DNA from: Bacillus sp. V5-8f
Lineage (GTDB): Bacteria; Bacillota; Bacilli; Bacillales; DSM-1321
Direction: 5' to 3'
DNA length: 64,000 nucleotides
Assembly (NCBI RefSeq): GCF_002863565.1
Contig: NZ_PGUW01000017.1
Span: 62,001 to 126,000 of the forward strand
In this document: positions 1-64,000 of the stretch, in pieces
Layout of the letters: each line of letters begins with the position of its first letter
Numbering within the stretch: the stretch's first letter is position 1
Program-made: the position numbers and the translations under genes
Notes under the pieces: generated by a model
Seen by the model: the letters and a program-made list of their open reading frames with translations, nothing else
Told to the model about the DNA's origin: nothing
Database searches by the model: none

Positions 1-560
1 TTGATTGTTACAGTCCTATTTCCCCATAGTTGAGCTTTTGATTTTGAAGGGATGAACAAATCAATCTTTTTGCCTCTCATGGCGCCGCCAGTATCACCAG
101 CAACTGCCATCCCGTAGCCCGGCACATAAACCTTTGAACCAAGCGGTATTACTTTCGGATCAACCGAGATTACTTTCGCGTTTGGGTTTTTCTTTAAATT
201 GATTCCTGTAGCAGTGATTCCGCTGCAGCCTTTACAGCTTGCCGTATAAGCGGTAGCTTTTACCGTCATGGTTTTGTATGATGCACTGCTTGCTGCTGCC
301 GTTTTTACTGCTGTTGTTTTAACAGGTGATGCCGTCTTTGCTGCTGTTCCTGAAGTCTTTAGTACCTGCTTAGGCTTTATGGTATCGCTCTTAAGTTTGT
401 TCCAGCTCTTAAGCTGGCTGACTGTTACTTTATGTTTTTTTGATATGCTCCACAAGGTGTCTCCGCTCTTTACCTGATATGTACCAGCTGCCGATGCTGC
501 CCCTGAAAATCCAAATACTAAAAAGAATGCCGAAGTCGTTAACAGTAGGAATTTTTTCAA
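1..560 (-). CDS. LysM plus 3D-domain cell-wall protein (3' end outside window)
   Basis: Reading left from a TTG at 560 (ribosome binding site AAAAGGAG just upstream) gives 186 codons with no stop before the window edge. Residues 1-25 form a signal peptide (KK, then FLLLTTSAFFLVFG, ending near ASA). A LysM peptidoglycan-binding module follows at about 27-70 (YQVKSGDTLWSISKKH). A linker rich in Ala, Thr and Lys leads to a 3D domain from about residue 105 (TVKATAYTASCKGCSG, then GDTGGAMRGKKIDLF), the fold with conserved aspartates also found in lytic enzymes. This layout matches B. subtilis YocH-type wall proteins, whose C-terminus resembles the last visible residues GNRTVTI, so only a few codons are probably missing. 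Secreted and wall-associated; a lytic or muralytic role is inferred. Confidence 0.85.
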   Translation of the reverse strand, partial: MKKFLLLTTSAFFLVFGFSGAASAAGTYQVKSGDTLWSISKKHKVTVSQLKSWNKLKSDTIKPKQVLKTSGTAAKTASPVKTTAVKTAAASSASYKTMTVKATAYTASCKGCSGITATGINLKKNPNAKVISVDPKVIPLGSKVYVPGYGMAVAGDTGGAMRGKKIDLFIPSKSKAQLWGNRTVTI

Positions 561-644
561 AATATAAAATCTCCTTTTGTTTTATTCGTAAACATAGAAT
601 AACAGCTTAATATAACAGGCATGTTTCAAAGGATTGCTAATTAT

Positions 645-680
645 GTTACAAATTGAAGACATTAATAGGTCTTTTGTAAC
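645..680. promoter_or_regulatory. Dyad GTTACAAA...TTTGTAAC between divergent genes
   Basis: An 8-base inverted repeat (GTTACAAA at 645-652, TTTGTAAC at 673-680) encloses a second short inverted repeat (AAGAC at 656-660, GTCTT at 669-673). It sits in the divergent intergenic region between the 3D-domain protein and the ferritin-like gene. No U-tract follows on either strand, so an operator is more likely than a terminator. The binding protein is not recognised. Confidence 0.35.
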
Positions 681-787
681 AAAAAAGATAGCATTAATAT
701 ATTTGCCAGCTAAAAAAACAGGTTCTAATGGGAAACGTACTCATTTTTTTATTCTCCATATGCTGTAAAAAGAATAGGGGGTATATT

Positions 788-1223
788 ATGTATTATGATT
801 ACCGTTATTACTCACGCCAACCCAACTATGATTTCATCTCCAATATAGCGAAGGCAATAGATGGGGAATTCAGTGCGATCCAATGCTATAACAAGCTGGT
901 CAAAATGGTGCCTACGGAAAAAGAAAAAAGTGTCATTACAGAGATTATTAAGGATGAAAACAACCATTTGGATAATTTTACACAGATTTATTACAGCTTG
1001 ACTGGCCGGCAGCCGGATATATCTAAATCGCATGAATGCCCAACAAGGTTGAAGGATATATTAGAGTATTCTTTTGAGGACGAGCAGGAGTCAGTTGATT
1101 CTTATATGGATATCGCTTATTCCACTGATGATCAAAACATAGAAGGTTTTTACCCGCGCCGCAACAGATGAACAAAACCACGCAATATGTTTTTTATACT
1201 TCCTAACAAAGACAAGGCTATAA
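788..1223 (+). pseudogene. Ferritin-like (rubrerythrin-type) protein, frameshifted
   Basis: Translation from ATG 788 (preceded by an AGGGGG ribosome binding site) begins MYYDYRYYSRQ. It gives a four-helix ferritin-like sequence with iron-ligand pattern ENNH at about residues 58-61. The reading frame stops early at 1171 after an unnatural tail (EGFYPRRNR). In the +1 frame from about 1143 the family sequence resumes as VFTRAATDEQNHA, including the second ExxH metal motif, and runs to TAA at 1221-1223, just before a terminator. One extra base near 1139-1145 explains the break. Either the gene is inactivated or the assembly has an error. A start at 728 is possible in frame but has no ribosome binding site. 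Confidence 0.8.
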
Positions 1224-1224
1224 A

Positions 1225-1249
1225 AAAACCCTCCACTCGGGAGGGTTTT
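1225..1249. terminator. Bidirectional intrinsic terminator
   Basis: Perfect 10-bp stem AAAACCCTCC / GGAGGGTTTT with a 5-nt loop. Flanking A and T runs let it serve both converging genes, the ferritin-like gene from the left and the M20 peptidase from the right. Confidence 0.85.
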
Positions 1250-1256
1250 AGGAAAC

Positions 1257-2333
1257 TTAAACGTGTATTTTCGGTTTCGAAAATTCTGTTGCAAAATCAA
1301 TTAACATTTCTTCATAAACCGATACTGAATCGAGTTCTACATATTCATTGTCACCATGCCAGTTTGCACCGCTAGGGCCAAATTCGATAGCTGGTATGCC
1401 TAAAGCGGCAAAATAGACCGTATCAGCAGCACCGTGCTGCCCGAATATTTCAGCCTCTTTATTTGTATGTCTTTCAATCACTGGCCGCAGTAGGGAAACG
1501 TATGGATTATTCACATTTGTACTGACGGGAAGGCTGAACATTTTTTCTATAACCTTTCCATCGGTGGCACTGCTTATTTGTCTAATTATTTCGTTTTTCT
1601 GCTGGGAAGGGAGGTAACGGATATCAAAGCTGATCAAACATTTATCAGGAACTTTATTATAAACCTCGCCTGCCCTTATTTTTGCAAGATTAACAGAAGG
1701 GGATGCATAGAATTCCGTCTCTTCTCTTGTAAAGGGGAGATCAAGGATCTTTTCATATACATGATACGCTTTTTCAATAGCATTAATTCCTTCCCAAGGA
1801 CGGCTGCCATGGGAGGACTTCCCGCTTATTTCGATGTCTGCTTGAAGAACTCCTTTTGCCTGAAGGCCAATGCCCAGCTGTGTCGGCTCGGAGCAAATGA
1901 CGAAATCTCCCACAAAGCCCTGTTTTACAAGATGCCTGGAGCAATTGAATCCTCCTGTTTCCTCATCTGATACTATTTGCAGCTGGATCTTCAGTCCGAG
2001 CCCTTCGTATTGCAGCCGAACCATGGCGCACATCATTGCCGCAACACCGGCTTTCATGTCGGCTGCACCTCTGCCGTATAATTTTCCATTTTTAATCATG
2101 GGGATAAATTGGTCCGGTTGTCCGCTAACTACGTCCACATGACCATTAAAAATCAATGTTTTATCACCTTTGCCTATCTCACAAACAAGCATTTTGTACC
2201 CGTTATTATCGATAAGGTCTACTGTAAGCCCCTGGTCTGCAAGCCAACCAGAGCAATACTCCACCGCTTTGTTAGCACCTTCTTTTGTGGAACTGTCAAT
2301 TGCTACTAAATCCTTTAATAAATCGACAAGCAT
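1257..2333 (-). CDS. M20 family metallopeptidase (ArgE/DapE type)
   Basis: The 358-residue protein has the typical M20 dinuclear zinc hydrolase layout. FNGHVDVV near residue 63 holds the first metal His and catalytic Asp. GRGAADMKAG near 88 holds the bridging Asp. SDEETGG near 122 holds the catalytic Glu and a metal Glu. SEPT near 147 holds a further metal ligand, and HGAAD with the C-terminal FGPSGANWHGDNEY holds the last His. A dimerisation insert lies around 165-270. Members deacylate N-acyl amino acids or cleave small peptides; ArgE/DapE-type activity is inferred from overall similarity and the substrate cannot be told. AAGGAGG lies 13 nt before the ATG, which is rather far. It is transcribed alone. 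Confidence 0.88.
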   Translation of the reverse strand: MLVDLLKDLVAIDSSTKEGANKAVEYCSGWLADQGLTVDLIDNNGYKMLVCEIGKGDKTLIFNGHVDVVSGQPDQFIPMIKNGKLYGRGAADMKAGVAAMMCAMVRLQYEGLGLKIQLQIVSDEETGGFNCSRHLVKQGFVGDFVICSEPTQLGIGLQAKGVLQADIEISGKSSHGSRPWEGINAIEKAYHVYEKILDLPFTREETEFYASPSVNLAKIRAGEVYNKVPDKCLISFDIRYLPSQQKNEIIRQISSATDGKVIEKMFSLPVSTNVNNPYVSLLRPVIERHTNKEAEIFGQHGAADTVYFAALGIPAIEFGPSGANWHGDNEYVELDSVSVYEEMLIDFATEFSKPKIHV

Positions 2334-2531
2334 ATCAGTAAAACAACCTCCTTATGTGCCACGGCCCCTATCCCTGCAAACGAATTTCTTCTATAAAATG
2401 CCTGCACCCGTTATTAAGCTTATACCCTTATGAACAAAAAATAAATATATAATTCCATTTTATGCGGTTATATTCATAAAACTTTCCCATTCTGGGAAAA
2501 AATAATAAGAAGAAAGCGGTTGCGATTATTG

Positions 2532-2560
2532 TTGACTAATTTGTATATACAAGTTACACT
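2532..2560 (+). promoter_or_regulatory. Sigma-A promoter of the tre operon
   Basis: TTGACT (2532-2537) and TACACT (2555-2560) are separated by exactly 17 bp. The first TreR operator fills most of the spacer, so repressor and RNA polymerase would compete. About 150 nt of leader precede treP. Confidence 0.75.
2541..2552. promoter_or_regulatory. TreR operator 1
   Basis: Perfect palindrome TTGTATATACAA between the -35 and -10 boxes of the treP promoter. It matches the B. subtilis TreR operator half-sites (TTGT/ACAA). Confidence 0.85.
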
Positions 2561-2571
2561 GTAATCACAGC

Positions 2572-2583
2572 ATGTATATACAA
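2572..2583. promoter_or_regulatory. TreR operator 2
   Basis: ATGTATATACAA, one base away from operator 1, centred 31 bp downstream (about three helical turns) and just after the expected transcription start. Two operators are also found in front of B. subtilis treP. Confidence 0.75.
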
Positions 2584-2680
2584 GTAGTTTTGTTTAGACG
2601 CACAGGATGTGGGTCACACAGACGAAGACATGAGGCCGTGGCGCAATTAGTCTGTGTTCAACTTTAAATACTAAACAAAA

Positions 2681-2694
2681 TGAAAACGTTCGCA
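2681..2694 (+). promoter_or_regulatory. Catabolite responsive element (cre) of treP
   Basis: TGAAAACGTTCGCA matches the CcpA consensus TGWAANCGNTNWCA at 13 of 14 positions. It lies in the leader just before the treP ribosome binding site, consistent with roadblock-type glucose repression. Confidence 0.7.
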
Positions 2695-2709
2695 GAGGGA
2701 GGATTTACA

Positions 2710-4131
2710 ATGGCGAAAGATTACAGCCAAGACGTAAAAAAAATAGTGGATGCCATTGGCGGGAAAGAGAATATTGCTTCTGCCACACACTGTGTTACAC
2801 GTCTTCGTTTTGCCTTACAGGATGAAGGCAAAGTAGATAAACAAGCTTTAGAAAATATCGATGTAGTGAAAGGTTCATTTTCTGCAAATGGCCAATACCA
2901 AGTCGTGATTGGACAAGGTACCGTTGATCAGGTTTACCGGGAAATGGCAGAACAAACTGGAATCGGTATGGCTTCAAAGGAAGAAACAAAAAAAGCAGCG
3001 GAGAAAAATCTGAACCCGCTTCAACGTGCCGTTAAAACATTGGCCGACATCTTTATTCCAATTCTTCCAGCTATCGTTACTGCGGGTCTCTTGATGGGGA
3101 TCAATAATATTCTTACTGGGCCTGGAATTTTCTTTGACGATAAGTCAGTGGTAGATGTGTATACTCAATGGAAAGATTTTGCGGGAATTATAAACTTGAT
3201 TGCGAATACAGCGTTTACATTCTTGCCAGCTCTAATCGGTTGGTCTGCAGTTAGGCAGTTTGGCGGGAATCCGCTATTGGGGATTGTTTTAGGTTTGGTG
3301 CTCGTCCATCCTGAACTTCTGAATGCTTGGGGATATGCCGATGCAAAAGCAAAAGGCGAAATTCCTACATGGAACTTATTTGGCCTCGAAGTTAATAAGA
3401 TTGGCTACCAGGGACAGGTGCTTCCAATCTTGTTTGCTTCCTATGTACTTGCGAAAATTGAGGTTTTCTTGAATAAACGGGTTGCTGACTCAATCAAACT
3501 ATTGGTTGTTGCACCGGTGGCACTATTAGTAACAGGTTTCTTGGCATTCATCGTTATCGGACCAATCACATTTACAATCGGTAATTTGATCACTTCATTA
3601 TTTACGGGAATTTTTGACACAGTACCAGTAATCGGTGGCTTGATTTATGGGGCATTATATGCACCGCTTGTTATTACCGGTATGCACCACACCTTCCTTG
3701 CTGTGGACTTCCAATTGATCGGCAGCATCGGCGGAACGTTCCTATGGCCAATTGTGGCAATTTCAAATATTGCACAAGGTTCAGCAGCGCTTGCTATGTT
3801 ATTTGCAGCACGTGATGAGAAGCTAAAAGGATTGTCACTTTCTTCTGCGGTTTCTGCCTATCTGGGAATCACAGAACCAGCCATGTTTGGTGTAAATATC
3901 CCTAACCGGTTCCCGTTCTTCTCGGCTATGATCGGATCCGCTCTTGCAGCAATTTTCATAACCATGAATGATGTTATCGCTCCTTCGATTGGAGTAGGCG
4001 GTCTTCCAGCCATCTTCTCAATCGTGCCTGAAAAATGGGGACCATTTGCGATCGGAATGGTCATTGCAATTGTCGTACCATTTGCGTTGACATTTATAAT
4101 GGCTAAAGTAAGAAATAGAAAAAATGCTTAA
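2710..4131 (+). CDS. treP: Trehalose-specific PTS enzyme IIBC
   Basis: Imports trehalose and phosphorylates it to trehalose-6-phosphate using phosphate from HPr/EI. The 473-residue protein has an EIIB domain at about 1-85 (SATHCVTRLRF with the phospho-accepting Cys, then VKGSF and GQGTVDQVY). A multi-helix EIIC domain follows from about 100 (FIPILPAIVTAGLLMG, GMHHTFL, YLGITEPAMFG). There is no EIIA domain, so a separate EIIA(Glc)-type partner must supply phosphate, as in B. subtilis. ATG 2710 has GGGAGGA at ideal distance; the upstream in-frame ATG at 2680 overlaps the cre and has no ribosome binding site. First gene of treP-treA-treR, controlled by TreR and CcpA sites. Confidence 0.95.
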   Translation: MAKDYSQDVKKIVDAIGGKENIASATHCVTRLRFALQDEGKVDKQALENIDVVKGSFSANGQYQVVIGQGTVDQVYREMAEQTGIGMASKEETKKAAEKNLNPLQRAVKTLADIFIPILPAIVTAGLLMGINNILTGPGIFFDDKSVVDVYTQWKDFAGIINLIANTAFTFLPALIGWSAVRQFGGNPLLGIVLGLVLVHPELLNAWGYADAKAKGEIPTWNLFGLEVNKIGYQGQVLPILFASYVLAKIEVFLNKRVADSIKLLVVAPVALLVTGFLAFIVIGPITFTIGNLITSLFTGIFDTVPVIGGLIYGALYAPLVITGMHHTFLAVDFQLIGSIGGTFLWPIVAISNIAQGSAALAMLFAARDEKLKGLSLSSAVSAYLGITEPAMFGVNIPNRFPFFSAMIGSALAAIFITMNDVIAPSIGVGGLPAIFSIVPEKWGPFAIGMVIAIVVPFALTFIMAKVRNRKNA

Positions 4132-4143
4132 GGAAATATTGAT

Positions 4144-4175
4144 GCCATTGGTTCATTCCAATGGTTTCCTTTGTT
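4144..4175 (+). terminator. Hairpin between treP and treA
   Basis: CCATTGG / CCAATGG stem with a 6-nt loop followed by a T-rich tract (TTTCCTTTGTTTTT). It probably reduces read-through so that the transporter is made in excess over the hydrolase, or stabilises the treP message. The next 30 bases hold GGGGTCATTTCCCC, possibly a worn copy of the hairpin repeat seen elsewhere. Confidence 0.55.
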
Positions 4176-4249
4176 TTTAGCAGTCGGGGTCATTTCCCCA
4201 GCGCATGCGTGTATTAAAATAGACTAAAATTTATTTGGTGGTGTTTCCC

Positions 4250-5932
4250 TTGAAGGAATGGTGGAGAAAGTCAACAGTTTATCAAATTTATCCGAAGAGC
4301 TTTAATGATACGACCGGGAATGGCACGGGCGATATTAATGGAATCATTGAAAAACTGGATTACTTAAGAGAACTGGGAATTGATGTTATCTGGCTGACGC
4401 CGATTTATAAATCCCCACAGCGGGATAATGGCTATGATATCAGCGACTATTATGCGGTACATGAAGAGTATGGAACCATGGAAGACTTCGACAGGCTGTT
4501 ATCGGAAGCACACGATAGAAATATTAAAATCATCATGGATCTAGTTGTAAACCATACTTCCACTGAACACGAATGGTTTAAAAAAGCCAGTGAATCTAAA
4601 GAAAATCCATATCGCGATTATTATATTTGGAAAGACCCTGTCGACGTAAAAGAACCAAATAACTGGGTTTCCAAATTCGGCGGATCGGCTTGGCAGTTTG
4701 ACGAGAAAACCGGGCAATATTATCTGCATCTGTTTGATGTTACACAGGGTGATTTGAACTGGGAAAATAAAGCAGTTAGAAAAGAAGTGTATGATATGAT
4801 GCATTTCTGGTTCGAAAAGGGAATTGACGGATTTAGGCTGGATGTCATTAACCTAATCTCCAAGGACCAGAATTTCCCGAATGATGACGGTGCAACCCCA
4901 CCAGGAGACGGTCGTAAGTTCTACACGGATGGCCCGCGTGTCCATGAATTCCTTCGTGAAATGAATGACGAGGTACTTTCTAAATATGAAAGCATTACTG
5001 TCGGGGAAATGTCTTCAACGACAATTGAAGATTGTATCCGGTATTCAAACCCGGACAGCCGGGAACTTAGTATGACATTTAATTTCCATCATTTAAAAGT
5101 AGATTATCCAAATGGCGAGAAGTGGGCTATTGGAGAGATGGATTTTTCTGCTCTAAAAAACATTCTGTCTAAATGGCAGGTTGAAATGAATAAAGGTGGG
5201 GGCTGGAATGCGTTGTTCTGGTGTAATCATGACCAGCCACGCATCGTAACTCGTTATGGAAATGACGAAGAATTTCATAAAGAATCTGCAAAAATGCTTG
5301 CAACGACGATCCACATGATGCAGGGTACTCCATATGTTTACCAGGGTGAAGAATTCGGCATGACCAATCCGAAGTTTGACAGCATTGACCAGTACCGCGA
5401 TGTGGAAACATTAAACTACTACGAGATCATGAAACAACAGGGGAAATCAGAAAAAGAAATCATGGAAATCATCAAGCAAAAATCGCGTGATAATTCCCGT
5501 ACCCCGGTTCAATGGAATAATTCTGAAAATGCCGGCTTTACCACCGGTACACCATGGATCGGTGTGTCCCAGAACTACCCGGAAATCAATGCGGAAAAAG
5601 CGGTGGCTGATAAGGACTCTGTTTTTTACCATTATAAAAATCTAATCGCGCTCCGCAAGGAATATGACATCATTACGTACGGGGACTATGAGCTTCTCTT
5701 CCCGGAACATGACCAATTATTCGTGTACAAACGTGAGCATGAAGATGAGATTTTAATTTCATTTAATAATTTCTACGGACGAGAAGCGGTTCTCGATTAT
5801 TCAGCGAACTTCATGGAAGAGGAATATGTCATTAAAGTACTGATCTCCAATTATCCTGAAGCTCCTGAATTTGGCGGTCGTATGACTTTCCGTCCGTATG
5901 AATCCGCCGTTTATCATTTGAAAAAGAAGTGA
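4250..5932 (+). CDS. treA: Alpha,alpha-phosphotrehalase
   Basis: Hydrolyses trehalose-6-phosphate to glucose and glucose-6-phosphate in the cytoplasm. A GH13 (beta/alpha)8 enzyme of 560 residues, near the B. subtilis TreA length. Visible elements are VVYQIYPKSF-like WWRKSTVYQIYPKSF at the N-terminus, VVNHTS, DGFRLDVINL (nucleophile Asp), VGEMSSTT (acid/base Glu) and NHDQPR (transition-state Asp), then a C-terminal beta domain. A TTG at 4250 is chosen because it gives MKEWWRKS, fits TreA N-termini and lies after GGTGGTG; another TTG at 4235 is in frame. It follows treP and is co-transcribed with treR 23 bp downstream. Confidence 0.94.
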   Translation: MKEWWRKSTVYQIYPKSFNDTTGNGTGDINGIIEKLDYLRELGIDVIWLTPIYKSPQRDNGYDISDYYAVHEEYGTMEDFDRLLSEAHDRNIKIIMDLVVNHTSTEHEWFKKASESKENPYRDYYIWKDPVDVKEPNNWVSKFGGSAWQFDEKTGQYYLHLFDVTQGDLNWENKAVRKEVYDMMHFWFEKGIDGFRLDVINLISKDQNFPNDDGATPPGDGRKFYTDGPRVHEFLREMNDEVLSKYESITVGEMSSTTIEDCIRYSNPDSRELSMTFNFHHLKVDYPNGEKWAIGEMDFSALKNILSKWQVEMNKGGGWNALFWCNHDQPRIVTRYGNDEEFHKESAKMLATTIHMMQGTPYVYQGEEFGMTNPKFDSIDQYRDVETLNYYEIMKQQGKSEKEIMEIIKQKSRDNSRTPVQWNNSENAGFTTGTPWIGVSQNYPEINAEKAVADKDSVFYHYKNLIALRKEYDIITYGDYELLFPEHDQLFVYKREHEDEILISFNNFYGREAVLDYSANFMEEEYVIKVLISNYPEAPEFGGRMTFRPYESAVYHLKKK

Positions 5933-5955
5933 TAAAATGGGCCTGGTGATTAGCA

Positions 5956-6666
5956 GTGAAAAATAAATTCATGAAAATATATGAAGAAATTGCTTCACAA
6001 GTCCAGGAGGGGAGCCTTAAATCAGGCTCCCTCCTGCCATCCGAGAATGAATTAGCCACCCAGTACAAAACATCAAGAGAAACAATCAGAAAGGCGTTAA
6101 ACTTGCTCTCTGAAGAAGGGTATATCCATAAGGTACAAGGAAAAGGCTCGATTGTCCTCGATGTAAAAAGGCTGGATTTCCCGATATCAGGCCTTACTAG
6201 TTTCAAAGAATTAACACAGAAAATGGGGCAACGTGCCAAAACAAATGTAGCATGGCTGGAAAAAAGAATCCCTGATTTGTATATACGTGAGCAGTTAAAA
6301 CTGGCAAAAAACGACTACGTTTGGGAAATCGCGCGGGTTAGGGAGATTGACGGGGAGAAAATCATCCTGGACAAGGATTTTCTTGCTGCAAAATTTGTTT
6401 CAAACATCACGGAAGAAATTAGCCGCAATTCCATTTACGAGTATTTGGAAGGAGAGCTTGGGCTATCTATTTCGTTCGCTAAAAAAATCGTTACGGTAGA
6501 AGAACCAACAGGAGAAGATAGAGAATATCTTGATTTTGCAGGCTTCCAAAATATTGTAGTTGTCAAAAACTATGTGCATCTCGATGACGCTAGCTTATTT
6601 CAATATACCGAATCACGGCACCGGCCTGATAAATTCCGTTTCGTTGATTTTGCACGAAGAAAATAG
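5956..6666 (+). CDS. treR: Trehalose operon repressor TreR (GntR/UTRA)
   Basis: A 236-residue repressor. The winged-helix GntR domain covers about 5-70 (LPSENELATQY, SRETIRKALNLLSEEGYI, GKGSIV) and the UTRA ligand domain about 90-232 (VWEIARVREIDGEKI, NSIYEYLEGELG, FQYTESRHRPDKFRFVDFARR). The ligand domain closely matches B. subtilis TreR, which leaves its operator on binding trehalose-6-phosphate. The GTG at 5956 follows a GCCTGGTGA segment; the in-frame ATG at 5971 is an alternative. As last gene of the operon it controls its own synthesis through the two TTGTATATACAA sites. Confidence 0.93.
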   Translation: MKNKFMKIYEEIASQVQEGSLKSGSLLPSENELATQYKTSRETIRKALNLLSEEGYIHKVQGKGSIVLDVKRLDFPISGLTSFKELTQKMGQRAKTNVAWLEKRIPDLYIREQLKLAKNDYVWEIARVREIDGEKIILDKDFLAAKFVSNITEEISRNSIYEYLEGELGLSISFAKKIVTVEEPTGEDREYLDFAGFQNIVVVKNYVHLDDASLFQYTESRHRPDKFRFVDFARRK

Positions 6667-6859
6667 CTTCCACAGGAAATGGAAGGTTCTCTTACCTAAT
6701 ATTATTGGAAGGTAAGCATAGCTTTTTCAGAATGTGCGGCCGTTTACGTGCTACGGCGGCGTGGCTGTACTAGCGGATGTTTCTTTAAAAAAGGGCAATT
6801 ACGCTTTTTATATCTATGAATCTTTTGCATTAGTAAATAATGGAAAAAATATAGTTCAT

Positions 6860-6884
6860 GTTATTCGTCCTCCACCACGGGTAT
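6860..6884 (+). promoter_or_regulatory. Candidate sigma-B promoter of the YflT-like gene
   Basis: GTTATT (6860-6865), 13 bp, GGGTAT (6879-6884). The -10 element is a perfect sigma-B match and the -35 keeps the GTT core. A general stress gene starts 46 bp downstream, which supports the call. Confidence 0.5.
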
Positions 6885-6929
6885 GTATAGACTAGAGTGA
6901 TCATAATTCCCAAAAGGAGGATGATTAGA

Positions 6930-7502
6930 ATGGATAAAAGAGTAATTGGAGTTTACGACAATGGTGATGAAGCGGTCCGCGCAGTTAGGGAATTAACGGC
7001 GCAAGGGTATGACCGTGATGATATTTCAGTAGTTGCAAGAGACCGCGATGAAGTAGACGCTGTAAATGCAGAAACAGGTACAAAAACCGAGGAAGGCCTT
7101 GCAGCGGGGGCAGCGACCGGAGGAATCTTGGGTGGTGCGGCCGGATTATTAGCAGGCGTAGGCGCCCTTGCCATTCCGGGGATTGGGCCAATTCTAGCGG
7201 CCGGTCCTATTGCCGCTACATTAACTGGTGCTGCTGTTGGTGCCGGAACTGGCGGGCTGGCAGGTGCATTGGTTGGTATGGGGATTCCGGAAGACGAAGC
7301 GGATCGATATGAACGAGATGTCAAAGATGGCAAGCTGCTCGTTCTGTTGGACCCAAATGCAACGAAGAACGATTCACTAGTAAATAACGATTTAAATTCA
7401 ACTACTGATTCATTCATGGATTCGCGTAACCATTATGACCGTACTGTAGATACGGACCGGAACTTTCCTCCGGATGGTGACGATACACTGCGCAGATACT
7501 AA
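6930..7502 (+). CDS. YflT-domain general stress protein
   Basis: A 190-residue protein. The N-terminal YflT-type domain covers about 1-45 (RVIGVYDNGDEAVRAVREL, YDRDDISVVARDRDEV), a fold usual in heat- and general-stress-induced proteins. A long glycine/alanine-rich hydrophobic middle follows at about 55-120 (GGILGGAAGLLAGVGALAI, GAAVGAGTGGLAGALVGMG), typical of the DUF1269/17M class that may sit in membranes. The tail is acidic and polar, ending NFPPDGDDTLRRY. ATG 6930 follows AAAGGAGG by 9 nt; ATG 6921 is too close to that site. The exact function is unknown. A strong terminator follows. Confidence 0.85.
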   Translation: MDKRVIGVYDNGDEAVRAVRELTAQGYDRDDISVVARDRDEVDAVNAETGTKTEEGLAAGAATGGILGGAAGLLAGVGALAIPGIGPILAAGPIAATLTGAAVGAGTGGLAGALVGMGIPEDEADRYERDVKDGKLLVLLDPNATKNDSLVNNDLNSTTDSFMDSRNHYDRTVDTDRNFPPDGDDTLRRY

Positions 7503-7514
7503 TTTCTAAAAAAG

Positions 7515-7562
7515 AAGGATAGATGGAGACCGGGATGATCCTGCTCCATCTATCCTTTTTTC
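7515..7562. terminator. Strong bidirectional terminator
   Basis: Perfect 14-bp stem, arms 7515-7528 (AAGGATAGATGGAG) and 7544-7557, with a 15-nt loop. T-tract on the + side and A-run on the left, so it can end both the stress gene and the oxidoreductase that converges from the right. Confidence 0.9.
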
Positions 7563-7568
7563 ATGTAT

Positions 7569-9623
7569 TCAACCTTTAGGAACGATTATCTTTTCTGCAT
7601 CAACCCGACCTGAGAAAAAGGTAGCCCCGCCGCCCATATCAGAGATTCTATCAGGCGTTAGTGCATTAACAAGCTGTTTGGTTCCAGGCGTGTCTGCCCA
7701 TAGGCCCTGGCTGACCAAAACTCCTGGAAGTACATTTTCTCCAACCGCCGCCTTTAACACACATTCACCACGATGATTATGGATTCGGACCATATCACCA
7801 TCTTCTATACTAATTTTTGCGGCATCACTTGCATTCATGTGTAGCCTCGGCTCTTTTTCCAGTGCGATGTGGCGTGCGTTATTGGAAAAGGTTGAGTTAA
7901 GGAAATTATGGTTTGGCGCAGGCACGAATAAAAATGGCAGATCTCCATCCTCTACAATTGGATGATAAACAGGAATTGGATCAAACCCGTCTTTAAACAT
8001 TTGTTCGGAATACAGCTCTATTTTTCCACTTGGCGTAGGTAGCGAGCCTGAAACAATAGGCTTGACACTTGCTTTCAAGTATTGCCTTTCCAATAGACCT
8101 TTTAAAGAAATGCCTTCAAGATACGGGTTTGCCGGATGATCTAATGCTTCTTCAATCAACTGTTCATCCGTGGCTTTGAAAACTTCCTCGTCATAGCCCA
8201 TTTCTGCAGCTAGTAATCTAAAAACCTCTGTATTAGACTTAGATTCCCCATACGTTTCTACTACTGGCAGTTGAATTTGCATATAGTGATGCCAATACGA
8301 AGCATAGAAATCAGTTGTTTCAAAGGAGGCTGCAGCAGGGAGAACAATATCTGCGTAGGCCGCCGTCTCAGTTAAAAATAAGTCATGTACAACGGTAAAT
8401 AAATCCTCCCGCATTAACCCCATCCGTACCTTATTCGCATCGGGGGCAATTATAGCCGGATTTGAATTGTAGACAAACATTGAGCGGATGGGCTCTTCCA
8501 GCTCCAGTAAAGCTTTCCCAATTGCGTTCATATTAATAATACGGGTAGATTTATCCTTTAATAAATCGGGACGTTGAAGCGCCCTCGTATTATAGGCCAG
8601 ATAACCTGAATTCCCTTTTGTGGCTCCGCCGCCCTTTATGAGCCATTGTCCGGTAATTGCCGGTAAACAGGAAATCGTACGGACACACATGCCGCCGTTA
8701 TCATGATGCTGCAAACCATTCCCAATACGGATATAGGAAGGTGAAATTGTTCCGTACATACGGGCCAGCTTGTATATATCGTCCACCGATACGCCTGTAA
8801 TAGCGGACACGGTTGCAGGATCATACTGGGCTGCGCGCTGTTTTAATTCTTCGGCACCCACAGTGTATTGCTTGAGGAATTCTTCATCTTGCATATTTTC
8901 AGCAAATAGAACATGCATAATTCCAAGTGCCAGCGCCGCGTCAGTGCCTGGCAGGATTGGTATGAACCAATCAGCCCAGCGGCCGGTTTGGTTTTTATGC
9001 ACATCGATTACGACAATTTTGGCACCGTTTTTGCGTGCCTGCTGGGCGATTGTGACCTGGTGCATATTTGTGCTAACGGCGTTAATACCCCAAAAGATGA
9101 AAAGCTTTGAATGGGCGGTTTCCTCAGGATCTGTTCCAAACGATCCTCCCATTGTATATTTATAGCCGGTGCTGCCTGCTGCATTGCATATTGTTCGTTC
9201 GAGTCGGCTTGCACCCATGCGATTGAAAAATCGCCTGTCCATACCTTCTGCGCTTAAATTCCCCATATTACCGTAGAAACTATAGGGAAGGATGCTCTGG
9301 GGTCCATGCAGTTCTATAAGATCCTTCCATTTAGAGGTAATCGTTTCAATTGCCTCTTTCCAGGTGATTCTCTCAAACTTGCCTTCACCCTTGGCACCTA
9401 CTCTTTTTAAGGGGTATTTCAGGCGTTTTGGGTCATACAGCCTGGCTGTCATATTACGGACCTTATTGCAGATATTTCCTTTTGTTACAGGGTGGGTAGG
9501 ATCGCCTTCCACTTTTATAATTTTCCCATCCTTTTTATGCAGGAGCAGCCCGCATTGATCAGGGCAATCAAGCGAGCAAACGGATGGGAAAATGCCATCT
9601 GGTTGATTTATATATGATTCCAT
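7569..9623 (-). CDS. Molybdopterin-dependent oxidoreductase (YoaE-like)
   Basis: A 684-residue member of the DMSO-reductase superfamily. The N-terminal Mo/Fe4S domain has four cluster cysteines at about 16, 20, 24 and 52 (VCSLDCPDQCG, then KGNIC). Then come the molybdopterin-binding regions (NAAGSTGYKYTMGGSFG, IFWGINAVSTNMHQ, VIDVHKNQTGRWADWFIPILPGTDAALALG) and a C-terminal cofactor-cap domain from about 570 (FLFVPAPNHNFLNSTFSNN, DGDMVRIHNHRGECVLKA). Length and motifs resemble B. subtilis YoaE, whose substrate is unknown. There is no Tat signal and no small subunit nearby, so a cytoplasmic single-subunit enzyme is likely. MoeA and MobB for its cofactor are about 25 kb away in this window. The start codon ATG is well placed. 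Confidence 0.9.
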   Translation of the reverse strand: MESYINQPDGIFPSVCSLDCPDQCGLLLHKKDGKIIKVEGDPTHPVTKGNICNKVRNMTARLYDPKRLKYPLKRVGAKGEGKFERITWKEAIETITSKWKDLIELHGPQSILPYSFYGNMGNLSAEGMDRRFFNRMGASRLERTICNAAGSTGYKYTMGGSFGTDPEETAHSKLFIFWGINAVSTNMHQVTIAQQARKNGAKIVVIDVHKNQTGRWADWFIPILPGTDAALALGIMHVLFAENMQDEEFLKQYTVGAEELKQRAAQYDPATVSAITGVSVDDIYKLARMYGTISPSYIRIGNGLQHHDNGGMCVRTISCLPAITGQWLIKGGGATKGNSGYLAYNTRALQRPDLLKDKSTRIINMNAIGKALLELEEPIRSMFVYNSNPAIIAPDANKVRMGLMREDLFTVVHDLFLTETAAYADIVLPAAASFETTDFYASYWHHYMQIQLPVVETYGESKSNTEVFRLLAAEMGYDEEVFKATDEQLIEEALDHPANPYLEGISLKGLLERQYLKASVKPIVSGSLPTPSGKIELYSEQMFKDGFDPIPVYHPIVEDGDLPFLFVPAPNHNFLNSTFSNNARHIALEKEPRLHMNASDAAKISIEDGDMVRIHNHRGECVLKAAVGENVLPGVLVSQGLWADTPGTKQLVNALTPDRISDMGGGATFFSGRVDAEKIIVPKG

Positions 9624-9761
9624 ATAATTCTCCTAAAATATCTGATGTAATTTGCGAATAAAACTGCAAAAATATTATAATTTTTACCTTCTATAATAGA
9701 ATACTTCTTATCGCTAATCAAATAGAACAGTCTGGAAATCAATTTGAAACGCTTGAGGCTG

Positions 9762-9790
9762 TTAACAAATGTCGATTTTTTTGTTATTCT
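9762..9790 (+). promoter_or_regulatory. Sigma-A promoter of putP
   Basis: TTAACA (9762-9767), 17-bp spacer, TATTCT (9785-9790), 42 bp before the start codon. Confidence 0.6.
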
Positions 9791-9832
9791 GCTATAAGCT
9801 GCTAAAAAAACTAGGAATAAAGGGGGATATTT

Positions 9833-11302
9833 ATGGAGTATGGTGTAATTGTATCAATTTCCATTTATATGGTTGGGATGCTAGCGATCGGATACTTTGC
9901 CTATAGACGCACTTCAAATCTGACAGATTACATGCTTGGCGGGAGAAATCTGGGTCCGGCGGTAACGGCATTAAGCGCGGGGGCATCCGACATGAGCGGC
10001 TGGTTATTAATGGGCCTTCCAGGCGCTATGTATTTATCGGGGCTAAGCAGCGGATGGATTGTCGTCGGGCTGTGTGCAGGGGCATATTTGAATTGGCTTT
10101 ATGTTGCGCCACGTTTACGAACATACACAGAAGTGGCCAATAACTCGATTACCATTCCGGATTATTTTGAGAACCGATTTAAAGACCATACCAGGATTCT
10201 ACGGATCACTTCCGCATTAGTTATCTTAATATTTTTCACATTTTATACATCGTCAGGGATGGTTTCGGGAGGACAGCTTTTTGAGACTGCATTTAACATG
10301 GATTATACGACAGGCATTTGGCTGACGGCGAGCGTAGTTATTCTTTATACGTTGTTTGGCGGTTTTCTTGCGGTGAGCTGGACTGACTTCGTACAAGGAA
10401 CGATCATGTTCATTGCGTTAATCCTTGTCCCTGTTGTAACAGTCACAAACATCGGAAGCCTGGATGCAACCTTCAATGAGATTCAATCAATTGATCCTAA
10501 GCTGCTTCAGGCTTTCGAAGGAACAACGACAATTGGAATTATATCTCTACTTGCTTGGGGACTCGGGTATTTTGGGCAGCCTCATATCATCGTTCGCTTT
10601 ATGGCAATTACATCAGTAAAGGAAATGAAAAGTGCGCGAAGAATCGGCATGAGCTGGATGTTGTTCTCGATAGTGGGTGCAATGATTACGGGACTATTCG
10701 GCATAGCTTATTTCAATATAAAGGGTGCGCCGCTGGCAGAGGGGGCACATGAAACGGTATTCATCGTCCTTGCTGAGCAATTATTCCCATCCATGATTAC
10801 CGGCTTTCTTTTAGCGGCAATCCTCGCAGCCATTATGAGCACGATTGCTGCACAGCTTCTTGTTACATCAAGTGCACTGACAGAAGATTTTTATAAAGCA
10901 TTTATTAGGCGCTCTGCGTCAGATAAGGAATTGGTGCTAGTCGGCAGGTTTGCTGTTCTAGCAGTGGCCTTGATTGCCCTTGTGTTGGCCTTAAATCCGA
11001 GTGAAACGATCCTCAACCTGGTCGGGTATGCATGGGCAGGATTTGGGGCGGCATTTGGACCGGTGGTTTTGTTTAGCCTTTACTGGAAACGGATGAATAA
11101 AATGGGGGCATTTGCAGGAATCATTGCTGGCGCCGCAACAGTCATTATCTGGGAGCAGATCGATAAATTTAAAGAAGTCTATGAAATCATTCCAGGCTTT
11201 ATTGCCTGTACGATCGCAATTATTGTAGTAAGTTTGCTGACTTCAAAACCTTCTAAGGAAGTGGAGGAAGAATTTGAGGCCGCTGTAAAAGCACTATCTT
11301 GA
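9833..11302 (+). CDS. putP: Sodium/proline symporter
   Basis: A 489-residue member of the sodium:solute symporter family that brings L-proline in with Na+. About 13 membrane helices are visible. Family signatures are SDMSGWLLMGLPGAMYLSG near residue 53, the region around IPDYFENRF, and TSSALTEDFYKAF in the second half; length equals that of B. subtilis PutP/OpuE. The ATG at 9833 follows AAAGGGGGAT. It stands alone, without proline catabolic genes next to it, so either catabolic or osmotic proline uptake is possible. PutP and OpuE cannot be told apart from sequence alone. Confidence 0.93.
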   Translation: MEYGVIVSISIYMVGMLAIGYFAYRRTSNLTDYMLGGRNLGPAVTALSAGASDMSGWLLMGLPGAMYLSGLSSGWIVVGLCAGAYLNWLYVAPRLRTYTEVANNSITIPDYFENRFKDHTRILRITSALVILIFFTFYTSSGMVSGGQLFETAFNMDYTTGIWLTASVVILYTLFGGFLAVSWTDFVQGTIMFIALILVPVVTVTNIGSLDATFNEIQSIDPKLLQAFEGTTTIGIISLLAWGLGYFGQPHIIVRFMAITSVKEMKSARRIGMSWMLFSIVGAMITGLFGIAYFNIKGAPLAEGAHETVFIVLAEQLFPSMITGFLLAAILAAIMSTIAAQLLVTSSALTEDFYKAFIRRSASDKELVLVGRFAVLAVALIALVLALNPSETILNLVGYAWAGFGAAFGPVVLFSLYWKRMNKMGAFAGIIAGAATVIIWEQIDKFKEVYEIIPGFIACTIAIIVVSLLTSKPSKEVEEEFEAAVKALS

Positions 11303-11796
11303 TTTATGGACCCATGCCTCTTCTTTTCGCATAGTAAACAGGGGACGCAGCATTGTTATATTTATCGGTTACTGTGGTTAACATCTTTTTGTAAAACTGG
11401 CACGGTATGATTTTATCCACATCGAAAACCTTAAAATTTAGGCGAAGGCACATAGAATCCTATAATGATAAATTATTCTGAAATGATTGAAACTTCATGA
11501 AAAAGAAAAGACGCTCACCATTGTTAAGTAGACAGTAATAAACAGCACAATTAGGCAGCCTGGGTCCTGTATTGATATGGACTCAGGCTGTTTAATTTCC
11601 CTTCAGTCCATTAGGGTTTTTATCGTTTTTCCACAGTGATCCTCTTTTAATTAATAACCACTTTTTTACCTTAAATATTAAAAAACCCCTTTTAACAGTG
11701 TAAGATTTATTTAGGAATATATCAAAACGGAGTTCATTATTTTATATGTAAAAGGTTATTGGGGTTCTTACCATAAATTAAACGGAGGTATTGAAT
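11303..11796. other. Intergenic stretch with a hairpin and an IS3-end-like motif
   Basis: No coding region was found. The only clear structure is a hairpin, arms CAGCCTGGGTCC (11556-11567) and GGACTCAGGCTG (11579-11590) with one mismatch, followed by TTTAATTT. The preceding AAGTAGACAGT (about 11526-11536) read on the minus strand (ACTGTCTACTT) resembles right ends of IS150-like IS3-family elements, so this may be the tip of a lost insertion sequence. Alternatively it is a terminator for putP, though it lies far away. Confidence 0.4.
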
Positions 11797-12430
11797 TTGC
11801 CGTCAATTTTTAGTTGTGGATGATTTTTAGCGGTAGAAGAAAATAATATCGACAAGGAAATGATGGATTAATTGCATCTATTAATGCTATTTTCCCTGTT
11901 TTTCGGAGCTCTACTTATTTTGATTGCTGCCAGATATATCGTAAACCCGCTCCTCCGTTTGACGGATGCAACGATGATCATGGTGAATGGAGAGTTCGGG
12001 GAGGAGCTTATAACCAAACGAAAGGACGAAATCAGTATTTTCACCGCTAGCTCTAACAATATGGCTAAACAACTAACTAAGTTGGATCAAATGCGGCAAG
12101 ATTTCGTATCTAACGTGTCACATGAAATCCAATCACCTTTAACATCCATCTTCATTTAGAACCTCAAAGGGCAGAGAAACAAATTGACATCAATCTTCAG
12201 CTTGAGGAAATGAATATACAAGCAGATGAAGACCAACTGAATCAAGTATGGACCAATTCGCTTAGTAATAGCATCAAATTTACGCCCCGATGTTTTTATA
12301 AAGCATTCGTTGATATTAAACAGAAAGAATTAGGTTACGACATAGAACCTGTGTCCTTTATCGTAGGCAATCCTAGTACTTCTACACATGGACATGGGAT
12401 TAAGCCAGACACAAATCTGGCCAACACGTA
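11797..12430 (+). pseudogene. Degraded two-component sensor histidine kinase
   Basis: Several frames together spell a HAMP-HisKA-HATPase kinase. One open frame (11872-12159) carries a membrane helix (LLMLFSLFFGALLILIAA), a HAMP-like ARYIVNPLLRLTDAT and the phospho-acceptor H-box NVSHEIQSPLTSI, then stops. After a loss of roughly 80 codons, another frame (about 12170-12290) shows DEDQLNQVWTNSLSNSIKFTP, the N-box. The following frame (about 12310-12420) reads ELGYDIEPVSFIVGNPSTST, which does not belong to a kinase and comes from an unrecognised gene. Near 11805 the letters FLVVDDF resemble the start of a response regulator (weak). No intact reading frame remains. Confidence 0.7.
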
Positions 12431-12680
12431 GATGGAGAAGATGTAAATTAAGTATTAGTTCCTTAAGGGCTAAGCAACCGGTAACATACGCTCAAGTAGA
12501 TGTGGAATTGGCGTTAACTAGGCATGTTTATTTATCCAGTTGCAGTAGACTTCGACCCTTCCTACATCTTTTCTATAAGAAAAGAGCTTGTGAGAGAAGT
12601 TATCTGATGCATTATGTAAATACTAGCAGGCATGGTACAATAATTTGTAAGTTTGACAGGAATGATAAAAGGAGATTCTT

Positions 12681-13817
12681 ATGACCGAGACACCGCAATT
12701 TATATCAAACATGAAACCGTTTATCCAAAAAGCCTGGGAAAAAGCAGGGTTTGAACAGGGAACGCCGATTCAGGAAAAGGCCATTCCCGCTATACAAGAA
12801 GGCAGGGACCTAATTGCCGAGTCACCGACAGGAACAGGGAAGACCCTGGCATATCTGCTTCCATTGCTCGAAAAAATAGATCCCGCAAAACAATCGATTC
12901 AGGCTGTGATCCTTGCTTCATCCCGTGAATTGGTGATGCAGATTGCCGAGGAAATCAGGACTTGGGCTGAGGAGAGTGGAATTACAGGCGCAGCGTTTAT
13001 CGGAGGTGCCAATTTGAAACGGCAGCTTGAAAAATTGAAAAAACGTCCTCAAATTATTGCTGGTACACCGGGGCGGCTTTATGAGTTAATTAGCCAAAAG
13101 AAAATTAAGATGCATGAAGTGAAAACGATCGTACTTGACGAGGGGGACCAATTGCTTGTCCCTGAGCACATGGGGACAGTACGCAATATTGTTAAAGCTA
13201 CATTGAAAGATCGGCAAGTTCTGTTGTTTTCCGCCACACTGCCGCCGCACACGGAAAAATTGGCTTTGGAATTAACGGACGATCCAACAATAATCCGTAT
13301 TGGAAAAGATGAAAACATTCCATCAAAGGTAGACCACATTTATTTCGTAAGCGAAAAACGCGACAAAATAAAGGTGCTAGAAAAAATTTCACGGCTTAAG
13401 GATTTAAAAGGGCTCGCCTTTGCGAACGATATCGGAGAAATCACTGTAATCGGTGAAAAATTCGATTTCAAAGGCATTGAATTGAACATCCTTCATGGAG
13501 AATCTAATAAAATGGAACGGGAAAAATCGCTGCGTAATCTTCGATCAGGAAAATCCCCATTACTGCTCGCAACGGATGTAGCAGCCAGAGGTCTTGATAT
13601 AAAAGGGTTAAACACAGTGGTCCACCTTGATGTTCCTCAATCAACCGACCAGTACGTTCACCGCTCAGGCAGAACAGGACGGGCTGGTGCAAGCGGGACG
13701 GTTATGTCCATTGTTACAGAGCGCGAGGAAAGAGAATTAAAAAAGATTGCCCGTGAGCTAGGTATTTCCGTCAGCAAAAAAGACTTTTACAAGGGCGAAA
13801 TAGTAGATGCAAAATAA
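12681..13817 (+). CDS. DEAD-box RNA helicase (YfmL-like)
   Basis: A 378-residue helicase core without long extensions, matching B. subtilis YfmL, which takes part in ribosome assembly. Motifs in order: Q motif (GFEQGTPIQEKAIPAI) near 24-39, Walker A SPTGTGKT near 49, SSRELVMQ, TPGRLYEL, motif II as DEGD (instead of DEAD) near 153, SAT in LLFSATLPP, TDVAARGLDIKG and motif VI HRSGRTGRAG near 332. The DEGD variant keeps the two acidic residues and is found in YfmL relatives. ATG 12681 follows AAAGGAG. It is intact between two decayed genes. Confidence 0.92.
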   Translation: MTETPQFISNMKPFIQKAWEKAGFEQGTPIQEKAIPAIQEGRDLIAESPTGTGKTLAYLLPLLEKIDPAKQSIQAVILASSRELVMQIAEEIRTWAEESGITGAAFIGGANLKRQLEKLKKRPQIIAGTPGRLYELISQKKIKMHEVKTIVLDEGDQLLVPEHMGTVRNIVKATLKDRQVLLFSATLPPHTEKLALELTDDPTIIRIGKDENIPSKVDHIYFVSEKRDKIKVLEKISRLKDLKGLAFANDIGEITVIGEKFDFKGIELNILHGESNKMEREKSLRNLRSGKSPLLLATDVAARGLDIKGLNTVVHLDVPQSTDQYVHRSGRTGRAGASGTVMSIVTEREERELKKIARELGISVSKKDFYKGEIVDAK

Positions 13818-13820
13818 ACG

Positions 13821-13878
13821 AACGGGGTCAGTCCCCCACTGCGTTAATGCTTAACAGCAGTGGGGGACTGACCCCGTT
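13821..13878. repeat. GGGGTCAGTCCCCC hairpin repeat, copy 1 (also terminator)
   Basis: Perfect 22-bp inverted repeat (arms 13821-13842 and 13857-13878) with core GGGGTCAGTCCCCCACTGC. The 14-nt loop contains its own GTTAA/TTAAC repeat. It starts 4 nt after the helicase stop and ends in a T-run, so it also works as a terminator. Related copies occur at 45033-45080 and in half form at 20583-20603. It lies exactly at the broken 5' end of the PLP-enzyme remnant. Confidence 0.85.
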
Positions 13879-13882
13879 TTTT

Positions 13883-14344
13883 GCAGTTTCTGCTGTCTTG
13901 ATAGCTTTGACAAAAGCGGGCGACCATATTGTTTGTTCTCAAGGGTTGTATGGCTGTACATTCGGGCTATTGCAGCTCATGAAAAACAAATACAATATCA
14001 ACCATGATTTTTGTGCGATGGAATCTGTTGAACAGCTCTCGGCGCTGATCCGCCCGGAGACAGCATGTACTTATGTCGAGACTCCGATAAACCCGACCAT
14101 GAACAAACTTGACCTTGAGATGATTGCACAGGTTGGAAAACAACACGGAATCCCCGTTGTGGTTGATAATACGTTTTCAACTCCCTATCTTCAAAGGCTG
14201 CTTGACTGGGGATGTGACATTGTTCTGCACAGCGCGACAAAATACATTTGCGGACACGGTGATGTCGTGGGCGGCCTTGTTGTCGGAAAGAAACAGTTTA
14301 TTAATAGCGTAGCCATAATCACACTAACTGAAATTGATGCGTGA
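13883..14344 (+). pseudogene. Internal fragment of a Cys/Met-metabolism PLP enzyme
   Basis: From about 13883 the frame reads AVLIALTKAGDHIVCS, then YVETPINPTMNKLDL, VVDNTFSTPYLQRLL and HSATKYICGHGDVVGG with the PLP-binding lysine. This is typical of the methionine gamma-lyase / cystathionine gamma-synthase family. Only about 145 of the usual 380-400 residues are present. The N-terminal 80 or so residues are missing, cut at the hairpin repeat, and the frame runs into unrelated codons after GKKQFIN (about 14310). The first in-frame ATG lies inside the repeat and has no ribosome binding site. Clearly a remnant. Confidence 0.85.
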
Positions 14345-14396
14345 ACATCCTGACATGAATTGTGTATTTCTAAGAGATATGGAATGCCTAACATTC

Positions 14397-14573
14397 TTAT
14401 AATTTTTGGATGATTTTATCCAGTTTCTCTTCAATCCTTTTAAACTTTTTGTCATAGTGCCTATATGTTAGGTATCCAGTAATCGCTTTAGCTAAGAAAA
14501 ACAAAGTGGCTGCAATAGCAACGAGAAAATAGTTATGTGCCATTTGACTTAATATCTTATTAATTTGAACCAT
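14397..14573 (-). CDS. Small membrane protein, 58 residues, unknown function
   Basis: Read leftwards from ATG 14573: MVQINKILSQMAHNYF, then one hydrophobic helix at about 16-35 (FLVAIAATLFFLAKAITGYL), then a highly charged amphipathic tail (DKKFKRIEEKLDKIIQKL) ending in TAA. AAGGGG stands 12 nt upstream. The composition (one helix plus charged coiled-coil-like tail) is that of many small Bacillus membrane proteins and not of random sequence. No family recognised. Confidence 0.6.
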   Translation of the reverse strand: MVQINKILSQMAHNYFLVAIAATLFFLAKAITGYLTYRHYDKKFKRIEEKLDKIIQKL

Positions 14574-14855
14574 ACCTTGTTCAACCCCTTTTTATAAAAT
14601 AAACGAGTACCGGAGAAATTCAAGGCTGGCATACTGTAAACCGGCGACTCTTCCTTCGATATACAATGAAGAAGCTGAGCATGTTACTTGAATAAAAGAC
14701 CTACGGCATTAGTTTCTTGTTCGATTAAAAAATTATACAAGTGAGCCATTCATTTCATTGGTATTATGATAGTATCTGTATATAAACTCCCCATCACCTG
14801 AGAACAATCATAAAGAAGGCTGGAAGATTAAAATCTTCGTGCTTGGACAACCTAA

Positions 14856-14884
14856 TTGCATTTTTCTACTTTAAGTGTTAAAAT
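14856..14884 (+). promoter_or_regulatory. Sigma-A promoter of the rib operon
   Basis: TTGCAT (14856-14861), 17 bp, TAAAAT (14879-14884). Transcription would start about 110 nt before the FMN riboswitch. Confidence 0.55.
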
Positions 14885-15003
14885 CCTATACAAATAAAGG
14901 GCTTGCATAATAGGGGAAATGTCAGAATTTAGAGATTCAAAAAGTCTGAATTACAATTCCCTATGAAACACGTTTTTAAAGCCCGCACAAAAGATTAATA
15001 TTT

Positions 15004-15129
15004 GTCCTTCGGGGTCGGGTGAAAGTCCCAACCGGCGGTGATGAAGCAATTCTAAGCCCGCGAGCCTAACGAAAGGCACGATTTGGTGTGATTCCAAAGC
15101 CGACAGTACAGTCTGGATGGGAGAAGGAC
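15004..15129 (+). ncRNA. FMN riboswitch (RFN element)
   Basis: All hallmark blocks are present in order: GGGGTCGGGTGAAAGTCCC, ACCGGCGGT, AAGCCCGCGAGC, AGGCACGATTTGGTGTGATT, CCGACAGT and AGTCTGGATGGGAGAAGG. The closing stem P1 pairs GTCCTTC (15004-15010) with GAAGGAC (15123-15129). GGGAGAA in the 3' part is complementary to TTCTCCC at about 15212-15218, giving an alternative pairing that could act as antiterminator. FMN binding would favour the terminator at 15229. Confidence 0.96.
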
Positions 15130-15228
15130 ACAGGAAAAATATATAAGCTTAAAGTCTATTGGAAAAATATTGTTTAAATAGGCTTATTTCGTTGTATATT
15201 TTGTAAACAATTTCTCCCTTTAATAACG

Positions 15229-15258
15229 ACCCTTCAGGTTTATTCCTGGAGGGTTTTA
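15229..15258 (+). terminator. Riboswitch-controlled terminator of the rib leader
   Basis: ACCCTTCAGG / CCTGGAGGGT stem (one G-U pair) with a 6-nt loop and TTTTATATTT, 100 nt after the FMN aptamer. Confidence 0.85.
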
Positions 15259-15264
15259 TATTTC

Positions 15265-15301
15265 AGGAAGGAGGATTAGTACGAAGCAATCGATTGAATA
15301 A
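15265..15301 (+). other. Orphan ribosome binding site where ribD is expected
   Basis: A strong AGGAAGGAGG (15265-15273) is followed at normal distance by ACG AAG CAA TCG ATT GAA TAA, six codons with ACG where a start would be. In B. subtilis ribD occupies this place. It is best read as the scar of a deleted ribD, whose translation start survived. Confidence 0.45.
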
Positions 15302-15346
15302 TAAGGATAGGCCTAAATCAAGCTAATGATGAAATAAGGTGAAAAG

Positions 15347-15985
15347 ATGTTTACAGGAATCATAGAAGATATCGGAACGGTATCATCGCTTAACAGCAGT
15401 GGCAACAGCATGGTCCTTACAATCGCTTCACGAAAAATTATTGAAGACGTCCATTTGGGTGATAGCATTTCTGTTAATGGGGTCTGTTTGACAGTGATTT
15501 CCTTTACTAATGAAACCTTTACAGTAGATGTCATGCCTGAAACAATGAACGATACCTCTCTTAGGCTTTTAAAACCCGGTTCACCAGTGAATTTGGAGCG
15601 GGCTATGAGTGCAAATGGCAGGTTTGGCGGCCATTTTGTTTCCGGCCATATTGACGGCACTGGTACGATTGTAAAAAAAGAAAAGAAAGACAACGCTGTT
15701 TATTATGTAATCGAATTGGATGATTTCCTTAGCAAATACTGCATACCCAAAGGCTCCATCGCAATTGATGGGACAAGCCTGACAATCTTTGATATTAGGA
15801 ATAATCTGGTAACGGTATCCCTGATTCCACTCACCCACCAAGACACCGTGCTGGGAAGGAAGAATGCCGGGGATATCGTAAATATTGAGAATGACATGAT
15901 TGGTAAATACATAATCCATCAGGCAGAAAGCAAGAAGCAAAAAAAAGAAATTACATTGGATTATTTATCTGAGAATGGATTCTAA
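15347..15985 (+). CDS. ribE: Riboflavin synthase, alpha subunit
   Basis: Converts two 6,7-dimethyl-8-ribityllumazine molecules into riboflavin. The 212-residue protein shows the internal duplication of the family: [12 protein letters not shown] with [13 protein letters not shown] in the N-terminal barrel and [12 protein letters not shown] with [12 protein letters not shown] in the second barrel, then a C-terminal helix for trimer formation. ATG 15347 follows AAGGTGA. First intact gene after the FMN riboswitch; ribBA follows 17 bp downstream. The usual ribD is not between riboswitch and ribE. Confidence 0.96.
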
Positions 15986-16002
15986 ACAAGGTGGTGGATC
16001 AT

Positions 16003-17193
16003 ATGTTTAACACGATAGAAGAGGCGATTGAAGATTTGAAAGCAGGTAAGGCTGTTATTGTAGTCGACGATGAGGATCGCGAAAATGAGGGAGATTTTGT
16101 TGTGCTCGCTGAAAAAGCAACTCCTGAAGCGATAAATTTTATGGCAATCCATGGCCGCGGACTCATTTGTACGACCATTACCGAACAGTTGGCTACAAAG
16201 CTGAACCTGCATCCGATGGTAGACGTAAATACTGATCATAAAGGAACCGCTTTCACTATCAGTGTTGACCACGTCAATACGACAACGGGAATCAGTGCGT
16301 TTGAACGGTCAACAACGATCCTCGAGTTATTAAATGAAGATTCTGTACCAGCGGACTTTACAAGGCCTGGACATATTTTTCCGATTGTTGCCAAAAAAGG
16401 CGGCGTGCTGAGAAGGGCCGGGCATACAGAAGCATCAGTGGATTTGGCTAAGCTGTGCGGCGCAGCTCCGGCCGGTGTCATTTGTGAAATCATGAAAGAG
16501 GATGGAACGATGGCACGTGTTCCTGATTTGATCGAGATTGCGGAAAAACACAACCTGAAGCTAATTACTATTGCTGAACTAATTCGCTTCCGGAACAAGC
16601 ATGAAACACTGGTCAAGCGTGAAGCAGAAGTGAACATGCCCACTGCATATGGAGAATTTAAGCTAATCGGGTATTCCAATCCTCTGGATGACCTAGAGCA
16701 TGTCGCATTGGTTAAGGGAGAATGGGAACCTGAGGAGCCTGTTTTGGTGCGTGTGCATTCTGAATGCCTCACCGGCGATGTGTTTGGTTCATTCCGCTGC
16801 GATTGCGGACCTCAGCTTCATGCGGCCCTTGCGCAAATCGAGGAAGAAGGAAAAGGAGCCTTGATTTATATGCGTCAGGAGGGCCGTGGGATTGGCCTGA
16901 TCAACAAGCTGAAGGCATATAAACTCCAAGAAGAAGGCCTTGATACTGTGGAAGCGAACGAAAAGCTTGGTTTTCCCGCGGAGCTCCGTGATTACGGGCT
17001 AGGTGCACAAATTATCAGAGATCTTGGCATTGAGAAAATGCGATTATTGACGAATAATCCGAAAAAAATCTCTGGATTGACCGGCTATGGATTGGAAATT
17101 GTCGAACGCGTTCCAATCCAAATGCCGGCCAAGAAGGATAATGAGCAATATTTAGAGACAAAAAAAACGAAAATGGGACACCTGTTTTTATAA
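16003..17193 (+). CDS. ribBA: Bifunctional DHBP synthase / GTP cyclohydrolase II
   Basis: Makes both starting precursors of riboflavin. Residues about 1-200 are DHBP synthase ([45 protein letters not shown]). Residues about 205-396 are GTP cyclohydrolase II, with zinc ligands in [21 protein letters not shown], then [17 protein letters not shown] and [12 protein letters not shown] 16003 (MFNTIEEA) lies after AAGGTGGTGG and matches B. subtilis RibBA; a GTG at 15991 lies inside the ribosome binding site. Full length at 396 residues. Confidence 0.96.
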
Positions 17194-17205
17194 GGAGGAA
17201 GCAGC

Positions 17206-17673
17206 ATGGGACAAGTATTTGAAGGAAATTTAATTGGCACGGGTTTAAGAATTGGGGTCGTAGTAGGAAGGTTTAATGAATTTATCACAAATAAATTGCT
17301 TAGCGGTGCAATGGATGGATTGAAGCGCCACGGTGTTGATGAGGCTGACATCGATGTGGCATGGACGCCGGGAGCGTATGAAGTACCAATGATCGCTAAA
17401 AAGCTGGTGAATACCGGGAAATATGATGCAGTAATAGGACTTGGCACCGTAATCCGGGGTGCTACAACCCATTACGATTACGTTTCTAATGAAACGGCTA
17501 AAGGTATTGCTTCGGTATCGTTAGAAACGGGCGTACCAGTTATATTTGGTGTCCTAACCACAGAAAATATTGAACAGGCTATTGAACGGGCAGGAACAAA
17601 AGCAGGAAACAAGGGATATGAAGCAGCTGTTTCCGCAATTGAAATGGCGAACCTCGGTAAAATGATCGGGTAA
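17206..17673 (+). CDS. ribH: 6,7-dimethyl-8-ribityllumazine synthase
   Basis: Condenses 5-amino-6-ribitylamino-uracil with DHBP; forms the capsid-like shell around RibE in bacilli. 155 residues with [39 protein letters not shown] (catalytic His) and [18 protein letters not shown] 17206 follows AAGGAGGAAGC 12 bp after ribBA. Last gene of the operon; a strong terminator follows. Confidence 0.96.
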
Positions 17674-17720
17674 GGCAAATCTCACAGAGACTATAAAGAC
17701 TTAACTGGCGAAACCAGCGT

Positions 17721-17757
17721 AAAAAACCGGAAGGGAATAATCCTTCCGGTTTTTTTA
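17721..17757 (+). terminator. Terminator of the rib operon
   Basis: AACCGGAAGG / CCTTCCGGTT stem flanked by A6 and T7, 7-nt loop. It can also serve the converging small gene at 17786. Confidence 0.9.
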
Positions 17758-17785
17758 GAAGATCTTTAAACTAGTTAATCCTATC

Positions 17786-18055
17786 TTAGCTATATGATTC
17801 AATCGCTTGATCCAGTGCGTTAAACGCCTGGCCGAATGCACTAGAAGATGAAACATCCCCTGCAATGTCCAACTGCCGTTGGGCATGATGGGCCTGTGTT
17901 ACCGCCGTAATCACATTTTCAAGCATTTCTTTTTTTTCACCGGCTGATTCCTTTGCCCCTTCCAGCATGTCAATGCATTGTGCGAGCCTTCCTGATTCAG
18001 GATGGTCATAGGTGTATTCCAGGATTTCTTTTGCTTGCTGTAATAGTTCTTTCAC
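17786..18055 (-). CDS. Small helical protein, 89 residues, unknown function
   Basis: GTG start at 18055 preceded by AGAGGGG at normal distance. The sequence is all-helical and polar (KELLQQAKEILEYTY, ENVITAVTQAHHAQRQLDIAG, FNALDQAIESYS), without membrane segment or signal. It looks like a compact helical-bundle protein. No family is recognised. It is divergent from nrnB. Confidence 0.65.
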   Translation of the reverse strand: MKELLQQAKEILEYTYDHPESGRLAQCIDMLEGAKESAGEKKEMLENVITAVTQAHHAQRQLDIAGDVSSSSAFGQAFNALDQAIESYS

Positions 18056-18193
18056 TTATATACCCCTCTTTTCCTGTTAATCACCATTATTGTAGACATT
18101 TCAGTAACCTTTATTCAGAAATGGAATTGCGCCATAAATGACGGGGTAAAAGGGAATACTAGCAATAGGAATATTTACAGGGGAGGAATTAAT

Positions 18194-19381
18194 GTGTATC
18201 GTCTTTTAACACACAACGATTTGGACGGAGTAGGCTGCGGCATTCTTGCAAAACTTGCGCTTAAGGAACATGTAGACGTCAGTTACAACTCTATTTCAGG
18301 ACTTAATTATCAAGTCGCGGCATTTCTTGAAAGAGGGGATGTGGACACAGAGTTATTCATTACCGATTTATCAGTTAGCGAGGAAAATGAAAAAAGAATT
18401 TCTGACTTTGTCTCTTCAGGAGGAAAAGTGAAGTTAATTGACCACCATCTTTCAGCCGAGCATTTAAATCAATATGGCTGGGCTTCGGTCACGGTGTCCC
18501 AGCCCAATGGGAAGCAGGCATCAGCGACTTCGTTATTTTACCGTTACCTGGTCCAAAGGGGGCTTCTTAAATCAACAGCCATCATGGATGAATTTGTTGA
18601 ACTTGTTAGGCAGTATGATACGTGGGAATGGGATGCGAACAACAATGTTGCAGCAAAACAGCTGAACGATCTATTCTTTATGTTTTCTATCGATGAGTTT
18701 GAGGAAAATATTATCCAAAAACTCACTCAACAATCCACTTTTTCCTTTGATGAGCTCGAGAAGAAGCTGCTTGATGTGGAAGAAGACCGAGTTGAAAGGT
18801 ATATCCGCAGAAAAAAACGAGAGGTTTACCAAATGGAGGTCGGCAAGTATCTTGCGGGAATTGTGCATGCCGAATCTTACCATTCCGAGTTGGGGAATGA
18901 GCTTTCTAAGGAGTTTCCACATTTGGACTACATAGCCATGATTATGGTCGGAGGAAAGCGCATCAGCTTAAGGACGATTCATGATGATGTGGATGTTTCA
19001 GAAGTAGCCGCCGAATATGACGGCGGGGGCCACCAAAAAGCATCAGGCTGCAATTTAACCCCAAAAGCCTTTCATGAGTTTGTGGAAAGGACATTCCAAA
19101 TCGAACCATTGAAAAGGGATGCCTTCCGCAACAGATACAACAATAAAGGTTCGGCGCAAGGGAGTCTATATTTAGGGAAACACGACGAGAAAATCTTTGT
19201 ATACTTAGAGGAAGGAAACGGATGGTTTTTCGAAATTAATGAGAAAAAGGACGAGCAGATGTTTCCTGATTTCCGTACCATTGAAAAGCATATTAAACGT
19301 GACTATTATGCTTATTTGGCAAGGGATGATAGATTTGTTGAGTATTTATTGAATTTTCACCAAAGGATGAAAGGGAAATAG
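18194..19381 (+). CDS. nrnB: Oligoribonuclease NrnB (DHH phosphoesterase)
   Basis: A 395-residue DHH/DHHA1 protein. The manganese-binding motifs are THNDLDGVG (residues about 6-14), FITDLS and the signature LIDHH (about 81-85). The C-terminal DHHA1 motif is GGGHQKASGCN near 277. Length and order match B. subtilis YngD/NrnB, which degrades short RNA oligonucleotides 3' to 5'. The GTG at 18194 is favoured by GGGGAGGA six bases upstream; the overlapping ATG at 18192 is out of frame. The last 100 residues have no motif I can name. Confidence 0.88.
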   Translation: MYRLLTHNDLDGVGCGILAKLALKEHVDVSYNSISGLNYQVAAFLERGDVDTELFITDLSVSEENEKRISDFVSSGGKVKLIDHHLSAEHLNQYGWASVTVSQPNGKQASATSLFYRYLVQRGLLKSTAIMDEFVELVRQYDTWEWDANNNVAAKQLNDLFFMFSIDEFEENIIQKLTQQSTFSFDELEKKLLDVEEDRVERYIRRKKREVYQMEVGKYLAGIVHAESYHSELGNELSKEFPHLDYIAMIMVGGKRISLRTIHDDVDVSEVAAEYDGGGHQKASGCNLTPKAFHEFVERTFQIEPLKRDAFRNRYNNKGSAQGSLYLGKHDEKIFVYLEEGNGWFFEINEKKDEQMFPDFRTIEKHIKRDYYAYLARDDRFVEYLLNFHQRMKGK

Positions 19382-19574
19382 GCATTAGTTCATACAGCCT
19401 GCTATACGATTGCGGGCTGTTTGTGTGTGGAAGGGACATGTTATTTAACATCGTGAAGATACAAGAAGCTGAAAAGCTTTCTACCCTTTAATTTTCATCC
19501 CTCAGTCAAATCACACAGTAAATCAACTAAATTTTCAGGATTTCCACAAAGCCTGAACGATTTTTATCATAATA

Positions 19575-19603
19575 AAAACACCCGGCAAAAGCCGGGGTGT
19601 TTT
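19575..19603. terminator. Terminator at the end of the YihY/BrkB gene
   Basis: AAAACACCCGGC / GCCGGGGTGTTTT with an AAAA loop. The right arm touches the stop codon of the leftward gene; it may also end nrnB transcripts. Confidence 0.8.
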
Positions 19604-20463
19604 CATGTAGAGATAGGGGCAGTCTTGGAACTGGTGCGTTTGCTGGCAACAGTGGATTGTCTATGGAATAAGGCATTAATTTCGCCGCCAATCACCAACG
19701 CAAGCCCTGTCAGGTATAACCATAGCATAAGGACAATCACACCGCCCAAGCTTCCGTAAGTGGATGAATAGTTTCCGAAATGGGACACGTAAAAGGAAAA
19801 ACCTAAGGATATTATCTGCCAAATAACTGTGGCGGCTACAGCTCCTGGAATCACCTGCTTAAACGGATAGTGTTTGTTCGGGGCAAAGCGATACATCATT
19901 GCCAATACAAAGGCTATGACCACGATGGCAACGACCCAGCGGAGAATGCTAAACAAGATTTGCATGCTCTCGGGAATAGAAACAATTTTATTTATCAAGT
20001 CCAATATGATTTTACCGAAAACAGGAAGGGAGAGCGCGACAATAAAAGCAAGGATTAATCCTAGTGTCAATCCGATCGAAAGCAATCTCGCTTTAATGAA
20101 GCTCCTTGTTTCATCAACATCAAACGCAATGTTCATAGAATGGATAAAAGCATTCATTCCATTTGATGCAGACCAGAGGGTACCGAGAATACCAAAAGTC
20201 AATAATCCTCCATTTCGATCGCTGACAATGGTAATAATATTGTCTTTAAACACATCTGATGTCTCGGCTGGCATCACAGTTCCTATAAAATCAATCGCTT
20301 TCTGAGGTTCAATGGACAAATAAGGCACAATGGAAAGGAGTAAGATCAGCATAGGGAAAAGTGCGAGCATATAGTAATAGGCCTGCTCAGCCGCTAATCC
20401 TGTAGCACGATCCTCCTTTATTTCTTGGCCGAGCATTTTCCCAAAGGAAATCAGTTTGTTCAT
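19603..20463 (-). CDS. YihY/BrkB-family membrane protein (copy 1)
   Basis: A 286-residue integral membrane protein of the YihY/BrkB (UPF0761) family. Family signatures are ATGLAAEQAYYYMLALFPML near residue 20, LGTLWSASNGMNAFIHSMN near 93, YRFAPN near 192, and FGNYSSTYGSLGGVIVLMLW near 226. About six helices, then a basic Ser/Thr-rich cytosolic tail. Its role is not established despite the old ribonuclease BN name. A paralogue sits at 37021, sharing the same motifs but differing in the tail. Single gene; start ATG preceded by AGGAGTTGATG. Confidence 0.87.
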   Translation of the reverse strand: MNKLISFGKMLGQEIKEDRATGLAAEQAYYYMLALFPMLILLLSIVPYLSIEPQKAIDFIGTVMPAETSDVFKDNIITIVSDRNGGLLTFGILGTLWSASNGMNAFIHSMNIAFDVDETRSFIKARLLSIGLTLGLILAFIVALSLPVFGKIILDLINKIVSIPESMQILFSILRWVVAIVVIAFVLAMMYRFAPNKHYPFKQVIPGAVAATVIWQIISLGFSFYVSHFGNYSSTYGSLGGVIVLMLWLYLTGLALVIGGEINALFHRQSTVASKRTSSKTAPIST

Positions 20464-20582
20464 ATTCCAGCATCAACTCCTGATTAATTGCTAAGTATAA
20501 CAACCCTTTTCCCGATTGTCTGCCCAATTAACCCTACAAAAGAAGATTTGCTTTACGAGCTGAGACTTTATTGCTGTGACGC

Positions 20583-20603
20583 ACTGGGGGACTGACCCCC
20601 AGT
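20583..20603. repeat. GGGGTCAGTCCCCC repeat, half copy
   Basis: GCACTGGGGGACTGACCCCC corresponds to one arm of the full hairpin at 13821-13878. The remaining 21 nt fold as ACTGGGG / CCCCAGT. It touches the stop codon of khtU, so it may end that leftward transcript. Confidence 0.6.
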
Positions 20604-21827
20604 TCAGTCTGAAGATTGTTCTCGTGCTTTGCTTGTTTTTTGGCTCCATCTAAAAATCTTATCCAATATTTTATATATATTTTTAGACTCCCTTGTTAAT
20701 AGTGGCCCGAGGATGGCGAGGATTAAAACATAGAGTGCTGAGAATGGTTTTAAAACAGGCATGAGTCCGCCTGCAATACCCAGGTTGGCCATGATGATGG
20801 AGAACTCTCCTCTGGAGACAATGGTCAACCCTATATTTGTGGAAGCTTTATGCGACAAACCTGCCCGTCGTCCCGCAATCATGCCAGCAATAAAGTTACC
20901 GAGTATGGTCAATACCACAGCGCCTAAAGTAAGCCATATTGCACCGCCCAAAGTAAAGGGATCAATGCTTAAGCCAAAGCTAAAGAAAAAGATCGCACCA
21001 AAGAAGTCACGGAATGGAACGACTAGATGCTCGATGCGGTCACTATGTTCCGTTTCGGAAAAAACCAAGCCCAGTAAAAGCGCACCAATAGCCTCTGCGA
21101 CGTGGATTGTTTCTGAAAAGCCGGCAATGAAAAACAGTGAGGCAAACACCACAATGATAAAAATTTCATCTGAGGAGATATCAAGTAGCTTATTTAAAAG
21201 AGGTGTGGCTTTCCTGGCCACTATAAAAAACAAGAGCATATAGCCGAGGGAAATAAGGATGGACGTAAGGGTCCCCATAAGACTTGTTGCATTACCTAGA
21301 ACAAGACCAGACACTACGGAAAGGTAAACAGCCAAGAAAATGTCTTCAAACATTATGATTCCAAGTATTAATTCCGTCTCTTTATTCCCGGTCCTTCTAA
21401 GGTCGACAAGTACTTTGGCCACGATAGCACTCGAAGAAATGGTAATGATACCAGCAATAATTAAAACTTCCAGGAGGGGAAAGCCCAACAGTAAAGCATA
21501 AAGTACCCCAATGGCGAAATTAATTAAAATATAAATCGTTCCCCCGGTTACAATAGACCTCCCTGATTTAATCAACTTTTTTATGGAAAATTCCAATCCA
21601 AGATAGAAGAGGAGGAACAATACACCGATTCTCCCAAGAAAAGCAATGATTTCTTGACTCTCGATAAAACGCAGGTCAATAACACCGAATTTTGGTGCAT
21701 GAGGGCCTACAAGCATTCCAAGAATAATCAAAAACGGGATGATTGAGAAGTTGAATTTTCCGGCCAATACTGCTGCAATTGCTACTAATACCAGAGCAGT
21801 GCCGACCTCAAGAACCAAGTGATCCAT
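20604..21827 (-). CDS. khtU: K+/H+ antiporter, membrane subunit KhtU
   Basis: A 407-residue CPA2-family antiporter with about 12 helices. Family features are the N-terminal GKFNFSIIPFLIILGMLVGP, LLFYLGLEFSIKKLIKSG, SSSAIVAKVL and the end of the transport domain (SRGEFSIIMANLG). There is no TrkA-N domain at the C-terminus. The small KhtT-like subunit lies 4 bp upstream in the same operon, as in B. subtilis khtTU, where the pair expels K+ (and NH4+) at alkaline pH. KhtS (YhaS) is not present here. Confidence 0.87.
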   Translation of the reverse strand: MDHLVLEVGTALVLVAIAAVLAGKFNFSIIPFLIILGMLVGPHAPKFGVIDLRFIESQEIIAFLGRIGVLFLLFYLGLEFSIKKLIKSGRSIVTGGTIYILINFAIGVLYALLLGFPLLEVLIIAGIITISSSAIVAKVLVDLRRTGNKETELILGIIMFEDIFLAVYLSVVSGLVLGNATSLMGTLTSILISLGYMLLFFIVARKATPLLNKLLDISSDEIFIIVVFASLFFIAGFSETIHVAEAIGALLLGLVFSETEHSDRIEHLVVPFRDFFGAIFFFSFGLSIDPFTLGGAIWLTLGAVVLTILGNFIAGMIAGRRAGLSHKASTNIGLTIVSRGEFSIIMANLGIAGGLMPVLKPFSALYVLILAILGPLLTRESKNIYKILDKIFRWSQKTSKAREQSSD

Positions 21828-21831
21828 TCTA

Positions 21832-22329
21832 TTAATCCCCCCTTTCGTTAGTTAACAGTTCTTTAATCATTTTTTTAAGTTCCTGGCGTTCTCCTGAAAT
21901 GACTACTGTATCGCCTGTTTCTATTACGGATTCAGGTCCTGGGCTTAGCTGTTTTTTCATATTCTTTTTTAGGATGGCTATGACGGTTACATTATAATTA
22001 CTTCGTACATCAATTTCCCCGATTGTCTTCCCGATGCTGCGCGCGCCAGGTTCTACCTTGAACCATTCAATAGCAAGACCTTCAAAAGCCATCTCAATCG
22101 TTTCCAGTGCTTGTGGTTTATAAACCATCCCGCCTAGTATGGCAGCGATCTGACGAGACTCGGAATCGTTAAACGTCACACTTGAAACGCTTTCTTCATG
22201 ATCTGTATCGAAGTGGTAAATTTCTCGCCGTCCATCATCATGGATGACGATGACAACCTTCTCGTTATTACGAGTAATAACCTCAAATTTTTGGCCAATG
22301 CCTGGAAGCTCGATTTCTCTGATTTTCAT
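21832..22329 (-). CDS. khtT: K+/H+ antiporter regulatory subunit KhtT
   Basis: A 165-residue cytosolic protein starting MKIREIELPGIGQKFE. The N-terminal half ends near GGMVYKPQALE. The C-terminal RCK_C (TrkA-C) domain covers about 85-160 (GARSIGKTIGEIDVRSNYN, VIETGDTVVISGERQELKKM). It binds nucleotide (c-di-AMP in B. subtilis) and gates KhtU. ATG 22329 follows AAGGAGGAATTTTTA; upstream in-frame codons to 22365 lack a ribosome binding site. Translationally close to khtU. Confidence 0.87.
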   Translation of the reverse strand: MKIREIELPGIGQKFEVITRNNEKVVIVIHDDGRREIYHFDTDHEESVSSVTFNDSESRQIAAILGGMVYKPQALETIEMAFEGLAIEWFKVEPGARSIGKTIGEIDVRSNYNVTVIAILKKNMKKQLSPGPESVIETGDTVVISGERQELKKMIKELLTNERGD

Positions 22330-22530
22330 TAAAAATTCCTCCTTGATTATTTTTATCATGCACATACAGTATTGTCCTTACCTTTTTCGCGGTAATCTAA
22401 TTTAGTTCCGTATTATTACACATAACTATAATTTTAGTTCTAAAAAACGAGGCCTTACCTGAGAAAGTTGAATTTAGTTGAAAGCTAGGCGCATATTGCG
22501 AGACCCAGTTCATTTTTTGTATTTTCCAAG

Positions 22531-23106
22531 TTATAGATTCACGTCTATTACCGTCTTAATATTTTCATCTTTTTGAATGCCAAGGTATTTAAGTGTTTCG
22601 GAAGGGGTGGCATGATGGAAGTGTTTCTGGATAAGAGTAAGAGAAACACCTTGTTTATAAGCGTGATATCCAAAAGTTTTTCTCATGGAACTTACACCAT
22701 ATTTACCTTGTATCCCTAAGCCATCAACAGCCTGGTGAATGATTCTATGCACTTGCTGGCGGGTTATCGGTTTGTTTGTCTTGGGAGAGACGAATAAATA
22801 ATCTTCGCTTTCAAATCTGGATGTCAGAGAGTAAGAGAAGAGGGCGTTTTTAGCCTTTCCGTTAAGATAGACTTCTTTTTCGGGATGGTTCTCATATGCC
22901 GGTAGTGTGCAGAAATTTTTAATATTCCCTTGTTCATCGACCACGTCCTTTACTTTCAGATTCAGGATCTCATTTACTTTCAAGCCGGTGTTAATACCTA
23001 GGACGAAAAACAAATAATCTCTTTCAGAGTGTGCCTTCAAAAATTTCTTAATTGCCTGTATTTGTTTAATATCTTTAAAGGCTTCGACGTAGTCCAAGGC
23101 GATCAC
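22531..23106 (-). CDS. Small tyrosine-recombinase-like protein
   Basis: A 191-residue catalytic-domain-only integrase relative. SPKTNKPITRQQVHRII and RKTFGYHAYKQGVS are typical of phage-type tyrosine recombinases of Bacillus. Catalytic set by position: Lys43 where Arg I is usual (GLKVNEIL), Ser139 where the first His of HxxR is usual, Arg142 present, His164/165 present and Tyr174 present (TLKYLGI). Two of the classic residues are therefore replaced, so strand transfer may be weak or lost. No att sites, excisionase or other phage genes are near. It has a start with GGAGTGATC upstream. Confidence 0.8.
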   Translation of the reverse strand: MIALDYVEAFKDIKQIQAIKKFLKAHSERDYLFFVLGINTGLKVNEILNLKVKDVVDEQGNIKNFCTLPAYENHPEKEVYLNGKAKNALFSYSLTSRFESEDYLFVSPKTNKPITRQQVHRIIHQAVDGLGIQGKYGVSSMRKTFGYHAYKQGVSLTLIQKHFHHATPSETLKYLGIQKDENIKTVIDVNL

Positions 23107-23233
23107 TCCTGTATATTACTTTACTTAATTACAGTATAACGCAGGTTTATGTAACATTCAAAACATAGGCATCCATAAAAGATAGCATCCGCAGGTAACC
23201 CCTAGAATATATATTTCTCTCACTAAAAGGAAG

Positions 23234-23259
23234 AGGCGGCATCTCATTGGATGCCGCCT
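23234..23259. terminator. Terminator downstream of the thioredoxin-fold gene
   Basis: AGGCGGCATC / GATGCCGCCT, 10-bp perfect stem with a 6-nt loop, immediately after the leftward gene ending at 23263. No long U-run. Confidence 0.6.
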
Positions 23260-23262
23260 GAC

Positions 23263-23826
23263 TCAATCTATTTTTTGGATGGTGTTTTTTATATCATCTT
23301 TTATGTGGTTCCATAGGACCTCGTCTGTGGTAAACCGGCTGGTCACAGATTCAATGAATAAATGAAAACTTGCTTCATAGGCCGGATCTTCCTTAGCAGG
23401 AATTGTGTTCCTAAGTTCATCAACGAAAGCCTGCACTTTAGGTGCCCGGGGACCCCATTTGGAGACTTCCTCTCCATTTTGATTAATAAAAATAAAAATC
23501 GGTATGGAACGGGCTGTACCATTGGTTAAATATTGGTCCATCAATTCAAGGTTTTCATCGCGAATTAAGTAGCGCGTGTCGATATTGGCATCCTCAGCAA
23601 TTCTCATTAATATAGGAAGATTAACCATGGCATCGCCGCACCAGTCTGCGGTTAGTACAATTGCGCGAAGCTTCTTTTCCTTAATTGATGTAATCTCTGC
23701 CTTATCTTGTTCCTTCAACTGGAATCTTTCGTAAATCGATTCAAGACTGTCTTTGTGTTTTTGCATACTTCCTATATATTCTTCTTTCGTCAACCCTTTA
23801 TTGAACCAGCTATTAAGTGAACTCAT
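23263..23826 (-). CDS. Thioredoxin-fold protein with single-cysteine active site
   Basis: A 187-residue cytosolic protein. A helical N-terminus (about 1-50) precedes a thioredoxin fold: strand AIVLTADWCGDAMVNLP near 55-71 and the cis-proline loop ARSIPIFIFIN near 107. The usual CxxC is reduced to Cys63-Gly-Asp-Ala, so it cannot form the normal intramolecular disulfide. Such proteins are common in Bacillaceae and annotated only as thioredoxin family. A role as monothiol reductase or binding protein is inference. AGGATTGCC precedes the ATG. Confidence 0.82.
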   Translation of the reverse strand: MSSLNSWFNKGLTKEEYIGSMQKHKDSLESIYERFQLKEQDKAEITSIKEKKLRAIVLTADWCGDAMVNLPILMRIAEDANIDTRYLIRDENLELMDQYLTNGTARSIPIFIFINQNGEEVSKWGPRAPKVQAFVDELRNTIPAKEDPAYEASFHLFIESVTSRFTTDEVLWNHIKDDIKNTIQKID

Positions 23827-23955
23827 ATGGCAATCCTCCGCATTATCAATCTTTTCTTAATGATAACTTGCTTTAATATAAATATGAAAGCAATATGCAA
23901 TCATAATTCTCAGATATTAAAATGCTTAAGAAGGATAGCAGCTGACTCATAAAAA

Positions 23956-23984
23956 AGACTCCCGCGGCCATTAAGCGGGAGTCT
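23956..23984. terminator. Terminator of mreBH
   Basis: AGACTCCCGC / GCGGGAGTCT perfect stem with a 9-nt loop. On the minus strand the left A-run becomes a T-run, fitting leftward termination. Confidence 0.85.
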
Positions 23985-23996
23985 GATATACTTCGA

Positions 23997-25004
23997 TTAT
24001 TTAGCAGCTTTTTGCAGTTTGTGGATGACATCAAGGGAACGGCCCGTGCCGATTGCTACGGATTCAAGTGGATTTGGGGCAATATGGACGGGAACAACGA
24101 TTTCGCTGCTTAGCCAATCCTTCATGCCGTTCAGTAGAGATCCTCCACCTGTGAGTACAACTCCCTGGTCTACGATATCGCCGCTCAATTCCGGAGGGGA
24201 ATCCTCCAGTGTAGCCCGGATGGCTTCAAGGATATGAAGCAGTGACTCGCGGATCGCGTCCTGAATTTCGTCAGAATGAAGCGTAACCGTTTTTGGCAGG
24301 CCGGTTACTAAATCACGGCCTCTTACTTCCATTGATTTGCGTTCATGTTCGATTAATGCATAGCCAATTTCCATTTTGATCAATTCAGCCGTTCGCTCAC
24401 CAATGAGAAGATTGTATTTTTTTCTGACATATTGCACGATATCTTCATCCAATTGGTCTCCGCCAATTCTGATGGAATTGCAGGAAACAACACCGCCGAA
24501 CGAGATGATCGCTACTTCGGTAGTTCCTCCGCCAATATCTACAACCACGTTCGCTATCGGCTCATCTACTGGAAGATCTGCCCCAATTGCAGCGGCAACA
24601 GGCTCTTCTATCAGATGTACATGCTTTGCACCGCAGCTTTTCACTGAGTCATGGATGGCGCGGCGCTCAACCGAGGTTGAACCGCTAGGCGTGCAGACAA
24701 CTACGTTAGGCTTGCGGATTGAAAAGCCTAGCTTCTTTCCTGCTTTTTTCATTATTTGCTTCAGCATCTGTGATGTAATATCAAAGTCAGCGATAACGCC
24801 ATCCTTTAATGGGCGTACCGCAATGATGTTTCCTGGAGTTTTGCCGATCATGTTTTTGGCATCAGTTCCAACAGCCAATACCGTTTTGGTTTCAGTGTCA
24901 ATGGCCACAACTGATGGCTCATTCAATACGATTCCCTTGTTTTTACTGTAAACAAGCGTATTGGCAGTTCCTAAATCAATTCCTATTTCTATGCTAGATA
25001 ACAA
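23997..25004 (-). CDS. mreBH: Rod-shape actin homologue MreBH
   Basis: An actin-family filament protein that guides cell-wall synthesis. Nucleotide-binding motifs are [19 protein letters not shown] at the N-terminus, [18 protein letters not shown] near 160, and [12 protein letters not shown] near 285. Single gene rather than in mreBCD, and the [19 protein letters not shown] region with the short C-terminus favours MreBH over MreB and Mbl. A TTG start at 25004 gives [10 protein letters not shown] and 335 residues, the B. subtilis MreBH length, and lies 8 nt after AAAGGAG. The GTG at 25013 overlaps that site. Confidence 0.9.
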
Positions 25005-25218
25005 TATAGCCACTCCTTTAATCAGAGTTTGAACCCCATATAAGCATTCTACAGAAACTTGTCGATTTATGGGTGTAGGAATTTGTGGAAATTGCTAACT
25101 AACTTGTTTAAAACCATTGATATATAAGGGTTTTAGCCGCGATGGAACTCGTTGTTAAGTTTGCATGACAGTTATTACTAATTCTGACATTTACGACATG
25201 ATTTTGTCATAACAAATA

Positions 25219-25249
25219 GAAAACGGCCCATTCTTTATGGACCGTTTTC
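25219..25249. terminator. Terminator downstream of the MFS gene
   Basis: GAAAACGGCCCA / TGGACCGTTTTC, 12-bp stem with one G-U pair and a 7-nt loop, just after the stop of the leftward MFS transporter. Confidence 0.8.
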
Positions 25250-25273
25250 TATCAACCCGCATGTTATGCCTTT

Positions 25274-26530
25274 TTAAGTATCAAACCGCCTGAACATAAT
25301 GGAATAGAGCAATGCGCTTAATAACGTAAGGACACAAAGGGTGGTAAATGTCCCCATGTAACCGATCCATTCTGTCATCGGTATCGCAATTGGAGCAATC
25401 ATCCTTCCAATTGTATACCGGAGGCTTGCTGCAGCAAAATATTGCCCACGCATGTGCTCCGGGGCAAGCTTGGAAATAAAGCCTTGCTGTATGCCAGCCG
25501 TCATCAGTTCCGCAAACGTGAACACAGCCATTGAGAGAATCAGTCCCCAAATCCAGTTGGTGATTCCGAACATGACCATGGATGCCCCATACATAATTGA
25601 TGAAATGATAAAGACATTCTTTTCCTTATATCCCGCCATCCATTTGGTAATGACGATTGTGAGCAACGCTACGAGAAATCCGTTTTCCGCAATCAGAAAC
25701 CCGAAAAGCTGCTCGCCCCTAATATCAATAGACCAACTGCCACCGAAGAAAAATAAGGTTTGGGCCTCTACCGTTTCCTTTACATATACAGGAATAAGCA
25801 AATCCAGCTGCATAAAGGTCTGGCCGACAAGCACACCGGCCAGGATGAAAAGAAGAAAGGTCTTATCCCGAATAATAACCTTATAGTCTTGCAGTTGGTG
25901 GAGCAAAAAGCTATACCAGTTTCCAGATGTCCCGGAAGCTTCCATTGCATGGAATGGGGGAGCGGTTTCCGATATCCATTTTCCTAGAACAAGGCCCAAT
26001 GCGATATTTAATAAACCGGCCATTAGTAAAAGTTCAAATCTGTGTTCCGCGTAAAAAATTCCTCCAAGGATCGGGCCAATCACTACAGCTATATTGATGG
26101 ATGTATAAAAAACAGCAAATACGTCGTTGCGGTTTTTTTCATCGGTTACATCTGCCACCATTGCCTGGCTTGCAGGCCAATAGAATGAACCAAAAATGCT
26201 TACTAGAGTAAAACAGATAAAGCCAAGGATCGGCGAGTCACACCACGGGGAGCTTGCATAGGCGAAGAATAGGAAAGCAACGCCTTGGCCAAAAGATGAC
26301 AAAACCATCATTTTTTTTCTGCCGAACCTATCCGCACAATAGCCTCCTAGTATATTGGCTACAACAGAAAACACTTGGGAAAGAATGAGCAGAAAACCGG
26401 CCATTGATTTTCCGAAAGACTCTGTAAAATAGATGGCCAAAAAGGGAAAGAACATCCAGAAGGTTATATTAACAAGCATTTCTCCGGTCAGACGGATTTT
26501 TAAGTTAAAGTCCCAATCTCTTAGGTGCAT
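25274..26530 (-). CDS. Major facilitator superfamily transporter (YttB/YqjV-like)
   Basis: A 418-residue, 12-helix MFS protein. It starts MHLRDWDFNLKIRL, followed by helix 1 (VNITFWMFFPFLAIYF). The loop 2-3 signature is GGYCADRFGRKKMMVLSS near residue 66. MRGQYFAAASLRYTIGRMI lies near 360. These suggest a drug-efflux type member close to B. subtilis YttB/YqjV; the substrate is unknown. ATG 26530 is preferred on homology, with only a weak GCAGGA upstream; the frame is open to 26584. Transcribed alone. Confidence 0.85.
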   Translation of the reverse strand: MHLRDWDFNLKIRLTGEMLVNITFWMFFPFLAIYFTESFGKSMAGFLLILSQVFSVVANILGGYCADRFGRKKMMVLSSFGQGVAFLFFAYASSPWCDSPILGFICFTLVSIFGSFYWPASQAMVADVTDEKNRNDVFAVFYTSINIAVVIGPILGGIFYAEHRFELLLMAGLLNIALGLVLGKWISETAPPFHAMEASGTSGNWYSFLLHQLQDYKVIIRDKTFLLFILAGVLVGQTFMQLDLLIPVYVKETVEAQTLFFFGGSWSIDIRGEQLFGFLIAENGFLVALLTIVITKWMAGYKEKNVFIISSIMYGASMVMFGITNWIWGLILSMAVFTFAELMTAGIQQGFISKLAPEHMRGQYFAAASLRYTIGRMIAPIAIPMTEWIGYMGTFTTLCVLTLLSALLYSIMFRRFDT

Positions 26531-26829
26531 AGTATATTCCTGCTTTCTTGTTCCTGAGCAAAAAAATTTTCCATTATAAATCATACAGTCATGCTATAGA
26601 TGAAAACAAGCATAAAATGAATAATGTAAATGGAATTTTGCTTCCAACTAAATAAAGGGAAAACAATGTCGAAATTACGAGATATTTCCCGGACAATAAA
26701 TTTCTGTCTGTCATGTAAAGATGAAAGAAACAAAATAGAGGAGTTATATGCTCCGCTATAACAAATACTCAAACGGCGGAAGAATACTCAGAACAACCAT
26801 GTAACATGGTTTTGGCGGGGTGAATAAAT

Positions 26830-28482
26830 TTGGGGGAAACATCATATTGGAACAACAAGGATAGAATCCTAGCTTTGGTAAAGAGACTTGTGAGAATTCC
26901 AAGCATTGCCGGCACAACAGATGAAAATGTAATGGCAGACGAACTCCTGACCATTTTAAAAGAAATACAATATTTCAGGGAGAACCCAGACCTCATTTTT
27001 GAAAAGCATATTGAAGGAGATTTTTTGAATAGGAAAGCTGTTGCTGCTTTACTAAAAGGATCGAAGGGTAAATCGAATAAGACCGTCATTCTTTTAAGCC
27101 ATTTTGATGTTGTAGGTGTAGAAGACTATGGCTATCTCAAAAATTATGCATTTGACCCCGATGCCTATTCGGAGATATTAAAGGAACATTCGCTTTCAGA
27201 GGATATTATGAAAGAATTACATTCAGGCAGTTGGCTTTTTGCTCGCGGCATAATGGATATGAAGGCCGGCATTGCGCTACATATCTCCCTTTTGGCGGAA
27301 TATGCTAAAGAAAGAGATTTTGAAGGTAATATCCTTTTTCTGTCCACCCCTGATGAGGAAAGGAATTCGGAAGGGATGTTTGCAGCTGTTGAATTGCTAT
27401 CCAGCCTCAAACAGCAGTATGGCCTTCAATACAGCATCGGGATCTGTTCAGAGCCTTCCTTTGCCAGTTATCCGGGCGATGATTCAAAGTATATTTATCT
27501 GGGGTCTGCCGGAAAATTGCTCCCCATGGTATTTTGCAACGGAAAAGAAACCCACGTAGGCGAGCCTCTAGAAGGTGTCAATGCATCCTGGATGGCAGCA
27601 GTGTTTACGGCGAACATGGAATTGTCCAAGGTTTTTATTGACCAGGATGGAGAGGAGCGGAATCCGCCGCCGACCTGCCTGAAACTCACAGATTTAAAAG
27701 AACAGTATAATGTTCAGACACCTACCGATGCCTATGTATTATATAACGTATTAACATTACGGCAGACTCCCGATGACGTAATGGGTAAGCTAAGATTGAT
27801 AGCCGAGCAGAGTGCAAGGGAAATCCTGGAGAAGATGAGGGAAATGTACACCTCCCATGTAGGATCTGAATTGGATTATGTTAAGCCAAGGGTCTATACA
27901 TATTCCTACCTTTATCGCCTTGGAATAGAACAGTTTGGGGAAAGGTTTGAAAGGGAAATGGAGGAGGTGCATGATCAACAAACGGATCCCCAGTTTGATT
28001 ACCGGCAAAAGACAGTGGAGCTGGCAAAGAAAATCAGCGGGTACTTTCAGGATATGGCTCCATTTTACCTCATCATGTTTGCTCCGCCGTATTATCCCCA
28101 TGTAACGCTGCAAAAGGACGGAGGGAGGGACGAAAAGATCCGTTCGATAGCAGAGGCGGTCAGTAAAATGGCAAAAGATATGTATGGGCAAGAGATAAAG
28201 CTGAAGCAATTCTTTACGGGGTTGTCCGATGTCAGCTACTGCCGGCTGCTTGATGCTGACCGTGTCATTCCTTCGTTAAAAGATGAAATGCCCCTGTATG
28301 GAAAGAAATATAGATTACCGCTTCAAGAGATACAGGAATTGGACATCCCGACCATTAATCTTGGCCCTTATGGGAAGGATGCCCATAAACGGACAGAACG
28401 TTTAGAGCTTAGTTTTTTCTTGGAAACACTGCCCCATCTAATGAAATACACGGTGGACTCTGTTCTCTCAAATGAAGGATAA
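26830..28482 (+). CDS. RocB-type M20 peptidase
   Basis: A 550-residue zinc peptidase of the M20 superfamily, RocB branch, which is longer than ArgE/DapE enzymes. Metal and catalytic motifs are LLSHFDVVGVEDYGYL near residue 97, ARGIMDMKAGIALH near 142, STPDEERNSEG near 172 and ICSEPSF near 205. RocB is encoded with arginine catabolism genes in B. subtilis but its reaction is not defined. A TTG at 26830 is the only plausible start, after GGCGGGGTG. No arginine genes are neighbours here, so a general peptidase role is equally possible. Confidence 0.85.
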   Translation: MGETSYWNNKDRILALVKRLVRIPSIAGTTDENVMADELLTILKEIQYFRENPDLIFEKHIEGDFLNRKAVAALLKGSKGKSNKTVILLSHFDVVGVEDYGYLKNYAFDPDAYSEILKEHSLSEDIMKELHSGSWLFARGIMDMKAGIALHISLLAEYAKERDFEGNILFLSTPDEERNSEGMFAAVELLSSLKQQYGLQYSIGICSEPSFASYPGDDSKYIYLGSAGKLLPMVFCNGKETHVGEPLEGVNASWMAAVFTANMELSKVFIDQDGEERNPPPTCLKLTDLKEQYNVQTPTDAYVLYNVLTLRQTPDDVMGKLRLIAEQSAREILEKMREMYTSHVGSELDYVKPRVYTYSYLYRLGIEQFGERFEREMEEVHDQQTDPQFDYRQKTVELAKKISGYFQDMAPFYLIMFAPPYYPHVTLQKDGGRDEKIRSIAEAVSKMAKDMYGQEIKLKQFFTGLSDVSYCRLLDADRVIPSLKDEMPLYGKKYRLPLQEIQELDIPTINLGPYGKDAHKRTERLELSFFLETLPHLMKYTVDSVLSNEG

Positions 28483-28678
28483 GTTTAGACCTAAAAGCCG
28501 AGGAGTTACTGCTCTTATATTTTGAGTTATTTAAGAGCGTGTAAGCTTAAAAGGTATCTCCAGGCTTCCGGGGCTCACCAAAAACGGTGATGCCCCTTGT
28601 CAAAGACAGATGACTTTTAGTAAAAACGATAGAGTAACTGTAGAATATTTGTTATCCTTACCTAAATATAAAAAGAGA

Positions 28679-28714
28679 CATGCCCACATTGAAATATGCT
28701 ACCTATGGGGCATG
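28679..28714 (-). terminator. Terminator of the 52-residue gene
   Basis: CATGCCC (28679-28685) pairs with GGGCATG (28708-28714). Read on the minus strand it is followed by TCTCTTTTTATATTT, and it lies 16 nt past the stop of the small leftward gene. Confidence 0.6.
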
Positions 28715-28729
28715 CTTTAAAAAAACGTT

Positions 28730-28888
28730 TTATTTTAAATCTCCAGTTCTGTTTTTAAATGCTTCAAGGGCGACGATATCAGGTTCCTCATGTTCACCGA
28801 TATGTTCTTTTTTAGGTGCTATGCTATTTTTAGGGAATTCACCAGGATGCCCTTTTTTCTTTGAATTAAAATGCTGACCTCTGCTCAA
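28730..28888 (-). CDS. Small basic protein, 52 residues, unknown function
   Basis: From TTG 28888 the minus strand encodes MSRGQHFNSKKKGHPGEFPK, continuing with KEHIGEHEEPDIVALEAFKN and ending GDLK. AAAGGAG stands 11 nt upstream, and its own terminator follows. The nearby ATG is two codons from a stop and out of frame. Soluble and polar, with no Cys or membrane helix. It resembles unnamed short Bacillaceae proteins; no family is recognised. The + strand open frame over the same bases has no ribosome binding site. Confidence 0.6.
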   Translation of the reverse strand: MSRGQHFNSKKKGHPGEFPKNSIAPKKEHIGEHEEPDIVALEAFKNRTGDLK

Positions 28889-29036
28889 GACATAATCATC
28901 TCCTTTATCCTACTACCTTAAAGTTTGGCCCATCTATACAATAATTATGTCCCGACCTGCTCATGAATTGGGAAGTAAAGAATATTGCATGATATAATAT
29001 GACCGCCTGAATACACACAGAGGGGAATGAGCGTAA

Positions 29037-29411
29037 ATGGACTTTGTTCATATTGTGGCCGAAGATAAAATCCGCAAGGCCATACAGGATGGGGAATTTG
29101 ATCATTTACCAGGAAAGGGAAAACCTCTGGTCATTGATGAAATGCCGGGAATACCGCCGGAGCTTCGAATGGCATACAGAATGTTAAAAAATGCCGGGAT
29201 GCTTGAAGAAGCGGACAATGGGTATCGAAAAGAATTGATGCGCATTGAGGATCTATTAGCCTCATGTGAAGATGATACCGAAAGAGAAAAACTGCAAAAG
29301 CAGCTGAATGAGAAACTTCTTGCTTTTAATAAGGTCATAAAGAAAAGGAATGTTTCAAACAGCACAATTTTCAAAGAATACCAACATAAAATAGATCGAC
29401 TATTTAAATAA
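29037..29411 (+). CDS. DUF1992 (DnaJ-C28-like) protein
   Basis: A 124-residue protein with the conserved core of the DnaJ homologue subfamily C member 28 domain. KIRKAIQDGEFDHLPGKGKPL and PPELRMAYRMLKNAG are the diagnostic blocks. It is followed by a coiled-coil-like charged helix (EDDTEREKLQKQLNEKLLAF). Function is unknown; there is no J domain. ATG 29037 follows AGAGGGGAATGAGC. A short hairpin (29424-29452) follows before motA. Confidence 0.85.
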   Translation: MDFVHIVAEDKIRKAIQDGEFDHLPGKGKPLVIDEMPGIPPELRMAYRMLKNAGMLEEADNGYRKELMRIEDLLASCEDDTEREKLQKQLNEKLLAFNKVIKKRNVSNSTIFKEYQHKIDRLFK

Positions 29412-29502
29412 GATTTTTTTGAAAAAGACATTTCTACTTAGGGAATGTCTTTATTGAGTTAGACGAATTTACCTAAACCTATTCATCTTTTTCGTTTTCC
29501 TT

Positions 29503-29509
29503 CCGATAT
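29503..29509 (+). promoter_or_regulatory. Candidate sigma-D -10 element before motA
   Basis: CCGATAT, the exact sigma-D -10 core, lies 38 bp before motA. The -35 TAAA is not at the usual 15-bp distance (a CTAAA occurs about 25 bp upstream), so this is only suggestive; motA of B. subtilis is sigma-D dependent. Confidence 0.35.
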
Positions 29510-29547
29510 AAATAAGAGATTAGAAAAAAATGAATGGGTGAGTTCTC

Positions 29548-30339
29548 ATGGATAAAACATCGTTAGTCGGAATACTTCTAGGGATTGTAGCCCTAGGGGT
29601 AGGGATGACGCTTAAAGGAGTACCCGTAAGTCAACTTGCAAACCCTGCGGCTATCTTAATCATTATTGCCGGTACAGCGGCAGCCGTAACTACAGCGGTT
29701 CCTGGTTTCGAATTGAAGAAGCTTCCGAAGTTATTCAAAATCCTTTTTCAGGAGCCAAAACTGGAGAAACCTGAGGAATTAATTAAAACTTTTTCAGAAT
29801 GGGCAGTCGTGGCGAGAAAAGAAGGGCTTCTGGCTCTGGAAGGCATTGCTGAACAGGTTGAAAACCAATTCTTAAAAAATGGTTTAAACCTTGCTATCGA
29901 GGGCCAAAACGCAGAGTATATTCGTGATCTATTAACTGAAGAAATTGAAGCCATGGAGGAAAGACATGCTGCCGGTGCCGCTATCTTTACACAGGCCGGA
30001 ACGTACGCGCCTACGCTTGGTGTATTGGGTGCTGTGGTAGGACTCGTTGCTGCCCTTGGAAATATGGCAGATACTGAAGCCTTGGGACACGCCATTGCAG
30101 CAGCATTTATTGCAACGTTAATGGGTATTTATACCGGATATGTGCTATGGCACCCGTTCGCATATAAGTTAAAGCGTAAATCACAACAGGAAGTGCGCAT
30201 AAAACAAATGATGGTAGAGGGGATTCTGTCAATCATTGAAGGAGAAGCTCCAAGAACGATCGAACAGAAACTAGCATCATACCTGCCGGCTGAAGAGCGA
30301 AAAAAATTGCTTGAAGGCAGCGTGAAGCAGGATGGCTAG
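29548..30339 (+). CDS. motA: Flagellar motor stator protein MotA
   Basis: A 263-residue stator subunit with four membrane helices that conducts protons with MotB. It begins MDKTSLVGILLGIVAL as in B. subtilis MotA. The cytoplasmic loop holds EWAVVARKEGLLALEG (rotor-contact Arg/Glu) and the paired helices contain TYAPTLGVLGAVVGLVAALGN with the essential Pro. WHPFAYKLKRKS closes helix 4. Proton type (MotA, not sodium MotP) is inferred from similarity. Its stop overlaps motB by 8 nt. Confidence 0.93.
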   Translation: MDKTSLVGILLGIVALGVGMTLKGVPVSQLANPAAILIIIAGTAAAVTTAVPGFELKKLPKLFKILFQEPKLEKPEELIKTFSEWAVVARKEGLLALEGIAEQVENQFLKNGLNLAIEGQNAEYIRDLLTEEIEAMEERHAAGAAIFTQAGTYAPTLGVLGAVVGLVAALGNMADTEALGHAIAAAFIATLMGIYTGYVLWHPFAYKLKRKSQQEVRIKQMMVEGILSIIEGEAPRTIEQKLASYLPAEERKKLLEGSVKQDG

Positions 30340-31099
30340 GAAGAAGAAACACAAAAAACACGAAGAGCATCTCGATGAATCCTGGTTAGTTCCATATGCA
30401 GATATCTTAACACTTCTCTTGGCGCTATTTATTGTTTTATTCGCCAGTAGCTCGGTTGACGCAAATAAGTTTAAACAAATGTCCACTGTATTTGAACAAA
30501 TCTTTGATGGTGGAACAGGTGTAATGGACCACCAAAGCCCTGTACAAACTGACACTCCTTCTGATACAAAAGAAGCTAAAACAACTAATAATAATCAAAC
30601 AGCTAAAGGAGCTCTTGGAGAGAAAGAGCAGAAGGAGCTTACAGACATTCAACGGAAAGTAAATCAATATATCCAGACAAAACAGCTAACTAATAAGCTG
30701 GGCACTTCGTTGACAGATGAAGGATTGTTAGTAACAATCCGTGACAATGTCCTTTTTGAATCTGGGAGCGCTGAGGTTCCGACAGAAAATAGGGAAGTTG
30801 TTAAAGAAATATCAAATTTATTGATAATGGACCCGCCAAGGACCATTGTAATTAGTGGCCATACGGATAATATACCCATCGAAACACAGCAATATAGTTC
30901 AAACTGGGATTTAAGCGTGATGAGAGCTGTAAACTTTATGAAGATATTATTGGAGAATAAGAAATTGAATCCCGAATGGTTTAGCGCAAAAGGCTTTGGT
31001 GAATTTAAGCCCGTTGCCTCAAACAAAACGGATCAAGGCCGCTCAAAAAACCGGCGCGTAGAAATCTTAATCATGCCTCGGTCGGCGGCCAATCAATAA
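30332..31099 (+). CDS. motB: Flagellar motor stator protein MotB
   Basis: A 255-residue partner of MotA. A basic N-terminus (MARKKKHKKHEEH) leads to a single helix containing the proton-carrying Asp24 (SWLVPYADILTLLLALFIVL). A plug/linker rich in Thr, Asn and Lys follows at about 65-110. The OmpA-like peptidoglycan-binding domain lies at about 130-250 (ISGHTDNIPI, NWDLSVMRAVNFM, GFGEFKP, NRRVEILI). It starts inside the motA stop region (overlap of 8 nt), a sign of translational coupling. Confidence 0.94.
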   Translation: MARKKKHKKHEEHLDESWLVPYADILTLLLALFIVLFASSSVDANKFKQMSTVFEQIFDGGTGVMDHQSPVQTDTPSDTKEAKTTNNNQTAKGALGEKEQKELTDIQRKVNQYIQTKQLTNKLGTSLTDEGLLVTIRDNVLFESGSAEVPTENREVVKEISNLLIMDPPRTIVISGHTDNIPIETQQYSSNWDLSVMRAVNFMKILLENKKLNPEWFSAKGFGEFKPVASNKTDQGRSKNRRVEILIMPRSAANQ

Positions 31100-31109
31100 T
31101 AATTAGTAG

Positions 31110-31134
31110 AACCTGTCGGGAGACAGGTTTTTTT
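31110..31134 (+). terminator. Terminator of motAB
   Basis: AACCTGTC / GACAGGTT stem with a 4-nt loop and T7. Confidence 0.85.
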
Positions 31135-31164
31135 ACTTCTGCAACGTCACATGTATAGTCAAAG

Positions 31165-31284
31165 TTATTCCTCGGCAGGTGTTTGGGATGGGGCAGGAGC
31201 AGGCATACACAAAACCATTAGGAAACCGGAACGGGCTATAAAAACGATCGGAATGGCAAAATTTAAAACATGAAGCATGGCCAT
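31165..31284 (-). CDS. Tiny membrane peptide, 39 residues
   Basis: From ATG 31284: MAMLHVLNFAIPIVFIARSG, then FLMVLCMPAPAP and a TPAEE end. An ACGGAGGATGTTGAA ribosome binding region stands directly upstream. One membrane helix covers about 5-27 with a proline-rich tail. The ribosome binding site is the best evidence; the frame is open further upstream to 31356 without a better start. Function unknown. Confidence 0.5.
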   Translation of the reverse strand: MAMLHVLNFAIPIVFIARSGFLMVLCMPAPAPSQTPAEE

Positions 31285-31417
31285 TTCAACATCCTCCGTT
31301 TTTCCAGGATTGATTTTTATACCATTTTTATATTCACAATTAGTCACGCAGAACACAATTTCGTCAGAAAGTTCATGATTTTTTTGGTAGTGTAATCCAG
31401 TTGGCTACAGGGAGTGA

Positions 31418-31543
31418 GTGGAAGGCTTTTTAAAACAACTACTGGAATTAGTTGGAATGTTCGAAAACAGGTTTCCACTCAGCGATATTTTTGATAATAA
31501 TAGATTAAGAAATTTCCCAGGAGAGTTCCTGCTATTTGTATAA
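31418..31543 (+). CDS. Small protein of 41 residues before the ComFB-like gene
   Basis: GTG 31418 is preceded by GGGAG at short distance. The product MEGFLKQLLELVGMFENRFP continues LSDIFDNNRLRNFPGEFLLFV. Its stop lies 13 nt before the ComFB-like start, so both would share a transcript. Coding potential rests on the amphipathic N-terminal helix and the operon-like spacing only. Confidence 0.4.
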   Translation: MEGFLKQLLELVGMFENRFPLSDIFDNNRLRNFPGEFLLFV

Positions 31544-31556
31544 TGGAAGTGAGTAG

Positions 31557-31841
31557 ATGGAAAAAGATTATGTCAATGTTATGGAAGAAATCGTGTACAC
31601 GATCGTGAATTTCTTGATGTCCGGGACAGAATATCAAACTTTTTGCAAGTGTTCAAAATGCAGGAAAGATATTATTACGCTAAGCTTAAATAAACTCCCA
31701 AGCCACTACGTTACAACAGAAGAAGGAAGACAAAGGATTTATGAACAGCTCAACACCGCGGAAAATAGAAAGTGGATTAATAAGCGAATCATTAGCGCGA
31801 TACATGTGGTCGGGAAATATCCGCAGCACGATAACAAGTAG
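31557..31841 (+). CDS. ComFB-family protein (late competence development type)
   Basis: A 94-residue protein of the ComFB family: MEEIVYTIVNFLMSG at the N-terminus, then CKCSKCRKDIITLSLNKLPS, with three cysteines (CxCxxC) likely to bind zinc, then HYVTTEEGRQRIYEQLN. B. subtilis ComFB lies between ComFA and ComFC but its role is unclear, and cyanobacterial relatives bind cyclic dinucleotides. This copy lies outside a comF operon. ATG 31557 follows GGAAGTGAG. Confidence 0.8.
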   Translation: MEKDYVNVMEEIVYTIVNFLMSGTEYQTFCKCSKCRKDIITLSLNKLPSHYVTTEEGRQRIYEQLNTAENRKWINKRIISAIHVVGKYPQHDNK

Positions 31842-31978
31842 GGTCCAAAGAGTGCACTTCTACGCATCTTTCAACAAAGAGGGAAGGGGTTAGAAACCAG
31901 GCCCTCCCCTGCATTCAGCAGCAAGATGTTGATCCAATACCAATAGTTATTGATCCAAAAATCGAATTATATGCAATC

Positions 31979-32011
31979 GGCAGGCCGGCTTAACTAGGCT
32001 TGCCATTTTTT
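31979..32011 (+). terminator. Terminator after the ComFB-like gene
   Basis: GGCAGGCC / GGCTTGCC (one G-U pair), 10-nt loop, then ATTTTTTA. Confidence 0.65.
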
Positions 32012-32031
32012 ATATTCACACGTATATCTAC

Positions 32032-32056
32032 GTTTAACAGCGTAAACAAAGGGAAG
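32032..32056 (+). promoter_or_regulatory. Sigma-B promoter of yfkM
   Basis: GTTTAA (32032-32037), 13 bp, GGGAAG (32051-32056): a near-perfect sigma-B promoter 47 bp before a general stress gene that is sigma-B dependent in B. subtilis. Confidence 0.75.
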
Positions 32057-32102
32057 AAATATAAGGTCAAAACAATCATTTAACTAAAGGGGAGGAAGTA
32101 TG

Positions 32103-32618
32103 ATGGCTAAAAGAATAGCTTGTGTAATCACTGACATGTTCGAGGACTCTGAATACACCGAACCAGCGAAAGCCTTTCAAGAAGCGGGCCATACGGTGGT
32201 AGCGATTGAGAAGGAGCAAGGAAAAACAGTTACGGGGAAGAATAAGGAGGCCACTGTTAGCATCGACGAGAGTATCGACAATGCAAATCCTTCTGACTTC
32301 GATGCTTTGTTTATTCCAGGTGGTTTCTCTCCTGACCAACTTCGCGCGGATGAGCGCTTCGTAGCATTTGCTAAATCGTTCATGGATGAGAAAAAACCGG
32401 TATTCGCTATTTGCCACGGTCCTCAATTGTTAATAACAGCCAAGACTCTCGAGGGGCGAAATGCTACAGGCTATAAATCGATTAAAGTGGATATGGAGTA
32501 TGCGGGCGTTACTTACAAGGATGAAGAAGTTGTCGTTTGTGGAGGTCAGCTTGTTACAAGCCGTGAACCTCGTGACATACCGGCCTTCAATCGTGAGTCA
32601 TTGAGTCTGCTTAACTAA
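32103..32618 (+). CDS. yfkM: DJ-1/PfpI-family general stress protein YfkM
   Basis: A 171-residue class I glutamine-amidotransferase-like protein. ALFIPGGFSPDQLR and the nucleophile elbow FAICHGPQLLI (Cys near residue 101) define the DJ-1/PfpI family. CGGQLVTSREPRDIPAFNRE fits general stress protein 18 of B. subtilis. Probable role is protein quality control or methylglyoxal/glycation repair; this is inferred. Of two adjacent ATGs, the second (32103) has better spacing from AGGGGAGG. Preceded by a sigma-B promoter. Confidence 0.9.
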   Translation: MAKRIACVITDMFEDSEYTEPAKAFQEAGHTVVAIEKEQGKTVTGKNKEATVSIDESIDNANPSDFDALFIPGGFSPDQLRADERFVAFAKSFMDEKKPVFAICHGPQLLITAKTLEGRNATGYKSIKVDMEYAGVTYKDEEVVVCGGQLVTSREPRDIPAFNRESLSLLN

Positions 32619-32625
32619 CTTCTAC

Positions 32626-32709
32626 GAGGCTGTGTTGTAAGGAATAGTCTAGTCCCTACTATAATTCAATCTGTGGGGGGGAATCAGTTCCTTTATGACA
32701 CAGCCCCCT
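32626..32709. repeat. Long imperfect inverted repeat after yfkM
   Basis: GAGGCTGTGTTGTAAGGAA (32626-32644) pairs with TTCCTTTATGACACAGCC plus CCCCTC (32688-32709), loop of 43 nt. It may be the yfkM terminator or the footprint of a small mobile element. No gene inside. Confidence 0.5.
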
Positions 32710-32903
32710 CTATTTTCTGTAATAAACTCACCTCCAACAAGATTTTTCCATATATAATTAAGGATACATCCCCTCAAGTAATCTTCATAAGCCTCATAAT
32801 TCATATCTCGTATTATTTGGAGTAAAATAGAGATAGTTTCAATGAAAAGGGTGTATTTCCCTCGCGGAGGTATCACTTTATTTCGGTAAAGGAAGTGTAA
32901 TAG

Positions 32904-33650
32904 TTGATCGTATTGAAGTCAGAGCGCGAAATCCAGGCTATGCATGAGTCGGGAAAAATTTTGGCGGCGTGCCATAGGGAAATCGCTAAGATGATTGTAC
33001 CCGGAATTACTACCTGGGAGATTGAAGAATTTGTAGAGAATTATTTACGTAAAGCGGGAGCAACACCTGAACAAAAAGGATATAAAGGCTACGAATATGC
33101 TACTTGTGCCAGCATAAATGAGGAGATTTGCCATGGGTACCCACGAAAGTCTCCTTTAAAAAATGGCGATATCGTTACGATCGATATGGTTGTAAACTAT
33201 AATGGCGCACTTGCTGATTCTGCGTGGACGTATAAGGTCGGCAATGTCTCACAGGAAACAGAGCATCTACTCAAAGTGACAAAAGAATCGTTATATAGAG
33301 GAATTGAACAGAGTATTCCAGGAAACCGCATTGGCGATATTGGACATGCGATTCAAACATATGTCGAGTCTGAGGGCTTTTCAGTTGTCCGTGACTTCAT
33401 TGGCCATGGAATAGGGCCATCCATTCATGAGAAACCGGAAGTTCCGCATTATGGCCTGCCTAAGAAAGGGCCGCGCATAAAAGAAGGAATGGTCTTTACA
33501 ATTGAACCGATGGTGAATATAGGAACGTATCAATCTGTAAGAGACCCAAATGGTTGGACGGCATCAACCGCTGATGGAAAATACTCCGCCCAGTATGAAC
33601 ATACCATTGCAATTACGAAAAATGGCCCGATGATTCTTACCGAACAGTGA
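32904..33650 (+). CDS. map: Methionine aminopeptidase, type I
   Basis: Removes the N-terminal Met from new proteins. 248 residues, no N-terminal zinc-finger extension. Metal ligands are seen in TIDMVVNYNGALADSAW (two Asp), FIGHGIGPSIHEKPEVPHY (His), FTIEPMV (Glu) and YEHTIAI (Glu); ATCASINEEICHGYP supplies the substrate-pocket His. It is most like B. subtilis YflG (MapB), the second Met aminopeptidase, since it is not in the ribosomal-protein cluster. A TTG at 32904 follows AAAGGAAGTG by about 8 nt. Confidence 0.92.
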   Translation: MIVLKSEREIQAMHESGKILAACHREIAKMIVPGITTWEIEEFVENYLRKAGATPEQKGYKGYEYATCASINEEICHGYPRKSPLKNGDIVTIDMVVNYNGALADSAWTYKVGNVSQETEHLLKVTKESLYRGIEQSIPGNRIGDIGHAIQTYVESEGFSVVRDFIGHGIGPSIHEKPEVPHYGLPKKGPRIKEGMVFTIEPMVNIGTYQSVRDPNGWTASTADGKYSAQYEHTIAITKNGPMILTEQ

Positions 33651-33754
33651 AACACAAAGAGCTGCCCCATTAGATGGAGCAGCTCTAAGACTTTAGACAA
33701 ACCCTAATTATAATTTGCTTTTTTTGGGGCATATGTTGGCCCCCGCAGGTTTAC

Positions 33755-34000
33755 TTAGTTTTTTATCGGCCGTTCAAGCGATGTTAGATCCTCATCCATC
33801 ATCATTACTCTGTCTTGAACGACAGCTTTGGCGTCTTGAACACCCCTGTTATAAATATAGGGTCCGATTTCCTTTATAATGAATTCTAAATAGTTCTCAG
33901 CTGCAAGTTCTCCGATTTCTTCATCGAATTCACGTTTAACATATTCCTTGATAAGGGATTTCATCGCACTTTTCTGGTCTAGCGGAAATTTAATAAACAT
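33755..34000 (-). CDS. DUF2164 family protein
   Basis: An 81-residue protein starting MFIKFPLDQKSAMKSLIKEY. ENYLEFIIKEIGPYIYNRGV and DAKAVVQDR are the core blocks of DUF2164. Soluble and helical; function unknown. ATG 34000 has GGTGAGG upstream; upstream in-frame codons to 34015 are unlikely. It lies 40 bp downstream of mobB and may share its transcript. Confidence 0.82.
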   Translation of the reverse strand: MFIKFPLDQKSAMKSLIKEYVKREFDEEIGELAAENYLEFIIKEIGPYIYNRGVQDAKAVVQDRVMMMDEDLTSLERPIKN

Positions 34001-34039
34001 TAAGCACCTCACCATGGCATAGTTTGCTACCCATTAACT

Positions 34040-34555
34040 TCATCTTGATTTTCTAAAAAACCAGTCGCTAAAGCCGTCCAAGTTTACGTCAAAAGCAGGT
34101 ACTCCTGAGATCTTGCTTTTACTAGGTCCTTTCATTTCGGGCCAGCAAATGACGGCTTGAATATTTTCGAGCTCTTCCAGCAAGACAAGGTCGCTTTCAT
34201 GCCTTATTACTACTGCCTTAGGAAATGTTTTTCGTTTATAACCTTCAATAAGGATTATGTCCGGATTGAAGGTTGCAAGAATATCAATATTCTTGCTTAG
34301 TAAGTCACATCCAGCTGGCAGGCTTGCAGTAAGCTGGATGGTTCCAGCGCCTTCCACTAAGGCTGCCTGTGCGCCACTTGTAAAAAGCCTTGTTGAGTCT
34401 TTGTCGGGCAAGTCGGGCGCGCCGCCATGTCCATGGTGTTTGATTACGGATACAGTAAGCCCAGCCTGATTTAACTGATGGGTTAGCTTGGAAATAATCG
34501 TTGTTTTGCCACTATTTTGATAACCTACAATTTGAAATATATAGGGTTTTACCAT
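34040..34555 (-). CDS. mobB: Molybdopterin-guanine dinucleotide biosynthesis adapter MobB
   Basis: A 171-residue P-loop GTPase that assists guanylylation of molybdopterin. Walker A is QIVGYQNSGKTTIISKL at residues 7-23, followed by VSVIKHHGHGG and DKDSTRLFTSGA, then DIILIEGYKRKTFPK, all MobB signatures. ATG 34555 lies inside the end of moeA (7-nt overlap), and an in-frame TTG at 34561 is the alternative. It forms a moeA-mobB unit that would provide cofactor for the oxidoreductase at 7569. Confidence 0.92.
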   Translation of the reverse strand: MVKPYIFQIVGYQNSGKTTIISKLTHQLNQAGLTVSVIKHHGHGGAPDLPDKDSTRLFTSGAQAALVEGAGTIQLTASLPAGCDLLSKNIDILATFNPDIILIEGYKRKTFPKAVVIRHESDLVLLEELENIQAVICWPEMKGPSKSKISGVPAFDVNLDGFSDWFFRKSR

Positions 34556-35814
34556 GGCCAAGCGCTGCCTTCCTGATCATCGAGGAGAAGGGCGAAGACG
34601 GTGTCTCCTTCCGTAAACCCGCGTGACCCGCCAGGTAGGATGGTGAGTGTATTGGATCCCGCCAGGCTTGTAATGATATTTGATTTGTCCATGCCGCTAG
34701 GGACAACCGTCAATTGTCCGTCCATATAGCTAAGCTTTGTTCGGACAAATCGCATAAACGGATTTGGCTTTTTAAAATCGGCACCTAATTTAGCCTGTAC
34801 TTTTTGAAGGTGCGGTTTATTGGAAAACAACATTGTTCTAACAATAGGCCTAACAAAGAGCTCAAAGCCTACATAGCATGCAGAAGGATTGCCGGATAGC
34901 CCGAATAAAATCTTGTTTTCCAAAGATGCGATAGTCGTAACACTACCCGGCCGCATTCCTACTTTATTAAAAAGGACTTCGGCACCGAGCTTATCATAGA
35001 TATCAGGCAAAAGGTCATAATCACCAACCGAAACTCCTCCTGTTGTGATAAGGAGATCCACTTTCTCTAATTCTGTACGGATTGCTTCAAAACTAACTTC
35101 CAGATTGTCGGCTAGTTGTCCAAAATAGAGAACATCCGCACCTGCGCGCTTAATTTGTGAAGAAATCATATGAGAATTGCTGTTTCTGATCTTCCCTGGC
35201 TGGATCGGTTCAGAAACATCCAGTAGTTCCGATCCGGTAGCAAAAAGACCGATTACCGGCTTTTTTGCTACCGGCACCTTATCGTACCCGAACGTTGCAA
35301 GTACCGCTTTTATTCCAGGGTTTATGATTGTCCCTTTTTCGACAAGAACATCCCCTTTTTTGGCATCTTCACCCTTAAAGGAAACATTTTCCCCTTTTTT
35401 GAGAGAACGTTTGAAGCGTATGTAGTTTTTGCCTTCTTTTTTAAATTCTTCAGACAATTCGAGCATAAGAACCGCATCACATTCAATTGGCATCTGTGTC
35501 CCTGTCATGATTCGGACAGCTTGATTCTCCTGTACCGGAATTTGTGGTACCATTCCGGCACCAAGCTCCTCCACGACTTCAAATTCAAGTGGATTTTCTC
35601 TCGAAGCCGAGGCTGTATCTGAGGACCTTAAAGCAAAACCATCATAAGGTGCCCGATTAAAATGGGGGACATCATGCGTGGCTACTATATCTTGAGCGAG
35701 AAAGCGCCCGTCACACTCCGAAATGGATACCCATTCCACTGAACCCTCCAGTTTCTTGCTCATCACTTTCTCAACTGCTTCAGACACACTGATGGGTGTC
35801 CTGCGCTCTACCAT
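34549..35814 (-). CDS. moeA: Molybdopterin molybdotransferase MoeA
   Basis: Inserts molybdate into adenylylated molybdopterin. 421 residues in the usual four-domain order: N-terminal RTPISVSEAVEKVM, FNRAPYDGFALRSSD near 55, MTGTQMPIECDAVLMLE near 100, the MoCF-binding domain with LITTGGVSVGDYDLLPDIY near 250 and GLSGNPSACYVGFELFVRP near 300, and a C-terminal beta domain. ATG 35814 (MVERRTP) lies after GGAGTG; the GTG at 35823 overlaps this site. Overlaps mobB. Confidence 0.94.
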   Translation of the reverse strand: MVERRTPISVSEAVEKVMSKKLEGSVEWVSISECDGRFLAQDIVATHDVPHFNRAPYDGFALRSSDTASASRENPLEFEVVEELGAGMVPQIPVQENQAVRIMTGTQMPIECDAVLMLELSEEFKKEGKNYIRFKRSLKKGENVSFKGEDAKKGDVLVEKGTIINPGIKAVLATFGYDKVPVAKKPVIGLFATGSELLDVSEPIQPGKIRNSNSHMISSQIKRAGADVLYFGQLADNLEVSFEAIRTELEKVDLLITTGGVSVGDYDLLPDIYDKLGAEVLFNKVGMRPGSVTTIASLENKILFGLSGNPSACYVGFELFVRPIVRTMLFSNKPHLQKVQAKLGADFKKPNPFMRFVRTKLSYMDGQLTVVPSGMDKSNIITSLAGSNTLTILPGGSRGFTEGDTVFALLLDDQEGSAWPW

Positions 35815-36134
35815 GCTGTTCACTCCAGTCTTTTATATAACATGGGCTTTATAATAAGTAGCCCTTTTTGATTCTAAGTATCAATATTTACAATACAGTA
35901 AAAATCCCTAATTAAACTATATCAAAATCATACGAAGGATGGTAATGATGCATATTGCAAATGAAATTTGTTGAAAGGAATGCTGATATATGTTGAAATT
36001 ACCCCTATTTTTTGGATTTCGTTAATATACCATGGATATGGCTGAAGATCATTCACACTTACACAGACATCCTTGCAAAACAAAAAACAGACAGTGAAAA
36101 CCGTCTGGATTTAATTTATATCTTTAGTTTTTAT
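35815..36134. other. Intergenic region between moeA and yfkK
   Basis: No gene found. GGGCT / AGCCC with TTTTT (about 35845-35870) is a small hairpin that points to the right although no gene comes from the left. CAGAC / GTCTG (36087-36107) is a weak hairpin that may end the leftward yfkK gene. The rest is AT-rich and would hold the moeA promoter. Confidence 0.4.
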
Positions 36135-36359
36135 TTATTGATTTCTTAACTTCCCAAGTTCTTCGGCTATTGCCTGCATCTCACTAGGACTGAAATTGTT
36201 TTTCTTCATCACCATTTCATAAATTTCAACAAGCTCTTCGTACATTTCCGCGTTGAAGTGAGTAGATTTAATGGCACCAATATTCATTACCTTCAGTTTC
36301 TCTTTAATCGCTTCAATTATGTATTCCACATTTTCTGCTGTATTTTTTGTTAAATCCAT
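36135..36359 (-). CDS. yfkK: DUF1128 protein YfkK
   Basis: A 74-residue soluble helical protein: [20 protein letters not shown] at the N-terminus, and the family-defining [20 protein letters not shown] with [14 protein letters not shown] at the end. It matches B. subtilis YfkK. Function unknown. ATG 36359 fits AAGGGTGG eight bases upstream; a GTG at 36371 lies inside that site. Confidence 0.85.
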
Positions 36360-36606
36360 AAAAAAATCCACCCTTCAAGAATTTTATTTTCATCTTTTCA
36401 CGATTGGAGCGATAAGTCAACTACTAGATGAAATTGGACCTTTAAAAGGAACTGCCGAAAAATAACCAACAATAAGATTGTCGGTTTCCGCAGATAATAA
36501 ATGCGAAGAAGCCTATACAAGCGCATAGATTCTTCCAATAAAAATTAAATCAACAATTACTTCCATACTCCCTTACTGAAAAATCACATCAAGAGGAGGT
36601 AGCAAA

Positions 36607-36978
36607 ATGGACGTCTATCAGAATAAAACAAGAAGCAGATTTATGCAAGCTATGTTATATGGTGCAATTGCTGGGGCAGCAATCAGCCTATTCGACAGAC
36701 AGACACGCTATTCGGTCATGAATAACAGCAGAAGATATCTAAATGATATGAGAACGATGGCTTCACACCCAAATAGCACCATGAATCAAGTGAAAGAAGC
36801 CACAAGCAAGCTTCGAACAACGATGGAAAATATTGCAGAAGATGTTGCATTCATCTCTGCCCGAATGGATGAGATAAAAGAAATTCCGCCCCAATTGGCC
36901 GAAATGGTTAGGGAAACAAAGGATGCATTCGTTTCCGAGGATGGTCTACATCACGTAAACCAAACCTTAAAACATTAG
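36607..36978 (+). CDS. YtxH-like small membrane protein
   Basis: A 123-residue protein. A short hydrophobic segment near 15-28 (AMLYGAIAGAAISLFD) follows a basic start, as in YtxH-domain stress proteins. The rest is a long charged helix (NQVKEATSKLRTTMENIAED, MDEIKEIPPQLAEMVRETKD). AGAGGAGGTAGCAAA precedes ATG 36607. 42 bp before the second YihY/BrkB gene and probably co-transcribed. Function unknown. Confidence 0.75.
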   Translation: MDVYQNKTRSRFMQAMLYGAIAGAAISLFDRQTRYSVMNNSRRYLNDMRTMASHPNSTMNQVKEATSKLRTTMENIAEDVAFISARMDEIKEIPPQLAEMVRETKDAFVSEDGLHHVNQTLKH

Positions 36979-37020
36979 CTCAGGACAAACCTAGGTTAAG
37001 GATCTTCAAGAGGTGGGAGT

Positions 37021-37857
37021 ATGATGGAAAGACAGGAAAGGGCAAAACGGCCATTCATGATCAGTCTAATTAAACGCATGTCCGGGGATGAAGCTACAGG
37101 TCTCGCAGCACAACTAGCCTATTTTTTCCTGCTTTCACTGTTCCCTCTCTTGATTTTTTTAGTTGCAATCCTGCCATACTTATCTTTATCCTACCAGGAT
37201 ATTCTGAATCTTGTACGAGGTTATGCACCACAGGAGTCCATGCAGGTTATCGAGAGAAACCTCAATGAAGTATTAAAAGGTAATGGAAAGGCTCTCACTT
37301 TTGGTATTTTTGCCACATTGTGGTCTGGCTCAAATGGAATTAATACAATGGTACGGGCCTTTAATAAGGCCTACGATGTCGTAGAAGACCGGCATTTCTT
37401 AGTTGCACGGGCGATGTCCATTGTTCTGACTATTGCCATGATTTTTGTTTTTGTTGTTGCCTTACTTCTTCCCGTGTTTGGAAGACAGATCGGGCTATTT
37501 TTAACTTCCAGCTTCGGGCTGTCTGACGAATTTTTGCATATATGGAATGCAATGAGATGGGTAGTGAGCTCCCTTGTATTATTTTTCGTCCTGACGATGT
37601 TATATTGGATTGCACCCAATAAAAAGATTAGCTGCCTGAGCGTGTTGCCAGGCTCTCTTGTTGCTACGATTGGCTGGATCCTGGTTTCACTTGGATTTTC
37701 GTTCTATGTAGAAAGGTTCGGCAATTATACCTCAACATATGGAAGTCTTGGCGGAATCATCGTGCTCATGATCTGGTTTTATTTATCCGGATTCATTATT
37801 ATTATTGGAGGGGAGGTCAATGCAATCAAAAGTGACCGAAAACAACCCTACTGCTGA
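37021..37857 (+). CDS. YihY/BrkB-family membrane protein (copy 2, YfkH-like)
   Basis: A 278-residue membrane protein with the same family blocks as the gene at 19603: EATGLAAQLAYFFLLSLFPLL near residue 20, ATLWSGSNGINTMVRAFN near 97, YWIAPN near 197 and FGNYTSTYGSLGGIIVLMIW near 233, six helices. Context next to yfkK, yfkM and chaA fits B. subtilis yfkH. Role not established. ATG 37021 or 37024 (AGAGGTGGG upstream). Confidence 0.87.
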   Translation: MMERQERAKRPFMISLIKRMSGDEATGLAAQLAYFFLLSLFPLLIFLVAILPYLSLSYQDILNLVRGYAPQESMQVIERNLNEVLKGNGKALTFGIFATLWSGSNGINTMVRAFNKAYDVVEDRHFLVARAMSIVLTIAMIFVFVVALLLPVFGRQIGLFLTSSFGLSDEFLHIWNAMRWVVSSLVLFFVLTMLYWIAPNKKISCLSVLPGSLVATIGWILVSLGFSFYVERFGNYTSTYGSLGGIIVLMIWFYLSGFIIIIGGEVNAIKSDRKQPYC

Positions 37858-37932
37858 ACGCATATATCCTCGATAAAATCAGCAGGTCTATCTGTGAGAT
37901 AAACATTAACATTTACTGAAGTAAAAATAAAA

Positions 37933-37967
37933 GAGCCGGCTTGCGGGTTCAAACCCGGAGCCAGCTA
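37933..37967. terminator. Terminator downstream of the metal ATPase
   Basis: GAGCCGGCTTGCGGGT pairs with ACCCGGAGCCAGCT with small bulges. Read on the minus strand it is followed by CTTTTATTTTT. Confidence 0.7.
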
Positions 37968-37974
37968 ATTGTGA

Positions 37975-39897
37975 TTAATTTTTTAATAAACGTAAGCTGT
38001 TAAGGATAACCAGTATGGTGCTGCCTTCATGACCGATCACGCCGTATGGTAGATCCAAAAATTGAAAGAAATTTGAAGCGATTAACAACATGATGACACT
38101 GATCGAAAAAATTACATTTTGTTTAATGATTTTATTCATTCTCTTTGAAAGCTTTACGGCCTCAGCAATCCGAGGCAGGTCATTCTTCATAAGGACAACG
38201 TCTGCGGTTTCTAGCGCGACATCAGTGCCTTCCCCCATGGCGATGCCAACAGATGCTGTAGCAAGGGCAGGAGCATCATTAATTCCATCTCCAACCATCG
38301 CAACGGTGCCAAACCGATTTTTTAATTTTTTGACTTCCTGCACTTTCGTTTCAGGAAGACAGTCTGATACATATTCATCCAAATGGCTTTCGGCGGCAAT
38401 TGCTTTCGCTGTTTTCTCACCGTCGCCTGTCAGCATGACGGTGTAGATTCCTTCATGCCTTAAATCTTCAATGGCTGAAATGGTTTCATCACGCACTTGA
38501 TCCTTTAGGGTAAGGATTCCGGCAATCCCTTTATCGTCACGGGCGAATACGATTGTCTTTCCTTCAGCGCTCAATGAAGCAGCAATGCCACCCTGGAATT
38601 GTTGTGCCTCTTCAATGCCGACAAAGTCAGCCTTGCCGACTTTCCATTGAACAGTCCCAAACTGAGCTTGCACGCCATAGCCTGATATATCCTCCATCGC
38701 TTCTGGCTTTATCAATTCTTTATTGATATTTGCTATAGCATAACGAACGATTGCATTGGCAAGCGGATGGTTCGAATAGTTTTCAATTGATGCAACGTGG
38801 TAGAGGAATTCCTCAGTTGTTAAATCTTCTCTTAAAATAACATCAGTTACTTCCGGCTTTCCTCTTGTTAATGTACCTGTTTTGTCAAGGGCAATGGCCT
38901 TCAAATTTCCCAAATTCTCCATGTGAACTCCGCCTTTAAATAAAATTCCATGGCGAGCCCCATTGGAAATGGCCGATAATGTTGCTGGCATAATGGAAGC
39001 GACAAGGGCACAGGGTGATGCCACTACAAGTAAAATCATCGCACGGTAGAAAGTCTCTGTCCAACTCCAGCTGAAGATAAAATGGGGCAGGAACATCATT
39101 AAAACAACAATGAGGAGCACAACTTTTACATAAGTACCTTCAAATTTCTCAATAAACAGCTGAGAAGGTGATTTTTCGCTTTGGGCTGATTGTACAAGCG
39201 TAATGATTTTTTGGAAAAGGGTTTCACTGCTTGGTTTTGTAATTTCTATCGTAACGGTACCGCGCAGGTTAACGGTTCCTGCAAACACCTCATTGCCCGG
39301 TACCTTACTGACCGGCATAGACTCCCCTGTTATCGCAGCTTCATCAATGTTTGTTTGTCCTTCAGTGATGACTCCATCAGAAGGAACGCGTTCACCGGGT
39401 TTTACCAAAATGAAATCACCGACAGCAAGCTTTGAAACGGGGACCTTTTCCTCCATGCCGTTAGGATTGAGTCTTAAGGCTTCCTCAGGCTGCAGATCCA
39501 TCAATGCGGAAATTTCTTTATGGCTTTTATTCATTGTGTATGTTTCCAAAGCACCACTTACCGCGAAAATAAATATTAAAATAGCACCTTCTGTCCAATA
39601 GCCAATGATTGCGGAGCCGATAGCGGCCAGCACCATCAGCATCTCTACATTCAATTCCTTATTTTCTATTGTTTCTTCAATGCCTTCTTTGGCTTTTGCG
39701 TAACCCCCAATTACAAAGGCGAGCAGGTAAGAAACGATAGAAGCGGTTTCCATGTTGTTTTTTGATAAAATCCAACCGGTCAAAATCAATACACCACTTA
39801 ATAATGCTGCAATAAGTTCCAGATGAGGCATGATTTTTTCAAAGGAAAGGAAGTTTACGTCTTTCCCGCGGGCCATTGTTTTTGTTTCTGAAGTCAT
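37975..39897 (-). CDS. Heavy-metal P1B-type ATPase (ZosA-like)
   Basis: A 640-residue metal pump with no N-terminal heavy-metal domain. Motifs in order: TGES actuator (ITGESMPVSK near 190), membrane metal site SPC (LLVVASPCALVAS near 295; copper and cadmium pumps carry CPC), phosphorylation DKTGTLTRG near 338, the HP motif in NHPLANAIV near 385, and GDGINDAPAL near 543. The SPC site and missing metal-binding domain match B. subtilis ZosA (YkvW), a zinc/peroxide-stress ATPase; ion and direction are inferred. AGGAGGAACGTAT precedes ATG 39897. Confidence 0.87.
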   Translation of the reverse strand: MTSETKTMARGKDVNFLSFEKIMPHLELIAALLSGVLILTGWILSKNNMETASIVSYLLAFVIGGYAKAKEGIEETIENKELNVEMLMVLAAIGSAIIGYWTEGAILIFIFAVSGALETYTMNKSHKEISALMDLQPEEALRLNPNGMEEKVPVSKLAVGDFILVKPGERVPSDGVITEGQTNIDEAAITGESMPVSKVPGNEVFAGTVNLRGTVTIEITKPSSETLFQKIITLVQSAQSEKSPSQLFIEKFEGTYVKVVLLIVVLMMFLPHFIFSWSWTETFYRAMILLVVASPCALVASIMPATLSAISNGARHGILFKGGVHMENLGNLKAIALDKTGTLTRGKPEVTDVILREDLTTEEFLYHVASIENYSNHPLANAIVRYAIANINKELIKPEAMEDISGYGVQAQFGTVQWKVGKADFVGIEEAQQFQGGIAASLSAEGKTIVFARDDKGIAGILTLKDQVRDETISAIEDLRHEGIYTVMLTGDGEKTAKAIAAESHLDEYVSDCLPETKVQEVKKLKNRFGTVAMVGDGINDAPALATASVGIAMGEGTDVALETADVVLMKNDLPRIAEAVKLSKRMNKIIKQNVIFSISVIMLLIASNFFQFLDLPYGVIGHEGSTILVILNSLRLLKN

Positions 39898-40013
39898 ATA
39901 CGTTCCTCCTGTAGATATTTTCTAGCAAATTGGATGCAAAGGGTTATGAAACAATCAATCTTCTATTTAAATGAGAAAGATATTCAACATCATTACCCCT
40001 AAAAATAACGAAA

Positions 40014-40037
40014 GCTGTCATCGAAGCCGATGACAGC
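40014..40037. terminator. Terminator of the MFS relic
   Basis: GCTGTCATC / GATGACAGC perfect stem, 6-nt loop; leftwards it is followed by TTTCGTTATTTTT. Confidence 0.8.
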
Positions 40038-40139
40038 GTATACCCATAAGAATAGAAATTAATAAAATTATTTTATGTTTATCCTACCATACATTCTATC
40101 CTAAAAAAAGAAATTTGCTTATTCTTTCCATTCTAAATA

Positions 40140-40805
40140 TTAAATATTCTTATGGGGTGCCCATTCCTGTGTATCCGGCAAATGGGCTGCACGTTCCTTT
40201 ACAGAGCTAGAGCTAGGAAGATGAGCAAAAGCATGAAACTGATGACGAAAAAAAAGCTGTCTCCTTTTAAAAATTCGATGACCAATCTGCCCGATAAAAG
40301 GGCCGCAAATGCTTCCGACACTGAAGAAGATACCACATAATAAATTTCCAGTCGGCAAAAGGTTTCTTGGAACAAGGTCAGCCATATAGCTGATTCCAAG
40401 AGAAAAGGTGGAACCCACCATTACACCGGTGAGGAGGAAACATAATAGCAAGCTAATCGGTGACTTGTACAGGAATCCGGAAGAAAACAAGATAAGAAAT
40501 CCAAAAAAAAGGATAAACAACAATACTTTTCTTCGTCCTATTTTATCGCTCATTACGCCAAACGGGATTTGCGACATCAAGCTCCCTGCCGAAAAAGAAG
40601 TAATAATGATCGAAACCATGCTTATATCAATCCCAGAACGAAGAGCATGTACAGGAAAATTCCCATTAAGAGACGCTTTAAGGAATCCATAGCCAAAAGG
40701 AGGAAGGAAGGCCACCCAAGCATATTTACTAACTTTCAAAAAGCGCTTCAACGTTCCGGTGAAGGATGTTGTTTCAATATTACGTTGAGATGACTTCTAT
40801 AAAAT
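40140..40805 (-). pseudogene. MFS transporter remnant (yfkF-like), C-terminal half only
   Basis: From about 40805 an open frame without ribosome binding site reads KSSQRNIETTSFTGTLKRFL, then YAWVAFLPPFGYGFLKASLNG, GVMSDKIGRRKVLLF and GISYMADLVPRNLLPTGNL. This corresponds to helices 7 onward of a 12-helix MFS protein. The first six helices are absent and a TAG stands just before the fragment. After GPFIG the true helix sequence (RLVIEFLKGDSFFFVISF, then ALAL) continues in the +1 frame (about 40300-40210). A second indel would restore the original frame at VKERAAHL. A likely relic of B. subtilis yfkF, which also lies beside chaA. Confidence 0.75.
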
Positions 40806-41020
40806 CTGCTCTCTTGATGTTACTTGGTAACGGGATGATTAATCAAGGGTAATTAGGGTATATGTTTTCTAGAAAATACATACGGATGGGTTTCATGTTT
40901 CGCGGAAGGAAAATAATGTAATGTAAAATTAGCTGGAATATATCCAATCATAAAATGAATAGCACGTTAGGGACTATATTTCATAAAAATCTAAATTTAT
41001 TAACTGGTGAGGTTGTACTG

Positions 41021-42082
41021 ATGAACAGAATATTTTTGATTCTAGTTTTAGTGGGTGTCCCACTTTCCGTAATCGGATCTCTACTGCATTGGTCTAGTAT
41101 TCTAATGTTTGTTGTTTACTGCTTAACGATTATTGCCTTGGCCGGATTTATGGGAAGAGCGACAGAAAGCCTGGCAGTAACCATGGGGCCACGGATTGGA
41201 GGGCTTCTCAATGCAACATTCGGTAATGCGGTGGAACTAATCATTTCTATCTTTTCTTTAAAAGCTGGGTTAGTTGGTGTAGTGCTTGCATCCCTTACCG
41301 GTTCAGTGTTAGGGAATCTGCTTTTAGTGGCAGGCTTATCTTTTTTTGTGGGAGGCTTAAAATACAAACGGCAGAAATTCAATGTGTACGATGCAAGGCA
41401 TAATGCAGGACTATTGATTTTTGCTGTAATTGTAGCTTTTGTTATTCCCGAGGTTTTCTCCCAGGGGATGCCGGAAGGGAAAACAATGGCGTTAAGCATT
41501 GGCACCTCTGTAATCTTGATCACATTGTATCTTGCGGCACTCTTCTTTAAACTTGTTACCCATCGGGGGGTATATCAGTCGAAGGAAAAGGGCGGAGCAG
41601 AGGCGAGTCATGAGGAAGAACCTGAATGGGGAAAAGGAAAAGCGATGGCGATTCTTGCTGTAGCCACCATTGCTGTTGCCTATGTTTCAGAGCATCTTGT
41701 CCATACTTTCCATGAAGTAGGGGAAGCTTTTGGATGGACTGAGTTATTTATCGGTGTCATTATTGTTGCAATAGTTGGAAACGCCGCGGAACACGCTTCG
41801 GCTGTCATCATGGCATATAAAGATAAAATGGATATTGCTGTTGAGATTGCTGTTGGTTCTACGCTTCAAGTTGCTATGTTTGTTGCACCAGTGCTTGTTT
41901 TACTTTCATTATTTTTCCCAACATCCATGCCGCTGGTATTCACATGGCCTGAATTGATCACGATGGTAACGGCTGTGTTTTTAATCGTGATCATCTCGAA
42001 TGACGGAGAAACAAACTGGTTTGAGGGGCTTACCTTGTTAGCGGCTTATGTGATTATGGGGATAGGATTTTATTTGTTATAA
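41021..42082 (+). CDS. chaA: Ca2+/H+ antiporter ChaA (YfkE)
   Basis: A 353-residue CaCA-family exchanger. The two internal repeats each contain the acidic alpha motif: LLNATFGNAVELIISIFSLK near residue 61 and FIGVIIVAIVGNAAEHASAV near 240. They are separated by an acidic loop (EASHEEEPEWGKGK). This closely matches B. subtilis YfkE/ChaA, whose structure is known. ATG 41021 (MNRIFLI) fits the B. subtilis start; upstream in-frame codons from 40955 give a non-homologous extension. The ribosome binding site GGTGAGG is 8-9 nt away. Confidence 0.93.
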   Translation: MNRIFLILVLVGVPLSVIGSLLHWSSILMFVVYCLTIIALAGFMGRATESLAVTMGPRIGGLLNATFGNAVELIISIFSLKAGLVGVVLASLTGSVLGNLLLVAGLSFFVGGLKYKRQKFNVYDARHNAGLLIFAVIVAFVIPEVFSQGMPEGKTMALSIGTSVILITLYLAALFFKLVTHRGVYQSKEKGGAEASHEEEPEWGKGKAMAILAVATIAVAYVSEHLVHTFHEVGEAFGWTELFIGVIIVAIVGNAAEHASAVIMAYKDKMDIAVEIAVGSTLQVAMFVAPVLVLLSLFFPTSMPLVFTWPELITMVTAVFLIVIISNDGETNWFEGLTLLAAYVIMGIGFYLL

Positions 42083-42102
42083 GATATTTGCATAAACTAT
42101 AA

Positions 42103-42140
42103 AAAATGACTCTGCATACCTTGATTTGCAGAGTCATTTT
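42103..42140 (+). terminator. Terminator of chaA
   Basis: AAAATGACTCTGCA / TGCAGAGTCATTTT, perfect 14-bp stem, 10-nt loop. Confidence 0.9.
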
Positions 42141-42580
42141 CATTGTTTTAAAAAAGGTAAGTACATATTGTTATCCAAAATTATTATCGTATGTTGCTTG
42201 CTTCAGCAATCAATAATTCTAGAAATTTCACCCGCCTTTACCGGTAGCATAGCTTGAAGAGAAAATATCCTTTTTGAGCTAATGATTGATAGGTGATTTA
42301 ATCGATAAACATACCTCCTTGAGATGGTTAGGTGTTAGGTATGAATGAATTCGCCTCCTTTTTTATAGGGTAGGTAAAGTATACAACAAAAATATAAAAT
42401 TGTAAATATTCAGAACATTACAAAAATGTTACAATCCGTAGAAATTCATTAAACACATTTAAATTATCAAAGGTTATCTCATCCAAAGTTTTATATTTGT
42501 TGCCAATAGCAGCGCATAAAAAAAGGGACGGCAGTGAAATCTAAACTTAAACAAGATTACCTTACAAGGAGTGCGACATC
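42141..42580. other. AT-rich intergenic region before yfkD
   Basis: No gene on either strand. On the minus strand two good ribosome binding sequences occur (AAAAAAGGAGGCG near 42356 and CAAGGAGGT near 42313) without a convincing reading frame behind them; one 15-codon minus frame starts MLPVKAGEISRII near 42249. A small dyad lies at ACATTACAAAAATGTTAC (about 42416-42433). It presumably also holds the yfkD promoter. Confidence 0.4.
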
Positions 42581-43399
42581 ATGAAACGCCTTTTATTACT
42601 GTTTATGATTCTGTTAGCGATTGCTTTTCAACCAGGCAACACTACTGCAAGCCAAAAGGCAGCTCCGGATGAATTGCCAGCCGTTTCAAAGGTCAATGTA
42701 CCCCCGTCCGTCCAAAATATTACAAAGGAAAATACCTACCCAAATCCTACCCAGGATTTACCGTTCTTACAACCTAGCAGGCTTGCCAAGCTGTTGATTG
42801 ATTCATCAGATACAAAGATTGAAAATCCTGAACTTATTCATATGCTGAATGAAACCAATATTGCTAAAGCACCATTTGCATTTGGCTATCGTGCTACCAT
42901 TTATTTGGGACATTGGGCATTGAATTACCAATCAGTTGAAACTTCGCCCAACTGGGAATATCAGAAAATCAATACGAACTATTTCGATAATCGAGGCGGC
43001 AAGGATACGTATAAAATCCATTATGTTCAAGAAGCCCAGAAAAAAGTACGTGGTGGGCTGACCGCAAAAATTCCAGCATCGGATGATGTTCAAAAGATGA
43101 TGCTCTTAAAAGCAACGGAAAAAACAAATCTGCCGCTAGCGTTTGAAACGATTGTAGGCGCAGGCACCAAAAAGGACCAACAGTATAATATCCCTTCGAA
43201 AAGACTCGGTTATTTACATGCCTATGCATCGGCTGTTAATGAGAAAGGGAAGGTTACGTATGGAGAAGTCTATTTGATTCTTAAAGGCAATAAACGTTCT
43301 ATTGCCTTAAAAAATGTCACCTCTCAAGGCATTGGTGCCTGGATACCGATTCAGGATTTAGTCTCTTTTAGTTTTACTTCGACTAATGTACAAAAGTAA
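42581..43399 (+). CDS. yfkD: YfkD-like secreted protein
   Basis: A 272-residue protein with a signal peptide (MKRLLLLFMILLAIAF, cleavage near TTA-S). The mature part has IYLGHWALNYQSVETSPNWE and GRGG-like NYFDNRGG blocks and DTYKIHYVQEAQKKVRGGLT, then RLGYLHAYASAVNEKGKVTY and a final domain near GIGAWIPIQD. It matches the YfkD family of Bacillus by position (next to chaA and yfkAB) and sequence; function unknown. AAGGAGTGCGACATC precedes the ATG. Confidence 0.85.
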   Translation: MKRLLLLFMILLAIAFQPGNTTASQKAAPDELPAVSKVNVPPSVQNITKENTYPNPTQDLPFLQPSRLAKLLIDSSDTKIENPELIHMLNETNIAKAPFAFGYRATIYLGHWALNYQSVETSPNWEYQKINTNYFDNRGGKDTYKIHYVQEAQKKVRGGLTAKIPASDDVQKMMLLKATEKTNLPLAFETIVGAGTKKDQQYNIPSKRLGYLHAYASAVNEKGKVTYGEVYLILKGNKRSIALKNVTSQGIGAWIPIQDLVSFSFTSTNVQK

Positions 43400-43410
43400 A
43401 TAAAATATTG

Positions 43411-43432
43411 CCCGGCCTTGAGCCGGGTTTTT
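43411..43432 (+). terminator. Terminator of yfkD
   Basis: CCCGGC / GCCGGG, 5-nt loop, TTTTT. Confidence 0.85.
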
Positions 43433-43569
43433 ACTTGCCTCATACTTTCCTGGCACTTCACAAGGTAGAAAAACAAAAAAAGCTGACTTTTGAGTAAAAA
43501 AACATTACCTACCGTACTCTCCATAGCTAATCAAACTAGATCATTCTATGAGCAGCCAGCTTCTAAGAA

Positions 43570-44694
43570 TTAAATATTTGTTTTTCGTTCATTGAAATTT
43601 GTACCGGGATAATAAGCATTTTTTACAAGAACGTTTGGACCAAGACACTGAACCGATGGACAATGGCAGTTCAGCTGTTTAGCCAGCTTAGACTTCATCC
43701 AGATATCGTATGAGGCCGAAAGCGGCTGGTCTACAATATTGCCGAGTGCTGGTGCATCACCAAAATCGGTCACAATCACTTCCCCGGTAAAAATATTAAC
43801 ATTTAACCTAGAACGGCCATCCGGATCATTCCGTACTGTCACGTTTTCGGCTGCAAATAGCCTTCTCAGCAGGTTCAAATCCTCTTCGTTACTGCTACAT
43901 GGATAAAATGGAAGCGTGCCAAACAGCATCCATGTATCTTTGTCACGAATATCAAGAAGATGATGAATGGCTGCCCGCAATTCGTCTAACGATAACGTTT
44001 CTAGGTTGGATGCCCAGTCACTTGGGTACATTGGATGAACTTCATGGCGCTGGCAGCCCATTTCTTCAACAATTTGTTTATGTATATGTTCCAAATGGGG
44101 AAGGGTCCGCTTATTAAGCATGGTTTCTGCCGAAACAAGGACACCAGCTTTGGATAAGGCGCGTGAGTTCTCGATCATTTTTTCAAACAACCTTGCGCGT
44201 TGTTCCCTTGAGGGCTTCCGTTCCATCATGGCAAAACCGCCATCTATGAAATCATCAAGAGTCCCCCAGTTATGTGAGATATGGAGAACATCTAAATAAG
44301 GAATAATTTCGTTGTAGCGGTCGAGATCTAATGTTAAATTGGAATTGATTTGGGTGCGGACTCCTCTTTTCCGGGCATACTTTAAAAGGGGCACCACATA
44401 TGTTGCTACCCCTTTTTTAGATAGCATCGGTTCGCCGCCTGTGATGCTGAGCGACCGCAGGGCAGGTATTTCATCCAGTCTTTGAAGCAGCAGTTCAAGC
44501 GGAAGGGCATCAGGGTCCTTTGGCTGGAGCGTGTAGCCGACTGCACAATGCTCACATCTCATATTACACAGGGTTGTCGTTGTAAATTCTATATTTGTTA
44601 GAGTTAGTTTTCCGTATTGCTCAACGTCTGTATAAGCTTCCCATGGATCATAATCAGGGGTGATTGGTTGTAACATTTTAGTTTTTGTTGTCAT
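43570..44694 (-). CDS. yfkAB: Radical SAM protein YfkAB
   Basis: A 374-residue radical SAM enzyme. The cluster motif is CNMRCEHCAVG near residues 43-50 (CxxxCxxC), with LSITGGEPML near 85 as the SAM-contact GGEP motif. The C-terminal CHCPSVQC (CxCxxxxC) gives the family its name and may bind a second metal or cluster. In B. subtilis 168 it is split in two frames (yfkA, yfkB); here it is intact. Substrate unknown. ATG 44694 (MTTKTKML) is chosen because GAGGAG precedes it, whereas the GTG at 44712 overlaps that site. Confidence 0.9.
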   Translation of the reverse strand: MTTKTKMLQPITPDYDPWEAYTDVEQYGKLTLTNIEFTTTTLCNMRCEHCAVGYTLQPKDPDALPLELLLQRLDEIPALRSLSITGGEPMLSKKGVATYVVPLLKYARKRGVRTQINSNLTLDLDRYNEIIPYLDVLHISHNWGTLDDFIDGGFAMMERKPSREQRARLFEKMIENSRALSKAGVLVSAETMLNKRTLPHLEHIHKQIVEEMGCQRHEVHPMYPSDWASNLETLSLDELRAAIHHLLDIRDKDTWMLFGTLPFYPCSSNEEDLNLLRRLFAAENVTVRNDPDGRSRLNVNIFTGEVIVTDFGDAPALGNIVDQPLSASYDIWMKSKLAKQLNCHCPSVQCLGPNVLVKNAYYPGTNFNERKTNI

Positions 44695-44849
44695 GGTAAA
44701 GAATCTCCTCACTTTGGGCTTGCCCTAACCCATTATCGAAAAGCAATATAACAATGTCAATATCAGAAAGGATTATCCCTATACATGGAAATCATTTGCA
44801 CGATTTCCCGGTTTTCGGTAGGATAGTAGAATCGAAGGGAGCGACGAAC

Positions 44850-45029
44850 ATGGGCAAATCCATTAGTAATAAGGATGATCAATTAACATATTTAAAAGAA
44901 CGCCTCTCAATGTTTATGGAGGTTATCGAAAATATAGAACCTGAAAGCACAGAACTCGACGACATCGATCGTCTCATCACTATTATTGATGATATTGAAA
45001 CAAAAATGGAACAATTTAAAAAACGGTAA
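44850..45029 (+). CDS. SE1561 family small protein
   Basis: 59 residues: MGKSISNKDDQLTYLKERLS, continuing VIENIEPESTELDDIDRLIT and ending KMEQFKKR. This is the conserved length and acidic helix pattern of the SE1561 family of Firmicutes, function unknown. ATG 44850 follows CGAAGGGAGCG. The hairpin repeat 3 nt after the stop acts as terminator. Confidence 0.8.
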   Translation: MGKSISNKDDQLTYLKERLSMFMEVIENIEPESTELDDIDRLITIIDDIETKMEQFKKR

Positions 45030-45032
45030 TTT

Positions 45033-45080
45033 AAGGGGTCAGTCCCCCACCGCGTTAAAGCGGCGGGGGACTGACCCCTT
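45033..45080. repeat. GGGGTCAGTCCCCC hairpin repeat, copy 2 (also terminator)
   Basis: Arms 45033-45053 and 45060-45080 (AAGGGGTCAGTCCCCCACC core) pair over 21 bp with one G-U; the short loop is GTTAAA. Core, flanks and loop start (GCGTTAA) are shared with the copy at 13821, but the loop is shorter. Confidence 0.85.
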
Positions 45081-45103
45081 ATACATTAAAGCGCTGAAGT
45101 TTA

Positions 45104-45156
45104 TTGCAATCGGTTGCAACAGATATCTTTTCTATTTTTAGCTATAGGAGTATAAT
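45104..45156 (+). promoter_or_regulatory. cre-like palindrome and promoter before fumarase
   Basis: TTGCAA-TCGG-TTGCAA (45104-45119) fits the loose CcpA pattern TGNAANCGNNNNCA. A TATAAT -10 follows at 45151-45156 with a poor -35 (TTTTCT). Control of the TCA-cycle gene by CcpA or a LacI-family relative is plausible. Confidence 0.4.
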
Positions 45157-45272
45157 GGACGGGGAATGAAAATTTCGATTATTCTATTATTGGAATCGCC
45201 ATAAAACGGTATCCGACTGCTTGTCATAAGGCGGCTGGAGAACAAAGGGAAGCAAGAGGGGGAAAAAGTATC

Positions 45273-46847
45273 ATGAATATTGAAAAGCTTCAAGAAAGTA
45301 TGTACAAGCTCATTGTTGAGACGTCCACGAACCTTCCAAGAGATGTCCGCAGAACGATCAAAGCCGCAAAAGAACGTGAAAACGCCGGAACACGGTCAGC
45401 TATGAGTTTATCCACCATCACACAAAATATCTCTATGGCTGATGAGAAGGTGTCGCCGATTTGCCAAGATACCGGGCTGCCGACATTTAAAATAAAAACT
45501 CCGGTTGGCGTCAACCAGCTGGAATTAAAGGAAGCCATTAAGAATGCTATGATCCAAGCAACAAAACAAGGAAAGATGCGTCCAAACGCAGTAGATTCCC
45601 TAACAGGGAAAAACAGCGGCGACAACCTTGGGCTTGGACTCCCTGTCATGAAGTTCGAGCAATGGGAAAATGATTACATAGATGTACGCCTCATTTTAAA
45701 AGGGGGCGGGTGTGAAAATAAAAACATCCAGTACAGCCTTCCTTGCGAGCTGGAGGGGCTAGGAAAAGCCGGCCGCGACCTTGATGGTATCCGTAAATGC
45801 ATCCTTCACTCGGTCTACCAAGCCCAGGGACAGGGCTGCAGCGCCGGATTTATTGGTGTGGGGATCGGTGGCGACCGTTCTTCCGGTTATGACCTGGCAA
45901 AGGAACAATTGTTTAGAAGTGCTGATGATGTGAATCCGCATGAAGACCTGCGCAAGCTCGAAGAGTACATTATGGAGACGGCAAACGAGCTTGGTATCGG
46001 TACGATGGGCTTTGGGGGCGAAACTACTTTGCTGGGCTGTAAAATTGGAGTCATGCACCGTATTCCAGCGAGCTTCTTCGTTTCAGTTGCCTACAACTGC
46101 TGGGCTTTCCGCCGTTTAGGGGTTAAACTGAATCCGGAAACAGGAGACATTCGTGAATGGCTTTATCAGGAAGGTGACAACATTGACTTTGCGGCAGAAG
46201 CAGAAAAAGAACTGGCAGCTGTTGAGACTGCTGCGTCTGCGGAAGCCGCTCCTGCTCCGACAAACCGGGAAGTCGTTTTGACAGCCCCGATTACAGAAGA
46301 GCAAATCCGTGAATTAAAAGTGGGGGATGTCGTCCATATTACGGGCATGATGTATACAGGACGCGACGCCATCCACAAATACCTAACAGACCATGATTCA
46401 CCTGTGGACCTCAATGGGCAAGTTATTTATCACTGCGGTCCTGTAATGATGAAGGACGAAGCAGGAAACTGGCATGTGAAGGCTGCTGGTCCGACTACCT
46501 CCATCCGTGAGGAACCGTACCAAGGGGATATCATGAAGAAATTTGGCATTCGTGCTGTGATCGGCAAAGGCGGAATGGGCCCTAAGACCCTTGCAGCTCT
46601 TAAGGAACATGGCGGTGTATATCTAAATGCAATCGGTGGGGCAGCACAATACTATGCAGACTGCATTAAGTCTGTTGAAGGTGTCGACCTGATGGAGTTC
46701 GGCATTCCAGAAGCAATGTGGCACCTGAAGGTAGAAGGATTCACAGCTGTAGTCACGATGGATTCACATGGAAACAGTCTTCATAAAGATGTTGCACAAA
46801 CATCTTTGGAGAAGCTTGCCCAGTTTAAGGACCCAGTATTTAACTAG
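45273..46847 (+). CDS. Class I fumarate hydratase (4Fe-4S)
   Basis: Interconverts fumarate and L-malate. 524 residues in one chain: the alpha-type domain (about 1-300) with SPICQDTGLPTF (Cys64), GQGCSAGFIGVGIGGDR (Cys189) and YNCWAFRRLG (Cys276) as likely cluster ligands. After an Ala/Glu/Pro-rich linker near 310-330 comes the beta-type domain (GDVVHITGMMYTGRDA, IRAVIGKGGMG). This is the oxygen-sensitive FumA/FumB type, different from the class II CitG of B. subtilis; whether citG is also present cannot be seen. AGAGGGGGAAAAAGT precedes ATG 45273. Confidence 0.92.
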   Translation: MNIEKLQESMYKLIVETSTNLPRDVRRTIKAAKERENAGTRSAMSLSTITQNISMADEKVSPICQDTGLPTFKIKTPVGVNQLELKEAIKNAMIQATKQGKMRPNAVDSLTGKNSGDNLGLGLPVMKFEQWENDYIDVRLILKGGGCENKNIQYSLPCELEGLGKAGRDLDGIRKCILHSVYQAQGQGCSAGFIGVGIGGDRSSGYDLAKEQLFRSADDVNPHEDLRKLEEYIMETANELGIGTMGFGGETTLLGCKIGVMHRIPASFFVSVAYNCWAFRRLGVKLNPETGDIREWLYQEGDNIDFAAEAEKELAAVETAASAEAAPAPTNREVVLTAPITEEQIRELKVGDVVHITGMMYTGRDAIHKYLTDHDSPVDLNGQVIYHCGPVMMKDEAGNWHVKAAGPTTSIREEPYQGDIMKKFGIRAVIGKGGMGPKTLAALKEHGGVYLNAIGGAAQYYADCIKSVEGVDLMEFGIPEAMWHLKVEGFTAVVTMDSHGNSLHKDVAQTSLEKLAQFKDPVFN

Positions 46848-46855
46848 TATCGTAT

Positions 46856-46884
46856 GCTCACAGCATCTGCTGTGGGCTTTTTTT
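46856..46884 (+). terminator. Terminator of the fumarase gene
   Basis: GCTCACAGCA / TGCTGTGGGC with a 2-nt loop and T7. Confidence 0.85.
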
Positions 46885-46910
46885 ATTGAATAAAATTTTG
46901 AAATTGCTAA

Positions 46911-46948
46911 TGTAAGCGCTGACACAAATCGTGCGAATAGCATAAATT
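46911..46948 (+). promoter_or_regulatory. Perfect cre overlapping a sigma-A promoter
   Basis: TGTAAGCGCTGACA (46911-46924) matches TGWAANCGNTNWCA at all 14 positions. Its right end overlaps a candidate -35 (CTGACA, 46919-46924), with TAAATT (46943-46948) as -10 after 18 bp. CcpA binding would block the small membrane-protein gene downstream. Confidence 0.75.
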
Positions 46949-46971
46949 AGTATGGAAGGGAGGGAATTATC

Positions 46972-47166
46972 ATGGATTTTAGATTATTGTTTCTTGCAAT
47001 CTTATCTGGCTTTGCATTAGTTTTATTGCCGGGTCTTGAAATGACTGGAACTATGAACAGTATCGTTTCAGCCGTTGCCCCAGTTACAACAGCAATAGGT
47101 ATTATTGATATACTCGTACTTTCACTATTCCTTATTTGGAGCGGTTTCAAATCCTTATTTAAGTAA
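46972..47166 (+). CDS. Small two-helix membrane protein, 64 residues
   Basis: MDFRLLFLAILSGFALVLLP begins helix 1 and IGIIDILVLSLFLIWSGF forms helix 2, joined by a short loop with GLEMTGTMNSIVSAVAPVTT. GAAGGGAGGGAATTATC precedes the ATG. No family recognised. The perfect cre at its promoter indicates use under poor carbon supply. A hairpin (47174-47205) followed by TTTTGTATATTTT ends the transcript. Confidence 0.75.
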   Translation: MDFRLLFLAILSGFALVLLPGLEMTGTMNSIVSAVAPVTTAIGIIDILVLSLFLIWSGFKSLFK

Positions 47167-47269
47167 TTTTTGATGGGCAGCCGCATTACATGAGCGGGCG
47201 GCCCATTTTGTATATTTTCTTCCTGTTATGTGACAATAAAAGAAAATGGAACACAGGAGGAATTCGAAT

Positions 47270-48064
47270 ATGAGGACAAAGGCACTTCTTCTTATGGCGT
47301 TGTGTTTCTTTATGTTGCTGTCTACTAAAGCTCTTGCAGAATCCAATTCACCACATAGCTGGGGATTTAGAAAAGGAAGAAACGGTGTCCCTGCCGAAGC
47401 TGGGCAGGTATTTGACGAAATGATTGCGAAATATGGCGCGGTCTATAAGGGTGATACGACAAAAAAGGAGATTTACCTCACCTTTGATAATGGCTACGAA
47501 AATGGTTATACAGCAAAGGTGCTGGACGTTTTAAAAAAACATCATGTTCCTGGTACATTTTTTATAACAGGGCATTATCTGAATACGGCCCCTGATTTAG
47601 TAAAAAGAATGGCAAAAGAAGGGCACATTATCGGCAACCATTCGTGGCACCATCCTGATATGACAACACTTACAAACGAAAAAATCAGACAGGAGCTTGA
47701 GATGGTCCGACAAAAAACCGAAGAGCTCACCGGACAGAAAGAAATGGCCTATTTGCGCCCTCCGCGTGGAGTTTTTAGCGAAAGAACGATGGCTGTGGCA
47801 AAAAAAGAGGGATACCAGCATATATTTTGGTCACTCGCATTCAAGGATTGGGTAGTGGATCAACAAAAAGGGGCTCAATACTCTTATAAAGAAGTGATGA
47901 AACAAATCCATCCCGGAGCGATCCTGCTTTTACATACAGTTTCCAAGGATAATGCAGATGCACTTGATTCCATAATCACGGAACTGGAGAAACAGGGATA
48001 CACCTTTAAAAGTCTGGATGATTTAATGATCGGGCAGCAGCTGCCGGATCAGATGCTTTATTAA
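47270..48064 (+). CDS. pdaA: N-acetylmuramic acid deacetylase PdaA
   Basis: Makes muramic delta-lactam in the spore cortex, needed for germination. 264 residues: signal peptide at 1-23 (MRTKALLLMALCFFML, ending ALA), the PdaA-type lead NSPHSWGFRKGRNGVPAEAG, then the NodB polysaccharide-deacetylase domain with LTFDNGYENGYTAKVL near 64 (catalytic Asp), IIGNHSWHHPDM near 118 (metal His residues), RPPRGVFSE near 160 and LLLHTVSKDN near 224. ATG 47270 follows AGGAGGAATTCGAAT. Length equals B. subtilis PdaA; spore-specific expression is inferred. Confidence 0.92.
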   Translation: MRTKALLLMALCFFMLLSTKALAESNSPHSWGFRKGRNGVPAEAGQVFDEMIAKYGAVYKGDTTKKEIYLTFDNGYENGYTAKVLDVLKKHHVPGTFFITGHYLNTAPDLVKRMAKEGHIIGNHSWHHPDMTTLTNEKIRQELEMVRQKTEELTGQKEMAYLRPPRGVFSERTMAVAKKEGYQHIFWSLAFKDWVVDQQKGAQYSYKEVMKQIHPGAILLLHTVSKDNADALDSIITELEKQGYTFKSLDDLMIGQQLPDQMLY

Positions 48065-48141
48065 TAGACATATGTTTGTGTCAGGTAATTTGCAGCAAAA
48101 CATGCTATAATACGTGGAAAACTGCAAAAGGAAGGATTTCT

Positions 48142-49050
48142 ATGTGGACTGAAACACTGGAGGTCCAGGGGCCCTACAATTTTGACCTGGTCCTTGAACG
48201 GTTGCAATTGGACCCTCTTCATGTAGTAGACACCGAAAATCGCATGATTAAGGTACCTCTATATATAGAAAAAAAGCCAGTTGTGTTAACTGTTCAAAGT
48301 ATCGGAAGAATGGACAAGCCTGTTTTTGTCATAAAAGGCGGGATGGATGCACCAAAAAGTCAGGCAATGGAAAGACTAAAGAAGATTTTTCATTGGCACA
48401 AGCCTCTAAGCGAAATTGCGGCCCATTTCGAGAAAACTGACTTGAAGGATATTTTTGAAAAACATTATGGGACTGCGATTGTGTTAGACTTTGATTATTA
48501 TGACTGTCTAGTGAGAAGCATTATCCATCAGCAGTTAAATCTTTCTTTTGCCTATAAGCTGACAGAACGGTTCGTAAAAACGTTTGGATTCGAATTTGAA
48601 GGTGTGTGGTTTTACCCAACACCAGAGCAGACGGCGGCATTAGAAGTGGAGCAACTGAGAGAAATCCAGTTCAGTGCAAGAAAAGCAGAATATATTATCG
48701 GTCTTTCCAAAGAAATCGTAGAAGGAAGGCTGGATTTAAACGAGCTTGTAAAGAAATCAGACCAAGAGATTATCGATGGGCTGGTTAAAATAAGAGGAAT
48801 TGGAAAGTGGACGGCAGAAAGCTTCCTTTTATTCGGAGTCGGCCGGCCGAATCTGTTTCCGAAAGCGGATATCGGCATTCAAAAGGCACTGCAAAAGTTA
48901 TATGGGCTTCCACAAAAGCCGACACAGGAAGAGATGGAGATTTATAGCAAAGACTGGTCTCCATTCTTAAGCTATGCTTCTTTGTACTTATGGAGAAGCA
49001 TTGAAAAACGGAGTGAAAAAGATGGCAAATCAGCAAGATACGAAGCTTGA
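48142..49050 (+). CDS. DNA-3-methyladenine glycosylase (YfjP-like, HhH-GPD)
   Basis: A 302-residue AlkA-type base excision repair enzyme. An N-terminal beta domain covers about 1-100; the helical HhH-GPD domain covers about 110-290. [20 protein letters not shown] is the AlkA-like helix. [20 protein letters not shown] is the helix-hairpin-helix, and [12 protein letters not shown] holds the catalytic Asp. It matches B. subtilis YfjP. ATG 48142 (MWTETLEV) follows AAGGAAGGATTTCT; codons upstream to 48076 are non-homologous. Overlaps rlmD by 29 nt. Confidence 0.88.
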
Positions 49051-50404
49051 AGTGAAGCAAACCTTCCCTTTGACAATAAAACGGCTTGGCATTAATGGAG
49101 AGGGAGTAGGCTATTTTAAAAAGAAAGTGGTTTTCGTTCCCGGGGCACTGCCAGGAGAAGAAATCGTGGCAGAAGCAACAAAAGTGGAGCCTAAATTCTC
49201 AGAAGCAAGAATAAAAAAGATCAGAAAGCCATCGCCGCATCGGGTAAAACCGCCATGTCCGGTATTTGAAGAGTGCGGCGGCTGCCAGCTCCAGCATTTG
49301 CGTTACAGCCAACAGCTAGTAGAAAAACGGGATATCGTCCTCCAATCAATGGAGCGTTATGCACGTTTTCCGCTTCAACCTCAACAAGTAAAAGATACGA
49401 TCGGCATGGAAAACCCCTGGAACTACCGTAATAAAAGCCAGTTCCAGGTCGGCCTGAAAGACGGGGATGTTATAGCGGGCTTATATGGTCTGAATTCTCA
49501 CCGCTTAATCGACCTGCCCAACTGCATGGTCCAGCACCCTGCCAGCAATAAGACAACTTCGGTGATTAAGCGAATTTTAAAAGACCTGAACATTTCCATC
49601 TATAATGAAAAGAAGAAAAAAGGGATTGTACGGACAGTGATCACTCGGGTCGGTTTCCAAACAGGCGAAGTCCAGGTCGTTATTGTTACAAGCACGGAAG
49701 GTCTTCCTAAAAAGGATTTAATTATTAAAGCTATAACGGAACAGCTTCCGGAAGTTAAATCAATTGTCCAAAACGTGAATAACAGGAACACATCCCTGAT
49801 TTTTGGAGAAAAAACCGTTCACCTTGCTGGTGAACAAGTGATCAATGAAACATTAGGCGACCTTTCCTATGAACTCTCGGCCCGCACTTTCTTCCAGTTA
49901 AATCCCGTTCAAACGGTTAAGCTGTACGATGAAGTGAAAAAAGCGGCGGCATTGACTGGTAACGAAAGGGTGGTCGATGCGTATTGCGGAGTAGGCACCA
50001 TCGGGCTCTGGCTGTCAGAAGGGGCGAAAGAAGTCCGCGGGATGGATGTAATCAAAGAATCCATTATAGACGCACGTAAAAATGCTGAGCGCCATAACCG
50101 GAAAAACGTCAAATATGAAGTTGGAAAAGCAGAGCAAATCCTGCCAAAATGGATTAAAGAAGGCTGGAAGCCCGATGTCCTAGTAGTGGATCCGCCACGA
50201 ACGGGCTGTGATGACGCCCTGCTCCAAACCATTTTAAAAGTAAAACCTAAGAAAGTAGTATATGTATCATGCAATCCTTCCACGCTTGCAAAGGACCTGC
50301 AGAAATTAAGCAAGCTATACAAAGTAGAGTACATGCAGCCTGTGGATATGTTTCCACAGACGTCGCATGTTGAAGTAGTATCGCAGATAATTTTAAAAGT
50401 GTAG
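49022..50404 (+). CDS. rlmD: 23S rRNA (uracil-C5)-methyltransferase, RlmD/RlmCD type
   Basis: A 460-residue SAM-dependent RNA methyltransferase. A TRAM domain lies at about 8-65 ([19 protein letters not shown]). The 4Fe-4S cysteines are in [17 protein letters not shown] near 79-91. The Rossmann methyltransferase domain has [15 protein letters not shown] near 320 and catalytic [12 protein letters not shown] near 418. In B. subtilis the orthologue (YfjO, RlmCD) methylates both U747 and U1939. ATG 49022 follows ACGGAGTG and lies within the end of the glycosylase gene, so the two are coupled. Confidence 0.92.
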
Positions 50405-50513
50405 CCCAATAATAAACTCCTGACCTTTAAAACAAACCCATAGGATATTCAATTTAAAGTTCTGACATCTGTGGAAAACGTGTGGACAAAGGCAGGAATT
50501 ACAAGCAGGAAAG

Positions 50514-50546
50514 AAAGGATGGGAACAGGAATCCCATCCTTTTTCT
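50514..50546 (+). terminator. Terminator of rlmD
   Basis: AAAGGATGGGA / TCCCATCCTTT with a 7-nt loop and TTTCTTTTC. The remaining bases from 50405 to 50734 hold no recognisable gene and lead into the IS remnant. Confidence 0.85.
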
Positions 50547-50734
50547 TTTCTAAATAGGCATGTCGCTTCAGAACGGAGAATTTGGAACAGGTTGAGGCTC
50601 AAGAAGTAACTTCGGAACGGAAAACGGTGCAATAAACCAGAGAAACCTGATGTCTAAAGAAAAGGGAGAGGGGTTCTCTGAACCCTAAAACCCTGAAAAA
50701 AAGCAGGTGAAAAGCCTGGATTTTCAACACTTAA

Positions 50735-51555
50735 CTAGACAATTTCCTTAAGGTGTTCAAGTTTATAATCAATCGGGCTGACATACCCAAGTGTCCCATG
50801 AATTCTTATGTGATTAAACCAGTGAACGTAGTCATGTAGTTTTCGTGTCAAATCTTCTAAACTATCAAAACTTCGTCCTTTAACAAACTCCGTTTTGATG
50901 ATTTTGAACGTTGCTTCTGCGACGGCATTGTCATAAGGGCAGCCCTTCATGCTTAGTGATCGCTTAATCTTACATGTCCCTAGAGCATCATCTCTCAACT
51001 TATTCTTAAACTCGTTTCCTCTATCTGTATGGAAAAGAGTTGAATCTTATGAAGGTCCACCTTGATGGAGGAAAGTGCACGATAGACAAGTAATGCATCA
51101 TTGTTTGGTCCTGTGCTATAGCCCACGATTTCCCGATTAAAGAGGTCAACAAATACACATACATAGCGCCATTTTTTATCGACTCTTATGTACGTCAAAT
51201 CGCTCACTATCACTATCATTTCTTCTTCCTGGTTAAACTCACGGTTTAGTTCATTCTTCAGCTCAGATTCATTACATGATTTAGTATGTGGCTTAAACTG
51301 GGCCACGGTATACGTGGATACAAGACCCTGCTCTTTCAAAATCCGTCCAATTCTTCGTCTGGAGACGATTAGGCCACGTTTTTTTAACTCAACCTTAATT
51401 TTTCGAGTCCCATAATTTTGACGGCTCGCCTGGAAGATTTCAATGACATCCAAGTGATATCATCCTCTGCTACTCTTACTTTTTCTTCATAATAATAGGT
51501 GCTTCTAGGTAGTTGAAGGACTTTGCACATTGCTGATATCGAGTATTTGTGTGTT
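50735..51555 (-). pseudogene. IS3-family transposase orfB remnant A (IS150-like)
   Basis: Three frames must be joined. Near 51555-51470 the minus strand reads YSISAMCKVLQLPRSTYYY. After a frameshift, 51453-51030 gives QNYGTRKIKVELKKRGLIVS and the DDE-domain strands SDLTYIRVDKKWRYVCVFVD. A second frameshift in a T-run at about 51035 separates it from HTDRGNEFKNKL and 50998-50735 (GCPYDNAVAEATFKIIKTEF, HWFNHIRIHGTLGYVSPIDY). All three acidic residues of the DDE triad can be identified, but no intact frame joins them. orfA and clear terminal repeats were not found. Confidence 0.85.
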
Positions 51556-51766
51556 ATTCCGTATCACATTTACTTTCGTCCCTAGTATCAGCGCAGGTAG
51601 ACTTAATACAAAATCGTGATTATGTAAAGAAGTTTACGCCGCCGGCCCACTTCTATGTAATAGGCTCAGTTAAATTCCATTGTTGAATTTTAACCCAAAG
51701 AAAAAAACCTGCTTTATTGCAGTCATTGATTTTTTCTTACGGAAATAACGCAAGATGATAAAAAAA

Positions 51767-51964
51767 TTATTGGATTTCCATATTAAAAAAAGCTATCACC
51801 ATCGTTATAGGCACACTCAAAATAAAAGTGAAGAATAAGGTAGTTTTCAAGTTGATTCTGCGTAAAGGGTTGTAACTGACCTTGAACATACTAAGTAGCA
51901 TAAAAAGTACAAACAAACATATCCACACACTCAACAGAGTAGCCAAACCAACAATGTCACACAT
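51767..51964 (-). CDS. Small membrane protein, 65 residues
   Basis: MCDIVGLATLLSVWICLFVL begins the first hydrophobic helix; a basic loop (YNPLRRINLK) and a second helix (TLFFTFILSVPITMVIAFF) follow. TGGAGGAATTTG precedes ATG 51964. The frame is open to 52006 with no better start. It lies in a scar zone between two IS remnants; no family recognised. Confidence 0.6.
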   Translation of the reverse strand: MCDIVGLATLLSVWICLFVLFMLLSMFKVSYNPLRRINLKTTLFFTFILSVPITMVIAFFNMEIQ

Positions 51965-52139
51965 CAAATTCCTCCACAAAGATAAAATCAAGTATATTTT
52001 TATCAATATATGATAGTCTATGTTTTACATAATTGGGCATATTATAGAACAGCATAGAACCGATTTCCTCTTTCTACATACAAAAGTTTTTTCTATATCC
52101 TTTATAGGCAAAAGCAGTCTAAAAAGGAGGAATCATCAA

Positions 52140-52283
52140 ATGAATCAAGGATCTACTTATTTTAGGGAATTAAAAGAGCAGATAATCAACCAAGAAAAAT
52201 GGGATAACCAACACTTCCATGTTTTTATTATGAGGCAGGCACAGGGAAAAGTAGACAAACATGTCAATACATTGGAGAAATGA
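52140..52283 (+). CDS. Short ORF, 47 residues, possible truncated gene
   Basis: ATG 52140 stands 10 nt after AAAAAGGAGGAAT. The product starts MNQGSTYFRELKEQIINQEK and ends KVDKHVNTLEK. Polar and helical. The excellent ribosome binding site argues for a real start; the short length and IS surroundings suggest that the 3' part may have been lost. No family recognised. Confidence 0.5.
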   Translation: MNQGSTYFRELKEQIINQEKWDNQHFHVFIMRQAQGKVDKHVNTLEK

Positions 52284-52614
52284 CAAAGGAACATTCTTTT
52301 AAGGTGTTATATGTCCAACTTTTCGTAAAGAATGATGAACTTGTAAATACGGTTTAAAGTGGACCCCATCGTCAACACACGAGTTATATATTTTTAAGGT
52401 GGGGCAGCACGCAACCTGAGTGTCTTCTTTTTTTGAGCCAAGGTGCTTACTGGGCCTAAAAGAGGCTAGTTATACACATTTTTTGGGAGCAATTCATCCT
52501 TCTTTTATTTTTCCTTCTCTGGGGAGGTTCTGTCAAGAGCGAGCGAAGCGAGGGCGTAGCCGAATCCTCGGCAGGTTCACCCGTGAGAAGGAGACTCTTT
52601 TCAGGATGAATCGT
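52284..52614. other. Intergenic IS border region
   Basis: No gene. AGTGTCTTCTTTTTTTGAGCC (about 52421-52440) followed by a GC-rich stretch with GAGCGAGCGAAGCGAG (about 52537) looks unlike the AT-rich neighbours. It probably contains the right end of the IS3-type element whose transposase remnant starts at 52615. Confidence 0.4.
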
Positions 52615-53039
52615 TCACAGGCCATACATGGATACAGGTGGTTTATAGCCTAATGACTGGTCGGGGCGCTCCTGGTTGTAGAAGTCGATATAGCTGCCGA
52701 TCTCTTTCTTGCTTCTCTGGGAGTCTGGTAATCTTTTAAATACACTTCCTCATACTTGATGCGTCCGCCATAATCGCTCCGTAATAATATTGTCCAGCGC
52801 CCGGCCTTTACCATCCATGCTGATTTGAATATCCTTTTCAGACACCAAATCCGTATATTTCGGACTGGTCAAATGACCGCCCTGATCACTGTTTAAAATG
52901 ACCGGCTGGCTCTGTGAAAGCGCCCGTTTAACGGCTTCCAGGACAAAGTCTATTTCCAGTGTCTGATCCAATTCCCAACTGACAACGTACCGGGAATACC
53001 AGTCAATGATTGCGACAAGGTACATCCAGCTGCATTGAA
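52615..53039 (-). pseudogene. IS3-family transposase orfB remnant B
   Basis: The leftward sequence gives MYLVAIIDWYSRYVVSWELD, LNSDQGGHLTSPKYTDLVSE and ALDNIITERLWRT, containing the D, D and E of an IS3-type DDE transposase. The frame then shifts: YEEVYLKDYQTPREAR is read in another frame and KEIGSYIDFYNQERPDQSLG with PPVSMYGL back in the first. Only the C-terminal 140 or so residues of orfB remain; the 5' part is cut near 53039. Sequence differs clearly from remnant A, so two elements were inserted here. Confidence 0.85.
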
Positions 53040-53267
53040 GCCAAATAAATGATGATATTGGTAGTAGTGGACAGCATTGTAGGGTTACCTATACGTGATT
53101 AAGATGCAATAAAGATGATTGCAGAATAAATCAGGAAGGAAGTATTTGAAGACAGAAAAAAGTTTATAATCGAAAAAGGCGGAATGTATAGGAAACCAGA
53201 TGTAGAAATTCTTTTAGTTACCTTGACGTAGATGATACATAATCATACAATATTCCTAGGATATTGG

Positions 53268-53765
53268 ATGGGGTTGGTTTGGTTGGAAAATAATTCAAAC
53301 ATAGAATGGTTCGAGAAACAATTTCCAATTTTAGATAGTGATGCTCTAAGAACTCTCATTTCTTTGATACAGACTTCTCATGAAGTTCGCAATGAGATGA
53401 GTTCTAAGTTATCAGACTTTGGGCTTTCACAGGGGAAATTTAAAATTCTATTGGTCCTTTACCGTTTCCCATCTCCACTCAAGCCTTCAGAACTGGCGGC
53501 GTACGCAAAGGTTACACGCTCTACGATGACAGGTCTTATTAATGGTCTTGAAGGAGATGGATTTATTAGGCGAGGATCCCATGAGGATGGTAGAATGACG
53601 GCTATCCATTTAACAGAAGCTGGAATAGATATCATTAATCGATTGCTTCCATTTTACGCTGCGCATAATGCCGATTTAATGTCTGAATTGACGAAGGAAG
53701 ACCACAAATCTTTGCAAGCTTTATTAAAAAAAGTTAGGATTGGCCTCAATCGTATAAAAGAATAG
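53268..53765 (+). CDS. MarR-family transcriptional regulator
   Basis: About 165 residues with the MarR winged helix-turn-helix: LSQGKFKILLVLYRFPSPLK, PSELAAYAKVTRSTMTGLIN as the recognition region, LEGDGFIRRGSHEDGRMTAI as the wing and flanking helices for dimerisation. The start is uncertain: ATG 53232, ATG 53268 and TTG 53283 are in frame and none has a strong ribosome binding site. Placed 112 bp before a HlyD-type gene and pointing the same way, it probably controls the efflux genes in response to their substrate. Confidence 0.85.
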   Translation: MGLVWLENNSNIEWFEKQFPILDSDALRTLISLIQTSHEVRNEMSSKLSDFGLSQGKFKILLVLYRFPSPLKPSELAAYAKVTRSTMTGLINGLEGDGFIRRGSHEDGRMTAIHLTEAGIDIINRLLPFYAAHNADLMSELTKEDHKSLQALLKKVRIGLNRIKE

Positions 53766-53877
53766 TAATTTATTAGTGTTATGCCATGTTATACAAATCC
53801 ATTACGCCGCAATAGTACGGTTCCGAACTATTTAATGAAAAATGTACGTATAAACTTAAATGGGAGAGAGAAAAATT

Positions 53878-55323
53878 ATGAAAAAACGTATGGTTTCCTC
53901 GGTGGCTCTACTAGCTTTAATAGGCGCTTTAGGGGGAGGCGGCTACTTAATGGCTATGGATGGGAAGGATGCTGTGTCTGTAGCGGCCCAAGAAAAAGGC
54001 GGAATATTGACGGCTGATGTAGTCACTGCTTCTTTTCAGCAGGTAGGCGGGAGGGTTGCTTCAATTCAGGTCACAGAAGAACAAAAGGTAAAAAAAGGGA
54101 GCGTCTTAATGACGCTGGATTCCAAAGATATTGATTTGCAAATTGAAAAACTAAAGCTCGATATTTCCCAAATGGATGTGAAAATTCAGCAGGCAAAAGA
54201 TGGTGTACAGATGGGGAACGACAAAGTAACCACCCAGGAACAGGAAGCGCGTTTAGGGATTGAATCGGCTCAGGCAGCGGAAAGCTTGCTTAATTCGGGA
54301 ACACGTTCTGAAGATTTGAAAAAGCAGGAGCTGGCTGTACAATCAGCTCAGCAATCTGTTGGAGTGGCACAGGAAGCCGTGGAATCCTCACAAAAATCCG
54401 AAAAAGTAGTACAGCAGTCTGAAAAAGCGGCCCAGCAATCGGTTAAGTCTGCGCTGGAATCACAGAAATCGTCTCAACAATCACTGGACTTTGCTGAAAC
54501 CAATTATGATAGAATGCAAAAGCTATTTAACGAAGGATTAATTTCACAAGCTGATTTAGATAAAGCAAAAAATGAAGTCGATAATGCTAAAAGCCGGTTA
54601 GAGACAGCAAAAAACCAGGTGGATGCAATGAAAACTCAGGTAGAAACAGCAAAAGCTCAGATCGAGGCTGCAAGAAATCAGACTGAGGCAGCCGAAAAAC
54701 AAGTAGCCATAGCGAAAAATACTGTATCGCAACAACAAACGGTTCTAGAGAAAATGGAGGCAGGTCCTACATCAGAGGAACGCGAGCAGGCAAAAGTTAC
54801 AACTGAAAAAGCGGAAGTAGGTTTAACAAAAGCCCAGCAGGCCGGGCAGGATGTTGAAAATAATGCATATAATATAGACTTTCTTGCAAAGCAGAAGCAA
54901 TCGCTGGAAGTTCAATTAAAAGCACTGCAGGTCCAAAAGGACAGGTTGGTGTTAAGAGCGCCGATTGATGGAAAAGTGACGCGCGTTGTTCCTAAAGTGG
55001 GAGAAAATGTAGCCCCCGGATCACCTGTTGCTATGCTAGAAACTAATCAACTATATTTCGAGGTTTATGTAGATGAAACTCAAATCTCAAAGTTGAAAGC
55101 AGGAGGAAATATCCCTTCCCATATAATTTCCTTAAATAAAGACATTCAAGGTAAGGTTCGCTATATTAGCCCTGCTCCGCAATATGCGAGTATTCGTATG
55201 AGTGGTGAAAAAGGGGAGCCTGATATCAGTTCTTTTCTCGTCCGGGTAGATGTGAAACGTACTGCGCAATTGCTGCCGGGCATGACTGTGGAGGTGAAAC
55301 TGGGTGAGCCAGCTAAGAGATGA
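53878..55323 (+). CDS. HlyD-family membrane fusion (adaptor) protein
   Basis: A 481-residue adaptor. An N-terminal anchor helix (MVSSVALLALIGALGGGGYL) is followed by the first lipoyl half-motif (GGRVASIQVTEEQKVKKGSV). A very long alpha-helical hairpin of about 250 residues comes next, rich in Gln, Ala, Ser and Lys with SAQQSVGVAQEAVESSQ-like repeats. Then the second lipoyl half (LVLRAPIDGKVTRVVPKVGE near 355) and a beta-barrel end (LLPGMTVEVKLG). It links the inner-membrane permease to the wall zone. ATG 53878 follows GGGAGAGAG. Its 3' end overlaps the permease gene by 20 nt. Confidence 0.9.
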   Translation: MKKRMVSSVALLALIGALGGGGYLMAMDGKDAVSVAAQEKGGILTADVVTASFQQVGGRVASIQVTEEQKVKKGSVLMTLDSKDIDLQIEKLKLDISQMDVKIQQAKDGVQMGNDKVTTQEQEARLGIESAQAAESLLNSGTRSEDLKKQELAVQSAQQSVGVAQEAVESSQKSEKVVQQSEKAAQQSVKSALESQKSSQQSLDFAETNYDRMQKLFNEGLISQADLDKAKNEVDNAKSRLETAKNQVDAMKTQVETAKAQIEAARNQTEAAEKQVAIAKNTVSQQQTVLEKMEAGPTSEEREQAKVTTEKAEVGLTKAQQAGQDVENNAYNIDFLAKQKQSLEVQLKALQVQKDRLVLRAPIDGKVTRVVPKVGENVAPGSPVAMLETNQLYFEVYVDETQISKLKAGGNIPSHIISLNKDIQGKVRYISPAPQYASIRMSGEKGEPDISSFLVRVDVKRTAQLLPGMTVEVKLGEPAKR

Positions 55324-56491
55324 ATGGAACCATATTATTAATGGCAAGTTTATATGGCTCATGCTAACGGTTCCCTTGATAATATCCGTTGTATTTGGAT
55401 ATGTCTTTAAGAATGGCCAGATTAATGAAGCACCTATTGCAATAGTAGATATGGATAATAGTGCATACAGTCTTCAGCTAATCAATAAATTGAACGCGTC
55501 CCAATATATTGATGTGTCGGGCATTTATCATAATTCTATCGATCCAAATAAGTTGCTTTACAATGAAAAGTATGTAGGTGTTCTATATCTTCCGGAAGGG
55601 TTAGAGACCTCACGTTTGCAGGGAAAACAGACGAATGTAGGCTTTTATGTAGATATGGCTCTCCCGGCAGCTACGGGAAATGTTCGTTCCGGTGTGACAG
55701 AGGTTCTTAGTGCAGAAAATTCGGCCTACGCACTGGGAAGAATTAAAGCAACCGGTTTAAGCGATAGTCAGGCAAGCGGAACCATTTCAAACATGGCTAT
55801 TCAGCAACGCCTCTTATACAATCCAACGAATGACACAATGAGCAGCTCTGTCATTGGTTTTGTAAATACTATTATGCTATCACTATTATCGGGAGCTGTT
55901 TTAACCATTGTCCCTCGTTTACGAGAAGAAGAGAGACTGAAAAATGCCTTAGATAACCCGATAGGAATTATCTCCCGAGTACTTCCTTACGCTGTTATTG
56001 CCTGTGCGGCTTTATATTTAAGTACCGGATTGTTGAAGCATTTCGGGGGATTACGTTTTGAAGGAAATGTCGCTCAAGTGTCTATCCCATTTCTGTTATT
56101 CACCATTAGTGCAAGTTTATTCGCAATGTTGCTTGGATGGACGGCTCCTACCTCGGCAAAAGCAGGCGGGAGAGGGATGTTAGTTATATTGCCAGCATTT
56201 CTGTTGGGGGGAGTGCAATCCCCTGTTATGATGCTGCCTGACCCATTACAGCGGATAAGTAATCTCCTTCCTATAACGTGGCACTTTAAATTTATTCGTG
56301 GAGTAGGATTACGCGGTGGCGATTTACGTTACTTCATCCCTGAACTTGGCGGAATTTCTCTTTTAATTGTCGGACTGTTAATAGGTATTTTTCTCCTAAT
56401 TTTAAAAGAAAAGAAAAAACTGGAGTCGTTTGCCGCTGAAGAAGAACTCGATCTGATGCCTGATTTAATGAAGGAATCTGCTGCTCGGTGA
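55304..56491 (+). CDS. ABC-2 type transporter permease
   Basis: A 395-residue permease of the ABC-2 (YhgE/YbhR-like) class. Helix 1 (FIWLMLTVPLIISVVFGYVF) is followed by a large extracytoplasmic domain at about 40-180 (APIAIVDMDNSAYSLQLINK) and five helices at about 185-375 (FVNTIMLSLLSGAVLTIVP, LLPITWHFKFIRGVGLRGGD). GTG 55304 overlaps the HlyD gene, so both are coupled. No ATP-binding protein gene lies in the cluster, so the pump must borrow an ATPase from elsewhere or work differently. Substrate unknown. Confidence 0.87.
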   Translation: MSQLRDEWNHIINGKFIWLMLTVPLIISVVFGYVFKNGQINEAPIAIVDMDNSAYSLQLINKLNASQYIDVSGIYHNSIDPNKLLYNEKYVGVLYLPEGLETSRLQGKQTNVGFYVDMALPAATGNVRSGVTEVLSAENSAYALGRIKATGLSDSQASGTISNMAIQQRLLYNPTNDTMSSSVIGFVNTIMLSLLSGAVLTIVPRLREEERLKNALDNPIGIISRVLPYAVIACAALYLSTGLLKHFGGLRFEGNVAQVSIPFLLFTISASLFAMLLGWTAPTSAKAGGRGMLVILPAFLLGGVQSPVMMLPDPLQRISNLLPITWHFKFIRGVGLRGGDLRYFIPELGGISLLIVGLLIGIFLLILKEKKKLESFAAEEELDLMPDLMKESAAR

Positions 56492-56600
56492 ACTTAAATC
56501 TATTCGCTTTTTTGTCTAATGCAGGAAGGCAAAATTGACTATTCAAGCTATGTGAAGGCTGTGACGAAAATAAGGTTGAACAATAGGGGTTCAAAAAAGG

Positions 56601-56643
56601 AGCTAAGTGGAAGATGATAAGATTTCCACTTAGCTGTTTTTTT
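56601..56643 (+). terminator. Terminator of the MarR-HlyD-permease cluster
   Basis: AGCTAAGTGGAA / TTCCACTTAGCT perfect 12-bp stem, 11-nt loop, then GTTTTTTT. Confidence 0.9.
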
Positions 56644-56904
56644 GCATGTATTAAAAGGATAGAAAACTACTTGTTTAATTATTAATATAACAAATTTATT
56701 AATATAATATATTTGGATTTTTTCTCTGCTAGCTAGTTTTGTTTGTAATTAGGCAGCAGTGAATTTTACCAATATTCTTTCTGTTTTAATTTGCATTATA
56801 TTATTGTATAATACCATGTAAGAATAAGATGCCGACGTCGAATTATTCAATGTATACAATTTAATACTAAACAAGCGATGAATGCTAGGGGTCAAACTTT
56901 AGCA

Positions 56905-56980
56905 GGAGCAGTTTCTGGAGAGATCGCAAATCTTTGCGACGCCGAAGGGTTCACAATCTCAGGCAAAAGGACAGAAGTAT
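56905..56980 (+). ncRNA. Glycine riboswitch, single aptamer
   Basis: Contains the conserved core in order: CTGGAGAG, a P2-like hairpin TCGCAAA/TTTGCGA, CGCCGAAGGG, and CTCAGGCAAAAGGACAG. Only one aptamer is complete; upstream GCTAGGGGTCAAACTTTAGC (about 56884-56903) may form the supporting ghost stem of singlet types. A terminator lies 70 nt further on, then a glycine/alanine-type permease gene. Sequence between 56644 and 56904 is AT-rich and probably holds the promoter (TATAAT near 56806). Confidence 0.85.
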
Positions 56981-57051
56981 AATAAAATATTATTTATTAT
57001 TCTATTGATTCACGAGGATAATACAGTGTATTTTTTATATTCTGAAGCCTA

Positions 57052-57082
57052 AGAGATTGGAGAGCTCCAATCTCTTTTTTTT
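57052..57082 (+). terminator. Riboswitch-controlled terminator before the permease
   Basis: AGAGATTGGA / TCCAATCTCT, 10-bp perfect stem, 4-nt loop, T9. It lies between the glycine aptamer and the start codon, so it is the expression platform. Confidence 0.85.
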
Positions 57083-57155
57083 TACCCAAAAAAGGAGTAG
57101 GTATAATTTTTTGGATAAATACTAGCTTTTACAATACAGCATGGGGGAATTTATC

Positions 57156-58505
57156 GTGGCACACCAAGAGTTAAAAAGGGATTTGAAAAATAGACACGTG
57201 CAATTAATAGCAATTGGCGGAACGATTGGCACAGGTTTATTTTTAGGTTCAGGTAAGGCGATACAATTAGCAGGTCCATCCATCCTGCTGGCTTATTTAA
57301 TCGTGGGAATGGCAGTGTTTTTTGTCATGAGGGCATTAGGAGAACTACTTTTATCAAATTCGGGTTATCAATCATTTACGGACTTTGCTGCAGATTATAT
57401 TGGGCCATGGGCGGGTTTTGTGACCGGATGGACGTATTGGTTTTGCTGGATAATGGTAGCTATGGCTGATATTATAGCTGTTGGCCTATACGTTCAATAT
57501 TGGTTGGATATCCCGCAATGGATACCGGCTTTAATCTGTTTAATCATTTTACTTGGTTTAAATTTGCTTACAGTTAAGCTTTTTGGAGAGTTAGAGTTTT
57601 GGTTCGCCATAATTAAAGTGATCACGATTCTTGCTTTGATCGCTATCGGGATCATTTTGCTAGTCATTGGGTTCCAAACAGATACTGGAACTGTTTCTGT
57701 AAAAAACCTTTGGGAACATGGCGGTATATTTCCGAATGGGGTATCTGGTTTCTTGCTTGCCTTCCAAATGGTTGTGTTTGCATATGTCGGTGTCGAATTA
57801 GTTGGGGTTTCTGCAGCGGAAACAGCGAATCCACAAAAAAACATTCCATCTGCAATTAATAAAATTCCTATGAGAATTCTATTTTTCTATGTGGGGGCCC
57901 TTTTCATCATCTTAACCATCAATCCTTGGGACCAATTAAATGCATCCAGCAGCCCGTTTGTTCAGGTGTTCAGTTTGGTTGGTATTCCAGTTGCAGCAGG
58001 AATCATAAATTTTGTCGTCTTGACATCAGCAGCTTCAGCCTGCAATAGTGGGTTATTTTCAACGAGCAGGATTTTATATAACTTAAGCAGCATTAAACAG
58101 GGACCAGCCCGGCTAGCCAGATTAAATAAAAACCATGTGCCTAGTAACGCTTTGCTTACTTCAGCGGTTGTCGTTTCCATTGGAGCTCTTTTAAGTTATC
58201 TTCTTCCTGAACAAGCTTTTAGCATTGTGACGACCATTAGTGCAATTTGTTTCATATGGGTTTGGGGCATTATCTTAATATCCCATATTCGATATACCAA
58301 ATTACGTCCGGATTTACACGAAAAATCAACGTTTAAAGCACCATTTACGCCATTTATAAATTATGTTGTATTAGCGCTATTTGCCTTTATTTTAATCATT
58401 ATGTTATTTGCTGAAGCAACCCGTTTATCCGTGATGCTGACACCTTTATGGTTTGCGCTTTTGTTCCTGTTGTATTTTTTCAGAAGGAACAAGAAAAAAG
58501 CATAA
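57156..58505 (+). CDS. Amino acid permease, CycA/AapA type
   Basis: A 449-residue APC-superfamily permease with 12 helices. LKNRHVQLIAIGGTIGTGLF is the typical helix-1 start, AGPSILLAYLIVGMAVFFVM follows, and FAYVGVELVGVSAAETANPQ is the family signature near 205. It resembles AapA/CycA transporters for D-alanine, D-serine and glycine, and the glycine riboswitch in front supports glycine as a substrate. GTG 57156 lies 8 nt after GGGGGA; an ATG at 57141 overlaps this site. Whether it imports or exports glycine is not clear from sequence. Confidence 0.88.
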   Translation: MAHQELKRDLKNRHVQLIAIGGTIGTGLFLGSGKAIQLAGPSILLAYLIVGMAVFFVMRALGELLLSNSGYQSFTDFAADYIGPWAGFVTGWTYWFCWIMVAMADIIAVGLYVQYWLDIPQWIPALICLIILLGLNLLTVKLFGELEFWFAIIKVITILALIAIGIILLVIGFQTDTGTVSVKNLWEHGGIFPNGVSGFLLAFQMVVFAYVGVELVGVSAAETANPQKNIPSAINKIPMRILFFYVGALFIILTINPWDQLNASSSPFVQVFSLVGIPVAAGIINFVVLTSAASACNSGLFSTSRILYNLSSIKQGPARLARLNKNHVPSNALLTSAVVVSIGALLSYLLPEQAFSIVTTISAICFIWVWGIILISHIRYTKLRPDLHEKSTFKAPFTPFINYVVLALFAFILIIMLFAEATRLSVMLTPLWFALLFLLYFFRRNKKKA

Positions 58506-59000
58506 TTTCATTTCAAATCGGATTTAAAGTTCGACAACCTTTAAAAAAATTATCATTTTATTATTTCTTTAAACATTACCCTGATTAATTTGGATTTATG
58601 ATCAGGTCTAGATTAAAGTGCATAAGTTAATGTGAGAAATGGGAAAATCCTGTTTCTCCTTTTTTTTTGAAGTGATTAGACTTAATAGAAACGTTGCTTG
58701 CTCAAACCCGGATATAAACTTTAGTGAATAGGTTATGGCCATGTGACATATTCTTCAAAAGCATAAACACAATTACCTTATTACATCGAGGAGGATATAA
58801 AATGGCTTAGTGAAAGCCTCATATAAGTTGAATTTCAATGATGTTTTTAGTACAGAATGTAATTACGTGATTGGCTCTTTTTTTGAGAACTTTTTGTAAG
58901 AATTTCATCCAGGCAGGATTCCTGCTCGTTTTATGAAGGATTTTACCCATGAAATGCATAATGAATTAGGAAGATGTTCATTCGTCTGGGGGAGAAGAAA
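58506..59000. other. Intergenic region with terminator and a two-codon start-stop ORF
   Basis: A terminator lies at 58634-58668 (GAGAAATGGGA / TCCTGTTTCTC, then T9). At 58788-58795 a strong GAGGAGGA is followed after 6 nt by ATG GCT TAG (58802-58810), a complete start site with only Met-Ala. The rest up to 59000 shows GGCAGGATTCCTGCTC (about 58913-58928, short dyad) and no gene. Confidence 0.5.
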
Positions 59001-59444
59001 GTGAGAGATGCCGGATTAAATGGGTGGGTTGTAATTCTTGTTATTATAGCCGGAGTGGTGGTGGGACTAAACATAGATTCCCCTCCGATGGGTTTTTCAC
59101 CACAAAAAACAATGGATTCTTCAGAGGAATCAAGTACATTGGAACTTGATACAAACGCGAAGCGAGCACTTGATGAGCTGATGTATCAGTCATTTGGAGG
59201 AGGAGTCATTGATTATGAAGCCAGTTGGTATAATAGTGTAACGAAAAGCGGGGTATTGGAAGAAGATGGTGAAAGGATCGTCATTCTCCGTTCACGAGGG
59301 GACGGTTACGATATGGAGGCAGAAAAATATGCCCTTACGGTAAGGGAGCAGTTCTTAGATGACCCCGTAATAAATGGTTCCAAAGTGATTTTATTAAATA
59401 GCGCTGGATCTAAAATAATACTCGAACTCCGTCGCAAGCATTGA
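59001..59444 (+). CDS. Membrane-anchored protein, 147 residues, unknown function
   Basis: GTG 59001 stands 7 nt after GGGGGAG and gives MRDAGLNGWVVILVIIAGVV, a single N-terminal membrane helix. A Ser/Glu-rich linker (about 35-55) and a globular extracytoplasmic domain follow (YQSFGGGVIDYEASWYNSVT, VILRSRGDGYDMEAEKYALT, VILLNSAGSKIILELRRKH). An ATG at 58974 is in frame but weaker. No family recognised. The domain is beta-rich and may be extracellular. Confidence 0.65.
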   Translation: MRDAGLNGWVVILVIIAGVVVGLNIDSPPMGFSPQKTMDSSEESSTLELDTNAKRALDELMYQSFGGGVIDYEASWYNSVTKSGVLEEDGERIVILRSRGDGYDMEAEKYALTVREQFLDDPVINGSKVILLNSAGSKIILELRRKH

Positions 59445-59795
59445 TCATTTAATCGGAAAAAATTTTGTAGAGTTCCAATATCGTGCATTTGCGTCCCTCC
59501 GAATGTTTCACAACCAGGTTTCGAACCGGAACTCCGGACCCTTCGTGAATGTCTAGCATCCAGGTTTCAAAGAGACAATCTGGCAGTTCCGAGCGTTTCG
59601 GAAGGTCGATTCAAAGTAGGGTTTATCATACATAATATAGATGACCGGATGATTTTGGTCGCTGTAAGGAACGAATTCTTTCAGGAACTGAGTTGATTGT
59701 CTGTTTTATCTTTTCTTCCAATGATGATCATCCCAAATGGGAATAAATAAAAAAGGATCTCCAGCCTTGAAGATCCATTTACACATATCACCTAT
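59445..59795. other. Intergenic region with a possible coding relic
   Basis: The minus strand from about 59703 to 59557 stays open and reads FLKEFVPYSDQNHPVIYIMY, then DKPYFESTFRNARNCQIVSL, with protein-like composition but no start codon or ribosome binding site, closed by TAG. It may be the end of a lost gene. A leftward terminator (GGATCT / AGATCC, 59755-59776, with a T-run on the minus strand) belongs to the gene at 59796. Nothing else seen. Confidence 0.35.
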
Positions 59796-59993
59796 TCAGT
59801 CTAAAATTTTAAACCTTAGCAACTTTCCAGATCTTTTTGTTTTTCTTGGTGGAACCAGCTTTTGATATTTTAGATTCAAACTTTCCAAGGTATCCTCGAT
59901 AAAGAACTGCAGGTCACAATCAGTAACAGGGATTTCTAGCTCTCCTTTTTTCCTTAATTCCGCTATTTTTTCCTCGTAATTCGTTTGCAGCAT
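59796..59993 (-). CDS. Small protein, 65 residues, unknown function
   Basis: MLQTNYEEKIAELRKKGELE, then VTDCDLQFFIEDTLESLNLK and a basic end (PPRKTKRSGKLLRFKILD). GAGGTGAAGGATC precedes ATG 59993 and a terminator follows at 59755. Soluble, with an acidic middle and basic tail, possibly nucleic-acid-associated. No family recognised. Confidence 0.6.
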   Translation of the reverse strand: MLQTNYEEKIAELRKKGELEIPVTDCDLQFFIEDTLESLNLKYQKLVPPRKTKRSGKLLRFKILD

Positions 59994-60181
59994 GATCCTT
60001 CACCTCATTTTTACTATATTGATAACTTCATATCTTATAAGTACGATATTACATAAAAAATTTCCTTGTATTTAAAGTCTTTTTTGTCGCACTGTGTAAA
60101 ATATTTTTCCTCCCGTACAGGTATTCTTTTAGTGCACAAGCATATAATATATTGTGTCACATAATTAACAAGCCGCTTCGT

Positions 60182-60210
60182 TTGACGGCGACAGTTCTAT
60201 ACCATATAAT
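60182..60210 (+). promoter_or_regulatory. Sigma-A promoter of the Mn-riboswitch transcript
   Basis: TTGACG (60182-60187), 17 bp, TATAAT (60205-60210). Transcription would begin near 60217, shortly before the riboswitch. Confidence 0.8.
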
Positions 60211-60233
60211 CAAGTTATAATATGAATTTTTCA

Positions 60234-60327
60234 TTTAAGGGGAGTAGCTGGATACAGCAAAGTCGTCAGTCCGGGATATCATATCCTCGGCTTTGTTGGC
60301 AACTCACGTTGTTAGCGAGACCTTGCC
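60234..60327 (+). ncRNA. yybP-ykoY (Mn2+) riboswitch
   Basis: Conserved blocks in the right order: AAGGGGAGTAGCTG, CAAAGTCGTCAGTCCGGG, a short hairpin, CCTCGGCTTTGTTGGC, ACGTTGTTAGCGAGACCTTGCC. The pairing of AAAG..GTCGTCA with GGCTTTG and the closing AAGG/CCTTG match the yybP-ykoY class, known to sense Mn2+. The 3' strand of the closing stem (60318-60327) is also the left arm of a terminator, so metal binding would turn the genes on. From 59994 to 60181 nothing else is seen. Confidence 0.88.
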
Positions 60328-60352
60328 GTTTATTTGGCTAGGTCTTTTATTT
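60318..60352 (+). terminator. Riboswitch expression-platform terminator
   Basis: AGACCTTGCC / GGCTAGGTCT (one mismatch), 8-nt loop, TTTTATTTG. The left arm is shared with the riboswitch closing stem, so the two structures exclude each other. Confidence 0.75.
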
Positions 60353-60356
60353 GTTT

Positions 60357-60398
60357 AGAGACGTTATGGCCAGGGAAACGGTTATAACGTCTCTTTTT
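60357..60398 (+). terminator. Second terminator in the leader
   Basis: AGAGACGTTAT / ATAACGTCTCT perfect 11-bp stem, followed by TTTTTG, 12 nt after the first terminator and 45 nt before the kinase gene. A second barrier to read-through. Confidence 0.8.
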
Positions 60399-60442
60399 GT
60401 TTTATCTGAAAAAGGAATTCCTACTGAAAGGAGCTGAGAAAT

Positions 60443-61072
60443 ATGCCAGGATATAGCAGTCTTGCAGAAAGTGTACAGATAGGCATAGAGAAAAACAGGG
60501 CTATACTGTTGCAGTTTGATGAGTCTTTGGAGTTAATCGGAGAGGGCAGGAGCGCTTACGTTTTCAGAATTCGGTCAACCAATAAAGCCTTAAAAGTGTT
60601 TTTTCCGGACCATATTCATGTGGCACGGGAAGAAGCGGAAATCTATAAAATTCTCAAGGGCATTCCTTATTATCCAACCTTATATGATTCAGGGGAAAAT
60701 TACTTAGTGATCGACTTTATAGAAGGAAAAACCTTGTTTGAATGTTTGGTTCACGGGATTCAAGTCAGCCAGGAACAAGTCAACGAAATTGACCATGCCT
60801 TGCACTTAGCACGAAAAGAAGGCCTTAATCCGTCAGATATACATTTGCGGAATATTCTCATTACCTCAGACCAAGAAATCAAAGTTATCGATGTGGCTAG
60901 GTTCAGGCAGACCAAACAATGCAGGCAATGGAAAGATCTTAAATCCGCTTTTTACAAAGCGTATGTAAAACCGTTTTTTCCTAAGAAAATACCTGCTTCT
61001 ATCCTGAATTTTATTGCTGCTCTTTATAAGAAGAGCCTGATTTCAAATGTTGCTCTTGGAAATTCGAAGTAA
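60443..61072 (+). CDS. Small protein-kinase-like protein (YrzF-like)
   Basis: 209 residues with a minimal kinase fold. A glycine-rich loop (IGEGRSAYVFRI, residues 32-43) is followed by the ATP-anchoring lysine in ALKVFF (Lys51) and acidic helix-C residues (REEAEIYKIL). The hinge is YLVIDFIEG. The catalytic loop is SDIHLRNILI with Asp132 and Asn137, and VIDVARF holds the metal Asp150. No large C-lobe extension, as in YrzF/RIO-type bacterial kinases. AAAGGAGCTGAGAAAT precedes the ATG. It is the first gene behind a Mn2+ riboswitch and two terminators; a lipoprotein gene follows 30 bp downstream. Substrate unknown. Confidence 0.85.
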   Translation: MPGYSSLAESVQIGIEKNRAILLQFDESLELIGEGRSAYVFRIRSTNKALKVFFPDHIHVAREEAEIYKILKGIPYYPTLYDSGENYLVIDFIEGKTLFECLVHGIQVSQEQVNEIDHALHLARKEGLNPSDIHLRNILITSDQEIKVIDVARFRQTKQCRQWKDLKSAFYKAYVKPFFPKKIPASILNFIAALYKKSLISNVALGNSK

Positions 61073-61102
61073 CAAAATACAATCAATTGGGGGTAAGTCT
61101 TG

Positions 61103-61549
61103 ATGAAAAGGATCATCACCACGCTTGGATTGTTGTCAATGCTCCTATTAGGCGGATGCTCGTTACTCGAGGAGGCCAACAATTCATTGGATTATGCAGA
61201 GAAAGCAACTAATTATCTTGATAAGGCAAGCCAATTTGCTGAGGATGTGCCTCAGATGGCACAGGATGCCGTTACAAACCAGGAAGCCAGGAAATCTCTG
61301 GAGAACGAACTTATCTCCATGAAAGAAGAAATCAAAAACTTCAATGAAACGAAAGCCCCGACTATCGCTGAAGACATTCACAACCAAATAATCGAGTATA
61401 ATGGAAAACTAAATAACGGAATCGATTCGTATTTGAAAAACATTGAAAACGGCAAGTGGGATCCCGCCATCCTGCAGGATTCCGAAATTATGAAGACAGT
61501 AAATGAACTCTCAAGCCTTATTGATAAGGTTGAAAACTTAGGATTATAA
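61103..61549 (+). CDS. Lipoprotein, DUF6376-like
   Basis: 148 residues. Lipobox LLLGGC with the lipidated Cys at residue 19 after MKRIITTLGLLSM. The mature part is almost entirely helical and acidic (LDYAEKATNYLDKASQFAED, KSLENELISMKEEIKNFNET), typical of DUF6376-type Bacillus lipoproteins. ATG 61103 is preferred over the TTG directly before it (GGGGGTAAG upstream). Probably co-transcribed with the kinase under the Mn2+ riboswitch. Anchored on the outer face of the membrane; function unknown. Confidence 0.8.
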   Translation: MKRIITTLGLLSMLLLGGCSLLEEANNSLDYAEKATNYLDKASQFAEDVPQMAQDAVTNQEARKSLENELISMKEEIKNFNETKAPTIAEDIHNQIIEYNGKLNNGIDSYLKNIENGKWDPAILQDSEIMKTVNELSSLIDKVENLGL

Positions 61550-62296
61550 CACGTGCACAGAATCACTTTCTTTTTAGGAGGTGATTTTTTTAAAATTAAG
61601 GAACTCTTGATTTCATATTGGAAATAGGAATCAGAAAAAAGTAGATATCCTTTTTCATATTAAGAATAAGCCCAAAAGTTTGCGGTGATGAGACCTTTAG
61701 GACTGAATGAGGGATCAACCCGATTACTTGGTACAACATAAGGCGATGTATAGTCATAACATGTATAACCGCCCTTACCTTCATTTTTCTTTATAAGGTA
61801 ACCAAACCTTCTGTATTGGGATCAACGAAAAGACCTTCAAGAGCCTAGTAGTTTAAGAGTCCGATTTTACGCTTCTTCTTTGTGTTTCAATTTCATAAAT
61901 TTTTAAATGGTTTTAATCTATGTATCTTTTATTTTCTTTGATATAATATTGTGTATTCAGAAAATTTAGATATTAAATTTTCGATAATAATGGAAAAAGT
62001 TGTAAATTGCGTTTCTATTGCCGTTATCACCGGTATTTCATCCTGGTTAGGGGTAGTCAGAAATTTGAAAGATAGAAAAGCTTTTACAACGGATATATAT
62101 GAGCAAAAAAGGAAGCGCTTTCAAAAAAGGGGGTAGGTCAGTGTTAACTTGTTAAGGCTGATGTAACAAATAAACAATTGTATAAAACGCCTAAACCTCG
62201 ACGATGCACAAATTCGGTTCAACTAAGACCGTTACAATTGTGCTGAAACGCAGCTGAAATGAATGGTATACAACCGAATGATGAGGAGAATCAATA
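61550..62296. other. Intergenic region without a supported gene
   Basis: A 61-codon open frame (61951-62136, VNCVSIAVITGISSWLGVV with a basic tail) has one hydrophobic stretch but neither ribosome binding site nor recognisable family; it may be a relic or a small membrane peptide. AAGGAACTC / AGGAGGTGATT sequences near 61580 are not followed by a frame. The last 60 bp contain ATGAGGAGAATC, the ribosome binding site of the next gene. Confidence 0.4.
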
Positions 62297-63442
62297 ATGA
62301 GACACTTATATTTAACTGAAGAACATGATATCTTTCGTAAATCATTGAGGAAGTTTCTCGATAAAGAAGCATATCCATATTATGATCAATGGGAAAAAGA
62401 CAGGATGATTCCACGGTCCTTTTGGAGTAAACTTGGTGAGCAAAGATTTCTTTGTCCGGATATCGACGAACAATATGGCGGATCCGGTGTCGATTGGGGA
62501 TTTGCTGTCGTCATTAATGAAGAATTGGAGCGTGTAGGATCAGGCCTGGTGGGTGTAGGCCTGCACAGTGATATTGTCGTTCCATATATCACAGCGTATG
62601 GAACAGAAGAGCAAAAACAGCGATGGCTTCCCAAGTGCGCGACCGGTGAAATCATTACAGCAATCGCAATGACGGAACCGGGTACAGGTTCAGACCTGGC
62701 CAATATAAAAACGACAGCAATTCTAGATGGGGATCACTATGTTTTAAACGGTCAAAAAACCTTCATTACAAACGGGATCCTGTCGGATTTAATCATTGTA
62801 GCCTGTAAAACAAATCCAAATGCGGTTCCAAAACATAAGGGAGTAAGCCTGATTGCGATCGAAAGGGATACACCTGGCTTTTCAAGGGGCCGGAAGCTGG
62901 ATAAGGTAGGGTTGCATTGCCAAGATACAGCAGAATTAATTTTTGAAGATTGTCGTGTGCCAAAGGAAAACTTGATTGGGGCAGAAGGAAAAGGTTTTAT
63001 ATACCTTATGGAAAAGCTGCAGCAGGAGCGTTTAATAGTAGCGATTGCAGCCCAAGTAGCCGCAGAAGATATGTTTGAAATCACACTCGATTATGTAAAG
63101 TCGAGGGAAGCTTTTGGCAAACCGATTGGCAATTTCCAAAATACTCAATTTAAAATAGCCGAAATGGCCACAGAAATTGAGATGGGAAGAGCGTTCCTTG
63201 ATCAACTCATTGCCAGTCATATTGCAGGGGAGGATATCGTGACCAAGGTATCGATGGCCAAATGGAAGCTGACTGAGATGGCAAGGGAAGTTGCGGCACA
63301 GTGCATGCAGCTGCACGGGGGATACGGCTATATGGAAGAATACAAAATTGCAAGGAGATACCGGGATATCCCTGTGGCAAGCATCTATGCGGGCACAAAT
63401 GAAATTATGAAAACCATCATTGCAAAAAACCTCGGGCTATAA
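62297..63442 (+). CDS. Acyl-CoA dehydrogenase
   Basis: Oxidises acyl-CoA to enoyl-CoA using FAD, the first step of beta-oxidation. 381 residues, the usual length. FAD- and substrate-binding motifs are IAMTEPGTGSDLANI near residue 117 and LNGQKTFITNG near 148. REAFGKPIGNFQ lies near 269 and MQLHGGYGYMEEYKIARRYRD near 335. The catalytic base is expected in the segment YAGTNEIMKTIIAK near 365. GAGGAGAATCAATA precedes the ATG. It is followed by an acyl-CoA synthetase gene 99 bp downstream, suggesting a fatty-acid-use operon. Chain-length preference is unknown. Confidence 0.92.
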   Translation: MRHLYLTEEHDIFRKSLRKFLDKEAYPYYDQWEKDRMIPRSFWSKLGEQRFLCPDIDEQYGGSGVDWGFAVVINEELERVGSGLVGVGLHSDIVVPYITAYGTEEQKQRWLPKCATGEIITAIAMTEPGTGSDLANIKTTAILDGDHYVLNGQKTFITNGILSDLIIVACKTNPNAVPKHKGVSLIAIERDTPGFSRGRKLDKVGLHCQDTAELIFEDCRVPKENLIGAEGKGFIYLMEKLQQERLIVAIAAQVAAEDMFEITLDYVKSREAFGKPIGNFQNTQFKIAEMATEIEMGRAFLDQLIASHIAGEDIVTKVSMAKWKLTEMAREVAAQCMQLHGGYGYMEEYKIARRYRDIPVASIYAGTNEIMKTIIAKNLGL

Positions 63443-63541
63443 GAATCCAGGAAAACAGACGGAAGATTTCTGCGTTAAATCATAACCGTTTAAGGACTGC
63501 TTTGCTTCAATATAAATAAACGTTTTAGGAGGGAACTATAC

Positions 63542-64000
63542 ATGTCAACGACAATTGGCAGGATATTTGATTTGACGGTAAAAAATTTCCCCAACAAAGA
63601 AGCGCTTTATGACGAACGGAGAAATGCCCGCTATTCGTTCTACCAATGGAGTGAAAGGGTCCATTCCCTGGCAAATGCCTTATTGGCAGAAGGAGTGAAG
63701 AAAGGAGATCGGGTATCGACCTATTTATACAACAATGAAGAGCTTGCGACTGCGTTTTTTGCCTGTGCCAAAATAGGGGCTGTATTCAATCCGATTAACT
63801 TCCGTTTAATGGCTGAAGAACTTGCCTACATATTGAGCGACGCGAAGCCTAAGGTAGTCCTATTCGAAGAGGCGCTGAAGTCAATAGTCGCTGATATTGA
63901 AACGCATTTTCCTGAGATCGCTTTTTGGTTTATTGATAAAAACACCCCATCTTTTGCTGCAAATTACCACGAAAAAACAGCTGCCGCACCCCAATTGGAA
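63542..64000 (+). CDS. AMP-forming acyl-CoA synthetase (5' part, continues past window)
   Basis: From ATG 63542 (TTTTAGGAGGGAACTATAC upstream) 153 codons stay open to the right edge. MSTTIGRIFDLTVKNFPNKE, then YSFYQWSERVHSLANALLAE, GVKKGDRVSTYLYNNEELAT, FFACAKIGAVFNPINFRLMA and EELAYILSDAKPKVVLFEE are the standard N-terminal blocks of long-chain fatty-acid-CoA ligases. The AMP-binding signature and catalytic lysine lie beyond the window. Pairs with the preceding acyl-CoA dehydrogenase. Confidence 0.88.
   Translation, partial: MSTTIGRIFDLTVKNFPNKEALYDERRNARYSFYQWSERVHSLANALLAEGVKKGDRVSTYLYNNEELATAFFACAKIGAVFNPINFRLMAEELAYILSDAKPKVVLFEEALKSIVADIETHFPEIAFWFIDKNTPSFAANYHEKTAAAPQLE

Follow-up and report, generated by a model that had tools for sequence, protein, structure and literature searches.

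A manganese riboswitch of the yybP-ykoY class, with two terminators behind it, precedes a small kinase-like gene and a DUF6376 lipoprotein gene in Bacillus sp. V5-8f

A riboswitch of the manganese-sensing yybP-ykoY class stands ahead of a small kinase-like gene in Bacillus sp. V5-8f, and sequence comparison indicates that this pairing of riboswitch and kinase is conserved across many Bacillales. In the window (the whole 64-kb stretch of DNA analyzed here), positions 60182-61549 read directly as a promoter, a yybP-ykoY (Mn2+) riboswitch, two terminators, the gene for a 209-aa kinase, and the gene for a DUF6376 lipoprotein. The riboswitch is of a known class; what is new is the kinase target and the paired terminators. 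The known targets of Mn2+ riboswitches are exporters, TerC proteins, and metal ATPases. A literature search found no kinase in print as the target of a Mn2+ riboswitch, and the available portions of the literature on this riboswitch name no target that is a kinase of this type or a DUF6376 protein. We consider it likely that the locus is a Mn2+-inducible operon whose kinase would be made at high Mn2+ and would adjust Mn2+ handling or export-linked metalation by phosphorylation, with the terminators working as a relay and the lipoprotein serving as a lineage-specific helper at the membrane. The features of the locus are as follows.

60182-60210, forward strand: sigma-A type promoter, TTGACG (60182-60187), N17, TATAAT (60205-60210), 11 of 12 consensus matches
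60231-60331, forward strand: Mn2+ (yybP-ykoY) riboswitch aptamer, 72.3 bits (E 3e-19) with covariance model R1
60318-60345, forward strand: terminator 1, whose 5' arm doubles as the 3' strand of P1, the closing stem of the aptamer; hairpin of -14.1 kcal/mol followed by a U tract
60333-60374, forward strand: candidate antiterminator of terminator 2, -12.4 kcal/mol, z of -2.57 in the window
60357-60394, forward strand: terminator 2, 15 pairs, from the hairpin scan, with strong covariation in 32 leaders
60443-61072, forward strand: small protein-kinase-like gene, 209 aa, with an AGGAG ribosome-binding site recognized by eye
61103-61549, forward strand: DUF6376 lipoprotein gene, 148 aa; PF19903, 147 bits (E 3.5e-43), positions 1-116 of 116

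Promoter and aptamer

The TTGACG-N17-TATAAT promoter proposed in the initial annotation was found with its 11 of 12 matches and is conserved in homologous leaders. A single such match is unremarkable alone, as 11 promoter-like sites occur between 59700 and 62300 where 8.4 are expected. Upstream of homologous leaders, a promoter with at least 9 of 12 matches is present in all 91 distinct regions and one with at least 11 of 12 in 67 of the 91, the corresponding rates in mononucleotide-shuffled controls being 16 and 0.3%. In 25 of the homologous leaders, the promoter ends 28-49 nt ahead of the L1 loop. The leader itself (60225-60412) folds with a z of -7.1 relative to dinucleotide shuffles, none of 200 shuffles being as stable.

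The full yybP-ykoY core that had been read from the sequence is present, with L1, L3, and the shared P1 in place. The L1 loop GGGGAGTAG occupies 60239-60247, where the class-defining L1 sequence, GGGGAGUAG, is present. In L3, the adenosine at 60268 is one that we take, from the Rfam alignment and the Lactococcus lactis sequence, to be the counterpart of A41, the Mn-sensing adenosine in L. lactis. Both this adenosine and a later cytosine, 60272, are present in the window, and neither L1 nor the A41 and C45 equivalents vary across 23 aligned leaders. The roles of A41 and C45 in the L. lactis riboswitch are described in PMC9190785.

The initial annotation had suggested a search with the Rfam covariance model, and the outcome differs between models: the lineage-matched R1 finds the element at E 3e-19, whereas RF00080, although the best family in a local permissive scan, reaches 21.4 bits (E 5.8e-4) at 60227-60313, below its gathering score of 45 bits. 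The aptamer at 60231-60331 is missing from a whole-window Rfam scan run at gathering score. A missing covariance-model match had been named as a ground for refutation; it applies at Rfam's gathering score but not with the lineage-matched model. The RF00080 gathering score is a harsh test for riboswitches of this lineage. Of the five RF00080 matches in the genome that holds the window, the window copy not being among them, one lies above the cut-off, and in that genome a sibling directly ahead of a TerC gene (L002, 38.1 bits) likewise falls under it. Because the cut-off is hard on this lineage, R1 was built from an alignment (A1) of nine riboswitches (L001-L005, L036, L054, L065, and L066), siblings that mostly stand ahead of TerC, FbpB-family, or DUF5392 genes; the window was left out. 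R1 gives no second match in the 64-kb window up to E 1, and it finds one to six elements per genome in 20 picked genomes, with six in the window's own genome. Judged by its sequence, the window element is placed in the Mn2+ riboswitch class on its architecture rather than on an RF00080 match at gathering level.

We regard it as very improbable that the aptamer has drifted to another cation or is a decayed remnant. The sub-threshold RF00080 score would fit such a history, as would an R1 score that is the lowest of the six in the genome (72.3 bits compared with 85.9-101.6 for the other five, which are R1 training sequences) and the GUCC that follows the sensing adenosine in the window and in L007, where the other 21 of the 23 leaders have GUAC, AUAC, UUAC, UUUC, or GCAC. 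Against this history speak the invariance of L1 and of the A41 and C45 equivalents in those same leaders, the intact P1, P3, and terminators, and the conserved promoter.

At gathering score, the Rfam scan of the window does list two other riboswitches: an FMN riboswitch at 15001-15132 and a glycine riboswitch with a single aptamer at 56905-56984, ahead of an amino-acid permease gene at 57141. Elsewhere, two leaders of kinase homologues (L011, 2137-2304, and L112, 2790-2962) give a full-length match of 33.8-35.7 bits to the Enterococcus sRNA family EF3314_EF3315 (RF02634), whose cut-off is 100 bits; this sRNA may itself be a leader with a Mn riboswitch.

The kinase, its riboswitch, and the lipoprotein

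Of 101 related genomes, 80 have a kinase homologue at E 0.001. From these, 66 kinase loci were examined, namely the 30 best and 36 picked further down that are mostly more distant homologues. An R1 element lies upstream on the same strand at 44 of the 66 loci, that is, at all 30 of the best and at 14 of the 36 others; three of these 44 (L036, L065, and L066) are R1 training sequences, and one of the 30 best (L029) combines a weak match of 24.7 bits with a broken kinase. At L054, the R1 element is upstream of the kinase on the opposite strand. The 22 loci without a same-strand upstream riboswitch are all among the 36 added ones, which show that the rate of pairing declines with distance from the window kinase. 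In a collection of named relatives, 246 were found and the best 80 kept, the nearest being Peribacillus. An R1 element is present at 69 of these 80 closest loci, always on the same strand and upstream within ~2.1 kb; among these 69, L110 coincides with training sequence L036, and L111 is weak at 24.7 bits. Of the 11 named loci where no R1 element was found, two (L105 and L120) have short upstream contigs, and 3 kb of upstream sequence was covered at the remaining nine. There is overlap between the named set of 80 and the other set of 66. With switch and kinase paired in dozens of related bacteria, the arrangement therefore looks like a real, little-studied arm of the manganese response.

The kinase-like protein of 209 residues in the initial annotation is confirmed with a full catalytic set. 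G33, G35, K51, E64, D132, N137, and D150 are invariant in 44 kinase homologues, and we take these residues to supply the Gly-rich loop, the Lys, the alpha-C Glu, the catalytic Asp/Asn, and the metal-binding Asp. The protein has a two-lobed kinase fold and, given its complete catalytic residues, is probably an active enzyme. It is the single match to the kinase in its own genome. Its identity to 1tqi and 1o6y is ~21% over the aligned residues, and its PF00069 score, 28.9 bits, is below the 31.7-bit cut-off. RIO2/Bud32-type small kinases and PknB-type Ser/Thr kinases are alike in fold and catalytic residues, whereas the window kinase is a single domain of ~200 aa and lacks the RIO N-terminal domain, the PASTA part, and the membrane part of those families. 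Substrates other than protein can be used by RIO/Bud32-like and Ark1-like enzymes of comparable size, and phosphorylation of RNA or of a small molecule is a possibility of some weight here, though one that we doubt. PF00069 is the commonest profile match in the family (38 of 44 members), and the best 60 of 562 matches in a PDB profile search are mostly Ser/Thr kinases, both of which argue for a protein substrate.

Broken kinase copies occur in three genomes of the genus (L029, L070, and L071). At L029 the riboswitch has decayed too, which fits a joint loss of switch and gene; the riboswitch at L071 is intact.

The protein first described as a helical lipoprotein is a DUF6376 member with a full-length PF19903 match at 147 bits, for which the cut-off is 27.3 bits. 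It carries a lipobox, LLGGC, with a signal helix, and Cys19, the putative lipidation site, is invariant in 34 aligned homologues. The structural model is helical (pLDDT 88.9), and in a structure search with this model no match stands out. DUF6376 is linked to the kinase at 23 of the 80 closest named loci, 18 times downstream and five times between riboswitch and kinase. Among 17 genomes in which DUF6376 lies away from the kinase, a riboswitch is directly upstream in two (L072 and L085) and absent from that position in 15, unlike the window copy, which is linked to both riboswitch and kinase. From this pattern, it is riboswitch and kinase that form the core association; the lipoprotein joins them repeatedly but over a narrower range. 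The proposed module of kinase and lipoprotein, and the suggested search for a conserved riboswitch-kinase-lipoprotein order, thus hold in part: riboswitch and kinase keep their order beyond the genus (69 of 80), but the lipoprotein is not fixed (23 of 80).

These counts also bear on whether the lipoprotein is a read-through passenger with no part in the Mn2+ response, which we think rather unlikely. Its limited linkage to the kinase and the 15 of 17 separate copies that have no adjoining riboswitch are what a passenger would show. However, in 28 of the closest 30 loci the DUF6376 gene starts 34-89 nt past the kinase match, it sits between riboswitch and kinase in the five more distant named loci, and in L072 and L085 it directly follows the riboswitch with no kinase present, so that the association occurs in several arrangements.

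Past the lipoprotein gene, a weak inverted repeat followed by T's (AATCAC ... GTGATTTTTTT) at 61561-61591 could mark the operon end; it was noticed by eye and was not called by the terminator scanner. At three other places (L135, identical in place to L038; L159; and L050), a conserved basic open reading frame of ~36-43 aa (MSKLSKLTQIAK..., MIKKLVKA...) lies between the Mn riboswitch and DUF6376, and the one such frame tested has no Pfam match.

Two terminators and a candidate relay

Both terminators of the initial annotation are present, at 60318-60345 and 60357-60394, and the first does use the 3' strand of P1. Because its 5' arm is that strand, terminator 1 and the closed aptamer are mutually exclusive; CCUU at 60321-60324 is able to pair in P1 and is also part of the arm. 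A motif search of the collected loci yielded 95 distinct leaders, of which 91 have terminator 1, 87 have a second hairpin with a U tract soon after, and 83 have both. The second hairpin was not found in eight of the 95 (L001, L002, L003, L023, L048, L065, L066, and L085). At -12 kcal/mol or better, a second hairpin occurs in 84 of the 95 leaders compared with four of 285 mononucleotide-shuffled controls. Terminator 2 covaries strongly across 32 leaders, with 46 double-change cells where the shuffled mean is 11.5, a level reached by none of 500 shuffles. A strong second stop needs explaining, because release of terminator 1 by Mn2+ would by itself leave the gene closed.

We propose that the stops could be coupled. 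When Mn2+ is scarce, P1 would be open, terminator 1 would form, and transcription would stop; terminator 2 would catch polymerases that escape, since the 3' half of terminator 1 would be tied up. When Mn2+ is plentiful, P1 would be closed and terminator 1 could not form, and its freed 3' half might then capture the 5' half of terminator 2 as polymerase passes, releasing both stops so that the kinase would be produced when Mn2+ is high. The two segments of the candidate pairing are clearly complementary: 60333-60347, which takes in the loop, 3' arm, and U tract of terminator 1, and 60357-60374, which covers terminator 2 from its 5' arm into the loop.

The alternative is that terminator 2 is an ordinary fail-safe with a fixed leak, that Mn2+ governs terminator 1 only, and that the kinase is induced from a low ceiling, the complementarity being a by-product of terminator 2 having copied terminator 1 or of A-rich tracts lying opposite U-rich ones. 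We give this alternative only a little less than an even chance. A motif test, which overlooked a few cases, classes terminator 2 as resembling a copy of terminator 1 in no fewer than 14 of 49 non-redundant leaders, which is what copying would leave behind. Dinucleotide shuffles, which keep base and neighbor content, speak against base composition as the source of the pairing. When the 5' arm of terminator 1 is left out to mimic a closed P1, the stretch that covers the two halves outfolds these shuffles in all 83 leaders (z negative throughout, mean -2.9, below -2 in 64). In 32 aligned leaders, 90.1% of the antiterminator cells hold standard pairs, compared with 40-68% when the halves are slid.

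Covariation in the antiterminator is modest, with six of 500 shuffles reaching the observed pairing, 17 the score, and 61 the number of double-changed pairs, and it is weak beside that of terminator 2, a contrast that favors the fail-safe. At one pair, nevertheless, the window and L007 have C-G where most leaders have U-A, with GGC in terminator 1 and GCC in terminator 2 replacing the GGU and ACC of most leaders, and this change speaks against a by-product; L163 breaks the same pair. Exchange of halves between leaders points the same way. Across 47 leaders, native halves pair better than swapped ones, a difference reached by none of 5000 permutations, and the pairing is kept in the 33 leaders where terminator 2 falls outside the copy class (15 of 5000 permutations) as well as in the 14 with a copy (141 of 5000). 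Leader by leader, the advantage is less general: the native halves do better than the average of their swapped versions in only 34 of the 47 leaders, 21 of the 33 without a copy and seven of the 14 with one.

Folding of partial transcripts sets limits on when such a pairing could operate. If the final 10 nt of terminator 2 are left off, the minimum-energy state of 78 of 80 leaders is mainly that of the antiterminator; with 8 nt left off, this holds for 58 of 81. At full length, the antiterminator is dominant in five of 81, and terminator 2 pairs equal or outnumber antiterminator pairs in 76 of 81, a preference that suits a plain fail-safe. The relay is therefore possible only kinetically, during transcription. 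A stop of -22 kcal/mol ahead of the gene would, for its part, cap expression if nothing released it, which weighs against a fixed leak. All antiterminator counts are inflated by the shared ancestry of the leaders. Taken with that limit, the folding and swap results favor the relay without proving one. The more general statement, that one Mn2+ aptamer drives two terminators as a domino and so provides, across Bacillales, a sharpened switch for a dedicated kinase (with or without lipoprotein, TerC, or FbpB-family partners) made only at high Mn2+ as a phosphorylation arm of the manganese response, is one that we put forward tentatively.

Known systems and operon company

The closest known systems are the yybP-ykoY riboswitches with an intrinsic-terminator platform that lie ahead of TerC (ykoY/meeY) in Halalkalibacterium halodurans and of yoaB in L. 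lactis (PMC10898510 and PMC9190785). In vitro, a yybP-ykoY leader of H. halodurans works as a Mn2+ ON switch through an intrinsic terminator (PMC10898510). With the same L1/L3 core and a P1 shared with a terminator, the window leader would be expected, by analogy, to follow the same ON logic. It differs in its target, a kinase and a lipoprotein rather than a transporter or TerC, and in having two terminators in series where the TerC-first leaders L001, L002, L065, and L066 have one; in two further TerC leaders (L182 and L187), a second hairpin was seen by eye. Two terminators in series before a gene are also found in tandem riboswitch leaders such as those for Na+ and c-di-AMP, but those leaders have two aptamers, one per terminator, whereas in the window a single aptamer would act on both. 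A 2022 review places Mn2+ among the classes not found in tandem arrangements (PMC9481103). If the relay holds, paired terminators would offer a simple route to tighter OFF control from one aptamer.

The genes that accompany the kinase, with families assigned by Pfam, point to TerC. The order is riboswitch, FbpB-family small protein, Spo0M-like, TerC, and kinase at L133 and L136; riboswitch, TerC, and kinase at L158; riboswitch, a short open reading frame with no family assigned, FbpB-family, Spo0M-like, and kinase at L160; riboswitch, Spo0M-like, and kinase at L165 and L168 (called by script); and riboswitch, FbpB-family, and kinase at L110 and L122. At L065 and L066, riboswitch and TerC are followed by a member of a second kinase subfamily with 30% identity. 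Because the same family ends Mn-riboswitch operons with TerC, the kinase would be expected to adjust Mn2+ handling or export-linked metalation by phosphorylation. In Bacillus subtilis, the TerC proteins MeeF and MeeY contribute to the metalation of exported enzymes and are active in Mn efflux; a Mn riboswitch precedes meeY (PMC12096827 and PMC10550928). A conserved kinase target would mean that Mn2+ excess is answered by phosphorylation as well as by metal movement, and it makes TerC-linked metalation the place to look.

In the window's own genome, another Mn riboswitch (L005) is followed by FbpB-family, Spo0M-like, DUF1232, and TerC genes, the fetched stretch ending inside TerC. Mn-riboswitch operons that draw on an FbpB-family small basic protein (PF13040), a Spo0M-like protein, often DUF1232, and TerC recur in several genera (L005, L177, L186, L133, L136, and L130), with not every gene present at each locus. 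A Mn2+-controlled member of the FbpB family is unexpected, because FbpB is known as an iron-sparing factor.

Other kinases and transporters were also seen in such company. A different protein kinase, above the PF00069 cut-off at 117.9 bits, lies behind the Mn riboswitch at L179, and another, likewise above it at 95.8 bits, lies behind the window-type kinase at L041, each after a short basic or tyrosine-rich open reading frame. Behind Mn riboswitches at L170, L171, L174, L183, L003, L176, and L185 are genes that by eye are CNNM/CorC-like, Ca2+/cation exchanger-like, SulP-like, or UppP-like, along with DUF5392, which was assigned by Pfam at L003 only.
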